DNA of 42,232 nt from Chloroflexota bacterium (GTDB lineage Bacteria > Chloroflexota > Anaerolineae > Anaerolineales > Villigracilaceae), in NCBI GenBank assembly GCA_016866215.1, contig VGNE01000033.1, positions 1-42,232 on the forward strand, in the 5' to 3' direction. The notes beneath the pieces were generated by a model, which searched no databases, was not told the DNA's origin, and saw only the letters and a list, made by a program, of their open reading frames with translations. Shown one piece after another: positions 1 through 42,232 of this stretch (its first letter is position 1; the number at the start of each line of letters is the position of its first letter). The position numbers and the translations under genes are program-made.

Positions 1-140
1 AACTTTAATTTCGTTCGAATGATTTTCGGGGGAGCAGGCGCTTTCAAGGCGTGAACGCGCAGGACTTTCGTGCCAGCTTTGTACGCCTTCACCGCACGAA
101 TGCCATCGAGAATTTCCTGACCAATATCACGCTTAGACAT
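1..140 (-). CDS. HigA-like antitoxin, N-terminal part (cut by window edge)
   Basis: The leftward reading from the ATG at 138-140 gives a protein starting MSKRDIGQEILDGIRAVK, followed by a basic, proline-rich linker; the frame is still open at base 1, so only about 46 residues are visible. This start resembles XRE/HigA-type antitoxins encoded directly after RelE/HigB-like toxins, whose helix-turn-helix domain would lie beyond the window edge. The start codon overlaps the toxin stop (133-135) by 8 bases, so the pair is probably translationally coupled. By family knowledge it would neutralise the toxin and repress the shared promoter; the HTH itself cannot be seen here. Confidence 0.65.
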   Translation of the reverse strand, partial: MSKRDIGQEILDGIRAVKAYKAGTKVLRVHALKAPAPPKIIRTKLK

Positions 141-444
141 TTTCAATTTCCTTTGCGATTTGACGCAGAACATGAGCGGGAATGTTTTCTACTTCACTTT
201 TGCTGTAAATGGTCAATAGCCAGATTTCGTCATCCTGTTTCTTGAAGTAGTAAATCACTCGCACGCCGCCGCTTTTACCTTTGCCTGACATTGCCCAACG
301 AACTTTTCGGACACCGCCAGAACCACGAACGACCTTGCCTGATTCTGGATACTGGAGCAAAAAACTTTGCAAACCCAACTACTCATCTTCCGACAAATAA
401 TCGTAGAGGTATTTTGTAAAAGCAATGGCTTCTATGAATTCCAT
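133..444 (-). pseudogene. RelE/HigB-like toxin gene with in-frame amber stop
   Basis: Reading from the ATG at 442-444, the frame gives MEFIEAIAFTKYLYDYLSED, then one Glu, then TAG at 379-381, and continues without a shift for another 81 codons to TAA at 133-135. The second part contains the RelE/HigB core with GGVRKVRW, a basic GKGKSGGVRVIYYF segment and a C-terminal LLTIYSKSE strand. Together they make a normal-length toxin of about 103 residues, and the TAG falls where relatives usually have an aromatic residue. Such toxins are ribosome-dependent mRNA endonucleases. The gene may be inactivated by one substitution (Tyr codon to TAG), suppressed, or affected by a sequence error. Re-initiation at the TTG at 376-378 would give an N-terminally truncated, probably inactive protein. 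Confidence 0.7.
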
Positions 445-450
445 TAACTG

Positions 451-479
451 ATTATACGGCAAAGCCGTACCCTTTGCAA
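451..479 (-). promoter_or_regulatory. Toxin-antitoxin promoter with palindromic operator
   Basis: On the minus strand TTGCAA (474-479) lies exactly 17 bases from TATAAT (451-456). The spacer holds the perfect palindrome TACGGC-AAA-GCCGTA (455-469), which also overlaps the -10 box and is a likely antitoxin operator. Only 6 bases separate the -10 box from the ATG at 444, so the transcript would start at or next to the start codon (leaderless). The boxes and palindrome are seen; repression is inferred from how these operons usually work. Confidence 0.65.
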
Positions 480-504
480 GTGCGTGCCAGCATTTCCCCC
501 TATC

Positions 505-650
505 CCGCGCTTGCATCGTAACAGACAAACTCGAGCAAATTCCCTTCTGGGTCGGGGAAATACAGTGACGCCGTGACGCCAAACATGCAACCACTCGTGT
601 GCAGTCGCATTTACCTTCAACCCCAAGCCCTCGAAACGCTGGCGGCAAAA
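505..650 (-). pseudogene. VOC/glyoxalase family C-terminal remnant, frameshifted
   Basis: The minus strand carries the peptide CMFGVTASLYFPDPEGNLLE, followed by FVCYDASAG and a stop at about 505. This is the typical last beta-strand and metal-ligand region of vicinal-oxygen-chelate (glyoxalase/dioxygenase) proteins. The preceding residues FEGLGLKVNATA fit the same family but lie in another frame; the switch near 596 is explained by loss of two bases. Upstream the homology ends at a CCCTCA...GGGTGAGGG repeat (653-726), so only about 45 residues of a ~120-140-residue protein remain. This is a dead fragment. Confidence 0.5.
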
Positions 651-652
651 CG

Positions 653-726
653 CCCTCATCCTACCCTCTCCCAGCGGGAGAAGGGGAAGTCGTTCCGACC
701 AAAAACCGTCATGAACTGGGTGAGGG
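653..726. repeat. GGGTGAGGG/CCCTCTCCC-type repeat, copy 1
   Basis: CCCTCATCC and CTACCCTCTCCC-agc-GGGAGAAGG on the left and CTGGGTGAGGG on the right form a degenerate palindrome of the family seen at six further places in this window (13669, 17460, 33652, 33781, 36938, 38214). It abuts the broken VOC gene fragment. Confidence 0.6.
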
Positions 727-750
727 AGTTTTTAATGAACTTTGCTTCGA

Positions 751-1245
751 TCACGTTAATATCGGGATGAGCGCATTCGTAGCCCCCCCATAGCTCCACC
801 CATCAAGGTCAGGAGGAGTCACTCCCAGAGTACTGAGCATACTGCTGATTTGCTCACGATGTTCGGTCGCATGGTTAATGACCTGAACCATGACAACCCA
901 CGCCTCCACGAAGTACCCATCCCTCGTTTGGAGTTGAGTCTTCAGGGGCTTCCCGCCCCTCGCCAAAGCCAGCAACCCTTCACCGCTAATATTCGCAGAC
1001 TCCTGCAACATGGTAAATGCGAGGGGAGTATTGGGCCTCGCTTCAACTGGCAAAGTCAGGAGTGACAGGTATCCCCGTTGCGAAGTAACAAGATGGGATA
1101 AGGTGCTGCGAATGCTCCCTATTGTGGCGGACTGGGGTTCAGCGTCGAGTTGCTCGTCTCTGAGGGCGGAGCAAGCCTGAATGATACGCAGGTTCGCCCA
1201 GTTGTTGTGCTCGAATAACTTCTCAAGAAAATTCTCGGTCATCAT
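751..1245 (-). CDS. DinB-family protein
   Basis: A 164-residue four-helix-bundle protein of the DinB/YfiT superfamily. The likely metal triad is visible as H51 (SHLV context), H125 and H129 (HATEHREQ), the normal spacing for the family; the opening HNNWANLRI is also typical. Members are metal-dependent and act in thiol transfer, DNA-damage response or unknown detoxification reactions; the substrate cannot be told from sequence. The start is the ATG at 1243-1245 preceded by AAAGGAA; a second ATG follows directly at 1242. It is followed leftward by the VOC remnant and toxin module, in an accessory-looking stretch. Confidence 0.8.
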   Translation of the reverse strand: MMTENFLEKLFEHNNWANLRIIQACSALRDEQLDAEPQSATIGSIRSTLSHLVTSQRGYLSLLTLPVEARPNTPLAFTMLQESANISGEGLLALARGGKPLKTQLQTRDGYFVEAWVVMVQVINHATEHREQISSMLSTLGVTPPDLDGWSYGGATNALIPILT

Positions 1246-1259
1246 GGGATTCCTTTCCT

Positions 1260-1287
1260 GGTGACAACACGGGCAGGCAATGTCACC
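1260..1287. other. Inverted repeat between DUF1801 gene and DinB gene
   Basis: GGTGACA (1260-1266) and TGTCACC (1281-1287) can pair around a 14-base loop, just upstream of the DinB ribosome binding site. There is no T-run, so it is not a convincing terminator; it may be part of a small intergenic repeat. Confidence 0.35.
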
Positions 1288-1307
1288 CTCCCTCAGAGTG
1301 ACAAATT

Positions 1308-1875
1308 TTATTTTTTCTTGCTTGATTTTATCTCCGCATTTTTTATATTGTCTGCGACTCTAAATTTAACGATTTTGGTTATCAATTTCAGCGGCAGTGG
1401 TTTGTCAATTGGGAATTTTAAAGTGCCTCTTCCGCCCATATATTTCGATACTTCTTTATTGAATGCCTCGGTGCCTGAGGGAATCGGGTACATTGCGATA
1501 TGCTTTTTCCACCCAGCGAAATGAACTAAATTCCTGCCGTTCAGTTCGAATGCGGTAATTTGATAACTGATTTTTTCCCGTGCGTCAGGAGCGGCGGTTT
1601 TTATGGTCGCCCGTAATTCTTCCAGCATTTTTTGTGTTTCTTCGGGGAAAGTCGCAATGTACTCATCAATGAGTCTACTGCAAAAAGGACTCTTTACCGC
1701 GAAGAGGCGAAGTCCGCGAAGAAAAAATTAAAATCGCGAAGGTTTTCTTAAAGATTCTTCGCTTGATTCTTTAATATCTTAAGAACTTCTTTGTGTTCTT
1801 TGCGGTCTTCGCGGTAAAAAAGGTTTTTGCAGTGGAGTCATCAATTGAATTAAAGTGAACTTTATTGGTTTTCAT
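1308..1875 (-). pseudogene. DUF1801 (YdhG-like) gene split by a 169-bp inserted element
   Basis: The 3' part (1308-1670) encodes IDEYIATFPEETQKMLEELR and then the conserved ISYQ, HFAGWKKHIAMYP and KFPIDKPLP motifs of the DUF1801/YdhG frataxin-like fold. The 5' part lies beyond the insert: ATG at 1873-1875, with AGGAG just upstream, gives MKTNKVHFNS before the insert starts. Removing 1671-1839 and one copy of ATCAAT restores one continuous frame of about 130 residues, the usual family length. As it stands, only re-initiation at the ATG at 1626-1628 could make a 106-residue product lacking the first helix. YdhG-type proteins have been linked to iron handling, but the role of this gene is unknown. 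Confidence 0.75.
1671..1839. mobile_element. MITE-like palindromic element with 6-bp target duplication
   Basis: The ends GAGTCTACTGCAAAAAGG and CCTTTTTGCAGTGGAGTC (last 18 bases read in top-strand sense as GGTTTTTGCAGTGGAGTC) are near-perfect terminal inverted repeats. Inside them TTTACCGCGAAG pairs with CTTCGCGGTAAA. The element is flanked by ATCAAT at 1665-1670 and 1840-1845. It has no coding capacity, so it would need a transposase in trans. It sits inside the DUF1801 reading frame, which proves it is an insertion rather than an ancestral spacer. Confidence 0.75.
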
Positions 1876-1929
1876 GGGTTCTCCTGTTTGGGATTATCTG
1901 TGAAATTCTTGTACAAAAAGCAGGAAAAT

Positions 1930-2002
1930 TTCACCACAGAGACCAGTGGAGATCACGGAGATTTTTAAAAGGTTTTCTCAGTGGACTCTGTGCGCTCCGT
2001 GA
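1930..2002. repeat. CACAGAG/CTCCGTG-type degenerate inverted repeat
   Basis: CCACAGAGACCAGTGG and ATCACGGAG occur on the left, and CAGTGGACTCTGTG and CTCCGTGAT on the right, around an AT-rich centre. It is a second palindromic element family next to the 1671-1839 element, and ends at the stop codon of the histidine kinase. No gene is visible between 1886 and 2002. Confidence 0.5.
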
Positions 2003-5000
2003 TTAAAACTTTTTTGGTTTCGACAGGCTCAACCTGGCAGGTTTCGGTTTGTCCGAGTTAGGTTGTACGAGAGGAATTTGTAAATAAAATGTACTGCCCT
2101 TGCCTGCCACACTATCCGCCCATACGCGCCCGCCATGATTGGCCGCAATGGAATGGACAATGGCAAGCCCCAGGCCAGAGCCGGGCTGGGCACGGGCTTG
2201 GCGTTGTTTACCGCGATAGAATTTCTCAAACAGGTGTGGCAGGTCTTCCGCGGCGATACCGAAGCCGGTATCTTCGACGGCAAAGGTCAAATAACCGGGT
2301 TGTGAAAGTGTGCGGATTACGACACGCCCGCCATCAGATGTGTACTTAATTGCATTCTCCAGAAGGTTATAAATCGCCTGGTGCAAGAGCGATTGGTCGG
2401 CTTCCACTGCATCTGGCATATCCCTTGGAAGTTCAACGCTCAGGGTGATATTTTTTTGGGAAGCCCGTGAGTGCAAGGCGTTGGTGACCCGCTCGATAAT
2501 ATCCAGCACACTTACGGGTTCAATCTGGAGTCCCGCGCCAATTTCAATGCGGCCCAGATCAAGCAGGTTATTCACCAGGTGAGTTATATTCTCCACGCTT
2601 GAAATGATCTTCCTGACATAGCCCTGTTGCTGTTCATTCAATTCACCGACCGATTCAAACATGTCGGCATACCCTCGTATCAGGGTGAGGGGGGAACGCA
2701 GATCATGGCTCACAGTAGCGACAAATTCCGATTTCATCGAATCCAATTCCTTGAAACGCGTCACATCTCGCATGATGCAGACTCGCCCGATCTGGCGTCC
2801 GTCCACCATGACGGAGGAGGCGGTTGCAAGATAGGTGCGTTTATCCGCCAGTACGATCTCAGCCGACTGGTTTTCAGCGGTTGTGCTTTGCAGTAAATTC
2901 AGCAAAGGTTTCAATTTGACAAACTTTTCAGTTTCCATGCCGCTGGATGCATTCTTCACGCTTTTCCCGAGCGCAGAAGATGCCGCCCGGTTGGCAAGCA
3001 GTAATCGGTTGCGGTGATCCGTGACAAGCACTGGATCAGTTGTGGAGTTTAGGACCGCTTCCAGTTGTCTGCGGGAGGCTTCCACCTTCAAAAAGAGATG
3101 GGCATTTGCTATGGCAAGAGCCGCCTGTCCAGCCAGTGTGCTGACAAAACGGATATCAGCGTCTGAGAACGTGCGCGTTTGTTCATAGCCCGCCCATACG
3201 ACACCATAATAGCGGTTCTCATGCCGCAAAGCCACGGCCAATAAAGCCCGCGGCTGCGGCAGGGACGGGTCGAGGTTTAGCTCACGCGAGCGGCTCAGAT
3301 TTGGCAGAACGATTTTTTCCCGGCTTTGCGCCATAGCAAGGATCTGGTCATCGAGATGAGCATATCCATCCTGCGTTGAGTCCAATGAAAAACGGGAGGG
3401 AAGTTGGACAAATGTATCGGGCAGGATGCTGAGCGAAAGAGCCACACGGACTGACTTGGCGCCCGTCGAAAGGATCGCCTCCAGCACCGGTTTGACAGCG
3501 TCCTGCATACCCAAACTGGCTGCCACTTCCTGGCTGACCCGCAAGAGACTGTTGATTTCTTCCAGCCGCGCCTGTAAACTGGCGCGCATTTGCTCGAACG
3601 CGCTGCGCAATTGACCGACTTCATCCATGCCGTCCACTTGAAGCGGATGATCAAGATTTCCTTGCGCAATCCGGTTGGCTTCGGCGGCCAGGTTTTGCAG
3701 GGAACCAGTCAGCCCGCGCAGACCCAGTCTTAGGAAGAGCATCGCCAGCACTGCCAGGAAGATGATCATCAACGAGAGCGGCATGGCAATGTTCAGTGCC
3801 AATTGCTGTATCTGTTGAGCAGGGACAGTTAACACAATCGCCCACGGGCGTCCAGGCACAGGCTGGTAATACACCATCTGGCGCGTTCCATCCGGGGCAG
3901 TGTCATCATAAAAGAATGGCGCATTGCCGCGCTGGCCGCTATACGTCGTCAGAGATTGGTTTTGATCCGAATGATATAGGATGTCGCCGTTCTCGTTCAA
4001 CAGAAGGCCTGTGCCACCCAGGCCGCGCATATTGTTGAGACTCTCGATCAAAGGCAAAGTCAGCGGATTGATCTCGAGCGTCGTACGTCCAATCAGGATG
4101 CGTTGCGCCTGTCCCACAGAATCAACAATGGCAACCAGAAAGGAGACACGCGCAACATCGCCAACTGCAGAAGGTGGAATTGAATAGATCTGCGTCAAGA
4201 TCCCGTTGGATGCCAGTAAAATTCCGGACTCTTCATCAGGATAAAGTTTGAAGCCCGGGCTGACAGACTCAGGGTAGCCCGCCAGCACAATTTTACGATT
4301 GACATCCAGCACAATAAATTGATCAAAATAAGGAACGGCTTGCATCCGCAGCCGAATCATGTCCGTCAATTCCTCTCCGCCGGCTTCAAGCAAACGCGGA
4401 TCGGAGGCTAGCTGCACAGCCAGGTTTTGACCTGTTTCGAGGAAGAAGGGCACATTTTGCGCGGCAGATTCACTCGCGCTCGAAAGTCGGTCTTGCAACA
4501 TGTCGCGCGCCGCACGCCCGGCCACCACCCAGTCTCCGATCAGCAGCGTCAGAAGCAACAGCGAAATGAAAGTTCCAACTACAATGATATAACGAGATTC
4601 AAGGCTGCTCTCGCCCGGCGAAGGGCGCAAAGGTCCTTTGCCGCCCCACATGGCCGGGAATGCCATCGAAACGATCTGTGCCACAACACCTGCCATCAAC
4701 ATCTCGCCCGCGAAAGCAAGCGTCACAATACCGGAGTTGCTGAGCGCAAAATCGAGACGCGCAGTGGCAGGCACAACAACATCCACCCCCCATTGTGTGA
4801 ATAACGCGCTCAAAATGAAGAATAAGAGATGAAAAGGTATCAGTAATAACGCGCTCAGCAACGGCTGGCGCAGCAACCGATACACAGGCGTGCGGTATCG
4901 CTGGTATGCGTGCGTGGAAAACCATGCCCCCAGAAAAGCCAGCTCAAGGATCGAAAAAAGAGAGTAGCTATCCCATGCGCCGCGCAGGAGCCCGGCGAAT

Positions 5001-5356
5001 GCGCCCAGCACTGCTGCGCCAAACGGCCCAAGCAAGCCGCCGCCCAACAACCAGGGAATGGCGGAAAAAATCATCAGCGCAGAACCAGGCGCATCCGCGG
5101 GCAGACCGGGCAAGGGTCGGGCTGAGGCGCTGCTTGGTCTTATTCCAATAAATAACGATGTGATGGGAATCAGGATGAACAATACAATGAAAAATCCCCA
5201 CTCTCGCCCCTGCCACACAGGCTGGTATATGCGCCAGCGAAACAGCGCGTACGCCAATGCTCCCAACAAAGACGCCCACACAAACCAACCTGCAAGCGTG
5301 GGCGGTGCGGGAAAGGCAATGCCTGCAAGAAGCGTGAAAAGGAATTCCATTTTCAT
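2003..5356 (-). CDS. Large membrane sensor histidine kinase (TM-dCache-like-HAMP-GAF-PAS-HisKA-HATPase)
   Basis: An 1117-residue sensor kinase. Residues 1-250 form a multi-helix membrane module; after another helix near 255-275 comes an extracytoplasmic dCache-like region (about 280-510), then a helix, a HAMP segment (about 545-600, ending near DEVGQLRSAF), a GAF domain (about 610-760, QAALAIANA), a PAS domain (about 765-870), and the kinase core. The phospho-accepting His is H884 in SHDLRSP; the N box is LLENAIKYT near residue 1001; DTGFG and GSGLGL are the G boxes. No response regulator is adjacent, so it is an orphan in this window. The C-terminus (LSLSKPKKF) is read from a TTTCGACAGGCTCA repeat. 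TATAAT lies 2 bases before the first ATG; the second ATG (5350) is an alternative start. Confidence 0.9.
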   Translation of the reverse strand: MKMEFLFTLLAGIAFPAPPTLAGWFVWASLLGALAYALFRWRIYQPVWQGREWGFFIVLFILIPITSLFIGIRPSSASARPLPGLPADAPGSALMIFSAIPWLLGGGLLGPFGAAVLGAFAGLLRGAWDSYSLFSILELAFLGAWFSTHAYQRYRTPVYRLLRQPLLSALLLIPFHLLFFILSALFTQWGVDVVVPATARLDFALSNSGIVTLAFAGEMLMAGVVAQIVSMAFPAMWGGKGPLRPSPGESSLESRYIIVVGTFISLLLLTLLIGDWVVAGRAARDMLQDRLSSASESAAQNVPFFLETGQNLAVQLASDPRLLEAGGEELTDMIRLRMQAVPYFDQFIVLDVNRKIVLAGYPESVSPGFKLYPDEESGILLASNGILTQIYSIPPSAVGDVARVSFLVAIVDSVGQAQRILIGRTTLEINPLTLPLIESLNNMRGLGGTGLLLNENGDILYHSDQNQSLTTYSGQRGNAPFFYDDTAPDGTRQMVYYQPVPGRPWAIVLTVPAQQIQQLALNIAMPLSLMIIFLAVLAMLFLRLGLRGLTGSLQNLAAEANRIAQGNLDHPLQVDGMDEVGQLRSAFEQMRASLQARLEEINSLLRVSQEVAASLGMQDAVKPVLEAILSTGAKSVRVALSLSILPDTFVQLPSRFSLDSTQDGYAHLDDQILAMAQSREKIVLPNLSRSRELNLDPSLPQPRALLAVALRHENRYYGVVWAGYEQTRTFSDADIRFVSTLAGQAALAIANAHLFLKVEASRRQLEAVLNSTTDPVLVTDHRNRLLLANRAASSALGKSVKNASSGMETEKFVKLKPLLNLLQSTTAENQSAEIVLADKRTYLATASSVMVDGRQIGRVCIMRDVTRFKELDSMKSEFVATVSHDLRSPLTLIRGYADMFESVGELNEQQQGYVRKIISSVENITHLVNNLLDLGRIEIGAGLQIEPVSVLDIIERVTNALHSRASQKNITLSVELPRDMPDAVEADQSLLHQAIYNLLENAIKYTSDGGRVVIRTLSQPGYLTFAVEDTGFGIAAEDLPHLFEKFYRGKQRQARAQPGSGLGLAIVHSIAANHGGRVWADSVAGKGSTFYLQIPLVQPNSDKPKPARLSLSKPKKF
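2016..2036. repeat. CTTCGACAGGCTCAG-type repeat at the kinase 3' end
   Basis: TTTCGACAGGCTCAACC is one copy of a short repeat found also at 5550, 14253, 23181, 24894 and 40575. Here it supplies the last codons (LSLSKP) of the histidine kinase. Confidence 0.55.
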
Positions 5357-5358
5357 GG

Positions 5359-5364
5359 ATTATA
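5359..5364 (-). promoter_or_regulatory. TATAAT box 2 bases before the histidine kinase ATG
   Basis: The minus strand reads GGGACTATAATCCATGAAAATG. A transcript from this -10 box would begin at or just after the first ATG, so translation would be leaderless or would use the second ATG. No clear -35 hexamer and no Shine-Dalgarno sequence are visible. Confidence 0.45.
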
Positions 5365-5458
5365 GTCCCAAACATCGCGCATGAATTTACAGGATCGTAG
5401 GAACTAAGAGAACACACTGTGCCTGCGCTCAAGCCGATGTCCCCGGCAGCAATTTAGA

Positions 5459-6202
5459 TCAGGAATATTCCCCGCGATATTTTTCCGGGAGCAGATTTGC
5501 CAGCGCCGCCATGATCTGACGCGTACCTTGTGCGGCCGCCTCCTGCCGACCCTTCGACTCGCTCAGGACGCCGCTGCCAGCCTGCTCCTCCAGCCTGAAC
5601 ACTTTCCCCACTTTGACATGCACCCGCGCGCGGCGCATTCTCTTCATATTTCCATAGACATTTTCGTTTTCCGTACCGCTGATGGCAATCGGCAAAATCG
5701 GCGCGCCTGATTTATACGCAAGGAATGCCGCTCCGCCACTCCCTTCTTCCAGCGCACCCGTAACGGAGTATCTGCCCTCAGGCGCGATCACAATCACTCG
5801 TCCCTCAACGAGACCATCCAACGCGGCGCGCAAAGCGCGGATATCGGCGCGCCCGCGATGCAGCCAGATCACGCCGTACCAGTCTATTAACTTTCCAAGT
5901 ATGGGGAGATCGTACAATTCGATCTTGCCAAGCGCATCCGGAGGCAAGGGTAAGGCCGAGATGATGGCGGGCACATCGGCATCTCCGATGTGGTTGATGA
6001 CGATAAGCAAAGGCCCTTTTTGTGGAAGATTCTCCATCCCCTCTGCGCTCACGTTCAAACCAATTTTTGTGATCAGTTTTAAGAATCCGTGGGAGAAGGC
6101 GCGAAAAGCGCGGCGCGCAAAGGTCATTTGTGGGAGGCGCACCAATTCAGGCCGCCAGCTTTCGCTGACCGGTTTAGGCGGGAAAGATGGCTTGTCCTGC
6201 AT
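5459..6202 (-). CDS. PlsC-type lysophospholipid acyltransferase
   Basis: An acyltransferase of the PlsC/LPLAT family, which esterifies lysophosphatidic acid or related acceptors at the membrane in phospholipid synthesis. From the chosen ATG (6200-6202, protein MQDKPSFPPK) the HX4D catalytic motif is NHIGDAD (H71, D76) and the acceptor-binding motif is APEGRYS (E142, G143). An upstream in-frame ORF reaches 6262, but the later ATG keeps the overlap with the preceding acyltransferase gene to 29 bases. Near the C-terminus the peptide GVLSESKGRQ is read from a CCTTCGACTCGCTCAGG repeat (5550-5567), an in-frame insert absent from typical relatives. Two PlsC genes in tandem suggest different acyl or acceptor specificity. 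Confidence 0.85.
   Translation of the reverse strand: MQDKPSFPPKPVSESWRPELVRLPQMTFARRAFRAFSHGFLKLITKIGLNVSAEGMENLPQKGPLLIVINHIGDADVPAIISALPLPPDALGKIELYDLPILGKLIDWYGVIWLHRGRADIRALRAALDGLVEGRVIVIAPEGRYSVTGALEEGSGGAAFLAYKSGAPILPIAISGTENENVYGNMKRMRRARVHVKVGKVFRLEEQAGSGVLSESKGRQEAAAQGTRQIMAALANLLPEKYRGEYS
5550..5567. repeat. CTTCGACAGGCTCAG-type repeat inside acyltransferase gene
   Basis: CCCTTCGACTCGCTCAGG lies in frame in the 3' part of the acyltransferase gene and is translated as LSESKG, the same reading (LSLSKG) as the copy in the 1657-residue protein at 14253. Confidence 0.55.
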
Positions 6203-6860
6203 AGACGCCGTGATAATCCTCGGGTAAAAGACCCGCAATATAACGCATGACCAGATCTGCATTGTGTTGACGCGCTTTCCTTCTCCCCACGCCCTTTTGG
6301 GTCATGTGTGGAAAGTGAATGGGTCTGCCGATCCGCATTTCAAGGTCCGGTTTTTCCCCGCGTTTGGCACGCTGCCAAAAATCATCGGTTGTGCCAACCA
6401 ACCCGACAGGAACGACGGGCACTTGCGCATGTTCAACAATATAGCCAATACCGGGCATGGCGCGCCGCATGGCTGGTTCATGAGAACGTCCGCCTTCGGG
6501 CGCGATCGCCAATGGACGTCCCGCTTTCAGAATCGCCAAAACCTTTTCAAGCAGGATGCGGTCATAATCACCGCGATGAACAGGGATAACGCCGTACATC
6601 GAAAGCAAGGCGCCCTGTCCTTTTTTCTCGAAGACATCCGCCGCGCCGATCACCTCGGGTTGTTCGGGCCAAAAGGTAATCACCAAAGGCGGGTCGAAAA
6701 TTGAAATGTGATTCATTGCGATCACATACGGTTTCCCAAATGGAATATTTTCCCTGCCGGATACTTTCACACGTCCCAGAATATGGAACAAGGTGCGAAT
6801 GGCGGGACGCAAAAAACTACGATTGATTTGAATATGGAATGGGACGTGATAGGGTTTCAT
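6174..6860 (-). CDS. PlsC-type lysophospholipid acyltransferase (second copy)
   Basis: A 228-residue LPLAT with HX4D motif NHISIFDP (H51, D56) and APEGGRS (E122, G123). It is about the normal length of 1-acyl-glycerol-3-phosphate acyltransferases and starts with MKPYHVPFHI at the ATG at 6858-6860. It lies just upstream of the first PlsC and 147 bases after cytidylate kinase. The neighbourhood (cmk, two acyltransferases) fits CTP supply and phosphatidate synthesis, since CTP is used to make CDP-diacylglycerol; that link is an inference. No Shine-Dalgarno sequence is visible upstream. Confidence 0.87.
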   Translation of the reverse strand: MKPYHVPFHIQINRSFLRPAIRTLFHILGRVKVSGRENIPFGKPYVIAMNHISIFDPPLVITFWPEQPEVIGAADVFEKKGQGALLSMYGVIPVHRGDYDRILLEKVLAILKAGRPLAIAPEGGRSHEPAMRRAMPGIGYIVEHAQVPVVPVGLVGTTDDFWQRAKRGEKPDLEMRIGRPIHFPHMTQKGVGRRKARQHNADLVMRYIAGLLPEDYHGVYAGQAIFPA

Positions 6861-7006
6861 TTGAAAGTATTTTTAACGCAGGCTGCTAAATTGTCGGTTG
6901 AAAATAAATTAACGAACAATCATCGCGATAGAGCATAAATGGCCCGCCGCCGGGGACGGCGGCTTGAGCATAATGGAGGTGAGGCTTGTGCATATTCGTG
7001 ATTTCG

Positions 7007-7690
7007 TTACTTGCATAATTCCAGAACGCGCGCAAGAACCTGGTCTGCATCCAGTTTGTCAGAGTCGAGGATGACCGCATCATCAGCGGGGCGCAGAGGG
7101 GCAACGGCGCGAGTGGAGTCAATGTGGTCGCGCTCGATCACATTTTTCAGGATTTCGTCATAGTCGGCTTTGTCACCGCGCGTGATGATCTCTTCATAGC
7201 GACGCCTGGCGCGTTCCTCGGCGCTGGCATCCAAATAAACCTTCAAGTCAGCTTCCGGTAAAACCACAGTTCCTATATCCCTGCCGACCATCACCACCTG
7301 GCCGCGCAGCCCAATGCGGCGCTGTTTTTCGGACAAGGCCTGACGCACGCCCGCATATGCAGAAACGATCGAAACATTCGCATCCACATCACCGTCGCGC
7401 ATCGCCCAGGTCACATCCTTTTCGTCGATCACGATGTCATAGCCGCGGCCGTCATTTTTTGAAGGCGGACGAATATCTATTTGCGCTTTTTGCGCCAATC
7501 CAGTGATCTCGGCTTCCGCGCGCAGGTTCATATCATGCTGTAATGCGATCCATGTGATGGCGCGATACATGACCCCGGTATCAAAAAAAAGGTAGCCAAG
7601 CGAGTCAGCCAGCTTTTTTCCGAGCGTGGATTTGCCCGATGCGGCTGGACCGTCGAGGGCAATGATGGAGGGAGGGGATGTTTTCGTCAT
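7007..7690 (-). CDS. cmk: (d)CMP kinase (cytidylate kinase)
   Basis: Phosphorylates CMP and dCMP to the diphosphates with ATP in the cytoplasm. The P-loop is GPAASGKST (14-22), followed by the family's FFDTGVMYRA segment; VGRDIGTVVLPEADLKVYLDA and the ARRRYEE lid region are also intact. At 227 residues it is of normal length. The ATG at 7688-7690 starts MTKTSPPS, 4 bases after the TIGR03663-like gene, so it probably sits in the same leftward transcript. Downstream (6861-7006) there is only a short spacer. Confidence 0.95.
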   Translation of the reverse strand: MTKTSPPSIIALDGPAASGKSTLGKKLADSLGYLFFDTGVMYRAITWIALQHDMNLRAEAEITGLAQKAQIDIRPPSKNDGRGYDIVIDEKDVTWAMRDGDVDANVSIVSAYAGVRQALSEKQRRIGLRGQVVMVGRDIGTVVLPEADLKVYLDASAEERARRRYEEIITRGDKADYDEILKNVIERDHIDSTRAVAPLRPADDAVILDSDKLDADQVLARVLELCK

Positions 7691-7693
7691 GTT

Positions 7694-9469
7694 TTATTTA
7701 TCGAGGAAGAGATCGTCGCGCGCCCAAAGGATAATGGTTTCACCGCTCTGCGGCATTTCCCGCAAAGTGATCCAGCGGATCCAATCCCTGGTGAGTGCGG
7801 CGTTCCACAATGGAGTTTGCCGCCAGGTGAAATCCTGTCCGCGGTAGGCGGCGACGAGGATAGGGTCTGTTTGTTGGGGCGTGATCACGAAATACGGGGA
7901 ACTGGAAATATCGAGAGATGCAGCGACGCTTACGGAATGTTCCCGCAAGGCCCACTCAAGCGCAGAAGAATTTATTCCTGTAATCACAACGGGCGCGGAG
8001 AAATCATTTCCGAGACCTAATTCTGAAATTTCACGGACCGTGGCTTGCAACAAGTCTGCCTGCATGGGCATGGATGGAGGCCGCCAAAGCTCTGGATGAG
8101 CCAATCCGCGCAAGCCTGCCGAGCCAAATGTCCCGCCAAGACCAAGCACTCCCAGCACAAGCGCGAGTCCCCACAGGCCGCCGAGCCGGGCCGTGCGAAT
8201 CGACCAGCCTGCGGCAACCAGCAGGAGACTTAATAAAAGCAGGATCAACGCGCCAATCAACAGCGCTAAGCGCATTGTATATTCACGCGAATCCGCAGAA
8301 AGCCAAACCAGTCCTGAAAAATCCAACCACGCAAAGGTCCAGATAAATGCAGTCAGAAGTACAACGCCGATCACTTCGCGGCGCTCTTCGGGGAAGATGG
8401 TAACGCTGCGCCCCAATTCCATTGCGGCCAGTACGCAAAGCGGAATGAGCGCCCAGGCGAGATCACCGATCTGGCGCGAGGGGAGAAATATTGCCAGCAG
8501 AAATGAGACGAGCAGCCAGATGCTTAATGGAATAATTCTGAAACTTCCATTTGCCCAGCCTCGAATGATGGCGATCAATGCCAATAAAACGGCAAGCGGT
8601 TGATATACAAGAAGCGAAAGGAACAACCGGCCTGCGGAGACATCCGAGCTAGTAAGCCATGTCTTGATAAAGGCAGGGATGGAGGCGAGTGCGGCGCTCA
8701 ATCCACCGGGGACAATAAAGAAGAGTGTGCCGGCTGTGATGAAGGTGAGGAGGAAGGGGATGAGGAAAGTTTGGTAATTGGGGATTGGGGGTTGGGGATT
8801 GGGGATTGGACGCTTCGCGTGGAGATTAGAGATTGGAGATTGGTAATCGGTAGTTGTAGAATCGAAGGCGATGGTTTCAAGTTCGGGAGCAGGTTTTGAT
8901 GAGCGGCGGGATTGTAATCCCTGATTAATCGCACATGTAATTCCGAGACCCAACAAGCCGTACCAGATGGAAGGGCCGCTGAGCAGGGCGAGGGCGGCGA
9001 AGAAGCCCCCCAGGCTGGGTTTGTTTTTATTGATGAATGCCCAGAAAAAAATCAAAAATGCGATAGCAAAAATCGGGCTGGCGGCTTGCCTTGATAGCGC
9101 TGTCAGACCTGGGTCGAGGGCAATGAAAAAGGCCAGGATCAAGCTCGGGCGGGGGCGAAGCGTGAGACGTTCGTTAAAAAGCAGTGGCGCAAAAACGAGC
9201 AGGCTTCCAATCAGGGCGGGCATGAGTCGGGCGAGGAAATTTGTCCCGCCGCCGTAGAGGAAGAACAGAACTGAGGTGGATAAAATGTAAAAGGGATGGG
9301 GGCTGAGTGGAGGCTTGGCGCCTTGCGAAATGTGCAGGGCTTGCAGGGCAGGCGCGGCTTCGGCGTCGGTGAGGGGCATGGCGCCAAGCTGGGTCAGGCG
9401 GAGAGCGAGGGCAAGCAGAAACGCGAACGCATACAGCCAGCCCTCATATTTGAAATGTCTGTAGGTCAT
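7694..9469 (-). CDS. GT-C-type membrane protein, TIGR03663-like
   Basis: A 591-residue, highly hydrophobic polytopic protein with an N-terminal region like PF02366/GT39 mannosyltransferases. The first loop after TM1 has acidic residues in PLTDAEAAPAL (D35, E37), where GT-C enzymes keep their catalytic acid. Members of TIGR03663 are known to occur almost only in genomes with, and often next to, DUF2298/Chlor_Arch_YYY proteins; two of those are encoded directly upstream here. A low-complexity loop at about residues 203-233 (SPISNLHAKRPIPNPQPPIP) is read from the GATTGG repeat at 8771-8860. It likely transfers sugar from a lipid carrier on the outer membrane face; the acceptor is unknown. Confidence 0.7.
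   Translation of the reverse strand: MTYRHFKYEGWLYAFAFLLALALRLTQLGAMPLTDAEAAPALQALHISQGAKPPLSPHPFYILSTSVLFFLYGGGTNFLARLMPALIGSLLVFAPLLFNERLTLRPRPSLILAFFIALDPGLTALSRQAASPIFAIAFLIFFWAFINKNKPSLGGFFAALALLSGPSIWYGLLGLGITCAINQGLQSRRSSKPAPELETIAFDSTTTDYQSPISNLHAKRPIPNPQPPIPNYQTFLIPFLLTFITAGTLFFIVPGGLSAALASIPAFIKTWLTSSDVSAGRLFLSLLVYQPLAVLLALIAIIRGWANGSFRIIPLSIWLLVSFLLAIFLPSRQIGDLAWALIPLCVLAAMELGRSVTIFPEERREVIGVVLLTAFIWTFAWLDFSGLVWLSADSREYTMRLALLIGALILLLLSLLLVAAGWSIRTARLGGLWGLALVLGVLGLGGTFGSAGLRGLAHPELWRPPSMPMQADLLQATVREISELGLGNDFSAPVVITGINSSALEWALREHSVSVAASLDISSSPYFVITPQQTDPILVAAYRGQDFTWRQTPLWNAALTRDWIRWITLREMPQSGETIILWARDDLFLDK
8771..8860. repeat. GGGGATTGG short-period tandem repeat inside coding sequence
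   Basis: Seven-to-eight-base units of the GGGGATTGG / GAGATTGG type are repeated with variation, split by GACGCTTCGCGTG. The tract is in frame in the TIGR03663-like gene and encodes the repeated IPNP/ISNL loop. Confidence 0.7.
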
Positions 9470-9490
9470 GGAGGTAATTGTATCAAAGAG

Positions 9491-12010
9491 TTACGGCGCT
9501 TCGTAAATGACCACACTGCCCTGCTGAAAAACAGGTTTGAGATATGACTGGAATTTCTCTTCATTTACTGACATGGACACGCGCTCAAGCGTGCCGATGT
9601 AAATGTAGCGAATATTGTATTGCTTAATGATGAGTTGGGCTTCCTCCCAGCGGACAGTGGTGTAGAGTTTTTTGATGTCTTCGCGGCGGGAGCCTTGCGG
9701 TTCGTAAGTTCCGCGCCACTGCGCTTCATGACCGGGCCAGCCCAGCACGGTCTGCAGGCCAGTCCACATGGAGATGCGGGCATAGCCGCTGTATCCATCT
9801 CCGATGGCTTCGGCAACAACTCCATTTGGCACGGTGAGCAGGAAATCTATCGCGGCGGCTTCATCAGGATTTTCGCGTTTGACGCGCTCAAAGTCATCGA
9901 GAGTGTAGCCGAAGACCGGTTTGAAGTTGTTGGTTTTTGTCAGCAAGCCAAAGGTTGGATACAACAAGCCTGAAAAAATCACGAGGCCGATCAATACACG
10001 GAAGATAATATTCTTTGCGCCGCGCAAGTTTTGAAGCAGGTATGCAACTGCGAAAGCGGCAACGAGACCCCACAACATCCACGCCTGGTAGTAGAACTTG
10101 AAAACCGTGTTGATGCGATAACCGAATTGATCGCGCAGAAAGACAAACTCAGGGGCGAGGATGAGGAGGGCACCGAGGGTGATGAGGAGGAGAACGAATT
10201 GGTTTGCGATTTTCAATTTACGATTTGAGATTGATGCGTGATGCGTGATGCGTGATGCGTAATTATGGAAAAGGAAGGCGAGGGCTGGGATAAGGATTGC
10301 CCCCAACGTGATGAGGCTTCCAATGTAAGCCAGTCTTCGCAGGGAGGTTGCGCGGACAAATTGAGAGGCGGTCATGCCTTGCGAGGCGAGAAAGTTTATG
10401 ACAATATCCTTTTCGAGAAAAGAAATGACCCAGCCGATAAAGAAGGTGAGAAGGAAAAGGAGGAAAGGTAAGCCCAGCCCGAGTGAATAGCCAAGTTTCC
10501 AGTTGGGTTTACCTCTGGAGTCGGATAGTTCGCTGTTCGCTTGTGCAGCAGCAAGCTGCTGTACTCCAGAGGAAAGATGAATAAGATAGGCAAAGATGGG
10601 GATGAGCAGAGTACCCCACATCACCCATAAATGAATGCCGCGCGTGGGATACATGAAGTTCGGCAAAATACCACCCGCCTGTGATGAGAATCCTAAATAG
10701 AACGGGAAATAAAGTAAAACAGAAAGAATACCGAGCAGCAAGCCAAGCAGGAACAGGTCTTCGAGTCGATTCCAATTCCAGCCATCATCATTTGCGCGCC
10801 AGATGACGTAGGAAGCAACGATCAACGTAGCGGCGACGAGGATATCCCAGGTGTTGAGAAAGGCCAGTCCGCCGATGAGCAGGGCGGAGAATAAAAAGCC
10901 CGCATAACTGACGCGCAACCGTGCGCCGAACAATTCAATGCATCCACGCCAGCCGCCGAGGAAGAGATTCAATGCCGCAGAAATCGCAAGCAAGCCAAAG
11001 GGAATCGCCAGCACATGTGGATGCAAGTCACCGAGCAGAAAGGAGAAGAAGGGAAACTCATCGATCACTTCGCGGAAACTGCCCGTCATGTCATAATCCT
11101 GTATGACACGCGAGGCGCGCCACCACCACAAATAACGATCGGGGATCCAGCCAAACGGCTGCATGGGCGGCTGGGAAAGTTCCTTCATATCCATCCATGA
11201 CCAAAAGGAACTCGTGAATTCGCCGGTGATCGGGTCTTTTATCCAGAATAACCCGCGGCGATGCAGGACTTCAAGCAGGGCCTCAAAGTTTGAGATGAGC
11301 AATAGAAAGAGCGGGCCGAGGAGGGCGAGACCGTGGACGGTGGATGGTGGACGGTTGTTTTCATCATGGTCTATGGTCTGTCGTTTGTGGTCTGCTCTTG
11401 AAAGTAAACTATATAAAATCCCATACGAGCCAATTGCGCCGAGGGCAAAGATAAGCGCGGTCATCAGGTTGTGGGCGGTGCTTCCATTGGCTGCAGAGAT
11501 GCGCGCCAGCATGGCGGTCATTACATAACCGAAGTAATAATAGGAAATGGCGTAACCTGAAAGCCAGGGATCCTGCGGAGGAAAAACTGGCGAACGCAAA
11601 ATGCCGTTGATGAAAGCCAGTTCCATCGGCTTTTCGGTGCTGGTCAGTTCGGGGTTGGCGGAGCGGACGAAAGCAAGGAAGGCGAATGCGGCGAAGAATA
11701 ATATTTCGGTGGTGAGGATGAGGCGAGAATGGGTGCGGAGATAATTGGTAAACAGGGATTTGAGACTGGAGATTGACCACACGCTGAGAGCGATGAGGAT
11801 TGCGAGCGCAAGCAGAATTCCTCCAAGGTCATTTTGTGCAATGCCAAGAGAGGCTAACAGCCAGAAGAGATATCCCCAGATCAACAGGCCTGCAGTGCGC
11901 GCGAGGGTGTACCCTCGATCTGTCAGCGCAGGGAATAAATAAAAGGCCAGCGGAAAGGTCAGCCAGCCGAGCAGGGTGAGGATGATGTACCAGGTGAAAA
12001 ATGCAGTCAT
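9491..12010 (-). CDS. DUF2298 (Chlor_Arch_YYY, TIGR03662-like) membrane protein
   Basis: An 839-residue polytopic membrane protein, in the 700-900 range usual for single-domain members. The hallmark tyrosine motif is SYYYFG (156-161), preceded by FPPQDPWLSGYAI; further shared blocks are FLLGDLHPHVLAIP, RINTVFKFYYQAWML and the C-terminal IYIGTLERVS. All align with the C-terminal half of the 1657-residue protein, so the two are paralogues. Function is unknown; large GT-C-like topology and context suggest a glycosyltransferase-like role in the envelope. Three repeat-derived loops are in frame: about residues 203-227, 479-500 and 582-601. The start at ATG 12010 sits beside a CAGTGATCAGTGA repeat with no Shine-Dalgarno sequence. 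Confidence 0.85.
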   Translation of the reverse strand: MTAFFTWYIILTLLGWLTFPLAFYLFPALTDRGYTLARTAGLLIWGYLFWLLASLGIAQNDLGGILLALAILIALSVWSISSLKSLFTNYLRTHSRLILTTEILFFAAFAFLAFVRSANPELTSTEKPMELAFINGILRSPVFPPQDPWLSGYAISYYYFGYVMTAMLARISAANGSTAHNLMTALIFALGAIGSYGILYSLLSRADHKRQTIDHDENNRPPSTVHGLALLGPLFLLLISNFEALLEVLHRRGLFWIKDPITGEFTSSFWSWMDMKELSQPPMQPFGWIPDRYLWWWRASRVIQDYDMTGSFREVIDEFPFFSFLLGDLHPHVLAIPFGLLAISAALNLFLGGWRGCIELFGARLRVSYAGFLFSALLIGGLAFLNTWDILVAATLIVASYVIWRANDDGWNWNRLEDLFLLGLLLGILSVLLYFPFYLGFSSQAGGILPNFMYPTRGIHLWVMWGTLLIPIFAYLIHLSSGVQQLAAAQANSELSDSRGKPNWKLGYSLGLGLPFLLFLLTFFIGWVISFLEKDIVINFLASQGMTASQFVRATSLRRLAYIGSLITLGAILIPALAFLFHNYASRITHHASISNRKLKIANQFVLLLITLGALLILAPEFVFLRDQFGYRINTVFKFYYQAWMLWGLVAAFAVAYLLQNLRGAKNIIFRVLIGLVIFSGLLYPTFGLLTKTNNFKPVFGYTLDDFERVKRENPDEAAAIDFLLTVPNGVVAEAIGDGYSGYARISMWTGLQTVLGWPGHEAQWRGTYEPQGSRREDIKKLYTTVRWEEAQLIIKQYNIRYIYIGTLERVSMSVNEEKFQSYLKPVFQQGSVVIYEAP
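10206..10265. repeat. GATGCGTGATGCGT repeat inside DUF2298 gene
   Basis: Four GATGCGT units follow a CGATTTTCAATTTACGATTTG segment. The tract is in frame and encodes a soluble loop (ASRITHHASISNRKLKIAN). It belongs to the TACGTAAT/ATGCGTAAT family also found at 12438, 16071, 16731 and 19681. Confidence 0.65.
10512..10572. repeat. Palindromic element CCTCTGGAGT...ACTCCAGAGG inside DUF2298 gene
   Basis: CCTCTGGAGT (10512-10521) and ACTCCAGAGG (10563-10572) are perfect inverted repeats around a centre containing CAGCAGCAAGCTGCTG. It is in frame, encoding a hydrophilic Q/A/S-rich loop between membrane helices. Confidence 0.6.
11330..11400. repeat. GGTGGACGGT / TGGTCTATGGTCTG repeat inside DUF2298 gene
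   Basis: Two short-period tracts, GTGGACGGTGGATGGTGGACGG and TGGTCTATGGTCTGTCG, lie in frame and encode a charged loop (about residues 203-227) after a predicted helix. Confidence 0.6.
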
Positions 12011-12062
12011 CAGTGACCAGTTGCCAGTAATTAATAATTAGTGATCAGTTATCGGTGATCGG
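12005..12062. repeat. CAGTGATCAGTGA-type repeat between DUF2298 and DUF952 genes
   Basis: CATCAGTGACCAGTTGCC and GTGATCAGTTATCGGTGATC are degenerate units of the same word; a second tract of this type is inside the 1657-residue gene at 16537-16591. It fills the gap and touches the DUF952 3' end. Confidence 0.55.
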
Positions 12063-12426
12063 AAGGCGGTAATGCCGGAGGGAGGGAAAATGTTCCTTGT
12101 GCAGAATCAGGCTCAAAGCGCAGCACGGAGGCGACTGCGGTTAAGTTGATGGGACCGAAGATATGCGGAAATAAATCAGATTCGGAAATGCCCGCGGCCG
12201 GAGGTCCCGCTGGCGCTTCCCACTTAAGCTCGGGCTTGAGTTTTGCTTCGTCGAGCATCAGCAGTACGAGGTCAGTGCGCCCGCGATAAAAAGCATTCGC
12301 CACATGGAGAACTTGTTTTTCAGTTGAGCAGTGAATGAAGCCTTCGGTTTCCAAGCTTGGCGCAAGATATTCGCCGCGTGTTTGGGATTCAAGCCATTCT
12401 TGTTTTGAGGTAATGTGCAGGATCAA
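12049..12426 (-). CDS. DUF952 domain protein
   Basis: A small soluble protein of the DUF952 family. The visible family features are LHITSKQEW at the start, FIHCSTEKQV, the LVLLMLDEAKL strand and FPHIFGPINLTAV near the end. Biochemical function of the family is not established. I chose the TTG at 12424-12426 as start, because AAGGAG (12433-12438) stands 6 bases upstream and the protein then opens as in relatives. The longer open frame to 12489 would add residues read from a TACGTAAT repeat. The gene sits between the two DUF2298 genes in the same direction; no functional link is evident. Confidence 0.8.
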   Translation of the reverse strand: MILHITSKQEWLESQTRGEYLAPSLETEGFIHCSTEKQVLHVANAFYRGRTDLVLLMLDEAKLKPELKWEAPAGPPAAGISESDLFPHIFGPINLTAVASVLRFEPDSAQGTFSLPPALPPSDHR

Positions 12427-12437
12427 GGTTGTCTCCT

Positions 12438-12467
12438 TACGAATTACGTAATACGTAATTCGTAAAT
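12438..12467. repeat. TACGTAATACGTAATTCGTA repeat, intergenic
   Basis: Palindromic-unit repeat between the 1657-residue gene and the DUF952 gene. Same family as 10206, 16071, 16731 and 19681. Confidence 0.65.
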
Positions 12468-12472
12468 AAATT

Positions 12473-15400
12473 CTACGGGATGGCTTCATAAATTACCGTA
12501 TTTTCATCGCGATAGACTGCGTTCCAATATTTGCCGTTGTACTCTTCGAATTTTGCAAAGCCGTCTGTTTCAAGGTCAATCGGCGGGTAGACATTTCGCT
12601 CAAGTTGGCCGACGACGATATATTTCACGTCAAATTTTTTCAGGAAATTCAAGGCTTGCTGGATGTCTGGCGTGGCATAAAAGAGACCGACCTGATTGAC
12701 TCGCTCTTGAACACTTGGTGCAAAAATACCGCGCTGCTGGCGTTGATGCCAATTCCAACCTACGACGCCAGGCAGGCCCGTATAAATCGAAAAGCGAGTG
12801 CACCAGCGGTATTCGGTGCAGTTGGCTTCGACGATGACCGGCGAACCTATTACATTATCCTGCATCCAGCGGATGGTGCGATAATCCTCGCTCAATTCCA
12901 TGACCTTGCCATCCCAAAGCTCAGAGTAATTCATGAAGGTCATGCTGTCCAAAGTACGCGGGGCGGGCGGAGTCAGACGGTCACTGATCTTGTCGCTGGT
13001 GGCGGTGAGGGTGAACATAAATGCGCCCATCAATAAAATGGTAACGCCGGATTGGAAGAGGGTGCGCCAGCGCATCCGCCATAATGGAAAGACATTCAAC
13101 AACCAGCCAAAGGATGCGGCGGCGCTGACGGCCAGCAGCATCCACGCCTGCAAATATAACTTGAAGACTGTGTTCATGCGGCCAATATCGCCAACGAGCA
13201 CAACCACTTCGACTGCCAGAGTAAGCGTCAATGCCGTGCCGATCATCAACAACACAGCGCGTTTGACATCGGGCATGTCCGGACGCAGGATGAGAATCCC
13301 TGCCCAGGCGGCGAGAGGCAATGCCAGCCAGCCAATGCGGATGCCCTCCACGGCAAAGAAGACCAGCAGGGCAATCAACAAGGCCAGCGAAACTTCCAAG
13401 GCCACCACATAATCACGTAGTTTGCCTAAACGCGAAACCGGCGTGGAGGCCATCCATTCGCGCGTCTCCCACGTCAGCCATGCCACAATGATAAAGAGGA
13501 ACAAAGCCCATTGCGTGAGGTAGGAAGAGATCGGTGTGTGCGAACCCTTCCACGGGTCTATCGCGCCGTAACTCTGTCCATACCAATAGGTGAATGGCGC
13601 ATACAAAAGCGAACCGAGGATATATAAAAAGGCAACTGCACTAACTGCAACCAATGCACGCCCAAGCCAACCCCCATCCCCGGCCCTTCCCCCAAAAAGG
13701 GGAAGGGAGACAACGGAATTACGATACAGGGTATAAGCCACCGCAATCGCAGCTAGCGGGAAGTATGTGTACAAATCCCATGTGTTCGTTGGCTTCAATG
13801 CGCCGATCATCAAAGCGCCGATGCCAAACACCGCAAACCATTCGGAGCGTGTCAACTGTGCACGAGATTTAACAAATGACACCGACCATGCAATGATAAA
13901 CAAGGTGATCGGCATCACGAGCATGTGCGCGTGCATATCGCTGTATAGGAAAGTGAATAGGGGAAACTCCGTGATCGGCTCGACATCATTTGGCGCGGGG
14001 ATGACACGGCTTGGAAACCAATACCAGTCACCGGGGCCAATGGGGAGGGATGCCCCGCTAAACGACATGAACAATCCTTGAATTGCCCAAATCCATTTTT
14101 GGAAAAAGATCGTATCCACTGGCACAAGCCCGCCTGGCGCGGCGATGCGCTGGAAACTATTGAAGAGCAAGCGAATCGTGCCGAGGTTGCCCAGCAAAAC
14201 GGTCATGAAAGAAGCGGCGAGACCGGAGATCAAAGGGACGTTGGACGTTGAACCCTTCGACAGGCTCAGGGCAGGCTGTTCAACGTTCAACGTTTTATCC
14301 TCAACAATTGAATACCCAATCGCGAATGCGCCAACGGCGATCAACGCAAACCAGGTCGGCAAAATAAAGTTGTAGGCGATCGAAGGCACAATGCCAAGCA
14401 ATTTTACCGGCGTGCCGGCCAGCACAAAACCGTAATAGTAATAATTGATATACCCGCCCGCATACCAGGGGTCATAAGGCGGGAAACTTTCGCTCTTCAA
14501 AACCGCGTTGAAATACGAAAAATCCATCGGCCGCTCGCCGCCCTTGGCTGGATGCCACATATCCGAATTGCCGAGGCGGATCAGCAGATCGATCAGGAAG
14601 AAGACGAGGAAAAGAATCTCCACCATGACGAAGAATCTGCGGTTGGCATTCCACTCCTCTTTGAACTGGTCTCTGCGCTTCACCCACAAGCCGAAGCCTG
14701 CCACAGCGACAATGACAAACGCCGCGCTGATGGAGACCCGCGTGTACGGCAGGCCCACCGAACCGCCCATCCATGCGATCCATGCCAGCAGAACCAAGCC
14801 GGCAATCCTGCCCAATGGATAGGCATATTGTTTTAATCCCGGTAATGCAAGCCGCGCAATGGGATAGGCGAAGAGACCGAGAACGAAAATAAATGAATAC
14901 CAAAGTAAAACGCCAACGATAGGGTATTTATTTTGAATCCAATCATAATCAAATAATTCAGACCATGTCCCGCCTGTGCGCTGTTGGGACAGGCGGGTCC
15001 CGGGCAGCATCAAATCCTTGTAATCGCTGGCCTGCCTGGGCGTGAAACTGACCACATTCGTCAAATCCACTGCGCTGAGAATGCCTTGCACTTTGGCTGA
15101 ATTGAAATCATTTGTTTTTTTGAAGATCAACACTTTGGGATGGTCGTAAAAAGTAAAAGCCTCTTCTGCGGCTTGATCGTTGATGACCAGTGAGCCGAAT
15201 GTTGGATATGATTCAAAGACTTGCACCAATTCAAAGCCAAGATTGCCTTCATATTGTCCGGGCTGCGCCACGCGGTAACATTCGATGATATTTTCGTTAG
15301 CAGGACAGCCAAGCAATTCACGATAATACAAAGTCGTCAGCGGATATCTTTCGGGCAGACGTGTGATCTGCGCGTACTGATGATTGGTGGGGATGATAAT

Positions 15401-17446
15401 GTAATCAGCCAGCGAGAGCGTATCCATAAAGCGGGTTAATTTATTCGCGTCGTCCGGCCAGTACACTTGCAGGATCAAGTCACCGCGATAGATACCGCCA
15501 AAGGGATCATAATTATCAATGCGGAAGGGCAGTCCCCAGTCGTAATCGGTTTCATTGGCGAGGTTGGAGCCGCTGATGGTAAGTCCGTTTCCCAATGTTT
15601 CCATCTTCAAATTGTATAACTGACCTTTGATGACGGGCACAACGCGGTCAAAGGTCAAAGTGAGCGAGAGGCCGCGCGGATCGTTTGTCAGCGTGGGATC
15701 AAGCAATTCGGAGGCGCGCGCAAGCACACGGTCCGGTTCGGAGGCGGAAGCAAGAGTCAGTACGATGGGAGCAGAGATTGAGTCGCGTGCGTGTCCAAGT
15801 GAGACCTCAGAAATTTGTCCATCACGGTTTGGGAAAAATGTCAGGTTGTAAGGTGCGTCCGTTGTGATGACCAGTTCCGCTGGCATGGGTAAAGGCTGGC
15901 TGTAAATGCCTTGATCTGTAGTTTCAATCCGCAGGTTGACGGGACCCGGCGCGTTTTGATATATCCAGCGCGAAGCCGCCATGCGGGTTTCGTCTCGCAG
16001 GTAAATGCTTTGAAAGGCAAAAGCCCAAATGACGGTGAGAATGAGGACTATCGTGCCAATGAAAGCCGTTAAATTACGTATTACGTAATACGTATTACGT
16101 AATTTGAACATTTGTGGCAGCTCGAAGATCACCCACGCCGCCATCATTGCCAACAGCGGATAGATCGGCAATTGATACCGCATGGTCGGGTTGAATTGAA
16201 GCGACTGCCAGATGAAGTAGAACGCAGTCCAGCCCCATAGCAGCAAATGCTTGTATTCGCCTTTGAAGATGCGCCAGCCCATCAGCAGAAAGCCGGCCCA
16301 GGCGAGAATGCCAAGCGGAAGCCCAAGCCCCCAAATGGTTAAATTTGTAAATGAATATAAATGTGTACGCCGCGCCCATTGTAAATTCCAGGGCAGGTCG
16401 GCTTCGCCGGAGGCCTGCGCCCGCACTTCGCTTATGTTCGCAACCCACTGTGGATTAAGTCCTAAACCGTCAAATGCGTAGGGCTGAAAGATGCGGAAGG
16501 AGATGAGGGTTGCAAGTCCGCCCGCGATGAGAAAGGCAGTGATCAGTGACCAGTGATCCCCTACGGGGATGATGTCAGTGGTCACTGATTTGTGGCGGCC
16601 ATACAAAAAATAGCGGACAGCAAAAGCGCCCGGCAAGGCAATTGCCAACACCACAGCATTGATCTTGGATGCCATCGCCATGCCGAGGGCAATACCAAAG
16701 CCGATGGAGAGGAGGAAGAGGGGATTCTTGATAATGCGTGATACGTAATGCGTGTTGCGTAATTCGTAATTCGCAATTTGGGAATCGGTGATTTTCTGCT
16801 CACCACTTTCTACTCTCCGTTCACTATTCTCTACTCTCTGTTCTCTAATCTCTACTCCCTGCCCCACTATCTTCACCGCAAACGCCAGCGCCAAAAACAT
16901 GAACAGGTTCGTGAAGAGGTCTGTCGTAAAGAAATGGGATTGTTGAATCTGCATCACAGTCAGCGAGGAGAATGTTGCGGCAAACAAACCCACCTTGCGC
17001 CCATACAAACCTGAAACAATTAAATAAAGCAAAAAAATGGTGAGTAAATCTGCCAGTGCCGATACCTGCCGCGCAAAGAATTTTGAATTACCAAGATCAT
17101 CGTTACCCGTCAACTCCATGCCATAGCGGATCAAAGTAATTGGCAAGTTGCCATATACAAAGAATGCATTTCCACGGTTATGCGGGTTGAGTGTGGATGT
17201 GTTGGTATCGAAATATTCGCCAAGGCTTAACCAATGTTTCTGCTCGTCCGGGCAAAGATCCACCGGGATGGACGAGTCATCACAAGCCTGTGCGCGCAGA
17301 TTATCTACAACGCCCGTCAAAAACAACTCGTCAGGGTGCTGGTGGTAGCCCTCGCCCCAATTGAAACCTGCCAATCGCAAATATCCCGCCATCAGCAGGA
17401 CGAGGATAAATAACAGATCATACAACCATGAGCGTTTTTCGTTCAA
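12473..17446 (-). CDS. GT-C glycosyltransferase / DUF2298 fusion membrane protein
   Basis: A 1657-residue polytopic protein with two halves. Residues 1 to about 840 resemble GT39/PMT_2 enzymes: HPDELF (D39, E40) follows TM1, and a large extracytoplasmic region precedes the junction. From about 850 it is a DUF2298/Chlor_Arch_YYY domain with FPPYDPWYAGGYINYYYYG (near residue 1000), FLYSDMHAHMLVMP, RMNTVFKLYLQAWML and IVVGQLER, all matching the 839-residue neighbour. A GT-C enzyme fused to the unknown domain suggests they act on one substrate. The start is TTG at 17444-17446 with GAGGAAGAG just upstream. Six repeat tracts are read in frame (about residues 194-238, 285-303, 447-458, 814-826, 1050-1070, 1246-1259). 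Confidence 0.85.
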   Translation of the reverse strand: MNEKRSWLYDLLFILVLLMAGYLRLAGFNWGEGYHQHPDELFLTGVVDNLRAQACDDSSIPVDLCPDEQKHWLSLGEYFDTNTSTLNPHNRGNAFFVYGNLPITLIRYGMELTGNDDLGNSKFFARQVSALADLLTIFLLYLIVSGLYGRKVGLFAATFSSLTVMQIQQSHFFTTDLFTNLFMFLALAFAVKIVGQGVEIREQRVENSERRVESGEQKITDSQIANYELRNTHYVSRIIKNPLFLLSIGFGIALGMAMASKINAVVLAIALPGAFAVRYFLYGRHKSVTTDIIPVGDHWSLITAFLIAGGLATLISFRIFQPYAFDGLGLNPQWVANISEVRAQASGEADLPWNLQWARRTHLYSFTNLTIWGLGLPLGILAWAGFLLMGWRIFKGEYKHLLLWGWTAFYFIWQSLQFNPTMRYQLPIYPLLAMMAAWVIFELPQMFKLRNTYYVIRNLTAFIGTIVLILTVIWAFAFQSIYLRDETRMAASRWIYQNAPGPVNLRIETTDQGIYSQPLPMPAELVITTDAPYNLTFFPNRDGQISEVSLGHARDSISAPIVLTLASASEPDRVLARASELLDPTLTNDPRGLSLTLTFDRVVPVIKGQLYNLKMETLGNGLTISGSNLANETDYDWGLPFRIDNYDPFGGIYRGDLILQVYWPDDANKLTRFMDTLSLADYIIIPTNHQYAQITRLPERYPLTTLYYRELLGCPANENIIECYRVAQPGQYEGNLGFELVQVFESYPTFGSLVINDQAAEEAFTFYDHPKVLIFKKTNDFNSAKVQGILSAVDLTNVVSFTPRQASDYKDLMLPGTRLSQQRTGGTWSELFDYDWIQNKYPIVGVLLWYSFIFVLGLFAYPIARLALPGLKQYAYPLGRIAGLVLLAWIAWMGGSVGLPYTRVSISAAFVIVAVAGFGLWVKRRDQFKEEWNANRRFFVMVEILFLVFFLIDLLIRLGNSDMWHPAKGGERPMDFSYFNAVLKSESFPPYDPWYAGGYINYYYYGFVLAGTPVKLLGIVPSIAYNFILPTWFALIAVGAFAIGYSIVEDKTLNVEQPALSLSKGSTSNVPLISGLAASFMTVLLGNLGTIRLLFNSFQRIAAPGGLVPVDTIFFQKWIWAIQGLFMSFSGASLPIGPGDWYWFPSRVIPAPNDVEPITEFPLFTFLYSDMHAHMLVMPITLFIIAWSVSFVKSRAQLTRSEWFAVFGIGALMIGALKPTNTWDLYTYFPLAAIAVAYTLYRNSVVSLPLFGGRAGDGGWLGRALVAVSAVAFLYILGSLLYAPFTYWYGQSYGAIDPWKGSHTPISSYLTQWALFLFIIVAWLTWETREWMASTPVSRLGKLRDYVVALEVSLALLIALLVFFAVEGIRIGWLALPLAAWAGILILRPDMPDVKRAVLLMIGTALTLTLAVEVVVLVGDIGRMNTVFKLYLQAWMLLAVSAAASFGWLLNVFPLWRMRWRTLFQSGVTILLMGAFMFTLTATSDKISDRLTPPAPRTLDSMTFMNYSELWDGKVMELSEDYRTIRWMQDNVIGSPVIVEANCTEYRWCTRFSIYTGLPGVVGWNWHQRQQRGIFAPSVQERVNQVGLFYATPDIQQALNFLKKFDVKYIVVGQLERNVYPPIDLETDGFAKFEEYNGKYWNAVYRDENTVIYEAIP
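13669..13709. repeat. GGGTGAGGG/CCCTCTCCC-type repeat, copy 2 (in coding sequence)
   Basis: CCCTTCCCCC-aaaa-GGGGAAGGG with a leading CCCCCATCCCC is in frame in the 1657-residue gene and encodes SLPLFGGRAGDGGWLG. Confidence 0.6.
14235..14297. repeat. Composite repeat: ACGTTGAACGTT arms around CTTCGACAGGCTCAG
   Basis: GACGTTGGACGTTGAA and GTTCAACGTTCAACGTT are arms of an inverted repeat around CCCTTCGACAGGCTCAGGG (14253-14271). The whole block is in frame in the 1657-residue gene (DKTLNVEQPALSLSKGSTSN). It looks like one repeat family nested inside another. Confidence 0.65.
14967..15003. repeat. Palindrome GTCCCGCCTGT...ACAGGCGGGTCCC in coding sequence
   Basis: GTCCCGCCTGT and ACAGGCGGG pair around GCGCTGTTGGG; encoded in frame as LPGTRLSQQRTGGTW in the extracytoplasmic part of the fusion protein. 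Confidence 0.5.
16071..16105. repeat. TACGTATTACGTAATACGTA repeat in coding sequence
   Basis: Near-perfect palindromic tract of TACGTA/ATTACG words, in frame in the 1657-residue gene (LRNTYYVIRNL). Confidence 0.65.
16537..16591. repeat. CAGTGATCAGTGACCAGTGATC repeat in coding sequence
   Basis: CAGTGATCAGTGACCAGTG and GTCAGTGGTCACTGATT form a large inverted repeat around CCCCTACGGGG. In frame in the 1657-residue gene (SVTTDIIPVGDHWSLITAF). Confidence 0.65.
16731..16865. repeat. ATGCGTAAT repeat followed by CTACTCTCTGTTCTC repeat in coding sequence
   Basis: 16731-16790 is made of GATACGTAATGCGTG and AATTCGTAATTCGC words; 16795-16865 is made of pyrimidine-rich words such as TCTACTCTCCGTTCAC and TCTCTACTCCC. 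Both are in frame and give a highly charged loop (EIREQRVENSERRVESGEQK, then ANYELRNTHYVSR) between membrane helices of the 1657-residue protein. Confidence 0.7.
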
Positions 17447-17459
17447 TCTCTTCCTCGCT

Positions 17460-17530
17460 CCCTCATCCCCAACCCTTCCCCCGCAGGGGAAGGGAGTCCC
17501 CTCTCCCTTCGGGAGAGGGCTAGGTGAGGG
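17460..17530. repeat. GGGTGAGGG/CCCTCTCCC-type repeat, copy 3 (intergenic)
   Basis: CCCTCATCCCC, CCCTTCCCCCGCAGGGGAAGGG, CCCTCTCCCTTCGGGAGAGGG and GGTGAGGG fill the gap directly after the GT39 stop codon. The inner CTCTCCCTTCGGGAGAG is a strong stem-loop and could shape the operon transcript here. Confidence 0.7.
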
Positions 17531-19663
17531 CTATTTCTCAACCATAAAAATCATAAAGTCTTTCCCGGGCGTCGCCGAAGTATAGCGGTTCAAGACGCCA
17601 TTTGGGTAGAGTTCTTTAAGAGCATTCTCAGTTTCAAGGTCCGCATTCCAAAAGATGATCATCTTTGGCGCAGGCACATTCAACGTCTCGGCAAAGTTAT
17701 CAGGCCACAATGCAAAATCACGGTTCGGGATACCCGCCCACACACCGGGCAAACGCGTGTCCACCCAATGCGGGAACGGCACGATCCAGACCGTATCCGT
17801 CTGCCCGTATTTGTCGCGGAATTGGCTGATTACCTGTCCCATCTCAGATGTATTCCACGCGCCCGATCTAAAATTTGCATCGAACTTGTTGAAGACAATA
17901 TCATAATTGTTGTAAGCGGATGCGGCGAACAACAGTCCTGTTAAAGCATAGGCGACGAAAGCCCGCTTCTTCTCCGCGCCGAAACCTGCCACCAAACCTT
18001 CAAGCGCCAGCGCGCTGACAATGATTGCCGCTACCGCCGCGCCCCCGGCGCGGTTTAAGGCCGGGTTCTCGCTGGGGAATGCCAGCGAAAGCACCGAAGG
18101 CATGATCAACATGGGAATGGATACCAGCAGGAACAAGTCACGCCAATCGCGCTGGCGAATGTAACGCAGGCTCAGCAAAACGACTCCCAGCACGAACAAC
18201 GCGCCTGTCACCACGTCCAAGGCGGGACGATGCGGTATGGAATTGACCCAGATCTCGCCATTATCCCAATTGAACATCAACAAGCCGTTATATAAATTCG
18301 AGAGGAATAGCTGCCATGCAGGACCAGGTAATTCCACCTCCACACCGCTCAAACGCGAGAAAGCGCGATAGCCGAACATGGCAGGATGCTCAAGCCAATA
18401 GCGGAACAAAGGCAGGAACACGAACAACGAAACAACCACAATGATGACAAACCACCAGACAGCCTGCTTGCGCGTCTCTTTTGATTTGGTGTGCAGAATA
18501 AAAATGACGATGGCGGTCAGCACAAGGAGCGGGACAACGCGAAACGGGCTGTACCCATGCAAACCGAAGCCGAGGAAAATGCCTGAGAGCAGAAAATCGT
18601 TTCGGTTGCGGGTACGCAGGCCTCGGATCAGGTAAAGAAGCGTCGGCGCGGCAAAGAGAGGATAAAGCGGAAAGCGGAGTCCAATGCGTGAGATGACGTT
18701 GGGCCAGTAGGCGATCCCAAAAAGAAAAAGCGCAAAGAGGCCCACGCGTTCGCTGCCAAATTCCTTTCCCAGCAAATAAATATATGGGAGTGTAAGAATG
18801 CCAAGTAAAGCCGTGCCGAGTTTTAAGCTGAGGAAGGAAAGACCCGTGCCGAAAATATTGGCAACCAGCAGGGTCCAGTACATTTGAAAGGCCTCGCGAC
18901 CCGTGTTGCGTTCAAAAAAGATGGATGTCTTGCCCTGCGTGATGTCGTACACATCCAATATTTTTTCAGCATGGTCGCTGAACGGCTCAACAGGCAGGAC
19001 ATCAATTTTATAAAGACGATAAAAAACAGAAAGTCCGAACACAGCCAGTACAAGCACATTCCAGAATACTTTTTTGCGCCGTGTGCCCGCATCCACATCC
19101 GTTTTGAACTTTGGCGTTTTCAGCCATAACCCATACATCAGAAGACCAATGGATGCTGTCCACAAAATCGTGTTAGTGAGTGAAAACAAACCGTCGCCAA
19201 AATCCACGAAAGCGATCAACGCGAGAATCACAGAAATAATTAAAGGGAGAAGACGGGTGGAAAGATTATCAGGAATTTGCCGAATGGCGGGTAAAGCAGG
19301 CAAGTGCCATTCATTATTGGAATATGCCCAAACTGCCGCGCCCGCCGCCATTAGATACAAGGCAAATGCGAATGTCCCTTGCTGCCTCGGGGGTTCAACA
19401 AATGCCTGTGCAATAAGCGCAAACAGCAAAGCCAGCAAAGAACGCCAGGGAAAATGACTCGCGCGCGGCAGCTCCACGATCTCCTCTTTGATCATGGGCT
19501 GCGCCGCTTCCTGCGCAAGCGCCTGATTGATCTCTTCGCGTCTGCTTGCATCCCACAAGGAGCGGATGAAATTGAAGAACGAAGCCCAGTCCTTTGTAAC
19601 GGACTTGTAGAGATCGAGAACTGTTGGTTCGTTTTCTGGGGGAGTGTTCGGATCTTGTGTCAT
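17531..19663 (-). CDS. GT39/PMT_2-type membrane glycosyltransferase
   Basis: A 710-residue polytopic protein. A soluble N-terminal stretch of about 70 residues (TVLDLYKSVTKDWASFFNF) precedes the membrane part. The segment VEPFSDHAEKILDVYDI carries the acidic residue expected in the first large loop of the GT-C fold, followed by GREAFQMYW and FGSERVGLFALFLFGIAYW as in ArnT/PMT_2 relatives. GT39-type enzymes move a sugar from a polyprenyl-phosphate donor to protein or lipid on the outer face. It lies between the methyltransferases and the GT-C/DUF2298 fusion in the same transcript direction, which supports one envelope-glycan pathway. The ATG at 19661-19663 lacks a clear Shine-Dalgarno sequence. 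Confidence 0.83.
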   Translation of the reverse strand: MTQDPNTPPENEPTVLDLYKSVTKDWASFFNFIRSLWDASRREEINQALAQEAAQPMIKEEIVELPRASHFPWRSLLALLFALIAQAFVEPPRQQGTFAFALYLMAAGAAVWAYSNNEWHLPALPAIRQIPDNLSTRLLPLIISVILALIAFVDFGDGLFSLTNTILWTASIGLLMYGLWLKTPKFKTDVDAGTRRKKVFWNVLVLAVFGLSVFYRLYKIDVLPVEPFSDHAEKILDVYDITQGKTSIFFERNTGREAFQMYWTLLVANIFGTGLSFLSLKLGTALLGILTLPYIYLLGKEFGSERVGLFALFLFGIAYWPNVISRIGLRFPLYPLFAAPTLLYLIRGLRTRNRNDFLLSGIFLGFGLHGYSPFRVVPLLVLTAIVIFILHTKSKETRKQAVWWFVIIVVVSLFVFLPLFRYWLEHPAMFGYRAFSRLSGVEVELPGPAWQLFLSNLYNGLLMFNWDNGEIWVNSIPHRPALDVVTGALFVLGVVLLSLRYIRQRDWRDLFLLVSIPMLIMPSVLSLAFPSENPALNRAGGAAVAAIIVSALALEGLVAGFGAEKKRAFVAYALTGLLFAASAYNNYDIVFNKFDANFRSGAWNTSEMGQVISQFRDKYGQTDTVWIVPFPHWVDTRLPGVWAGIPNRDFALWPDNFAETLNVPAPKMIIFWNADLETENALKELYPNGVLNRYTSATPGKDFMIFMVEK

Positions 19664-19680
19664 TAAATCTCAACGGAATA

Positions 19681-19728
19681 TTTTACGAATTACGGATTAC
19701 GTAATTCGCAATTCGTAATCCGTAAAAA
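19681..19728. repeat. TACGAATTACGGATTACGTAATTCG repeat, intergenic
   Basis: TTTTACGAATTACGGATTACG and CGTAATCCGTAAAA are inverted around AATTCGCAATTCG, spanning almost the whole gap between the methyltransferase and GT39 genes. Confidence 0.65.
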
Positions 19729-19738
19729 CAATTTCAAG

Positions 19739-20452
19739 CTATTTCTTCCTCGCAATAACAATCACGCTTTCCCCCCACCGCATCGGCAAAAAGACAAAAC
19801 CGGTGATGGCCTGCAGACCGCCGAGCGAGCCGAAAATTAATTTCTGTAAGGACTTCGGCACAAAACGGATATATGGCACATCCCAGAAGCCGTCTGAAAA
19901 AACTTTCAGTGGCCTGAAGCCGGCGCTCTGGATCAAATCAAACCATTCCTGTGGTTGCTTCAAAGATATATGGGTCGGGTCTTGGTAGCCGATCCACTTG
20001 TCGCCTTTCCAGGGCTTGAGCAGTGAGTCTAGATTAGGCGTGGCAAAAATCAGGATGCCATCTTTTTCAGTCACACGCCCAATTTCTTGAATCGCTTTGG
20101 CAGGGTCGGGCAAATGCTCAACGATGTGCTTGATAATGACCACATTGAACGCGCCGTCTTTATACGGAAGTTCCTGCGCGGATGCAGTTTGCAAGGATGA
20201 TCGCTCCGCCGTCTCTTTGGATTTTTTCACGGCCCAGTGATTCAAGTCCATGCCATACGTTTCGAACTCAGCTGATAGTTGCCCCGCCAAATGCCCCATG
20301 CCTGATCCCACCTCCAGCAGACGCGCTCCGCGCCTGCCGTATCGCCGCGCAAGCATGGCATAGAATCGGTTCGACCACCAATACATGCTGTATTTGGCGA
20401 AGGTGATATTTGCATAGGTGTGCGTGGAGAAGTATTTTTCGTCGAAGGACAT
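19739..20452 (-). CDS. Class I SAM-dependent methyltransferase
   Basis: A 237-residue methyltransferase of the Methyltransf_11/23 type. The SAM-binding motif I is LLEVGSGMGH (45-54); YGMDLNHWAV is the acidic strand-2 motif and IIKHIVEHLPDPAKAI is motif post-III. The C-terminal part (GFVFLPMRWGESVIVIARKK) is hydrophobic, as in enzymes acting on lipid-linked or glycan substrates. Neighbouring GT4, second methyltransferase and GT-C genes suggest O-methylation of a sugar chain; the acceptor is not known. The gap to the previous gene holds only a short repeat (20459-20548). Confidence 0.83.
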   Translation of the reverse strand: MSFDEKYFSTHTYANITFAKYSMYWWSNRFYAMLARRYGRRGARLLEVGSGMGHLAGQLSAEFETYGMDLNHWAVKKSKETAERSSLQTASAQELPYKDGAFNVVIIKHIVEHLPDPAKAIQEIGRVTEKDGILIFATPNLDSLLKPWKGDKWIGYQDPTHISLKQPQEWFDLIQSAGFRPLKVFSDGFWDVPYIRFVPKSLQKLIFGSLGGLQAITGFVFLPMRWGESVIVIARKK

Positions 20453-20458
20453 GGATTA

Positions 20459-20548
20459 GGTACACAGGTAAACAAGTAGACAGGTAGACAGGTACACAAG
20501 TACACAGGTACACATGGATCACGTGTTTACTTGTCTACCTGTCTACAT
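20459..20548. repeat. GTAGACAGGTACACAGG / TGTCTACCTGTCTAC inverted repeat, intergenic
   Basis: About nine GTACACAG or GTAGACAG units run on the left and TTGTCTACCTGTCTAC on the right, around ATGGATCACGTG. The arrays are inverted to each other and fill the spacer between the two methyltransferase genes. The unit is about 8-9 bases and there are no unique spacers, so it is not a CRISPR. Confidence 0.75.
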
Positions 20549-20550
20549 TT

Positions 20551-21342
20551 CTATTTCTTTCTCGCTATATAAAAAGTGAAAGTCCCATTTTCCACCGGCT
20601 CAGGTGAGGCGTATTTGCTAAGATATTTTTCCGTCAATCCCAGATTCCATTTTGTGCGTGAGATGATCCATTTGCCTGTCAAAAGACGCGCAATTACAGT
20701 TGGGACGCCGAAATAATGTCCCCATTCTAACACGCGCATGGAGGCGGGTGAAAAATAATTCCATGAGCGTTCCAATGTAAAACCTGCGCGTTCAAGACGT
20801 GCCTGCCATATATTGGGTTCATCTGCATGAGAAACACGCGAAATTTTTCTAAACCATTCGGTGTAGCCTTTGCCTAAAAATCTTGAAATGGATAACTCGC
20901 TTAAGTAACGAGTATTGGGCACGCAGAAATAGAAAGGCGCATTTGGTTTGAGCACCCGCGCAGTTTCTGCGAGGACAGTGTCGATCTGTGGGATATGTTC
21001 CAGCACCGAGTTGCTGAATCCGCTGGCGAAATAATTGGATGGAAAAGGGGAAAGCGCGCCATCGGCCTCCACCAGCGATTTATATCCGCCAAATTTCTTC
21101 GCTTCGTGAATGGGACCATGCCAGGGGTCGAGCCCCACGTCCAGTTTGTTATCAAATGTCAAAGAGGCAAAGTGACCATCGCCACAGCCCACGTCATATA
21201 CAGGCGCAGGCATGGGCAGGTCTTGATAATAGGAACTCTCTATCGCGCGAAGAAAGGCGCGAAAGTAGGGCAGGTCACGCAGTTGGAGAAAGAGGAAGTC
21301 TTTTGATTGACGATTGACGGTTGACGATTGACGATTGCTCAT
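20551..21342 (-). CDS. Class I SAM-dependent methyltransferase
   Basis: A 263-residue methyltransferase. SAM motif I is VYDVGCGDGHF (49-58), with DVGLDPW as the acidic strand, NSVLEHIP in motif II/III and VLKPNAPFYFCVPN as the following strand. Its start ATGA overlaps the stop of the GT4 gene by four bases, a sign of coupled translation. The first 14 residues (MSNRQSSTVNRQSK) are read from a GATTGACGATTGACGG repeat, so the true domain begins near residue 15. With GT4 and the next methyltransferase it probably modifies a glycan or glycolipid; specificity is unknown. Confidence 0.83.
   Translation of the reverse strand: MSNRQSSTVNRQSKDFLFLQLRDLPYFRAFLRAIESSYYQDLPMPAPVYDVGCGDGHFASLTFDNKLDVGLDPWHGPIHEAKKFGGYKSLVEADGALSPFPSNYFASGFSNSVLEHIPQIDTVLAETARVLKPNAPFYFCVPNTRYLSELSISRFLGKGYTEWFRKISRVSHADEPNIWQARLERAGFTLERSWNYFSPASMRVLEWGHYFGVPTVIARLLTGKWIISRTKWNLGLTEKYLSKYASPEPVENGTFTFYIARKK
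21303..21340. repeat. GATTGACGATTGACGG tandem repeat at gene start
   Basis: Four to five GATTGAC(G) units cover the first codons of the methyltransferase and reach the stop of the GT4 gene. Confidence 0.65.
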
Positions 21343-22502
21343 CGTTTCATTAGCCTTTGAAACAACTTTTCATATTCCTGCGCGATTGAATCCGGGTCGT
21401 ATGATTTCTTAATCGCTTCAATATCCCCGCGATACGCAAAGCGTTGCGGATCGTCCAACACGCCCAAAATTGATTCTGCCAAAGAAGCAGGATCTCCTAT
21501 TTGGGAGACTTTCCCCATCCCATGCATTTGGACTGGTCTTCGCACTCCGGGCAAAGCGGATGGGACACACGGTACACCGTTCATCATTGCTTCGATCTGC
21601 ACGAGGCCAAAGGCTTCGGTGGAGTTCAGGGACGGCACGGTCAACACATCGAGGTTTGGATATAACGCGGCCAGTTGAACAGGGTCAAGATTGCCAAAAA
21701 ATGTCCAATGCCCGGAATTTTCATACTCGTGAATTAGAGGGTTCAAGCGGTCAAAATACGCCTGCTCTCCCATGACATTTTGATACTGTCCTGCATACAA
21801 GACTTGCGCGTTGGGATATTTTTTTAAGACCACAGGTAAAGCCTCAAGCAAAATCTCAACACCCTTTTCAGCAGCAAAACGTGTGACCATACCAATGACA
21901 GGTCTGCGTTCTTTTGTACGGTGCTTCTCAGCGAAAGCGGAAACAGCTTGAGGCATAGGAACGGGCAATTCAACGGGCGGCAGGATCGGGGTCAGTTTTG
22001 AAGCGTAGCGTGAAAGGTAGGACGAATGATCGGCATAGTCTTGTGTATAGGTCACAATGTGATTCGCCAGTAGTCCGGCCAGGTTGTTTTGAAATTTGAC
22101 AACAAGATTGACAAAGCGGTTGAACACGCCGGGCGGCAGAAGCAAATCGCAATGATAGGTGAGCACAGCCGGTTTGCCAAAAAGCCGCGCGCGGAGGGCA
22201 ACGCCGGGCGCATCAAATTGCGGAAGATGTAATTGAACAACATCATGCTGCGCAACAAGTTTGGTAGCGACAAAACCGAAGGTCGGCGCGATCACACCTT
22301 TGCTGACCCGCGCTACAACCGGCACACGAATGACCTTCACGCCATCCATCAGCTTTTCGCGCGGAAGGGAAGGATCATATTGCGTGGTCATCACAGTGAC
22401 AGCATGTCCGCGTTTGACGAAAGCGCGCGCGAGGCGCTCCGCATAGATCGTGAGTCCGCTGGTATGCGGGCGATAGTAAGTGAGAACAGTAAGTATTTTC
22501 AT
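21339..22502 (-). CDS. GT4-family glycosyltransferase
   Basis: A 387-residue GT-B fold retaining glycosyltransferase, probably cytoplasmic or membrane-associated. The N-terminal TSGLTIYAERLARAF (14-28) is the typical acceptor-side opening, GMVTRFAAEKGVEILLEALP (204-223) starts the C-terminal donor domain, and E296AFGLVQIE304 is the EX7E nucleotide-sugar motif. It is the first gene of the long leftward run, starting at the ATG at 22500-22502. TATAAT at 22514-22519 stands close upstream, giving a very short or no leader. It likely adds sugars to a lipid carrier that the downstream GT-C proteins then use, which is an inference. Confidence 0.88.
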   Translation of the reverse strand: MKILTVLTYYRPHTSGLTIYAERLARAFVKRGHAVTVMTTQYDPSLPREKLMDGVKVIRVPVVARVSKGVIAPTFGFVATKLVAQHDVVQLHLPQFDAPGVALRARLFGKPAVLTYHCDLLLPPGVFNRFVNLVVKFQNNLAGLLANHIVTYTQDYADHSSYLSRYASKLTPILPPVELPVPMPQAVSAFAEKHRTKERRPVIGMVTRFAAEKGVEILLEALPVVLKKYPNAQVLYAGQYQNVMGEQAYFDRLNPLIHEYENSGHWTFFGNLDPVQLAALYPNLDVLTVPSLNSTEAFGLVQIEAMMNGVPCVPSALPGVRRPVQMHGMGKVSQIGDPASLAESILGVLDDPQRFAYRGDIEAIKKSYDPDSIAQEYEKLFQRLMKR

Positions 22503-22513
22503 AGGGCGGCAAA

Positions 22514-22519
22514 ATTATA
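22514..22519 (-). promoter_or_regulatory. -10 box of the GT4-led gene run
   Basis: The minus strand reads GGTAGGGTATAATTTTGCCG; the ATG follows 11 bases after TATAAT, so the leader would be only a few bases. No good -35 match at 17-18 bases is visible. It is the best promoter candidate for the long leftward run beginning at 22502. Confidence 0.5.
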
Positions 22520-22618
22520 CCCTACCAAAAACAGCCGGTTTTTACAGGGCGGATAAAGCAACTCTGTGGTTTAATAAGTTAGTATCTTGATGGAAAAAAA
22601 TTTCAAAAGGAAAAAGAC

Positions 22619-23008
22619 ATGACATCTAAAAAAACACCCGTACCTCAGGCAGGCAAACCGACATTCACAAGCGACAATTGGAGATTTCTTTTTAAATGGC
22701 TCTTCATCATCGGTGGAGTCACCGCCGGCGTAACAAATGCCCTTGCTTATCAGCCCGACTATCTGATATGGACTTTGATGGTAGTCGGGATCATCGTGGG
22801 ACTTTTCTATTTTGATTCGGACGACCTGATCAATATTGGGCTGCGCTATGTGATCTTTGGCGCGGTTGCCAATGCAGTTGGCGGTTTTTATAAAATCGGC
22901 TCGTACATCGGCGCTTTCTTCATGGGCTTCTTCTATTATCTAGGGCCCGTGGTGCTGACAGTGGTGGTGATGTATTTTGTAAAGAAATATCTGCTAAACA
23001 AGGAATAA
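22619..23008 (+). CDS. Small four-helix membrane protein, paralogue A
   Basis: A 129-residue protein of no family I recognise. A polar N-terminus (about 25 residues, TSKKTPVPQAGKP) precedes about four hydrophobic segments; the most distinctive block is VGLFYFDSDDLINIGLRYVI, and the tail is basic (KKYLLNKE). It is clearly paralogous to the protein at 23389, which has the same block and topology. AAAAGGAAAAAG precedes the ATG at a suitable distance. It is transcribed divergently from the GT4 gene and ends in its own terminator, so it is likely a single-gene unit. Confidence 0.8.
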   Translation: MTSKKTPVPQAGKPTFTSDNWRFLFKWLFIIGGVTAGVTNALAYQPDYLIWTLMVVGIIVGLFYFDSDDLINIGLRYVIFGAVANAVGGFYKIGSYIGAFFMGFFYYLGPVVLTVVVMYFVKKYLLNKE

Positions 23009-23031
23009 GCAAGTCGTGGAATAAAAACATG

Positions 23032-23072
23032 ACTCACCTCGAAATTAATTTTTCCAGGTGAGTTTCTTTTTA
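23032..23072 (+). terminator. Rho-independent terminator after paralogue A
   Basis: ACTCACCT (23032-23039) pairs with AGGTGAGT (23056-23063), with further GAAA/TTTC pairing inside, and is followed by TTCTTTTTAAA. Confidence 0.8.
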
Positions 23073-23388
23073 AAAATATGACTTTCGCTTGTTGTTCTGA
23101 GCTTAGCGAGACTTAGACTCTACACCAGCGCAGGTGAGAATCCTTGATTTCCGGGGAGAGATCCTTCGCGGAGTTCATCTTGAGCGAAGTCGAAAGGCTC
23201 AGGGAGACATGGCAAAGCGAGGTTGAGCGAAGGTTCTGAAAAGCAAGAAAGAACCCGACTGCGAAGCGCACTAAATATATGTATAGACATAATTTAGGTT
23301 GAAAAGATAGAAACTTTGTCCCGTTTTTTGGGGTTATACAGTTAAGTGTACGTAGAAACCCATTTGTTTAAATAAGGAGAGAATAAAA
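23073..23388 (+). other. Repeat-containing spacer and leader of paralogue B
   Basis: No gene is visible. It holds GTTCTGAGCTTAGCGAG (about 23094-23110) and TGAGCGAAGTCGAAAGGCTCAGGG (23181-23204), copies of the CTTCGACAGGCTCAG repeat family. The last 60 bases are AT-rich and end in AAGGAGAG before the ATG at 23389. A promoter must lie here, but no pair of boxes is convincing. Confidence 0.5.
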
Positions 23389-23769
23389 ATGGCAACAAAG
23401 AAAGCACAAACCAAAGCCGCGTCTGTATCGTCAGGTAATGATATGGGCGCCATGTGGAAGTGGCTGTATGTGGCAGCCATCCTTGTCGCAAGCGTGGCAG
23501 GCGCGTTCGGCTTCCAGAACGCAATCTTGGCGATGGTCTTCGCAGCCATCGGGCTCCTCGTCGGCCTGTTCTATTTCGATTCATCCGAATTGATGAACTT
23601 CGGCCTGCGCTTCCTGATCGTCACTGCGGCCGCCGGATCGTTAGGCGTGTTCCCCGTTGTCGGCGTGTACCTGACAGGTTTCTTCACAGCCTTTGCCGCA
23701 TTCCTTGGCCCGGTCATTCTTGGAATGGTCATTATGTTTTTCTGGAAGAAGTATTTCGGAAACATGTAA
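23389..23769 (+). CDS. Small four-helix membrane protein, paralogue B
   Basis: A 126-residue protein, the tandem paralogue of the one at 22619. It has a polar Ala/Lys/Ser N-terminus, about four hydrophobic segments, the shared block VGLFYFDSSELMNFGLRFLI and a basic C-terminus (FWKKYFGNM). A good ribosome binding site (AAGGAG) stands 8 bases before the ATG. Codons are G/C-ending and strongly biased, which may mean high expression. It is followed by a strong bidirectional terminator. Two adjacent but separately transcribed copies suggest related, differently controlled roles in the membrane; the function is unknown. Confidence 0.82.
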   Translation: MATKKAQTKAASVSSGNDMGAMWKWLYVAAILVASVAGAFGFQNAILAMVFAAIGLLVGLFYFDSSELMNFGLRFLIVTAAAGSLGVFPVVGVYLTGFFTAFAAFLGPVILGMVIMFFWKKYFGNM

Positions 23770-23782
23770 TTGCCCACCAAAA

Positions 23783-23810
23783 AAGAACCGCCGATCCCTC
23801 GGCGGTTCTT
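23783..23810. terminator. Bidirectional terminator
   Basis: AAGAACCGCCGA (23783-23794) and TCGGCGGTTCTT (23799-23810) form a perfect 12-bp stem with a TCCC loop. A T-run follows on both strands (TTTGATTT rightward, TTTTTTGG leftward). It ends paralogue B and the convergent epimerase gene. Confidence 0.92.
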
Positions 23811-23814
23811 TGAT

Positions 23815-24840
23815 TTAAAACAAACTTTCATTTTCCTTCACCCACTCGAACAACTTCTTCACGCCTTGTTCAACGCTGATCCTTGGTTTCCAGCCTAATT
23901 CTTTTTCCGCCTTGCGAATATCGGCGTAGAACACGCGCTGGTCACCGGGACGCCAATCGCCGCGCGCCGCTTCGATCTTGCCGCCCATTAATTTCTCAAG
24001 CTTTGGGCCAAACTCCGCCCAGACAGACATCACATTCTGCGGCCCACCACCGAGGTTATAGACTTGTCCGTGTGCGATTTCTATTTTTTCAACAGCAAGA
24101 TCATAAGCGTCGAGCAGATCATCCACAAACAATATATCGCGCACCTGCTTGCCGTCGCCATAAATGGTGATGGGTTTGCCCATGACTGCGGCTATGATAA
24201 ACCACGCCACCCAGCCTTGATCTTCAATTCCAAATTGACGTGTGCCATAGATGCATGACTGACGAAAGACAACAGTGGGCAGGTTGTAGATGCGCGAGTA
24301 ATCTCTTACATATTGATCGCCGCACCCTTTGCTATTTCCATAAGGCGAATGAAAATCCAAAGGTTGAGTTTCGGGGCAGCCCTTCACCAATTCCTTGTAA
24401 CGCCAGCGTGTGGGTTCTTCAAACAGTTCCACATCTTCCATGCCGCCATACACTTTATTTGTGGATGCATAAATAAAGATCGGATTTTTTCCCGAAAGCC
24501 GCGCAGCCTCGAGCACATTGAATGTGCCCAGTGCATTGGATTCAAAATCATCCCTGGGATTAATGACCGACGTGGTCACCGCAACTTGACCCGCCAAATG
24601 CACGATCACATCCGCGCCCTGGGCTGCTCCAGCGATCCTATCGGCATCGCGGACATCCCCAACAATTACATCGCAAGCCTTTTCGCCAAATTCCCGCTTC
24701 AACCAATCAAGGTTACGCGACGCGCCTGAGCGCGAGAAATTATCATAGATTCTTACTTTTTCACCACGCTTAAGCAAACGATGGACGTAATTTGAGCCGA
24801 TGAATCCCGCGCCGCCTGTAATGAGATATTTTTTTGTCAT
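23815..24840 (-). CDS. NAD-dependent epimerase, CDP-paratose 2-epimerase-like
   Basis: A 341-residue extended SDR enzyme. The NAD-binding motif is GGAGFIG (9-15); S126-T127 and Y167-x3-K171 (SPYGNSKG) form the catalytic set. STNKVYG, FRQSCIYGTRQFGIEDQGWV and GDWRPGDQRVFYADI match CDP-paratose/CDP-tyvelose epimerase relatives better than UDP-galactose epimerases. These enzymes invert C2 of CDP-3,6-dideoxyhexoses for surface polysaccharide. No other CDP-dideoxysugar genes are in the window, so the exact substrate is unproven. It starts at the ATG at 24838-24840, with GAGG upstream, and ends at the bidirectional terminator. Confidence 0.83.
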   Translation of the reverse strand: MTKKYLITGGAGFIGSNYVHRLLKRGEKVRIYDNFSRSGASRNLDWLKREFGEKACDVIVGDVRDADRIAGAAQGADVIVHLAGQVAVTTSVINPRDDFESNALGTFNVLEAARLSGKNPIFIYASTNKVYGGMEDVELFEEPTRWRYKELVKGCPETQPLDFHSPYGNSKGCGDQYVRDYSRIYNLPTVVFRQSCIYGTRQFGIEDQGWVAWFIIAAVMGKPITIYGDGKQVRDILFVDDLLDAYDLAVEKIEIAHGQVYNLGGGPQNVMSVWAEFGPKLEKLMGGKIEAARGDWRPGDQRVFYADIRKAEKELGWKPRISVEQGVKKLFEWVKENESLF

Positions 24841-24893
24841 GGATATTCTGCCTCATTGTGATTGATACTCATTTTACGCACCCAATCATGATT

Positions 24894-24980
24894 CCCTGAG
24901 CCTTTCGACCTCGCTCAAAATAAACTCCATGAAGGGTCACTACTGCTGAAATCCGAGTGCGCATAGAACAGCAGCACTCG
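24894..24980. repeat. CTTCGACAGGCTCAG-type repeat and small inverted repeat
   Basis: CCCTGAGCCTTTCGACCTCGC (24894 onward) is a copy of the CTTCGAC/CTGAGC family. CGAGTGC (24954-24960) and GCACTCG (24974-24980) then form a 7-bp stem downstream of the rhomboid gene. No T-run follows, so a terminator role is uncertain. The rest of 24841-25027 holds no gene. Confidence 0.45.
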
Positions 24981-25027
24981 CCCGTTATGGACTTACTAAA
25001 CAGGACCTTGCGAATGTCCACCATTTA

Positions 25028-25678
25028 TTATTGCCTGCGCACAAACAGCCTGACAGCGAACATCCCGAAAACAAACCCGCCAATATGCGCCCACCAGGCA
25101 ACTCCGCTTATTTCTGCGCCATACAAAGCGAGCCAGCCTGAAAATAATTGCGAAACGAACCAAATGCCAAGAAAGATCACAGCGGGTATTTCAATGATCG
25201 TGAAAATGAAGAAGATGGGGACGAGGCTTGCGATCCGTGCCCGAGGGAAAAGGATTATATATGCGCCAAGCACGCCCGCAATTGCGCCGCTTGCTCCGAC
25301 CATCGGTTGATTGCTTGCGGGGGAGAGAAACACCTGCATCAATGAGGCAGCCATACCGCCCAACAAATAAAAGATCAGGTATCGTCCGCTGCCCATTCGG
25401 TCCTCGATATTATCCCCAAAGATGGCAAGAACCCACAAGTTGCTCAGGATATGAAACCAGCCGCCATGCAGGAATATGCTGGTGAAGATCGTGATCCATG
25501 TTTCAGCGGGGCTGGAGGTCAATTGAAACGGGATCAGCCCCCAGGTGTGGATGAAGCGGTTGAGTCCCGCTTCGCCCAGTTTTAATTCGTAGTAGAACGC
25601 CATCCCATTTAAGAGGATCAACATCCAATTGACAATTGGGAATCTGCGCGAGCGCAGGGTGTCATACAGGGGGAACAT
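25028..25678 (-). CDS. Rhomboid-family intramembrane serine protease
   Basis: A 216-residue, six-to-seven-helix protease that cuts transmembrane substrates within the bilayer. The catalytic Ser is S130 in GASG and the His is H198 in WAHIGGFVFG; HGGWFHILSN (H71, H76, N80) is the conserved oxyanion-region motif. All key residues are present, so it should be active. The gene starts with ATG 7 bases after the stop of the LPG_synthase_TM gene and probably shares its transcript. Confidence 0.93.
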   Translation of the reverse strand: MFPLYDTLRSRRFPIVNWMLILLNGMAFYYELKLGEAGLNRFIHTWGLIPFQLTSSPAETWITIFTSIFLHGGWFHILSNLWVLAIFGDNIEDRMGSGRYLIFYLLGGMAASLMQVFLSPASNQPMVGASGAIAGVLGAYIILFPRARIASLVPIFFIFTIIEIPAVIFLGIWFVSQLFSGWLALYGAEISGVAWWAHIGGFVFGMFAVRLFVRRQ

Positions 25679-25684
25679 TTACTT

Positions 25685-26695
25685 TTACTCTTCAGCCTTT
25701 TCGGTATTTCTAAAATTTATCAATTGACGATAAACGCCTGAAAGCGTCTGGCCTTCACGCAATAAACCAATGCCGCCGATCACACCGCTGTTCAGGTAAT
25801 TATAAAAACGCGCAGTCAATGCCACCGCCAATGCAGTGGATTGATCGTTTGTCAACAATGTCAAAGCGCCGGCAACTGCCCCCTCGAAGGTGCCAACAGC
25901 TCCGGGCAGGGATGGAACCGCGCCGCCAAATGCCGCAGCGCCGAGGATGAAGAGTCCCCAGATCCATTCTGCCTGAGGAAAATAAGCCAGTATCATCAAA
26001 TAATAAGCAACCAGGGCAATTGCCCAATCGAGCGTCATCCAAAACAGGAATCGTAAAAACAACCAGCCATTTGTCAGCACTCCCAACCCTGCAAAAAATG
26101 ACTCGAGGAAACTACCGCCAAATTTTTGAACGGCAGGCCAGCGCGCACTGAGTTTGTGAAATAGATCCAATGCCCATTGGTTGTTGCGGGCAAGGACATA
26201 CATCATCACAAGCCCAATGAGCACGATCACACCCACAATAATGCCGATGCGCTCCGAGCCTGCGGTGCCAACCACGAACGGCAGTGCCGCAAGGAAGATC
26301 GCGGCGGAGAAAGCCAGGTCAACTGTGCGTTCGATAAAAATGGTGGGCAAAATTTCGCCAAATTGCATTCCAGATTTTCGGCTGAGCAGGAAAGCACGTC
26401 CAATTTCGCCGAGGCGGAATGGTAAAAAGTTGTTGAGCAAATATCCTTCCCCCGCCGTAAACAGCACATCCTTATAAGGTGGTTTATCCCGCAATAAGGT
26501 TTGCCAGACCTTTGCTCGTACGATCAACCAAATAAAGGATAAAACAACCGCAATTGCGAGCAGGCGGTAATCTGCCGCGCGGATCGAATCCAGCATTGTG
26601 CCGAAATCCACGGAATATAAGATCGCCGCGATCAAGGCGATACTGATCAGCGCGCCGGGGAGCCAACGTTTGGAATCTTTGAGGAATTGGGACAT
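25685..26695 (-). CDS. LPG_synthase_TM / UPF0104-type integral membrane protein
   Basis: A polytopic protein of the family that includes the flippase part of MprF and archaeal/actinobacterial UPF0104 proteins. Seen: an N-terminal helix followed by DFGTMLDSIRAADYR, then RAKVWQTLL, GEGYLLNNFLPFRLGEIGRAFLL (the family's most conserved block) and LPGAVGTFEGAV near the C-terminus. I start it at the ATG at 26693-26695 (MSQFLKDSKRW); the open frame to 26845 is read from palindromic repeats. It lacks the soluble aminoacyl-transferase domain of MprF, so lysyl-PG synthesis is not implied. A role in lipid or lipid-linked sugar translocation is possible. Confidence 0.82.
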   Translation of the reverse strand: MSQFLKDSKRWLPGALISIALIAAILYSVDFGTMLDSIRAADYRLLAIAVVLSFIWLIVRAKVWQTLLRDKPPYKDVLFTAGEGYLLNNFLPFRLGEIGRAFLLSRKSGMQFGEILPTIFIERTVDLAFSAAIFLAALPFVVGTAGSERIGIIVGVIVLIGLVMMYVLARNNQWALDLFHKLSARWPAVQKFGGSFLESFFAGLGVLTNGWLFLRFLFWMTLDWAIALVAYYLMILAYFPQAEWIWGLFILGAAAFGGAVPSLPGAVGTFEGAVAGALTLLTNDQSTALAVALTARFYNYLNSGVIGGIGLLREGQTLSGVYRQLINFRNTEKAEE

Positions 26696-26732
26696 GGTTT
26701 GATTTACGATTTTTATAAATTTCAGCCAAACA

Positions 26733-26781
26733 TTGGTGGTCGAGTAGTGGCGCCACAGGCGCCACGTATCGAGACCACCAG
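26733..26781. repeat. GTCGAGTAGTGGCGCC palindrome, copy 1
   Basis: GGTGGTCGAGTAGTGGCGCC and GGCGCCACGTATCGAGACC form a near-perfect stem around ACA. The second copy at 26807-26849 is in opposite orientation. Confidence 0.75.
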
Positions 26782-26806
26782 TGTTTGGGAATATTTCTGT
26801 CGCATG

Positions 26807-26849
26807 TTGGTTTCGATACGTGGCGCTCGGAGCGCCACTACTCAACCAA
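26807..26849. repeat. TTCGATACGTGGCGC palindrome, copy 2 (inverted)
   Basis: TTGGTTTCGATACGTGGCGC and GCGCCACTACTCAACCAA pair around TCGGA. It lies 12 bases after the lepA stop codon and may act as a 3' stem for that gene. Confidence 0.75.
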
Positions 26850-26860
26850 CGGGATATAAA

Positions 26861-28660
26861 TTATTCATCATCCAATTTCAAGACGGCCATGAATGCGTCC
26901 TGTGGGATTTCCACACTGCCGACCATCTTCATGCGTTTCTTGCCCTTCTTCTGTTTCTCGAGCAATTTCTTCTTGCGCGAGATATCGCCGCCGTAACATT
27001 TTGCGAGCACGTCCTTGCGCGTGGCTTTGACGTTTGCGCGTGAAATAATTCGACCACCCGAAGAAGCTTGAACAGCAACATCAAATAACTGGCGCGGGAT
27101 CAATTCCTTGAGTTTGGTGATAAGACGCTGTCCTTTATGGAACGCATCCTTCTCATGGACAATTGCCGCGAGCGCGTCCACAGGTTCGCCATTGACGAGG
27201 ATTTCCAGTTTCTGCAACTTATCGGCACGATACTCGAGGAATTGATAATCCAACGAGGCATAGCCTTTGGTGCGTGACTTCAACAGATCGAAGAAATCGA
27301 TAATAATTTCAGCAAGCGGGATTTCAAAATCAAGCTGCACGCGATGCGGTGCGGGATATTCCTGCTGCTTGAAAATGCCGCGGCGTTTGATGACCAGTTC
27401 CATGATGGGACCATAATAATCAATAGGCGTGATGATCTCGATATTCATCCACGGCTCGCGCACTTCGACGATTTTGCTTGGGTCGGGCAACTCGGCAGGC
27501 GAGTCAACTTTCACAACTTTATCGCCGATCATCAACACTTCATATTCCACCGATGGCGCAGTGAAGAGCACGTTCAGATCATATTCGCGTTCGATGCGCT
27601 CCTGAATAATTTCCATGTGGAACAAGCCGAGGAAACCAGCGCGGAAACCAAATCCCAATGCCTGCGATGTCTCCGGCTGAAAACTCAAGGAAGCATCATT
27701 GAGTTGCAATTTGTCGAGCGACTCGCGCAAGGTGGTGTAATCGTCCGCCTCAACGGGATAGATGCCTGCAAAGACCATCGGCTTTTTTACGTGGTAACCG
27801 GGCAAAGGTTCTAGCGCAGGCGCGGAAGCAAGTGTGATCGTATCGCCCACACGGCATTCGTGCACGGTCTTGAATCCAGTGGCAATATAACCCACTTCGC
27901 CGGAGCCGAGGGTTTCCACAGGCTGCATACCCGGCACAAAGATACCTATTTCAACAGGGCGTAAATCCAATTTGGTTGCCAACATGCGCAGCACATCCGT
28001 GGATTTGATCTTACCTTCCATGATGCGCACATACGCGATCACACCTTTATATGAATCATAATGCGCGTCAAAGATCAACGCGCGGACGGGTTGATCATCC
28101 ACATCCTTTGGAGGCGGTATACGTTTGACGATCTCTTCGAGGACTTGTTCCACGTTCAAGCCTTCTTTTGCCGATATACGGATGACCGAATCAGGATCAA
28201 CCCCAAGCAGGGCGCCTACATCTTCAGCCACTTCGTCGGGACGGGCTGAGGGGAGGTCAATTTTGTTGATAACAGGAACAAGCGTCAGGTCGGCATCGAG
28301 CGCCTGATAAAGATTTGCGAGAGTTTGGGCTTCGATCCCCTGAGTCGCATCCACCACTAAAATCGCGCCCTCGCAGGCTTTGAGCGCGCGGCTGACTTCG
28401 TAGCCAAAGTCGACATGCCCAGGCGTGTCGATCAGGTTGAGTTCATAGCGTTGGTTGTCGTTGGCGTTGTAAAACATGCGCACAGCCGAAGCCTTGATGG
28501 TGACGCCTTTTTCGCGTTCGAGATCCATGCTGTCGAGGGCCTGCTCGGTCATGTCGCGCTCGGAGATGGCGCCTGTTAATTGAAGCAGGCGGTCTGCAAG
28601 CGTGGATTTGCCATGGTCAACATGGGCGATGATACAAAAGTTACGGATATGGTCGGTCAT
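26861..28660 (-). CDS. lepA: Elongation factor 4 (LepA)
   Basis: A 599-residue translational GTPase that acts on stalled or mistranslocated ribosomes and in 30S maturation. G1 is AHVDHGKST (12-20), G3 is DTPGHVDF, G4 is NKIDLP; the LepA-specific C-terminal region with RRGIFKQQEYP, KSRTKGYASLDYQ, GGRIISRANVKATRKDV and the KKKLLEKQKKGKKRMK tail is complete. Length is normal. The start ATG (28658-28660) has no clear Shine-Dalgarno sequence. It is transcribed as a single gene, away from the membrane protein gene at 28998. Confidence 0.97.
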   Translation of the reverse strand: MTDHIRNFCIIAHVDHGKSTLADRLLQLTGAISERDMTEQALDSMDLEREKGVTIKASAVRMFYNANDNQRYELNLIDTPGHVDFGYEVSRALKACEGAILVVDATQGIEAQTLANLYQALDADLTLVPVINKIDLPSARPDEVAEDVGALLGVDPDSVIRISAKEGLNVEQVLEEIVKRIPPPKDVDDQPVRALIFDAHYDSYKGVIAYVRIMEGKIKSTDVLRMLATKLDLRPVEIGIFVPGMQPVETLGSGEVGYIATGFKTVHECRVGDTITLASAPALEPLPGYHVKKPMVFAGIYPVEADDYTTLRESLDKLQLNDASLSFQPETSQALGFGFRAGFLGLFHMEIIQERIEREYDLNVLFTAPSVEYEVLMIGDKVVKVDSPAELPDPSKIVEVREPWMNIEIITPIDYYGPIMELVIKRRGIFKQQEYPAPHRVQLDFEIPLAEIIIDFFDLLKSRTKGYASLDYQFLEYRADKLQKLEILVNGEPVDALAAIVHEKDAFHKGQRLITKLKELIPRQLFDVAVQASSGGRIISRANVKATRKDVLAKCYGGDISRKKKLLEKQKKGKKRMKMVGSVEIPQDAFMAVLKLDDE

Positions 28661-28997
28661 ACTGCTTTTTGGATATTCTCTCTTTGAAGAAACTATGATG
28701 CAAATATTGCAGTGTTTGTTGATAAAAGTTTACCGTAGTACCATTAAAGCGGGGGGAAGTATAACCGATTAAATAAACGCACAGCTTTCTTCATATCACA
28801 ACACCAAAGGAATATATACTACTTGCCGCGAAAGTAAAATGACAAACCGAATCTCAGAAAATCTGGTGAACCGCTTTGGGGTTGCTTCTAGTAAATATTC
28901 AGGTGTTTAATATTATTTTAGGTCGTATCAGTCGATTCGCTCGTTGTGCCCACGAAACTGTTATGGTATAAAGTGATACACGAAAGGGATATAAAAA
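28661..28997. other. Divergent intergenic region between lepA and the 574-residue protein gene
   Basis: 337 bases without a gene. The right end holds the promoter of the plus-strand gene (28944-28972). The lepA promoter must lie in the left half; on the minus strand GGTTATACTT (around 28757-28766) is a possible -10 region, without a clear -35. The region is AT-rich and has no repeat of the families found elsewhere. Confidence 0.5.
28944..28972 (+). promoter_or_regulatory. Sigma70-type promoter of the 574-residue protein gene
   Basis: TTGTGC (28944-28949), a 17-base spacer, then TATAAA (28967-28972). Transcription would start near 28979, leaving a leader of about 19 bases with GAAAGGGA as ribosome binding site before the ATG at 28998. 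Confidence 0.6.
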
Positions 28998-30722
28998 ATG
29001 ATAGGCACCAGGAAAATACTTGACCAAAATAATTTATGGATAGTTCTATTAATTTTCATCTTCGGCCTTGTTTATATTCGATCAATGACCTTTGTATATG
29101 TTGAAGGGGATGATGCAACTTCAATGGCATATCATATTATGGGGCGCAACAAGGATATCCAATCAGCTTACACACCCTATCAGGGGATGATGGATAAGAT
29201 GCTGGGGTTTTTACCTTCCAATGAAGTACTGCTTCGTTGTACGTCCCTATTTGCAACCAATCTTGCCGCCATTCTCATGGTCATGCTAATTCTAATGCTC
29301 GTGTTTGACTGGAGCGGGCGTCAAAACATTACACACCCGAAATGGTTGATAACCACCAGCGTTTTGCTTGCAGCTCCCGAACTGTTTTTTTTAGGTCTGG
29401 TGTATTCACCTACATTGATCGCCATGTGCCTTTTACTAGCCGCGCATTTGATCCTGAGATATGCATCCCGGAATGCAAATTGGCTGGAGTTTAACGACAA
29501 AAAGCAGATCGCATATATTGTTGTGTCCCTGTTCCTATTTGGATTTGGGGTCTCATTTCGATGGAATACGGCTGTATACGCAGGGGTAATCATTGTTGAC
29601 TTAATCCTGCTTCAACCAGATGCTCCCACCCCCTCATTGACACCCCTTAAAAAACGAATTGGATTCGGTGTCCTATGGGGCGGTTTAGCCCTGATATTTT
29701 CAATTATTATGATCTCCATCAGCGGCTATGGATATAGTGATTTCATCAAAAAATTTGAAACTGTATTGTTCGTTATCAATCATGCCGGCGTAAAGAGCAC
29801 AGATTCCAACACCTCAATGAAGGAGGTACTAATGCAGTCTGTTTTACCGCTTTCGCCCATGTTCACACCCGCCTTCGGGATGCTAAGCCTGCTGGGTCTC
29901 ATTGAGTTTGCCCGCCGCCGTAACCCGCTCACTCTGGTAATACTGGTTGGTTTTTTAGGAATACTTCCCTGGCTCAAATCCGGCGTTCCAAAGTTTATCA
30001 TCACAGCACTGCCTGTTTTTATACTATGTTTTATGCAGGGTTTTACAATACTATGGAATCGGGTTGGGCAGGGATGGGTAAAACAGGCAGCCAATCTGAC
30101 GCTAGTCCTTTTACTGCTCGCCCCCTGGATGCTTGGGCTGCGGGTCACACGTGAGGGCACGGCCTATGGCCCGGGCTTTGAACTTCGCTCTTATGATTAT
30201 CCGGATACTGAAGGAATGCAATTTGATGTAACACTTGGCCCGGGGGCTGCCTTTCCCACTTTTGAAGGACCACGCTCCTTGTTTGGATATGGCTTTGTAT
30301 TATTAGGCGGAGATTGGAGGAAATTTGTGCTTGAGGAGGATGCTGAAAGAAATGAGGCTATTCAGTACGCCCTTTCATTGGGATATCCAATCGTTGTCAC
30401 AAACTGGTCTCCAGACTACTTTCTTAATAAGCTGTATTCCATGGGTTTTAAAACGAATGACTCCAATAATAATGAGCAATATTTTACCGAGCGTTATTTT
30501 ATAAATTCACAGCAGGAATCTGTAACAATATTGATTCACGAAACCGAAGAAAGCGGCGCTGACGAACTTGTTGGGCGCTTGTCTGATCCAACAATGAACT
30601 CAAATAAAGTTATTATTACAGGGTATCCAAGTGTGATGCGCTTTCTTTTTACACATTATCCGGAAGCGATGGAATCAATTGGATCCATATCCGCAATATT
30701 GGATATAAAAAAGTTACATTAA
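28998..30722 (+). CDS. Polytopic membrane protein, GT-C-like, function unknown
   Basis: A 574-residue protein with about ten hydrophobic segments in residues 13-390 and a soluble C-terminal domain of about 180 residues. TM1 is followed by FVYVEGDDATS (E36, D38, D39), the position where GT-C glycosyltransferases keep their catalytic acid, so a GT39-like role is possible; I see no other family-specific motif. GGGYGF-like and proline-rich blocks in the C-terminal part are not diagnostic. The gene is visibly richer in A/T-ending codons than its neighbours, stands alone on the plus strand and has its own promoter, which hints at lateral acquisition. The confidence is for the reading frame, not for function. 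Confidence 0.75.
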   Translation: MIGTRKILDQNNLWIVLLIFIFGLVYIRSMTFVYVEGDDATSMAYHIMGRNKDIQSAYTPYQGMMDKMLGFLPSNEVLLRCTSLFATNLAAILMVMLILMLVFDWSGRQNITHPKWLITTSVLLAAPELFFLGLVYSPTLIAMCLLLAAHLILRYASRNANWLEFNDKKQIAYIVVSLFLFGFGVSFRWNTAVYAGVIIVDLILLQPDAPTPSLTPLKKRIGFGVLWGGLALIFSIIMISISGYGYSDFIKKFETVLFVINHAGVKSTDSNTSMKEVLMQSVLPLSPMFTPAFGMLSLLGLIEFARRRNPLTLVILVGFLGILPWLKSGVPKFIITALPVFILCFMQGFTILWNRVGQGWVKQAANLTLVLLLLAPWMLGLRVTREGTAYGPGFELRSYDYPDTEGMQFDVTLGPGAAFPTFEGPRSLFGYGFVLLGGDWRKFVLEEDAERNEAIQYALSLGYPIVVTNWSPDYFLNKLYSMGFKTNDSNNNEQYFTERYFINSQQESVTILIHETEESGADELVGRLSDPTMNSNKVIITGYPSVMRFLFTHYPEAMESIGSISAILDIKKLH

Positions 30723-30861
30723 GAGCCAACCGATTACCATCCCCTAAAATAGTCCCAGTGGAAAGTGGAAAACTCATGGCAAACGAAACCCCGCGTTCCT
30801 CGTTTTGTGTGAGCAGATCTGCAAGGATATGGAAAAGAAAAAGTAGTAAAAAGTTTTGTAA
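30723..30861 (+). other. Short AT-rich spacer with possible 30-codon ORF
   Basis: The ATG at 30777 opens a 30-codon frame (MANETPRSSFC...) without a ribosome binding site. I do not recognise it and do not call it as a gene. Confidence 0.3.
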
Positions 30862-30900
30862 CTAAAGTGACAGTCACCTTGAAGGTGACTGTCACTTTAG
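30862..30900. terminator. Perfect palindrome, probable bidirectional terminator
   Basis: CTAAAGTGACAGTCACC (30862-30878) and GGTGACTGTCACTTTAG (30884-30900) pair perfectly around TTGAA, giving a 17-bp stem between two convergent genes. Each flank has a short T-rich stretch (TTCTTACC rightward; TTACAAAACTTTTT leftward). It could also be a dispersed repeat used as a terminator. Confidence 0.7.
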
Positions 30901-30907
30901 TTCTTAC

Positions 30908-33628
30908 CTACTTCACTAAATTTCTCAGCACCGTATGCAAAATCCCGCCGTTGCGGAAATAATTTACCTCAACATCGGTGTTCAACAACACCGTGGCTTT
31001 GAATTCAACAACAACGCCGCTGGATTTCTTCGCATTGACTGTGACTTCGCTTTGGGGTTTGATCTGGTCGCTCAGACCTTCGATGGTGAACACTTCGCTT
31101 CCATCCAGAGCGAGGGACTCGGCGTTTTGTCCCTGGGTGAATCTCAGAGGAAGCACACCCATGCCCACCAAATTCGAGCGATGAATACGCTCAAATGATT
31201 CAGCAATAACTGCTTTCACACCCTGCTGCATCGGACCTTTCGCAGCCCAGTCACGGCTGGAGCCTGTGCCATATTCTTTTCCTGCCAATACAATCGTTGG
31301 AATTCCAGCCTCTTTATACTTCATAGCAGCATCAAAGATGGACATCTCTGCAACGTTTAACGTTAAACGTTCAACGGTGAAATGCTTTGTCCAGTTACCT
31401 TCCTTCGGAGCAACCATCACATTCTTCAAGCGGATATTCGCGAAGGTGCCGCGCGCCATCACCAGGTCATTGCCGCGACGCGAACCATAGGAATTGAAAT
31501 CCTTTGGCTGAACGCCGCGCTCCTGCAAGTATTGCCCGGCTGGACTGTCTGCGGCGATATTGCCGGCAGGCGAAATATGATCTGTTGTAATCGAATCGCG
31601 GAAAAGTCCCAACGCCCGCGCGTCCTTAATATCCTGTACATGCGGGACATCCAGCGTGACAGACTGGAAGAAGGGCGGATGATGAATGTAGGTCGACTCT
31701 TCACTCCACTCGAACAAGTCACCTTCTTTAACTTTGATCTCTTTCCACATATCGGAGCCAGAAAACACGTCCGCATATTTGGCTTTGAACATCTCAGCCT
31801 TGACATTCGTCTCAATCGCTTCGTTGATCTCCTGTTGGCTGGGCCACAGATCGTTGAGATAGACGGGCTGATTGTTTTTATCTGTGCCAAGCGGTTCATG
31901 GTTCATGTCAATATCCACTGTGCCAGCGAGGGCGTATGCGACAACCAACGGCGGAGAAGCAAGATAGTTTGCTTTCACAAGCGGATGTACGCGGCCTTCA
32001 AAGTTACGATTGCCCGAAATGACAGCCGCCGCAACCAGATCAGAACCTGTCACAGCCTTGGCAACTTCACCGGGCAATGGACCGGAGTTACCGATACAAG
32101 TTGTGCAGCCGTAGGCAATCACGTTGAACCCAAGTTTGGAAAGCGGTTCGATCAAGCCTGCGTTCTTAAGATATTCAGTCACAACCAGTGAACCCGGGGC
32201 AAGGGAAGTTTTGACATACGGCTTCACCTGCAAACCTTTTTCAACGGCCTTCTTTGCGACAAGTCCCGCGGCGATCATCACAGAGGGGTTGGATGTATTG
32301 GTGCAGGAGGTAATCGCGGCAATCACAATAGCGCCATGCCTCATCGTTTGTGAGCCGCCGTTCGTGCCGAAGGTGGCTTCGCGATTCAATTCCTCACCGG
32401 CAAGTTCATAACCGCGATCCTTTACCGGAGCGGTGAGCGCCTTCTCAAAAACATCTTTCATATCGGATAGGGCCACACGATCCTGCGGACGCTTGGGCCC
32501 TGCCAAAGAGGGCACAACAGATCCGAGGTCCAGTTCGAGCGTGTCGGTATATTCTGGCTCAGGCATACCAGGTTCATGGAAGAGTCCCTGCGCGCGCATG
32601 TATGCTTCGGTCAGGGCAAGCGTCTCTTCGGAGCGACCCGTTAGACGCATGTAGCGAAGCGTCTCTGCGTCCACAGGGAAATATCCCATCGTGGCGCCAT
32701 ATTCAGGAGCCATGTTTCCAATCGTGGCACGGTCAGTCAATGACATCGTGCTTAGACCTTCGCCAAAGAACTCGACGAATTTATCAACCACGCCTTTCCT
32801 GCGCAGCATTTGAGTCACAGTCAGCACAAGATCGGTGGCCGTGACACCTTCTCTGAGCTTGCCATAAAGTTTGAAACCGATCACATCGGGGAGAAGCATA
32901 TCCATCGGCTGGCCAAGCATGGCGGCTTCGGCTTCGATGCCGCCCACGCCCCAGCCCACCACTCCGAGTCCATTGATCATGGTCGTGTGTGAGTCGGTGC
33001 CGACGAGGGTGTCGGGGAAGGCCAGGACCTCCGAATCCCCGGAGGTCCGTTTGGTCATGACGACTTCAGCGAGATATTCAAGATTGACTTGATGCACAAT
33101 GCCCGTCATCGGCGGTACAACACGGAAATTGCTGAATGCCTTTTGTCCCCATTTCAAAAATTCATAACGTTCGCGGTTGCGGAGAAATTCCATTTCGGTG
33201 TTGCGATTGAGCGCATCGGAGGTGGCAAAGAAATCAACCTGCACCGAATGGTCAATCACCAGGTCAACGGGTATTAGCGGATTGATTTTCTTTGGGTCGC
33301 CGCCTAAACGCGCAACTGCGGCGCGCATCGCGGCCAGGTCCACAACCGCAGGCACGCCTGTGAAATCCTGCATGACAACACGCGCGGGGAGGAATGGAAT
33401 ACCGGGGCGCGCGCCTTTGGGCGTCCATGATGCAATATTCTTTACATCAGCCTGCGTGATTTCCTTGTCATTGCATTGACGGAGGGCGGCTTCGAGCACG
33501 ATGCGAATCGAAAAAGGCAGTTTATTTAGATTGGTTAATCCGGCTTTTTCAAGCGCATCGAGGCGGTAGATGATATATTGCTTCTTTCCCACTTTCAATA
33601 CGTCACGGGGCTTAAATAGGTCTTGCAT
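30908..33628 (-). CDS. acnA: Aconitate hydratase A
   Basis: A 906-residue monomeric aconitase of the AcnA/IRP type, converting citrate to isocitrate in the TCA cycle through a [4Fe-4S] cluster. The cluster cysteines are C442 ([11 protein letters not shown]), C508 and C511 ([12 protein letters not shown]). The N-terminal domain motifs ([36 protein letters not shown]) and the C-terminal swivel domain ([24 protein letters not shown]) are intact. Two repeat-derived segments are in frame: KRTSGDSE at 193-200 (palindrome 33026-33049) and ERLTLNVAE near 750-758 (AACGTT repeat 31351-31377). The ATG at 33626-33628 is preceded by AAAGGAG. Confidence 0.97.
31351..31377. repeat. AACGTTTAACGTTAAACGTT repeat inside acnA
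   Basis: A palindromic tract of AACGTT/TTAACG words encodes the residues RLTLNV of aconitase. The same word occurs in secA (35577-35603) and in the 1657-residue gene (14235-14297). Confidence 0.6.
33026..33049. repeat. Palindrome GGACCTCCG...CGGAGGTCC inside acnA
   Basis: GGACCTCCG (33026-33034) and CGGAGGTCC (33041-33049) pair around AATCCC. It encodes KRTSGDSE, a loop at which aconitases vary, before the conserved PDTLVGTD block. Confidence 0.6.
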
Positions 33629-33651
33629 GGGTTTACTCCTTTGGTGAGATA

Positions 33652-33705
33652 CCCCTCATCCCTGCACCCCTCTCCCACTTGGAGAGGGGACGGGGGAGAG
33701 GGGAC
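33652..33705. repeat. GGGTGAGGG/CCCTCTCCC-type repeat, copy 4
   Basis: CCCCTCATCCCTGCACCCC, CTCTCCCACTTGGAGAGG and GGGGGAGAGGGG lie just upstream of the aconitase ribosome binding site, within what should be its leader or promoter region. Confidence 0.65.
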
Positions 33706-33780
33706 ACACCACACCTTGCGAAAGACATAAAGGAGCGCCTTTGATATCCTTGATACTATGTGGTGGGGTTAACTTGATTT

Positions 33781-33855
33781 CCCTCACCCCGATTTTGGTA
33801 ATTGCCCGTTGGGGCAGATTCCCCCCTCTCCCTTCGGGAGAGGGCAGGGTGAGGG
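33781..33855. repeat. GGGTGAGGG/CCCTCTCCC-type repeat, copy 5 (most complete)
   Basis: CCCTCACCCC at the left end and GGGTGAGGG at the right enclose CCCTCTCCCTTCGGGAGAGGG. The element ends right at the stop codon of the adenosine deaminase fragment. Confidence 0.7.
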
Positions 33856-33857
33856 TC

Positions 33858-34145
33858 TTACAACTTCAATTCCTGCTTAAGCGACTCAACCAACTTCGCC
33901 TTTTCATCGTCTTTCAAAAACGAGGACCGCGCCGCGAGCAACACGGATTTCTTCAACGCATCCATCGGAACTTTCAAATCTTCACAGACATACTGATACT
34001 CGTGCGACAATGTAATGCGCGAAACACTGGGGTCGTCGATGTTGACGGTTACATTCAAGCCCGCCGCCAGCAAACCCGGCAACGGATGTTCAGGTAATGA
34101 TTTCACCACGCCCGATTGATAATGGCTTGTCACGCAACCTTCGGA
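33858..34145 (-). pseudogene. Adenosine deaminase C-terminal fragment
   Basis: The leftward reading gives CVTSHYQSGVV, then SLPEHPLPGLLAAGLNVTVN and IDDPSVSRITLSHEYQYVCE, which match the C-terminal quarter of adenosine deaminases: the normally CPTSN-containing strand, the HPL helix and the catalytic Asp pair in NxDDP. Only about 95 of the usual 330-350 residues remain; the zinc ligands HxH and the catalytic Glu are missing. Homology stops near 34145, next to a repeat block (34207-34338) and the secA 3' end. The gene has probably been truncated by a rearrangement and cannot be active. Confidence 0.7.
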
Positions 34146-34206
34146 AGAGCAAAGAATTGGTTTAACGGAACGGTTTCGCGGGGTAACAATCTGCCTTTAA
34201 AGTTTC

Positions 34207-34338
34207 CGTCGTTGCGAGGGCGTTCTTGTTTTTCGCCCGAAGCCATCTCTTTCAACGACACAGAGATCGCTTCTCCGCCACACCTGCCCTGGCTGGCGGG
34301 CGGTGCCAGGGAAGTACAAGAGCAGCGGCTCGCAATGA
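34207..34338. repeat. GTCGTTGCGAGGGCG...CTCGCAATGACG repeat block
   Basis: CGTCGTTGCGAGGGCG on the left and GCGGCTCGCAATGACGTC on the right are inverted ends. Between them are CGACACAGAGATCGC and the GC-rich palindrome CCTGCCCTGGCTGGCGGGCGG. It resembles the ATTGCGAG-type dispersed repeats of environmental genomes and fills the spacer between secA and the deaminase fragment. Confidence 0.6.
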
Positions 34339-34353
34339 CGTCATTCCAATTAT

Positions 34354-37300
34354 TTAATGACGCTTTCTTTTCTTTTTGCCGCCAGACATACCGCCGATCT
34401 GTACTTCTGTTCGCGTAGTGCCTGGCAAAGCAGCGGCGCTTTCAGAAGCCTCGACCGGAGCGATCTCCACCCTGCGCGGTCTTGCCGCAAATGCACGGCC
34501 GATCACCAAACCACGCACATCCTCAAGCAACTGCTGGAACATCTCAGATGCGCGTCCTTTATATTGTACCAGTGGGTCGCGTTGAGCGTATGCCTCGAGG
34601 CCAATCGAGACCCGCAAGGCTTCAACCTTCGTGAGATATTCCACCCACAACTCGCTGAACGCGCCCAACAACAATTGACGATGAACTTCATTGAGGACAT
34701 ATTTCCCAATCGAGTCGACCAGAACTGCGCGGTCAGACTCAGGGATGGTTGCCACCGGCTCGTTGAGGCGACTCTCCCCGAAAGCGATTCGAGCCGCTGG
34801 CCCAAAATCGGCAAAGCGTGTGGCGTTCTGGTTCAAGCGGGCAAACTCGCTCTGGCCCCATGTAGCGCGCAAAGTCTCTTCCGCGGTCTCAAGATGATTC
34901 ATGATATCTTCAACCACATCCTGCGCTTCGCGGCCATCCAGCAATTGCGCGGCCAGAAAAATATAGGAAAAGCGCATGAACAATCGCTTAACCTGCTTGT
35001 GTGTTTTCTGGTCAAACGAGGAACGCGCGCCTTGGGAGAGGGTCAGCAACAAACGCAGTTTGCCCGCATCCGTGTCTGCGGACTCGCGTTGGAGCAAAAT
35101 ATCCATGTCGCGTTCGATCTGTGTATTGAGCCGCTCACGCTTGCGAGTCAGTCCATCGTGGGCGGTTTGCAAAACAGCATCTGCAAGATCGCCCCAATCC
35201 GCAGGCAGTGGATTCGGCCACGGCAACTGTTCGCCCACGCGGTTCTGGATCGCGCCCATGAGACGGGTTGCGTTTAATGCTGTGAGTTGTCCCGCGACCA
35301 ATTCTTGAATATCTTCCTTCACGCTCTCCCGGTCATCGCCTAACGCGCGCATCATTTCATTATTAAGTTTCAATGGCAAATGCACGAGCGCGCTGATCTC
35401 TTCAAGGATCTTCTGCGCGCGGGGCGCGTCTTCTCTATCGCGCAAACCTTCAAAATATGCATCGAGGGTGTCATCACGTTCGTTGGTCTGCGCTTCAAAA
35501 GCCTCGCGTGTTTTCTCGATCAACGATTCAATCGCGCGAAGGTTATGATCTCCCTCCGCTTGAATGGCGCGGGAGATAACGTTTAACATTAAACGTTTAA
35601 CATTCTCTTCATCACCTTTTAATTCATCCAGGATTATTTTAAATCCATACGATGGAAATAATCCATCTATTGCTTCAAACGGCGGCTGGACTTGTTCCAG
35701 CCACGCGATCAACTTCCATGGGCCTTCTTCATCGGCGAAGCCAAGTTCCACACGCTGGGTGACCTCATTTTGTAACATGTCCGCTATGTCATCGCTCAAA
35801 TCTTCCTTGACGAAGATGCGGTCACGTTGACTGTAAATCTGCAAACGTTGTTTGTTGAGCACATCGTCATACTCGAGCAAATGCTTGCGGACGTCGAAGT
35901 TCGCGCCTTCCACGCGGGTCTGCGAACTTTCAATAATATTGCTGACAAGGCGCACTTCCAGGGGAAGCGAGTCATCCACCTTGAGGCGTTCCATCATCCC
36001 GCTGACTTGCTCGCCGCCGAACAAACGCATGAGGTCATCCTGCAGCGAGAGATAAAAGCGCGAAGAACCCGGGTCACCTTGACGGGCGGCACGTCCGCGC
36101 AGCTGGTTATCAATACGGCGCGCTTCGTGCCGCTCCGAGCCGATGACATGTAATCCGCCCAGTTCCTTCACACTTTCCATATCATCGAAATATTGCAGGA
36201 AGAGTTTAACTTCCGCGTCGTAAATGCCAAATTGAGAGGAATCAACCTTGAGCAAAGCCTGACGGCGTTCTTCGAGAGTCATGTCGAATGGATCTTCGTA
36301 GCCCGCCTTTCGCAGAACACGATGCACCGCCGAGATGACTTCTTCAGCGATCTCACCGCCAAGTTTAATGTCCACGCCACGGCCTGCCATGTTCGTGGCA
36401 ATCGTAACGGCGCCGAAGGCGCCCGCCCCCGCGATGATCTGCGATTCTTCGGTGTGTTTGCGCGCGTTCAATACCTGGTGAGAGACTCCACCTTGTAGTA
36501 ACGACTTCAGTCGCTCTTTCGCTTCATCAGGCAAGCGCAACAGTTTGAGCAGAGTCTTTATATTTTCGTTATCATCCAAACTGATATTCGTCACGCCATG
36601 CGGCTGGATGAATTTCCGCAATGCGTCGGCGTTGATCTTTTCAATCGGTTCATTAAAAGGCACGAGCTCCGTAATGAGGCGGCCATCCTCTTCCAAGTTA
36701 TTGGCGCGCAGATAAGCGTCACGGACAAGAGTCAACTGCATTAAGCAGCGAACAGGCTCAGCCTTGAGTCGATTCGAGAGTCTGTCAGATGATTCAACTG
36801 AGGTAGTACCCACCAGCATCGGGCGTCCGAGCGCGTGAAAACGGATGATCTCCGTCACGATCGCGCGCAGTTTGGATTCCACCGTGCGATAGATCACATC
36901 GGGATAATCTTTTCGCCTGTAAAATAGCGGAGTTAATCCCTCACCTTGGCCTCTCCCAGTGGGAGAGGATTCATCGCGACGTGCAAAGTATGAATAGGTA
37001 TACCCATCTTCATCTTTTGTTTTGATCTCGGTCAGCACGGCATCCTTGCCAAAGGATTGATATTCCAAATTCGACGGGACGGGCGCAACTTCGAGCTTAT
37101 AAATTTTATTAAACTCTTCCGCTTCGGTCAGCGCGGTGCCGGTCATGCCCGCCAGTTTTTGATACATGCGGAAATAATTTTGTAATGTGATCGTGGCGTA
37201 GGTCACATTCTCAGGCTCGACCTTCACGCCCTCTTTGGCTTCCACCGCCTGATGCAAACCATCGCTCCATCTTCGCCCGGGCATGAGACGCCCCGTGAAC

Positions 37301-38421
37301 TCATCCACGATGACGACCTTGCCGCCCTGCACGAGATAATCCTTATTGCGATGAAAAAGATATTGCGCGCGCAGGGACTGTTCGAGGAAGCCCGTCAGAC
37401 GCGCCTGCTCCGGTGTGAGATCTTCGGGTCGGTCGGGATCAAGCAGCGGTTGTCCCAAAAGAACTTCCACATGGCTGATGCCGACTTCTGTCAAAGAGAC
37501 ATTGCGATCCTTTTCACTGATCTCATAATCTTCGGGCTTTAACTGTTTTACGATGTTCCCCATAATGGCATAATATTCAAGGTCACCCGAAGAGGGGCCA
37601 GAAATGATAAGCGGCGTGCGCGCTTCATCGATCAGCACGTTATCCACTTCATCCACAATGGCATAGTAATGACCGCGCTGCACGCGCGCATCAAGCCGCA
37701 TGGCCATGTTATCGCGCAGATAATCAAAACCGAACTCAGAGTTCGTGCCGTAGGTGACATCCGCTTCATACGCGAAGCGTCGATCCACCAATCGTAGGTG
37801 ACGCTGGTCCTCATGCGGCGACTCTTTTTCAAAATCAACAATGAAGGCTTTCTTGCCGTTCTCTGTGGCCGCGGCCATTTGCAAAACGCCCACCGAAATA
37901 CCCAACGCGTGGAAAATGGGAGCCATCCAACGCGCATCACGCCGCGCCAGATAATCATTGACCGTAATCAGATGCACGCCATGCCCGGTCAGCGCGTTTA
38001 GATAAAGGGGCAGGGTTGATACGAGAGTCTTGCCCTCGCCGGTGCGCATTTCCGCAATTTGGCTGTGATGCAATGCCGCGCCGCCGATGATCTGCACGTC
38101 ATAATGACGCAGCCCGAGCGTACGCTTGGAAGCCTCACGCACGAGCGCAAAAGCCTCGGGCATGATTTCATCCAAGATATCCTGCTCGAACTTTTTGAGT
38201 TCTTCTTCCCCTTCCTCACCCTGAATCTCTCTCCCAGTGGGAGAGGGGCTGGGGTGAGGGAAACGCGACTTAAACTCATCCGTTTTGGCGCGCAAAGCTT
38301 CATCGCTCAAAGCCTCATATTTTGCCTCTAAAGCATTGACCTGCTCCACGAGAGCGCCATATCGTTCGATCGTTTTTTTATTGGGGTCGCCACTGAATAG
38401 TTTTACGAAGTTCTTAAGCAT
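34354..38421 (-). CDS. secA: SecA preprotein translocase ATPase, unusually long
   Basis: The motor of Sec-dependent export. Walker A is MRTGEGKTL (125-133), Walker B is VDEVD (256-260), NBD2 has NMAGRGVDIKLGG and DNQLRGRAARQGDPGSSRFYLS. At 1355 residues it is far above the usual 830-950. The excess comes from an insert of about 90 residues in NBD2 (between DRLSNRLK and VSHQVLNA), an enlarged C-terminal helical region, and two repeat-derived inserts: about 53-73 (HPSPSPTGREIQ, from 38214-38260) and about 483-495 (SSPTGRGQGEG, from 36938-36969). The C-terminal zinc-binding CxCxS motif is absent; the end is GGKKKRKRH. The start ATG at 38419-38421 has AAGGGA six bases upstream, inside a small hairpin. 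Confidence 0.96.
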   Translation of the reverse strand: MLKNFVKLFSGDPNKKTIERYGALVEQVNALEAKYEALSDEALRAKTDEFKSRFPHPSPSPTGREIQGEEGEEELKKFEQDILDEIMPEAFALVREASKRTLGLRHYDVQIIGGAALHHSQIAEMRTGEGKTLVSTLPLYLNALTGHGVHLITVNDYLARRDARWMAPIFHALGISVGVLQMAAATENGKKAFIVDFEKESPHEDQRHLRLVDRRFAYEADVTYGTNSEFGFDYLRDNMAMRLDARVQRGHYYAIVDEVDNVLIDEARTPLIISGPSSGDLEYYAIMGNIVKQLKPEDYEISEKDRNVSLTEVGISHVEVLLGQPLLDPDRPEDLTPEQARLTGFLEQSLRAQYLFHRNKDYLVQGGKVVIVDEFTGRLMPGRRWSDGLHQAVEAKEGVKVEPENVTYATITLQNYFRMYQKLAGMTGTALTEAEEFNKIYKLEVAPVPSNLEYQSFGKDAVLTEIKTKDEDGYTYSYFARRDESSPTGRGQGEGLTPLFYRRKDYPDVIYRTVESKLRAIVTEIIRFHALGRPMLVGTTSVESSDRLSNRLKAEPVRCLMQLTLVRDAYLRANNLEEDGRLITELVPFNEPIEKINADALRKFIQPHGVTNISLDDNENIKTLLKLLRLPDEAKERLKSLLQGGVSHQVLNARKHTEESQIIAGAGAFGAVTIATNMAGRGVDIKLGGEIAEEVISAVHRVLRKAGYEDPFDMTLEERRQALLKVDSSQFGIYDAEVKLFLQYFDDMESVKELGGLHVIGSERHEARRIDNQLRGRAARQGDPGSSRFYLSLQDDLMRLFGGEQVSGMMERLKVDDSLPLEVRLVSNIIESSQTRVEGANFDVRKHLLEYDDVLNKQRLQIYSQRDRIFVKEDLSDDIADMLQNEVTQRVELGFADEEGPWKLIAWLEQVQPPFEAIDGLFPSYGFKIILDELKGDEENVKRLMLNVISRAIQAEGDHNLRAIESLIEKTREAFEAQTNERDDTLDAYFEGLRDREDAPRAQKILEEISALVHLPLKLNNEMMRALGDDRESVKEDIQELVAGQLTALNATRLMGAIQNRVGEQLPWPNPLPADWGDLADAVLQTAHDGLTRKRERLNTQIERDMDILLQRESADTDAGKLRLLLTLSQGARSSFDQKTHKQVKRLFMRFSYIFLAAQLLDGREAQDVVEDIMNHLETAEETLRATWGQSEFARLNQNATRFADFGPAARIAFGESRLNEPVATIPESDRAVLVDSIGKYVLNEVHRQLLLGAFSELWVEYLTKVEALRVSIGLEAYAQRDPLVQYKGRASEMFQQLLEDVRGLVIGRAFAARPRRVEIAPVEASESAAALPGTTRTEVQIGGMSGGKKKRKRH
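35577..35603. repeat. AACGTTTAACATTAAACGTT repeat inside secA
   Basis: TAACGTTTAACATTAAACGTTTAAC in top-strand sense, split here as TAACGTTTAACA and TTAAACGTTTAAC, encodes the residues NVKRLMLNV of SecA. It is related to the tracts in acnA and the GT-C/DUF2298 gene. Confidence 0.6.
36938..36969. repeat. GGGTGAGGG/CCCTCTCCC-type repeat, copy 6 (inside secA)
   Basis: CCCTCACCTTGG and CCTCTCCCAGTGGGAGAGG are in frame in secA and are translated as SSPTGRGQGEG, a peptide with no counterpart in typical SecA. Confidence 0.75.
38214..38260. repeat. GGGTGAGGG/CCCTCTCCC-type repeat, copy 7 (inside secA)
   Basis: CCTCACCCTG, CTCTCCCAGTGGGAGAG and GGGGTGAGGG form a full palindromic copy, translated within SecA as PHPSPSPTGREIQGEE. 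Confidence 0.8.
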
Positions 38422-38471
38422 AAGTTCCCTTTCAAGGAAGGGATTATAGCATGGGAGGATTTGAGGAATAT
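38291..38471. repeat. secA 5'-end repeat, copy 1 (authentic secA start and promoter)
   Basis: This segment holds the first codons of secA, its leader and its -10 box. It recurs in direct orientation at 40508-40771 (degraded, with two inserts) and 41603-41760. About 42 bases (38376-38417) are identical to 41676-41717. Confidence 0.85.
38422..38451 (-). promoter_or_regulatory. secA promoter and leader hairpin
   Basis: The minus strand has an extended -10 box TGCTATAAT (38443-38451). Downstream, TCCCTT and AAGGGA pair around CCTTGA and take in the Shine-Dalgarno sequence AAGGGA, placed six bases before the ATG. Box and hairpin are conserved in both duplicated copies (40725-40771 and 41725-41760). 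The -35 region is poor, as expected for an extended -10 promoter. Control of secA translation by this hairpin is an inference. Confidence 0.6.
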
Positions 38472-38569
38472 AAGAAAGCTGTGCTTATTGTCGCCCCATA
38501 CCAAGCTGTGAATCCGTCCTAAAATTCAATTGTCCCGATCAGTTGGAAGATTAGGTGGCTTGCGTTCTG

Positions 38570-39250
38570 CTATTCCCATAAATCTGACAGCCGCTTACGC
38601 CCTGCTTCAACTGCCTTTGCTTCAAGAAATTTTTTCATTTTTGACCAGGGTGTTTTATCCAGCATCTGTGGCATGGGCAAAGATTCGGCATCGTCAAAGT
38701 AGGACAATGCACGTACAGCATTGACAGGGAATGATCGCACTTTTTCATATTTAACAGCGGCCACCTGAAAGAGCGCATCCAAAGAAACCTGCTGCAGGAT
38801 GAAATATAAATCCACCATATCTTTACGAGTGCCGCGATCGATAATGGCGGCGAGTTTCATCGCGCCAATTTCCTCCACACTGGCAAGACGCACATGACTC
38901 AATGAAAAAGTGGGTTGCACCAATGGGTATACATTCAAACGAAAGAAACTGACCCCAACACCACGCCAAACAGCCACAAAGGTAGAGTCTTTATCATACG
39001 TTATTTCAAGCGTTGGATCATCCAGAATGGAACGGAAAGCGGAACGCTCGTCAAACCCCACAGCAGATTCGTCAGCTGTAAAAAAATCCAAATCCACCGA
39101 AAAACGATGTCCAAAATGAAGGGCAAGTCCAGTTCCACCTGCCAGATAAAAGCGTTTTATAAAACCGGACTTTTCAAGCAGGTGAAAGGCATCTTGCGTC
39201 GCTGGAGTCAAGGCGTTCCAGTGAGGGTGTTTAAGAACTAATGATTCCAT
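38570..39250 (-). CDS. AbiEii/AbiGii-type nucleotidyltransferase toxin
   Basis: A nucleotidyltransferase-fold protein of PF08843 type. GGTGLALHFGHR followed by SVDLDFF is the hallmark G-G and DxD region, and GAMKLAAIIDRGTRKDMVDLYFIL is the conserved helical block. AbiE-type toxins transfer nucleotides to cellular targets, possibly tRNA, and act in toxin-antitoxin and phage-abortive systems. I start it at the ATG at 39248-39250 (MESLVLKHPHW) with GGGGAG upstream; a longer frame reaches 39316 but overlaps the upstream gene. The start overlaps the stop of the DUF6922-like gene by 13 bases, so the two are coupled. Confidence 0.82.
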   Translation of the reverse strand: MESLVLKHPHWNALTPATQDAFHLLEKSGFIKRFYLAGGTGLALHFGHRFSVDLDFFTADESAVGFDERSAFRSILDDPTLEITYDKDSTFVAVWRGVGVSFFRLNVYPLVQPTFSLSHVRLASVEEIGAMKLAAIIDRGTRKDMVDLYFILQQVSLDALFQVAAVKYEKVRSFPVNAVRALSYFDDAESLPMPQMLDKTPWSKMKKFLEAKAVEAGRKRLSDLWE

Positions 39251-39552
39251 AACTCTCCCCTTCCCACCACAAACGGCGACTTTTTCCACCTGCGGATATT
39301 GAGTAATTTCCGCCAATAGTTGAATGTGACAGGTTTCAACTGCCGCTCGCCGTATTGACGCAGGAACAGACGAATGCGCTTACTGCGATAGATCTCAAAC
39401 AGCCAGCGGATTTCATCCCATGTTCCAAACTCGAGCGTACGCTGAATGATCAGGTTTGCGTCGCGCTCAAGATTAAGCCGCGCAATATTGTATTCCTGAA
39501 AATAAGGTTTCAATCCTTTGGGGATTTTGGGAGATGGAATTGCGCGCTGCAT
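39238..39552 (-). CDS. DUF6922-like partner of the AbiEii-type toxin
   Basis: A small protein of about 104 residues: LKPYFQEYNIARLNLERDAN, then IIQRTLEFGTWDEIRWLFEIY and a helical C-terminus with NYWRKLL. This matches the DUF6922-type proteins commonly found directly upstream of AbiEii nucleotidyltransferases. By position it is the likely antitoxin or regulatory partner. I start it at the ATG at 39550-39552, because TATAAT stands exactly 6 bases upstream and the added 15 residues of the longer frame look unrelated. Family assignment is from memory and moderately sure. Confidence 0.65.
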   Translation of the reverse strand: MQRAIPSPKIPKGLKPYFQEYNIARLNLERDANLIIQRTLEFGTWDEIRWLFEIYRSKRIRLFLRQYGERQLKPVTFNYWRKLLNIRRWKKSPFVVGRGELWNH

Positions 39553-39558
39553 ATCGTT

Positions 39559-39564
39559 ATTATA
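39559..39564 (-). promoter_or_regulatory. TATAAT box six bases before the DUF6922-like gene
   Basis: The minus strand reads GAGTTATAATAACGATATG. The six-base distance from -10 box to ATG equals that of the toxin promoter at 451-456, so this transcript should also be leaderless. No clear -35 box. Confidence 0.5.
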
Positions 39565-39597
39565 ACTCGTAAAATAATCGCCTTTTCCACAAGCCAT

Positions 39598-39802
39598 CTC
39601 AAATGTGAATCCCTGAGCGACAGCGACACATGCACCGAACGCAAATACGGTGTGTCCTTCGGGAGAGCGACACTGTATTTTTGAGGTGGGTACTAATTAG
39701 ACTTTGTGGAATTACCACGTTTGGCATGGGGCTTGAACAGGATCATTTGGAAGTTTGTAAACGAAAAGTGACTTTATCACACGGATGTAGTAAGATAAGC
39801 AA
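39598..39802. other. Spacer between AbiE-like pair and nucleotidyltransferase gene
   Basis: No gene is visible. It contains the partial inverted repeat CATGCACCG...CGGTGTGTCC near 39628-39658 and a GAGCGACA pair (CTGAGCGACAGCGACAC / GGGAGAGCGACACTG), probably another dispersed repeat. Confidence 0.35.
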
Positions 39803-39958
39803 ATGAGCAGTTTACCTGTGCCTCCAGCCATTGCCAGGATTGCGCCAGATGGCAACCTCACTCCGCGCCAAAAAAGACGCTTAATGATTGAGATGGTCTT
39901 GAGACACGTCAAACCAGGTACCGGGAGCAGCCACGATTTTATGCGAAGGAGAACGGCG

Positions 39959-40492
39959 ATGAATCCATGGCCAGACTTACGTCCTATCTTAAAAGAAATT
40001 CATTGGGCAATCATCGGCGGCGTTGCCACCCGCGCCTACATGCCCGAACGCATGACCAAAGATTTAGATATTATCGTGCATAAAAATGATGGCGAGGCAG
40101 TCGTAAAAAAGTTGGAAGGGGCAGGTTATCGCATTGATTCGCAATTAGCGATTCCAGGTTATTTAATGGTTTCCCCCGAAGGCGTGGAAGTGGATGTTAT
40201 TTTTGGTTCCCAGCCCTGGCTCAAGGAAGCGTTGGCGCATCCAACACAGGACTCCGCTGGATACCCTGTGATTGGACTGCCCTACCTGATCCTTTTAAAA
40301 TTGACTGCACAACGAGCACAGGATTGGGCAGATGTTTCGCGCATTTTAGGCTGGGCTTCAGACTCAGAACTGGATGCAGTGCGTGCGGTTGTAAAACGCT
40401 ACACCCCTGAAGATTTAGAAGACCTGGAATCATTGATATATATTGGGAAAAAGGAACAGGAAATTCCACCTGATGCAGATAGTGGGCGGTAG
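39959..40492 (+). CDS. Nucleotidyltransferase-fold protein (MNT/DUF6036-like)
   Basis: A 177-residue minimal nucleotidyltransferase. IIGGVATRAYMPERMTKDLDIIV holds the GG motif (20-21) and the first Asp pair (D35, D37); VEVDVIF is the third acidic strand. LPYLILLKLTAQRAQDWADV matches the helical block of toxin-type nucleotidyltransferases. I start it at the ATG at 39959, because AAGGAG (39946-39951) lies 7 bases upstream. The open frame continues in-frame back to 39803 (MSSLPVPPAIAR...), without a ribosome binding site; that stretch may be a remnant or an N-terminal extension. No antitoxin gene is adjacent, so it is either an orphan or one half of a lost pair. Confidence 0.72.
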   Translation: MNPWPDLRPILKEIHWAIIGGVATRAYMPERMTKDLDIIVHKNDGEAVVKKLEGAGYRIDSQLAIPGYLMVSPEGVEVDVIFGSQPWLKEALAHPTQDSAGYPVIGLPYLILLKLTAQRAQDWADVSRILGWASDSELDAVRAVVKRYTPEDLEDLESLIYIGKKEQEIPPDADSGR

Positions 40493-40507
40493 CCGAAGAA
40501 AAAATTA

Positions 40508-40771
40508 CCTGCTCCACAAGAGCGCCATACTGTTCAACTGTCTTTTTGGTGGGATCACCACTGCGGAACGTTGCCCTGAGCGTGTCGAAGGGTCACCGAA
40601 TGGGGGAATAGTTTTACGAAGTTCTTACATCGTATCGCATAATTTAATAAATCTAGATATGATATGTGCTCGAAATTTTCTCCATAAATTTTGTTAATTC
40701 GTAAAACAAGCGATAAGCATCTACATCCCTTTCAAGAAAGGGACTATAGCATGGGAGGATTTGAGGAATAT
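40508..40771. repeat. secA 5'-end repeat, copy 2 (degraded)
   Basis: 40508-40565 matches the first secA codons (ACCTGCTCCACAAGAGCGCC), 40607-40628 matches GAATAGTTTTACGAAGTTCTT, and 40725-40771 matches leader, hairpin and -10 box (TTTCAAGAAAGGGACTATAG). Two inserts interrupt it: 40566-40606, which holds the repeat CCCTGAGCGTGTCGAAGGG, and 40629-40724, AT-rich and without gene content. No protein is made from it. Confidence 0.85.
40575..40593. repeat. CTGAGC-TGTCGAAGG repeat nested in secA copy 2
   Basis: CCCTGAGCGTGTCGAAGGG is the reverse orientation of the CTTCGACAGGCTCAG family and has inserted into the duplicated secA segment. Confidence 0.65.
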
Positions 40772-40822
40772 GAATTTTGTTAATGTTTTTTGTCGTTTCC
40801 CCACTGCATTGCTGACAGGCAT

Positions 40823-40853
40823 TATAATACATATTGTATGCGCTCAACAGCGC
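40823..40853 (+). promoter_or_regulatory. Promoter/operator of the TumA/TumE-like operon
   Basis: TATAAT (40823-40828) overlaps the palindrome ATACA-TAT-TGTAT (40827-40839), a likely operator; GCGC-tcaaca-GCGC (40840-40853) follows. The ATG at 40866 has AGGGAG at 40854-40859. No strong -35 box. Autorepression is inferred from the usual behaviour of such operons. Confidence 0.5.
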
Positions 40854-40865
40854 AGGGAGAACGAT

Positions 40866-41156
40866 ATGTTACAACAAATTACCATTCAAACGCCAAATGC
40901 CAAACGGCTCAAGCCACTTCTGAAAAGCGCCATTCAAAGCCAATTGGATGATATTGAGCATGGCATCCAATCGACGCGCACCAAACTGGAAGCTTTTGAA
41001 AAGCAATACAAGATGAACACAGCCGAGTTCCTGCGCCGCTTTACTCCCGATGACCTGGGCGAAACGCTGGATTTCATTGAATGGCAGGGCGAAACCAAAA
41101 TGCTGGCATTGCTCGAAGAGAAAAAGACCGCCTTCACAGAAGCACAGGTCAAATGA
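40866..41156 (+). CDS. TumA-like antitoxin candidate
   Basis: A 96-residue hydrophilic protein (MLQQITIQTPNAKRLKPLLK), with a long helical middle (IQSQLDDIEHGIQSTRTKLE) and an acidic end. It is directly upstream of, and overlaps by ATGA, a TumE-family gene, which is the usual position of its antitoxin; the sequence itself has no DNA-binding motif I can name. The start with AGGGAG is preferred over the in-frame ATG at 40761, which lies in the secA-derived repeat. Confidence 0.7.
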   Translation: MLQQITIQTPNAKRLKPLLKSAIQSQLDDIEHGIQSTRTKLEAFEKQYKMNTAEFLRRFTPDDLGETLDFIEWQGETKMLALLEEKKTAFTEAQVK

Positions 41157-41548
41157 GATTGCGGGGCGGGATTGCAGGCTATTTTCAATATGTTAGCGGC
41201 ATCCTTGCACTTTCCCGCATTGTCAAATCGCAGGATGTTCACACCGAGAAGCGCACATCTACTGAAGGTTTTCTGCGCGGCGATGTCTTTTTCAAAGATG
41301 GCTCCCGACTCCATTTCAGGGAACTGGTTACCACTGACCCAAGGGTTCAGCGAGTCAGTTATACATACCACTATATGCGCGCCGATGAGACACTGATTTT
41401 TCGTTACGATGACTCCGACCATTTTCCAAAGTTACCGTCCGCGCCGGATCACAAACATGTTGGGGAAAATGATGTGGTTGCGGCAAATGCTCCTGATTTG
41501 CAATCTGTGTTGAAGGAAATCGAAAGCCTGATCGATTCCAAACGCTAA
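41153..41548 (+). CDS. TumE-family toxin (DUF6516-like)
   Basis: A 131-residue protein opening with MRLRGGIAGYFQYVSGILAL. The centre has GDVFFKDGSRLHFREL and SYTYHYMRADETLIFRYDDS, followed by FPKLPSAPDHKHVG, the recurring pattern of DUF6516/TumE proteins (strand-rich core ending in HKH). Its start codon overlaps the antitoxin stop by four bases (ATGA). TumE proteins are toxin halves of bicistronic pairs; their target is not known to me. The pair lies between two duplicated secA 5' ends. Confidence 0.75.
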   Translation: MRLRGGIAGYFQYVSGILALSRIVKSQDVHTEKRTSTEGFLRGDVFFKDGSRLHFRELVTTDPRVQRVSYTYHYMRADETLIFRYDDSDHFPKLPSAPDHKHVGENDVVAANAPDLQSVLKEIESLIDSKR

Positions 41549-41602
41549 TCCCCAAAGGAGAGAATCAGGTTTCCACATTCAAAACTTCCTCAACCAATCG
41601 CA

Positions 41603-41760
41603 CGCAAAACATAATCACTCAAAGCCTCCAGCCCATTGACCTGCACCACGAGAGCGCCATACTGTTCGATTGTCCTTTTATTGGGGTCGCCACTGAATAG
41701 TTTTACGAAGTTCTTAACTTCATAAGTTCCCTTTCAAGAAGGGGATTATAGCATGGGAGG
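41603..41760. repeat. secA 5'-end repeat, copy 3
   Basis: Collinear with 38291-38471 on the same strand, with one deletion of about 10 bases in the codon-25 region and a few substitutions. The leader hairpin (TTCCCTTTCAAGAAGGGGA) and the -10 box (ATTATAGCATGGG in top-strand sense) are kept. The frame is not continued, so it is a non-coding copy. Its promoter would transcribe leftward, antisense to the TumE-like gene. Confidence 0.88.
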
Positions 41761-41817
41761 TTGGGAGGGGAATTTGAGTTTTGTTAATAAAACCTATATT
41801 CCTCATCGATGTCCTAT

Positions 41818-42120
41818 TTAGGGCAAAACACCCCATAGATGTATAACACCATCCTTATCCCCTGTTGCAATCAAATTGTTGTCTGGGGCAATGGATAAAG
41901 TTAATATTGGAGTTGAAACGCGAACTGAACGCCCTTGAATTTCATAACCTCGCATAGTCCAAATGGATAAATTAAACTCGCCTCCCGAAACCAAAACCTC
42001 AGGAGCATTAGATCCATGAAGGAATTGCAACCCATTTATGAATCGGCTATCATCGTTAAAAATCGCAATCTGTTCACTATTGCTTACACGCCATATATAG
42101 ATTTTTTCTCTACCGTACAA
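41818..42120 (-). pseudogene. WD40-repeat protein, 3' fragment
   Basis: About 100 residues with two to three WD40-type blades: GREKIYIWRVSNSEQIAIF, EVLVSGGEFNLSIWTMRG, then SIAPDNNLIATGDKDGVIHLWGVLP. The reading frame is closed upstream by a TGA that lies inside the insertion-sequence end, and no start codon with a ribosome binding site is visible. WD40 proteins need about seven blades, so this is a truncated end of a longer gene. Confidence 0.7.
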
Positions 42121-42131
42121 ATACGAGGAAA

Positions 42132-42190
42132 ATCAGTCATAGAGTAAACTCAGGGTCACCAAACCAACTGAGGTGTCCTCTATGACTGAT
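42132..42190. mobile_element. Terminal region of an insertion sequence
   Basis: ATCAGTCATAGAG (42132-42144) and CTCTATGACTGAT (42178-42190) are perfect 13-base inverted repeats around a 33-base centre that holds the ribosome binding site GAGGTG. The exact outer border and the target duplication cannot be set, because the other end is outside the window. Confidence 0.55.
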
Positions 42191-42232
42191 CGCTACCGAG
42201 TATACACAAAAGTGAAGAAAACGTTGAAGACC
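42182..42232 (+). CDS. Transposase, N-terminal start only (cut by window edge)
   Basis: The ATG at 42182 opens MTDRYRVYTKVKKTLKT, still open at the last base. GAGGTG stands six bases upstream. This start resembles IS4-like transposases common in Chloroflexota, but 17 residues are too few for a firm family call. It reads away from the truncated WD40 fragment. Confidence 0.5.
   Translation, partial: MTDRYRVYTKVKKTLKT

Follow-up and report, generated by a model that had tools for sequence, protein, structure and literature searches.

Tandem repeats with a seven-nucleotide unit are known from several bacterial groups, among them the STRR of Calothrix and Nostoc, GGGNATC in Xanthomonas and TAACTGA in Beggiatoaceae (PMC4692102, PMC4679880; like all papers named here, cited from excerpts, with further background in those of PMC6749651, PMC8700078 and PMC5524665). 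A second group of relatives centers on S23 (PF05635, 23S_rRNA_IVP), a four-helix bundle with the family structures 2gsc and 2rld and, as far as we know, no transposase domain. Intervening sequences (IVS) in 23S rRNA are excised by RNase III. Pairs of MITEs and autonomous transposons comprise gene-bearing copies with inverted ends and gene-less copies, and their protein and ends covary. In the excerpts available, the IVS of Coxiella and Leptospira have an S23 ORF between complementary ends, a patchy distribution and presumed horizontal transfer (PMC4990558), and PF05635 is described as homologous to Avd of diversity-generating retroelements (PMC10053308). The proposed origin of the cyanobacterial, Xanthomonas and giant sulfur bacteria heptamers is slippage, and a role of S23 outside rRNA is left unsettled in these sources.

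The arrays described here resemble STRR/LSSR in their period of 7, variable word and unit number, mostly intergenic position, 7-nt strain-specific steps and occasional inverted pairs (PMC4692102, PMC4679880, excerpts). Unlike STRR/LSSR, they also lie in frame in membrane-protein loops, comprise many words per genome and are tied to S23—a link absent from the STRR descriptions in the same excerpts. The organized S23 elements share the S23 ORF between complementary ends with the 23S rRNA IVS, but this arrangement was not found for the S23-less tracts of the window; unlike the IVS, the elements lie outside rRNA at intergenic or operon sites (all S23 sites examined are between or in protein genes, none in 23S rRNA), and their arms are arrays whose word differs between copies. 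With MITE/transposon pairs they share gene-bearing and gene-less copies, inverted ends and protein–end covariation, differing in that arrays instead of fixed repeats form the ends and that target duplication is not established. A difference from retroelement Avd is that RVT_1 is present in 31 of 57 genus genomes, absent from 26 and does not clearly track the arrays. A link between S23/PF05635 and heptamer arrays was not found in the titles and abstract openings that our literature search covered, a scope that most subscription papers fall outside.

Tandem arrays of period 7

The window, that is, the whole stretch of 42,232 nucleotides analyzed, corresponds to contig C33 of a draft genome that totals 3.74 Mb in 128 contigs. 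An earlier note on this DNA had described in-frame repeat tracts in three adjacent membrane-protein genes, built on words of 6–12 bases. About ten such tracts are indeed present in these genes (Table 1); their unit is 7 bases. Strict arrays were defined by 13 of 14 matches at lag p, with Markov shuffles as the null. The window holds 7 strict lag-7 arrays versus 0 in 20 shuffles, and 5 of the 7 are inside genes A, B and D. A genome sample of 442,232 bp yielded 16 arrays at lag 7 (7 of them in the 42-kb window) and 15 at lag 14, with 0 expected, while other lags were scarce (8: 3, 15: 4, 16: 5, 21: 3, 24: 2). Seven and multiples of it are the leading periods among strict tandem repeats in these 442 kb, and 7-nt tandem units occur far beyond chance, as in STRR/LSSR. 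The loop tracts form a single class of tandem arrays, with a period of 7 and words that vary, and the class occurs genome-wide. The neighboring PMT_2 gene, by comparison, had no array in 81 kb of orthologues, so that a specialty of GT-C/DUF2298 proteins is not supported. The TACGTAAT tract lies downstream of the stop of the large gene, in the leader of a DUF952 ORF.

Table 1. Genes and repeat tracts in the window
Feature	Position	Strand	Basis or remark
Gene A, GT-C-like membrane protein	7694..9469	-	Weak match to TIGR03663, below cut-off
Gene B, DUF2298 / Chlor_Arch_YYY	9491..12010	-	Carries loops B2 and B3
Gene D, PMT_2 + DUF2298 fusion	12473..17446	-	Carries loops D1 to D4
Loop A1, arrays CCCCAAT and CTCCAAT (8776–8810, 8820–8844)	8776..8844	-	Tandem scan and orthologue comparison
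Loop B3, array ATCACGC	10229..10264	-	Tandem scan and orthologue comparison
Loop B2, array CACCGTC (11329–11355), then CATAGAC-like units (~11366–11395)	11329..11395	-	Second part by eye
Array TACGTAA (TACGTAAT tract)	12437..12467	.	Leader of DUF952 ORF, outside membrane-protein genes
Loop D4, inverted AACGTTG units separated by a short spacer	14236..14294	-	Inversion by eye
Loop D3, array ATTACGT, nearly self-inverted	16072..16103	-	Identical 30 bases in genome G014
Loop D2, array CAGTGAT with inverted partner	16536..16585	-	Inverted score clear
Loop D1, drifting units CGTAATT to TCTACTC (16732–16780, ~16809–16857)	16732..16857	-	Tandem scan and orthologues
S23-less hairpin, 8-base units	20458..20553	.	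Word equals arms of S23 element of same genome on contig C27
Array GATTGAC	21304..21338	.	Resembles arms of S23 element of same genome on contig C19

Inverted partners, which the earlier note took to be frequent, are the exception. Among 39 relaxed arrays of the genome sample, 6 have one above the 95% null and 33 are not hairpins, which rules out the hairpin as the general form of solitary arrays; in the loops, the partner is clear in D2 and was seen by eye in D4.

Same loops, different words

The locus was taken from 40 further genomes of the genus. Relaxed arrays of gene B fall almost entirely into four 30-residue bins (51 of 52 arrays, 36 genomes; null mean 16.5), and the same holds for 48 of 60 arrays of gene D (37 genomes; null mean 13.4). 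All 7 arrays of gene A (24 genomes) lie in the top bins as well, but their clustering is not beyond the null. Orthologues of the neighboring PMT_2 gene contained 0 arrays in 81 kb and those of cmk 0 in 15 kb. Among the 47 arrays of the same-loop scan of the genus, one is a run of N and not an array.

As the earlier note supposed, different words occupy the same loci: 118 arrays in 8 loops of the genus fall into 68 word classes, ruling out a small fixed dictionary of words. The mean word difference (of 7 positions, G040/G041 pairs excluded) is 2.68 for the same loop in different genomes; different loops give 3.02 and random words 3.17. Same-loop words are thus slightly closer than those of different loops, which points to some inheritance and mostly replacement; words at different loops of one genome are barely closer (2.92 vs. 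3.02, p = 0.037). The proposal that the tracts always encode hydrophilic loops holds on average and not in every case. Array-encoded segments (n = 125, genus) have a mean Kyte–Doolittle value of −0.64 with 78% below 0, compared with +0.44 for the remaining protein, and in them K+R (12.5%) exceed D+E (6.7%). By eye, similar peptides are also encoded in some loops where no array was detected.

Two close genomes, G040 and G041, are 97.5% identical over 196 kb and share five unchanged arrays. Another array, located within a T-box leader, differs between the two by exactly one 7-base unit, the one clear case of a 7-nt unit-number step between close relatives, and a further array sits where an inserted S23 gene ends. 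Invariant tracts with a conserved protein, named beforehand as the outcome that would speak against the earlier note, were not seen across the genus. The gained or lost unit lies in L075 3468–3769, an Rfam T-box leader. The S23 insertion at an array end was the reason for taking up PF05635.

S23 genes between inverted arrays

PF05635 is found in 55 of 57 genus genomes (0–16 copies), and the S23 gene often lies between inverted arrays of one word. With an inverted-arm score of at least 13.5 defining an armed locus, 95 of 142 S23 loci are armed and 47 fall below the threshold; these are pooled sets that include orthologous sites, so the loci are not fully independent, and the phyla set stems from the best 80 of 567 matches. 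Among 168 control genes with intergenic flanks (simple ORF calls, this genus only), 0 reached 13.5 and none scored above 12.0. The window's own genome has arms of at least 13.5 at 12 of its 13 S23 genes, the remaining one scoring 13.0. No S23 gene was found in the window, searched by tblastn, or in the 41 orthologous stretches.

In the first genus set (30 loci) the median inverted score was 15.5 versus 8.5 for shifted centers, which were used because orthologous neighborhoods spoiled the mixed-pair control (95% point 71.7). A second, later genus set had 17 of 20 loci above the highest of 39 shifted controls. The association extends over many phyla, as judged from 77 loci among the best 80 of 567 matches (3 were left out for short flanks), found by one motif and hence biased to S23 near the query. 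Here the inverted score was 15.5 versus 9.0, the lag-7 self-match was 0.323 near S23 and 0.255 far from it, and lags 7 and 14 were prominent near S23 and not farther off. The 99% mixed-pair line was passed by 31 of these 77 loci and by 0 of 141 shifted controls; 6 of the 77 also passed with flanks compared directly and not inverted. S23 occurs in 39 of 72,556 plasmid records, 33 of them cyanobacterial by manual count. Twelve of the 39 (cyanobacterial, Riemerella) were examined: arms scored at least 15 in 8, the lag-7 match was 0.423 near and 0.264 far, and 3 of 24 shifted controls reached 13.5. Overall, the S23–array association is strong.

Arm period and polarity were read from 85 loci, the 95 armed ones minus 10 that include all 8 armed plasmid loci. 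In 69 of the 85 the best period is 7, the remainder fitting 8 or 9 best. The 5′ arm has AG > CT in 73 and AG < CT in 5. S23 itself is under purifying selection, with 1179 synonymous versus 133 non-synonymous single codon changes in 28 pairs.

S23 number and array density

Across 39 genus genomes (41 minus 2 with under 5 kb of GT-C sequence), the number of S23 genes correlates with array density in GT-C genes on S23-free stretches (rho 0.79). Contrasts on a fusion-protein tree, which leaves out 2 of 37 tips, gave r 0.56 (permutation p = 0.00025, same sign in 27 of 31); Spearman on the same contrasts was not significant (0.26, p = 0.135). Transposases (Y1_Tnp, rho 0.10 with array density) and reverse transcriptases (RVT_1, weak at rho 0.28, p = 0.09) did not clearly predict density and were set aside as drivers, and density was predicted neither by contig number (rho 0.20) nor by GC (0.02).

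Outside the genus but within the phylum, 19 stretches of 13 S23-bearing genomes held 47 arrays in 369 kb, and 20 stretches of 16 S23-free genomes held 4 in 317 kb, close to the 2.4 that shuffles predict and thus about what chance would give. Per-genome tests gave p = 0.008 and 0.0016, a contrast that lineage may confound since the S23-free genomes are more distant relatives. The G129 stretch was left out of this sample, and the genome of L286, a stretch that is all N, is one of the 16 for the Fisher test but does not enter the rank test. No dose response was seen among the 13 S23-bearing genomes.

Covariation of protein and word

For 48 elements from many phyla, S23 similarity correlates with arm-word similarity (rho 0.38, p = 0.0005). 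The correlation is 0.33 (p = 0.001) with GC, taxon and arm composition removed, and 0.405 in different-taxon pairs alone (911 pairs, taxon labels set by hand from record titles). It is weaker within the genus (0.20, p = 0.018) and between the genus and other phyla (0.13, p = 0.044). The word measure presupposes period 7, although for 16 of the 85 arms a period of 8 or 9 fits best. Whole-element transfer and co-evolution both predict such covariation; in either case the protein and its arms move together.

Arms also match places without S23. The S23 arms of the window's own genome gave 1.6 matches per arm to S23-less places in the 442 kb (6 of 13 arms, 20 merged matches), arms of other genus genomes gave 0.74 (10 of 35 arms), those of other phyla 0.17 (7 of 48) and shuffled arms 0. 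Own and congener arms did not differ clearly against the solitary arrays of this genome (p = 0.065 and 0.10), which gives no support to the idea that these arrays derive solely from S23 words of their own genome.

The pheS–pheT junction

One junction occurs both empty and filled. In 29 readable genomes (1 of 30 pheT loci lacks pheS and was left out), the pheS–pheT junction is empty in 4 (10–11 bp), holds S23-less inserts of 62–110 bp in 12, several of them hairpins by eye, and S23 elements of 545–618 bp with at least three word families in 13. For all 13 elements, the match between the two arms exceeds the median cross-species pair, but it is the best match of all for only 3. Two other S23 sites have a conserved word; there, arms match those of other species as well as they match their own partner. 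Units of about 9 bases (CACAAAGGA-like) were seen in some of the S23-less pheS–pheT inserts (L294–L323), where other species carry S23 elements.

Origin of the arrays

The tracts probably, though by a modest degree of confidence, belong to a class of variable-word arrays (period 7, sometimes 8–9) of which the S23 element is the most organized form. Such an element consists of an array, the S23 gene and an inverted array of the same word, IVS-like but outside rRNA, with S23-less arrays of the same kind scattered through S23-carrying genomes. Arrays would persist in intergenic DNA and in those loops of large membrane proteins that tolerate them; there, words may turn over by unit slippage, substitution and re-insertion, leaving related species with different words in the same loop. 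We infer that S23 recognizes the arms and makes arrays spread or persist, either by itself or together with a polymerase, nuclease or reverse transcriptase of the host; copy-number dependence, arm polarity and covariation favor such a causal part. Since most solitary arrays are not hairpins and no S23 was seen near the loops, their descent from S23 elements would be indirect. Other results also speak against this reading: the S23 loci below the arm threshold, the lack of a clear advantage of own over congener arms, the Spearman value on contrasts, the missing dose response outside the genus, RNA duplex energies close to those of controls and the equal cross-species arm matches at two conserved sites. 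The earlier note is thus partly supported: its common mechanism gains a candidate partner in S23, but no flanking signature was found at the loops.

The main competitor, unlikely in our estimate but deserving of attention, is plain slippage, in which replication duplicates 7-base units anywhere, these are kept where tolerated, and S23 only settles in the resulting hairpins. Among long simple repeats, heptamers rank first in abundance in most genomes, and polymerase slippage has been proposed as the cause (PMC4679880, PMC4692102, excerpts); both the exact 7-base change between close genomes and the lack of an inverted partner in most solitary arrays agree with it. Slippage alone, however, predicts no dependence on S23 number, neither arm polarity nor protein–word covariation, and leaves the near absence of arrays in the sampled S23-free genomes unpredicted. 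We consider it improbable that S23 acts as a regulator or chaperone that binds an RNA stem and is retained with it in operons, the arrays being selected as stems and the scattered ones by-products. Positions between operon genes (cas6/cas4, nrd, pheS/pheT), purifying selection on S23 codons and the relation to Avd, a retroelement accessory (PMC10053308, excerpt), are in keeping with this role, but the same site is empty in 4 and S23-less in 12 of 29 genomes, and one S23 lies inside a pglX gene. The RNA duplex energy of the arms is also unremarkable: 16 of 68 S23 loci fall below the 5% point of the controls with medians close, which rules it out as a discriminator of S23 loci.

Selection of the loop peptides for protein function, with DNA periodicity as a consequence, was already disfavored and is very improbable. 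The loops are hydrophilic, richer in K+R than D+E and the same across the genus, as it would have them, but a period of 7 is no multiple of the codon length of 3, both the words and their peptides vary freely, and arrays also occur outside genes. An assembly artifact, likewise disfavored already, has next to no credit: the source is a 128-contig draft, but arrays recur in the same loops of many genomes including the single-contig G041 and G047, arms are present in complete plasmids, and contig number does not predict density.

Extending the S23-based reading beyond this locus, S23 genes may define a bacteria-wide family of mobile or self-maintaining elements with no known transposase, whose small four-helix-bundle protein recognizes its own 7-base inverted arrays and co-evolves with the word, gene-less arrays spread by this system being a main source of bacterial heptamer repeats, including those in membrane-protein loops. 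This extension is tentative, and we stop short of calling it probable. For the heptamers ascribed to slippage and for S23 outside rRNA alike, the S23–heptamer link supplies a partner open to experiment, on one side a gene for deletion and on the other a sequence for binding. If true, a class of peptide inserts in bacterial proteins would be explained as translated arrays.

Observations at individual sites

S23 also lies between operon genes such as the nrd genes, and between cas6 and cas4 on two cyanobacterial plasmids (L244, L248). The link to arrays offers another reading of the 18 S23-family genes described in cas loci (PMC3936711, excerpt). In L118 (1330–1934), an S23 element sits inside pglX, with the BREX_1_MTaseX profile matched as far as position 1008 on one side and from 1018 on the other; the pglX frame is open across the element, and S23 is in another frame. 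Nesting in an open host frame is not a rule, this being one case among 95 armed loci.

A word of the CCTTCGACAGGCTCAGG type, a probable dispersed repeat, lies at 14255–14277, between both AACGTTG arms of loop D4. A GGTCTCGATACGG...CTACTCGACCACC palindrome enclosed by two heptamer arrays (L010 13315–13429) recurs in the sample, by eye. The stretch coding for DYWSLIT (16536–16560), where a membrane helix begins, is retained across much of the genus, again by eye and also where no array is detected, as if the repeat had turned into a part of the protein.
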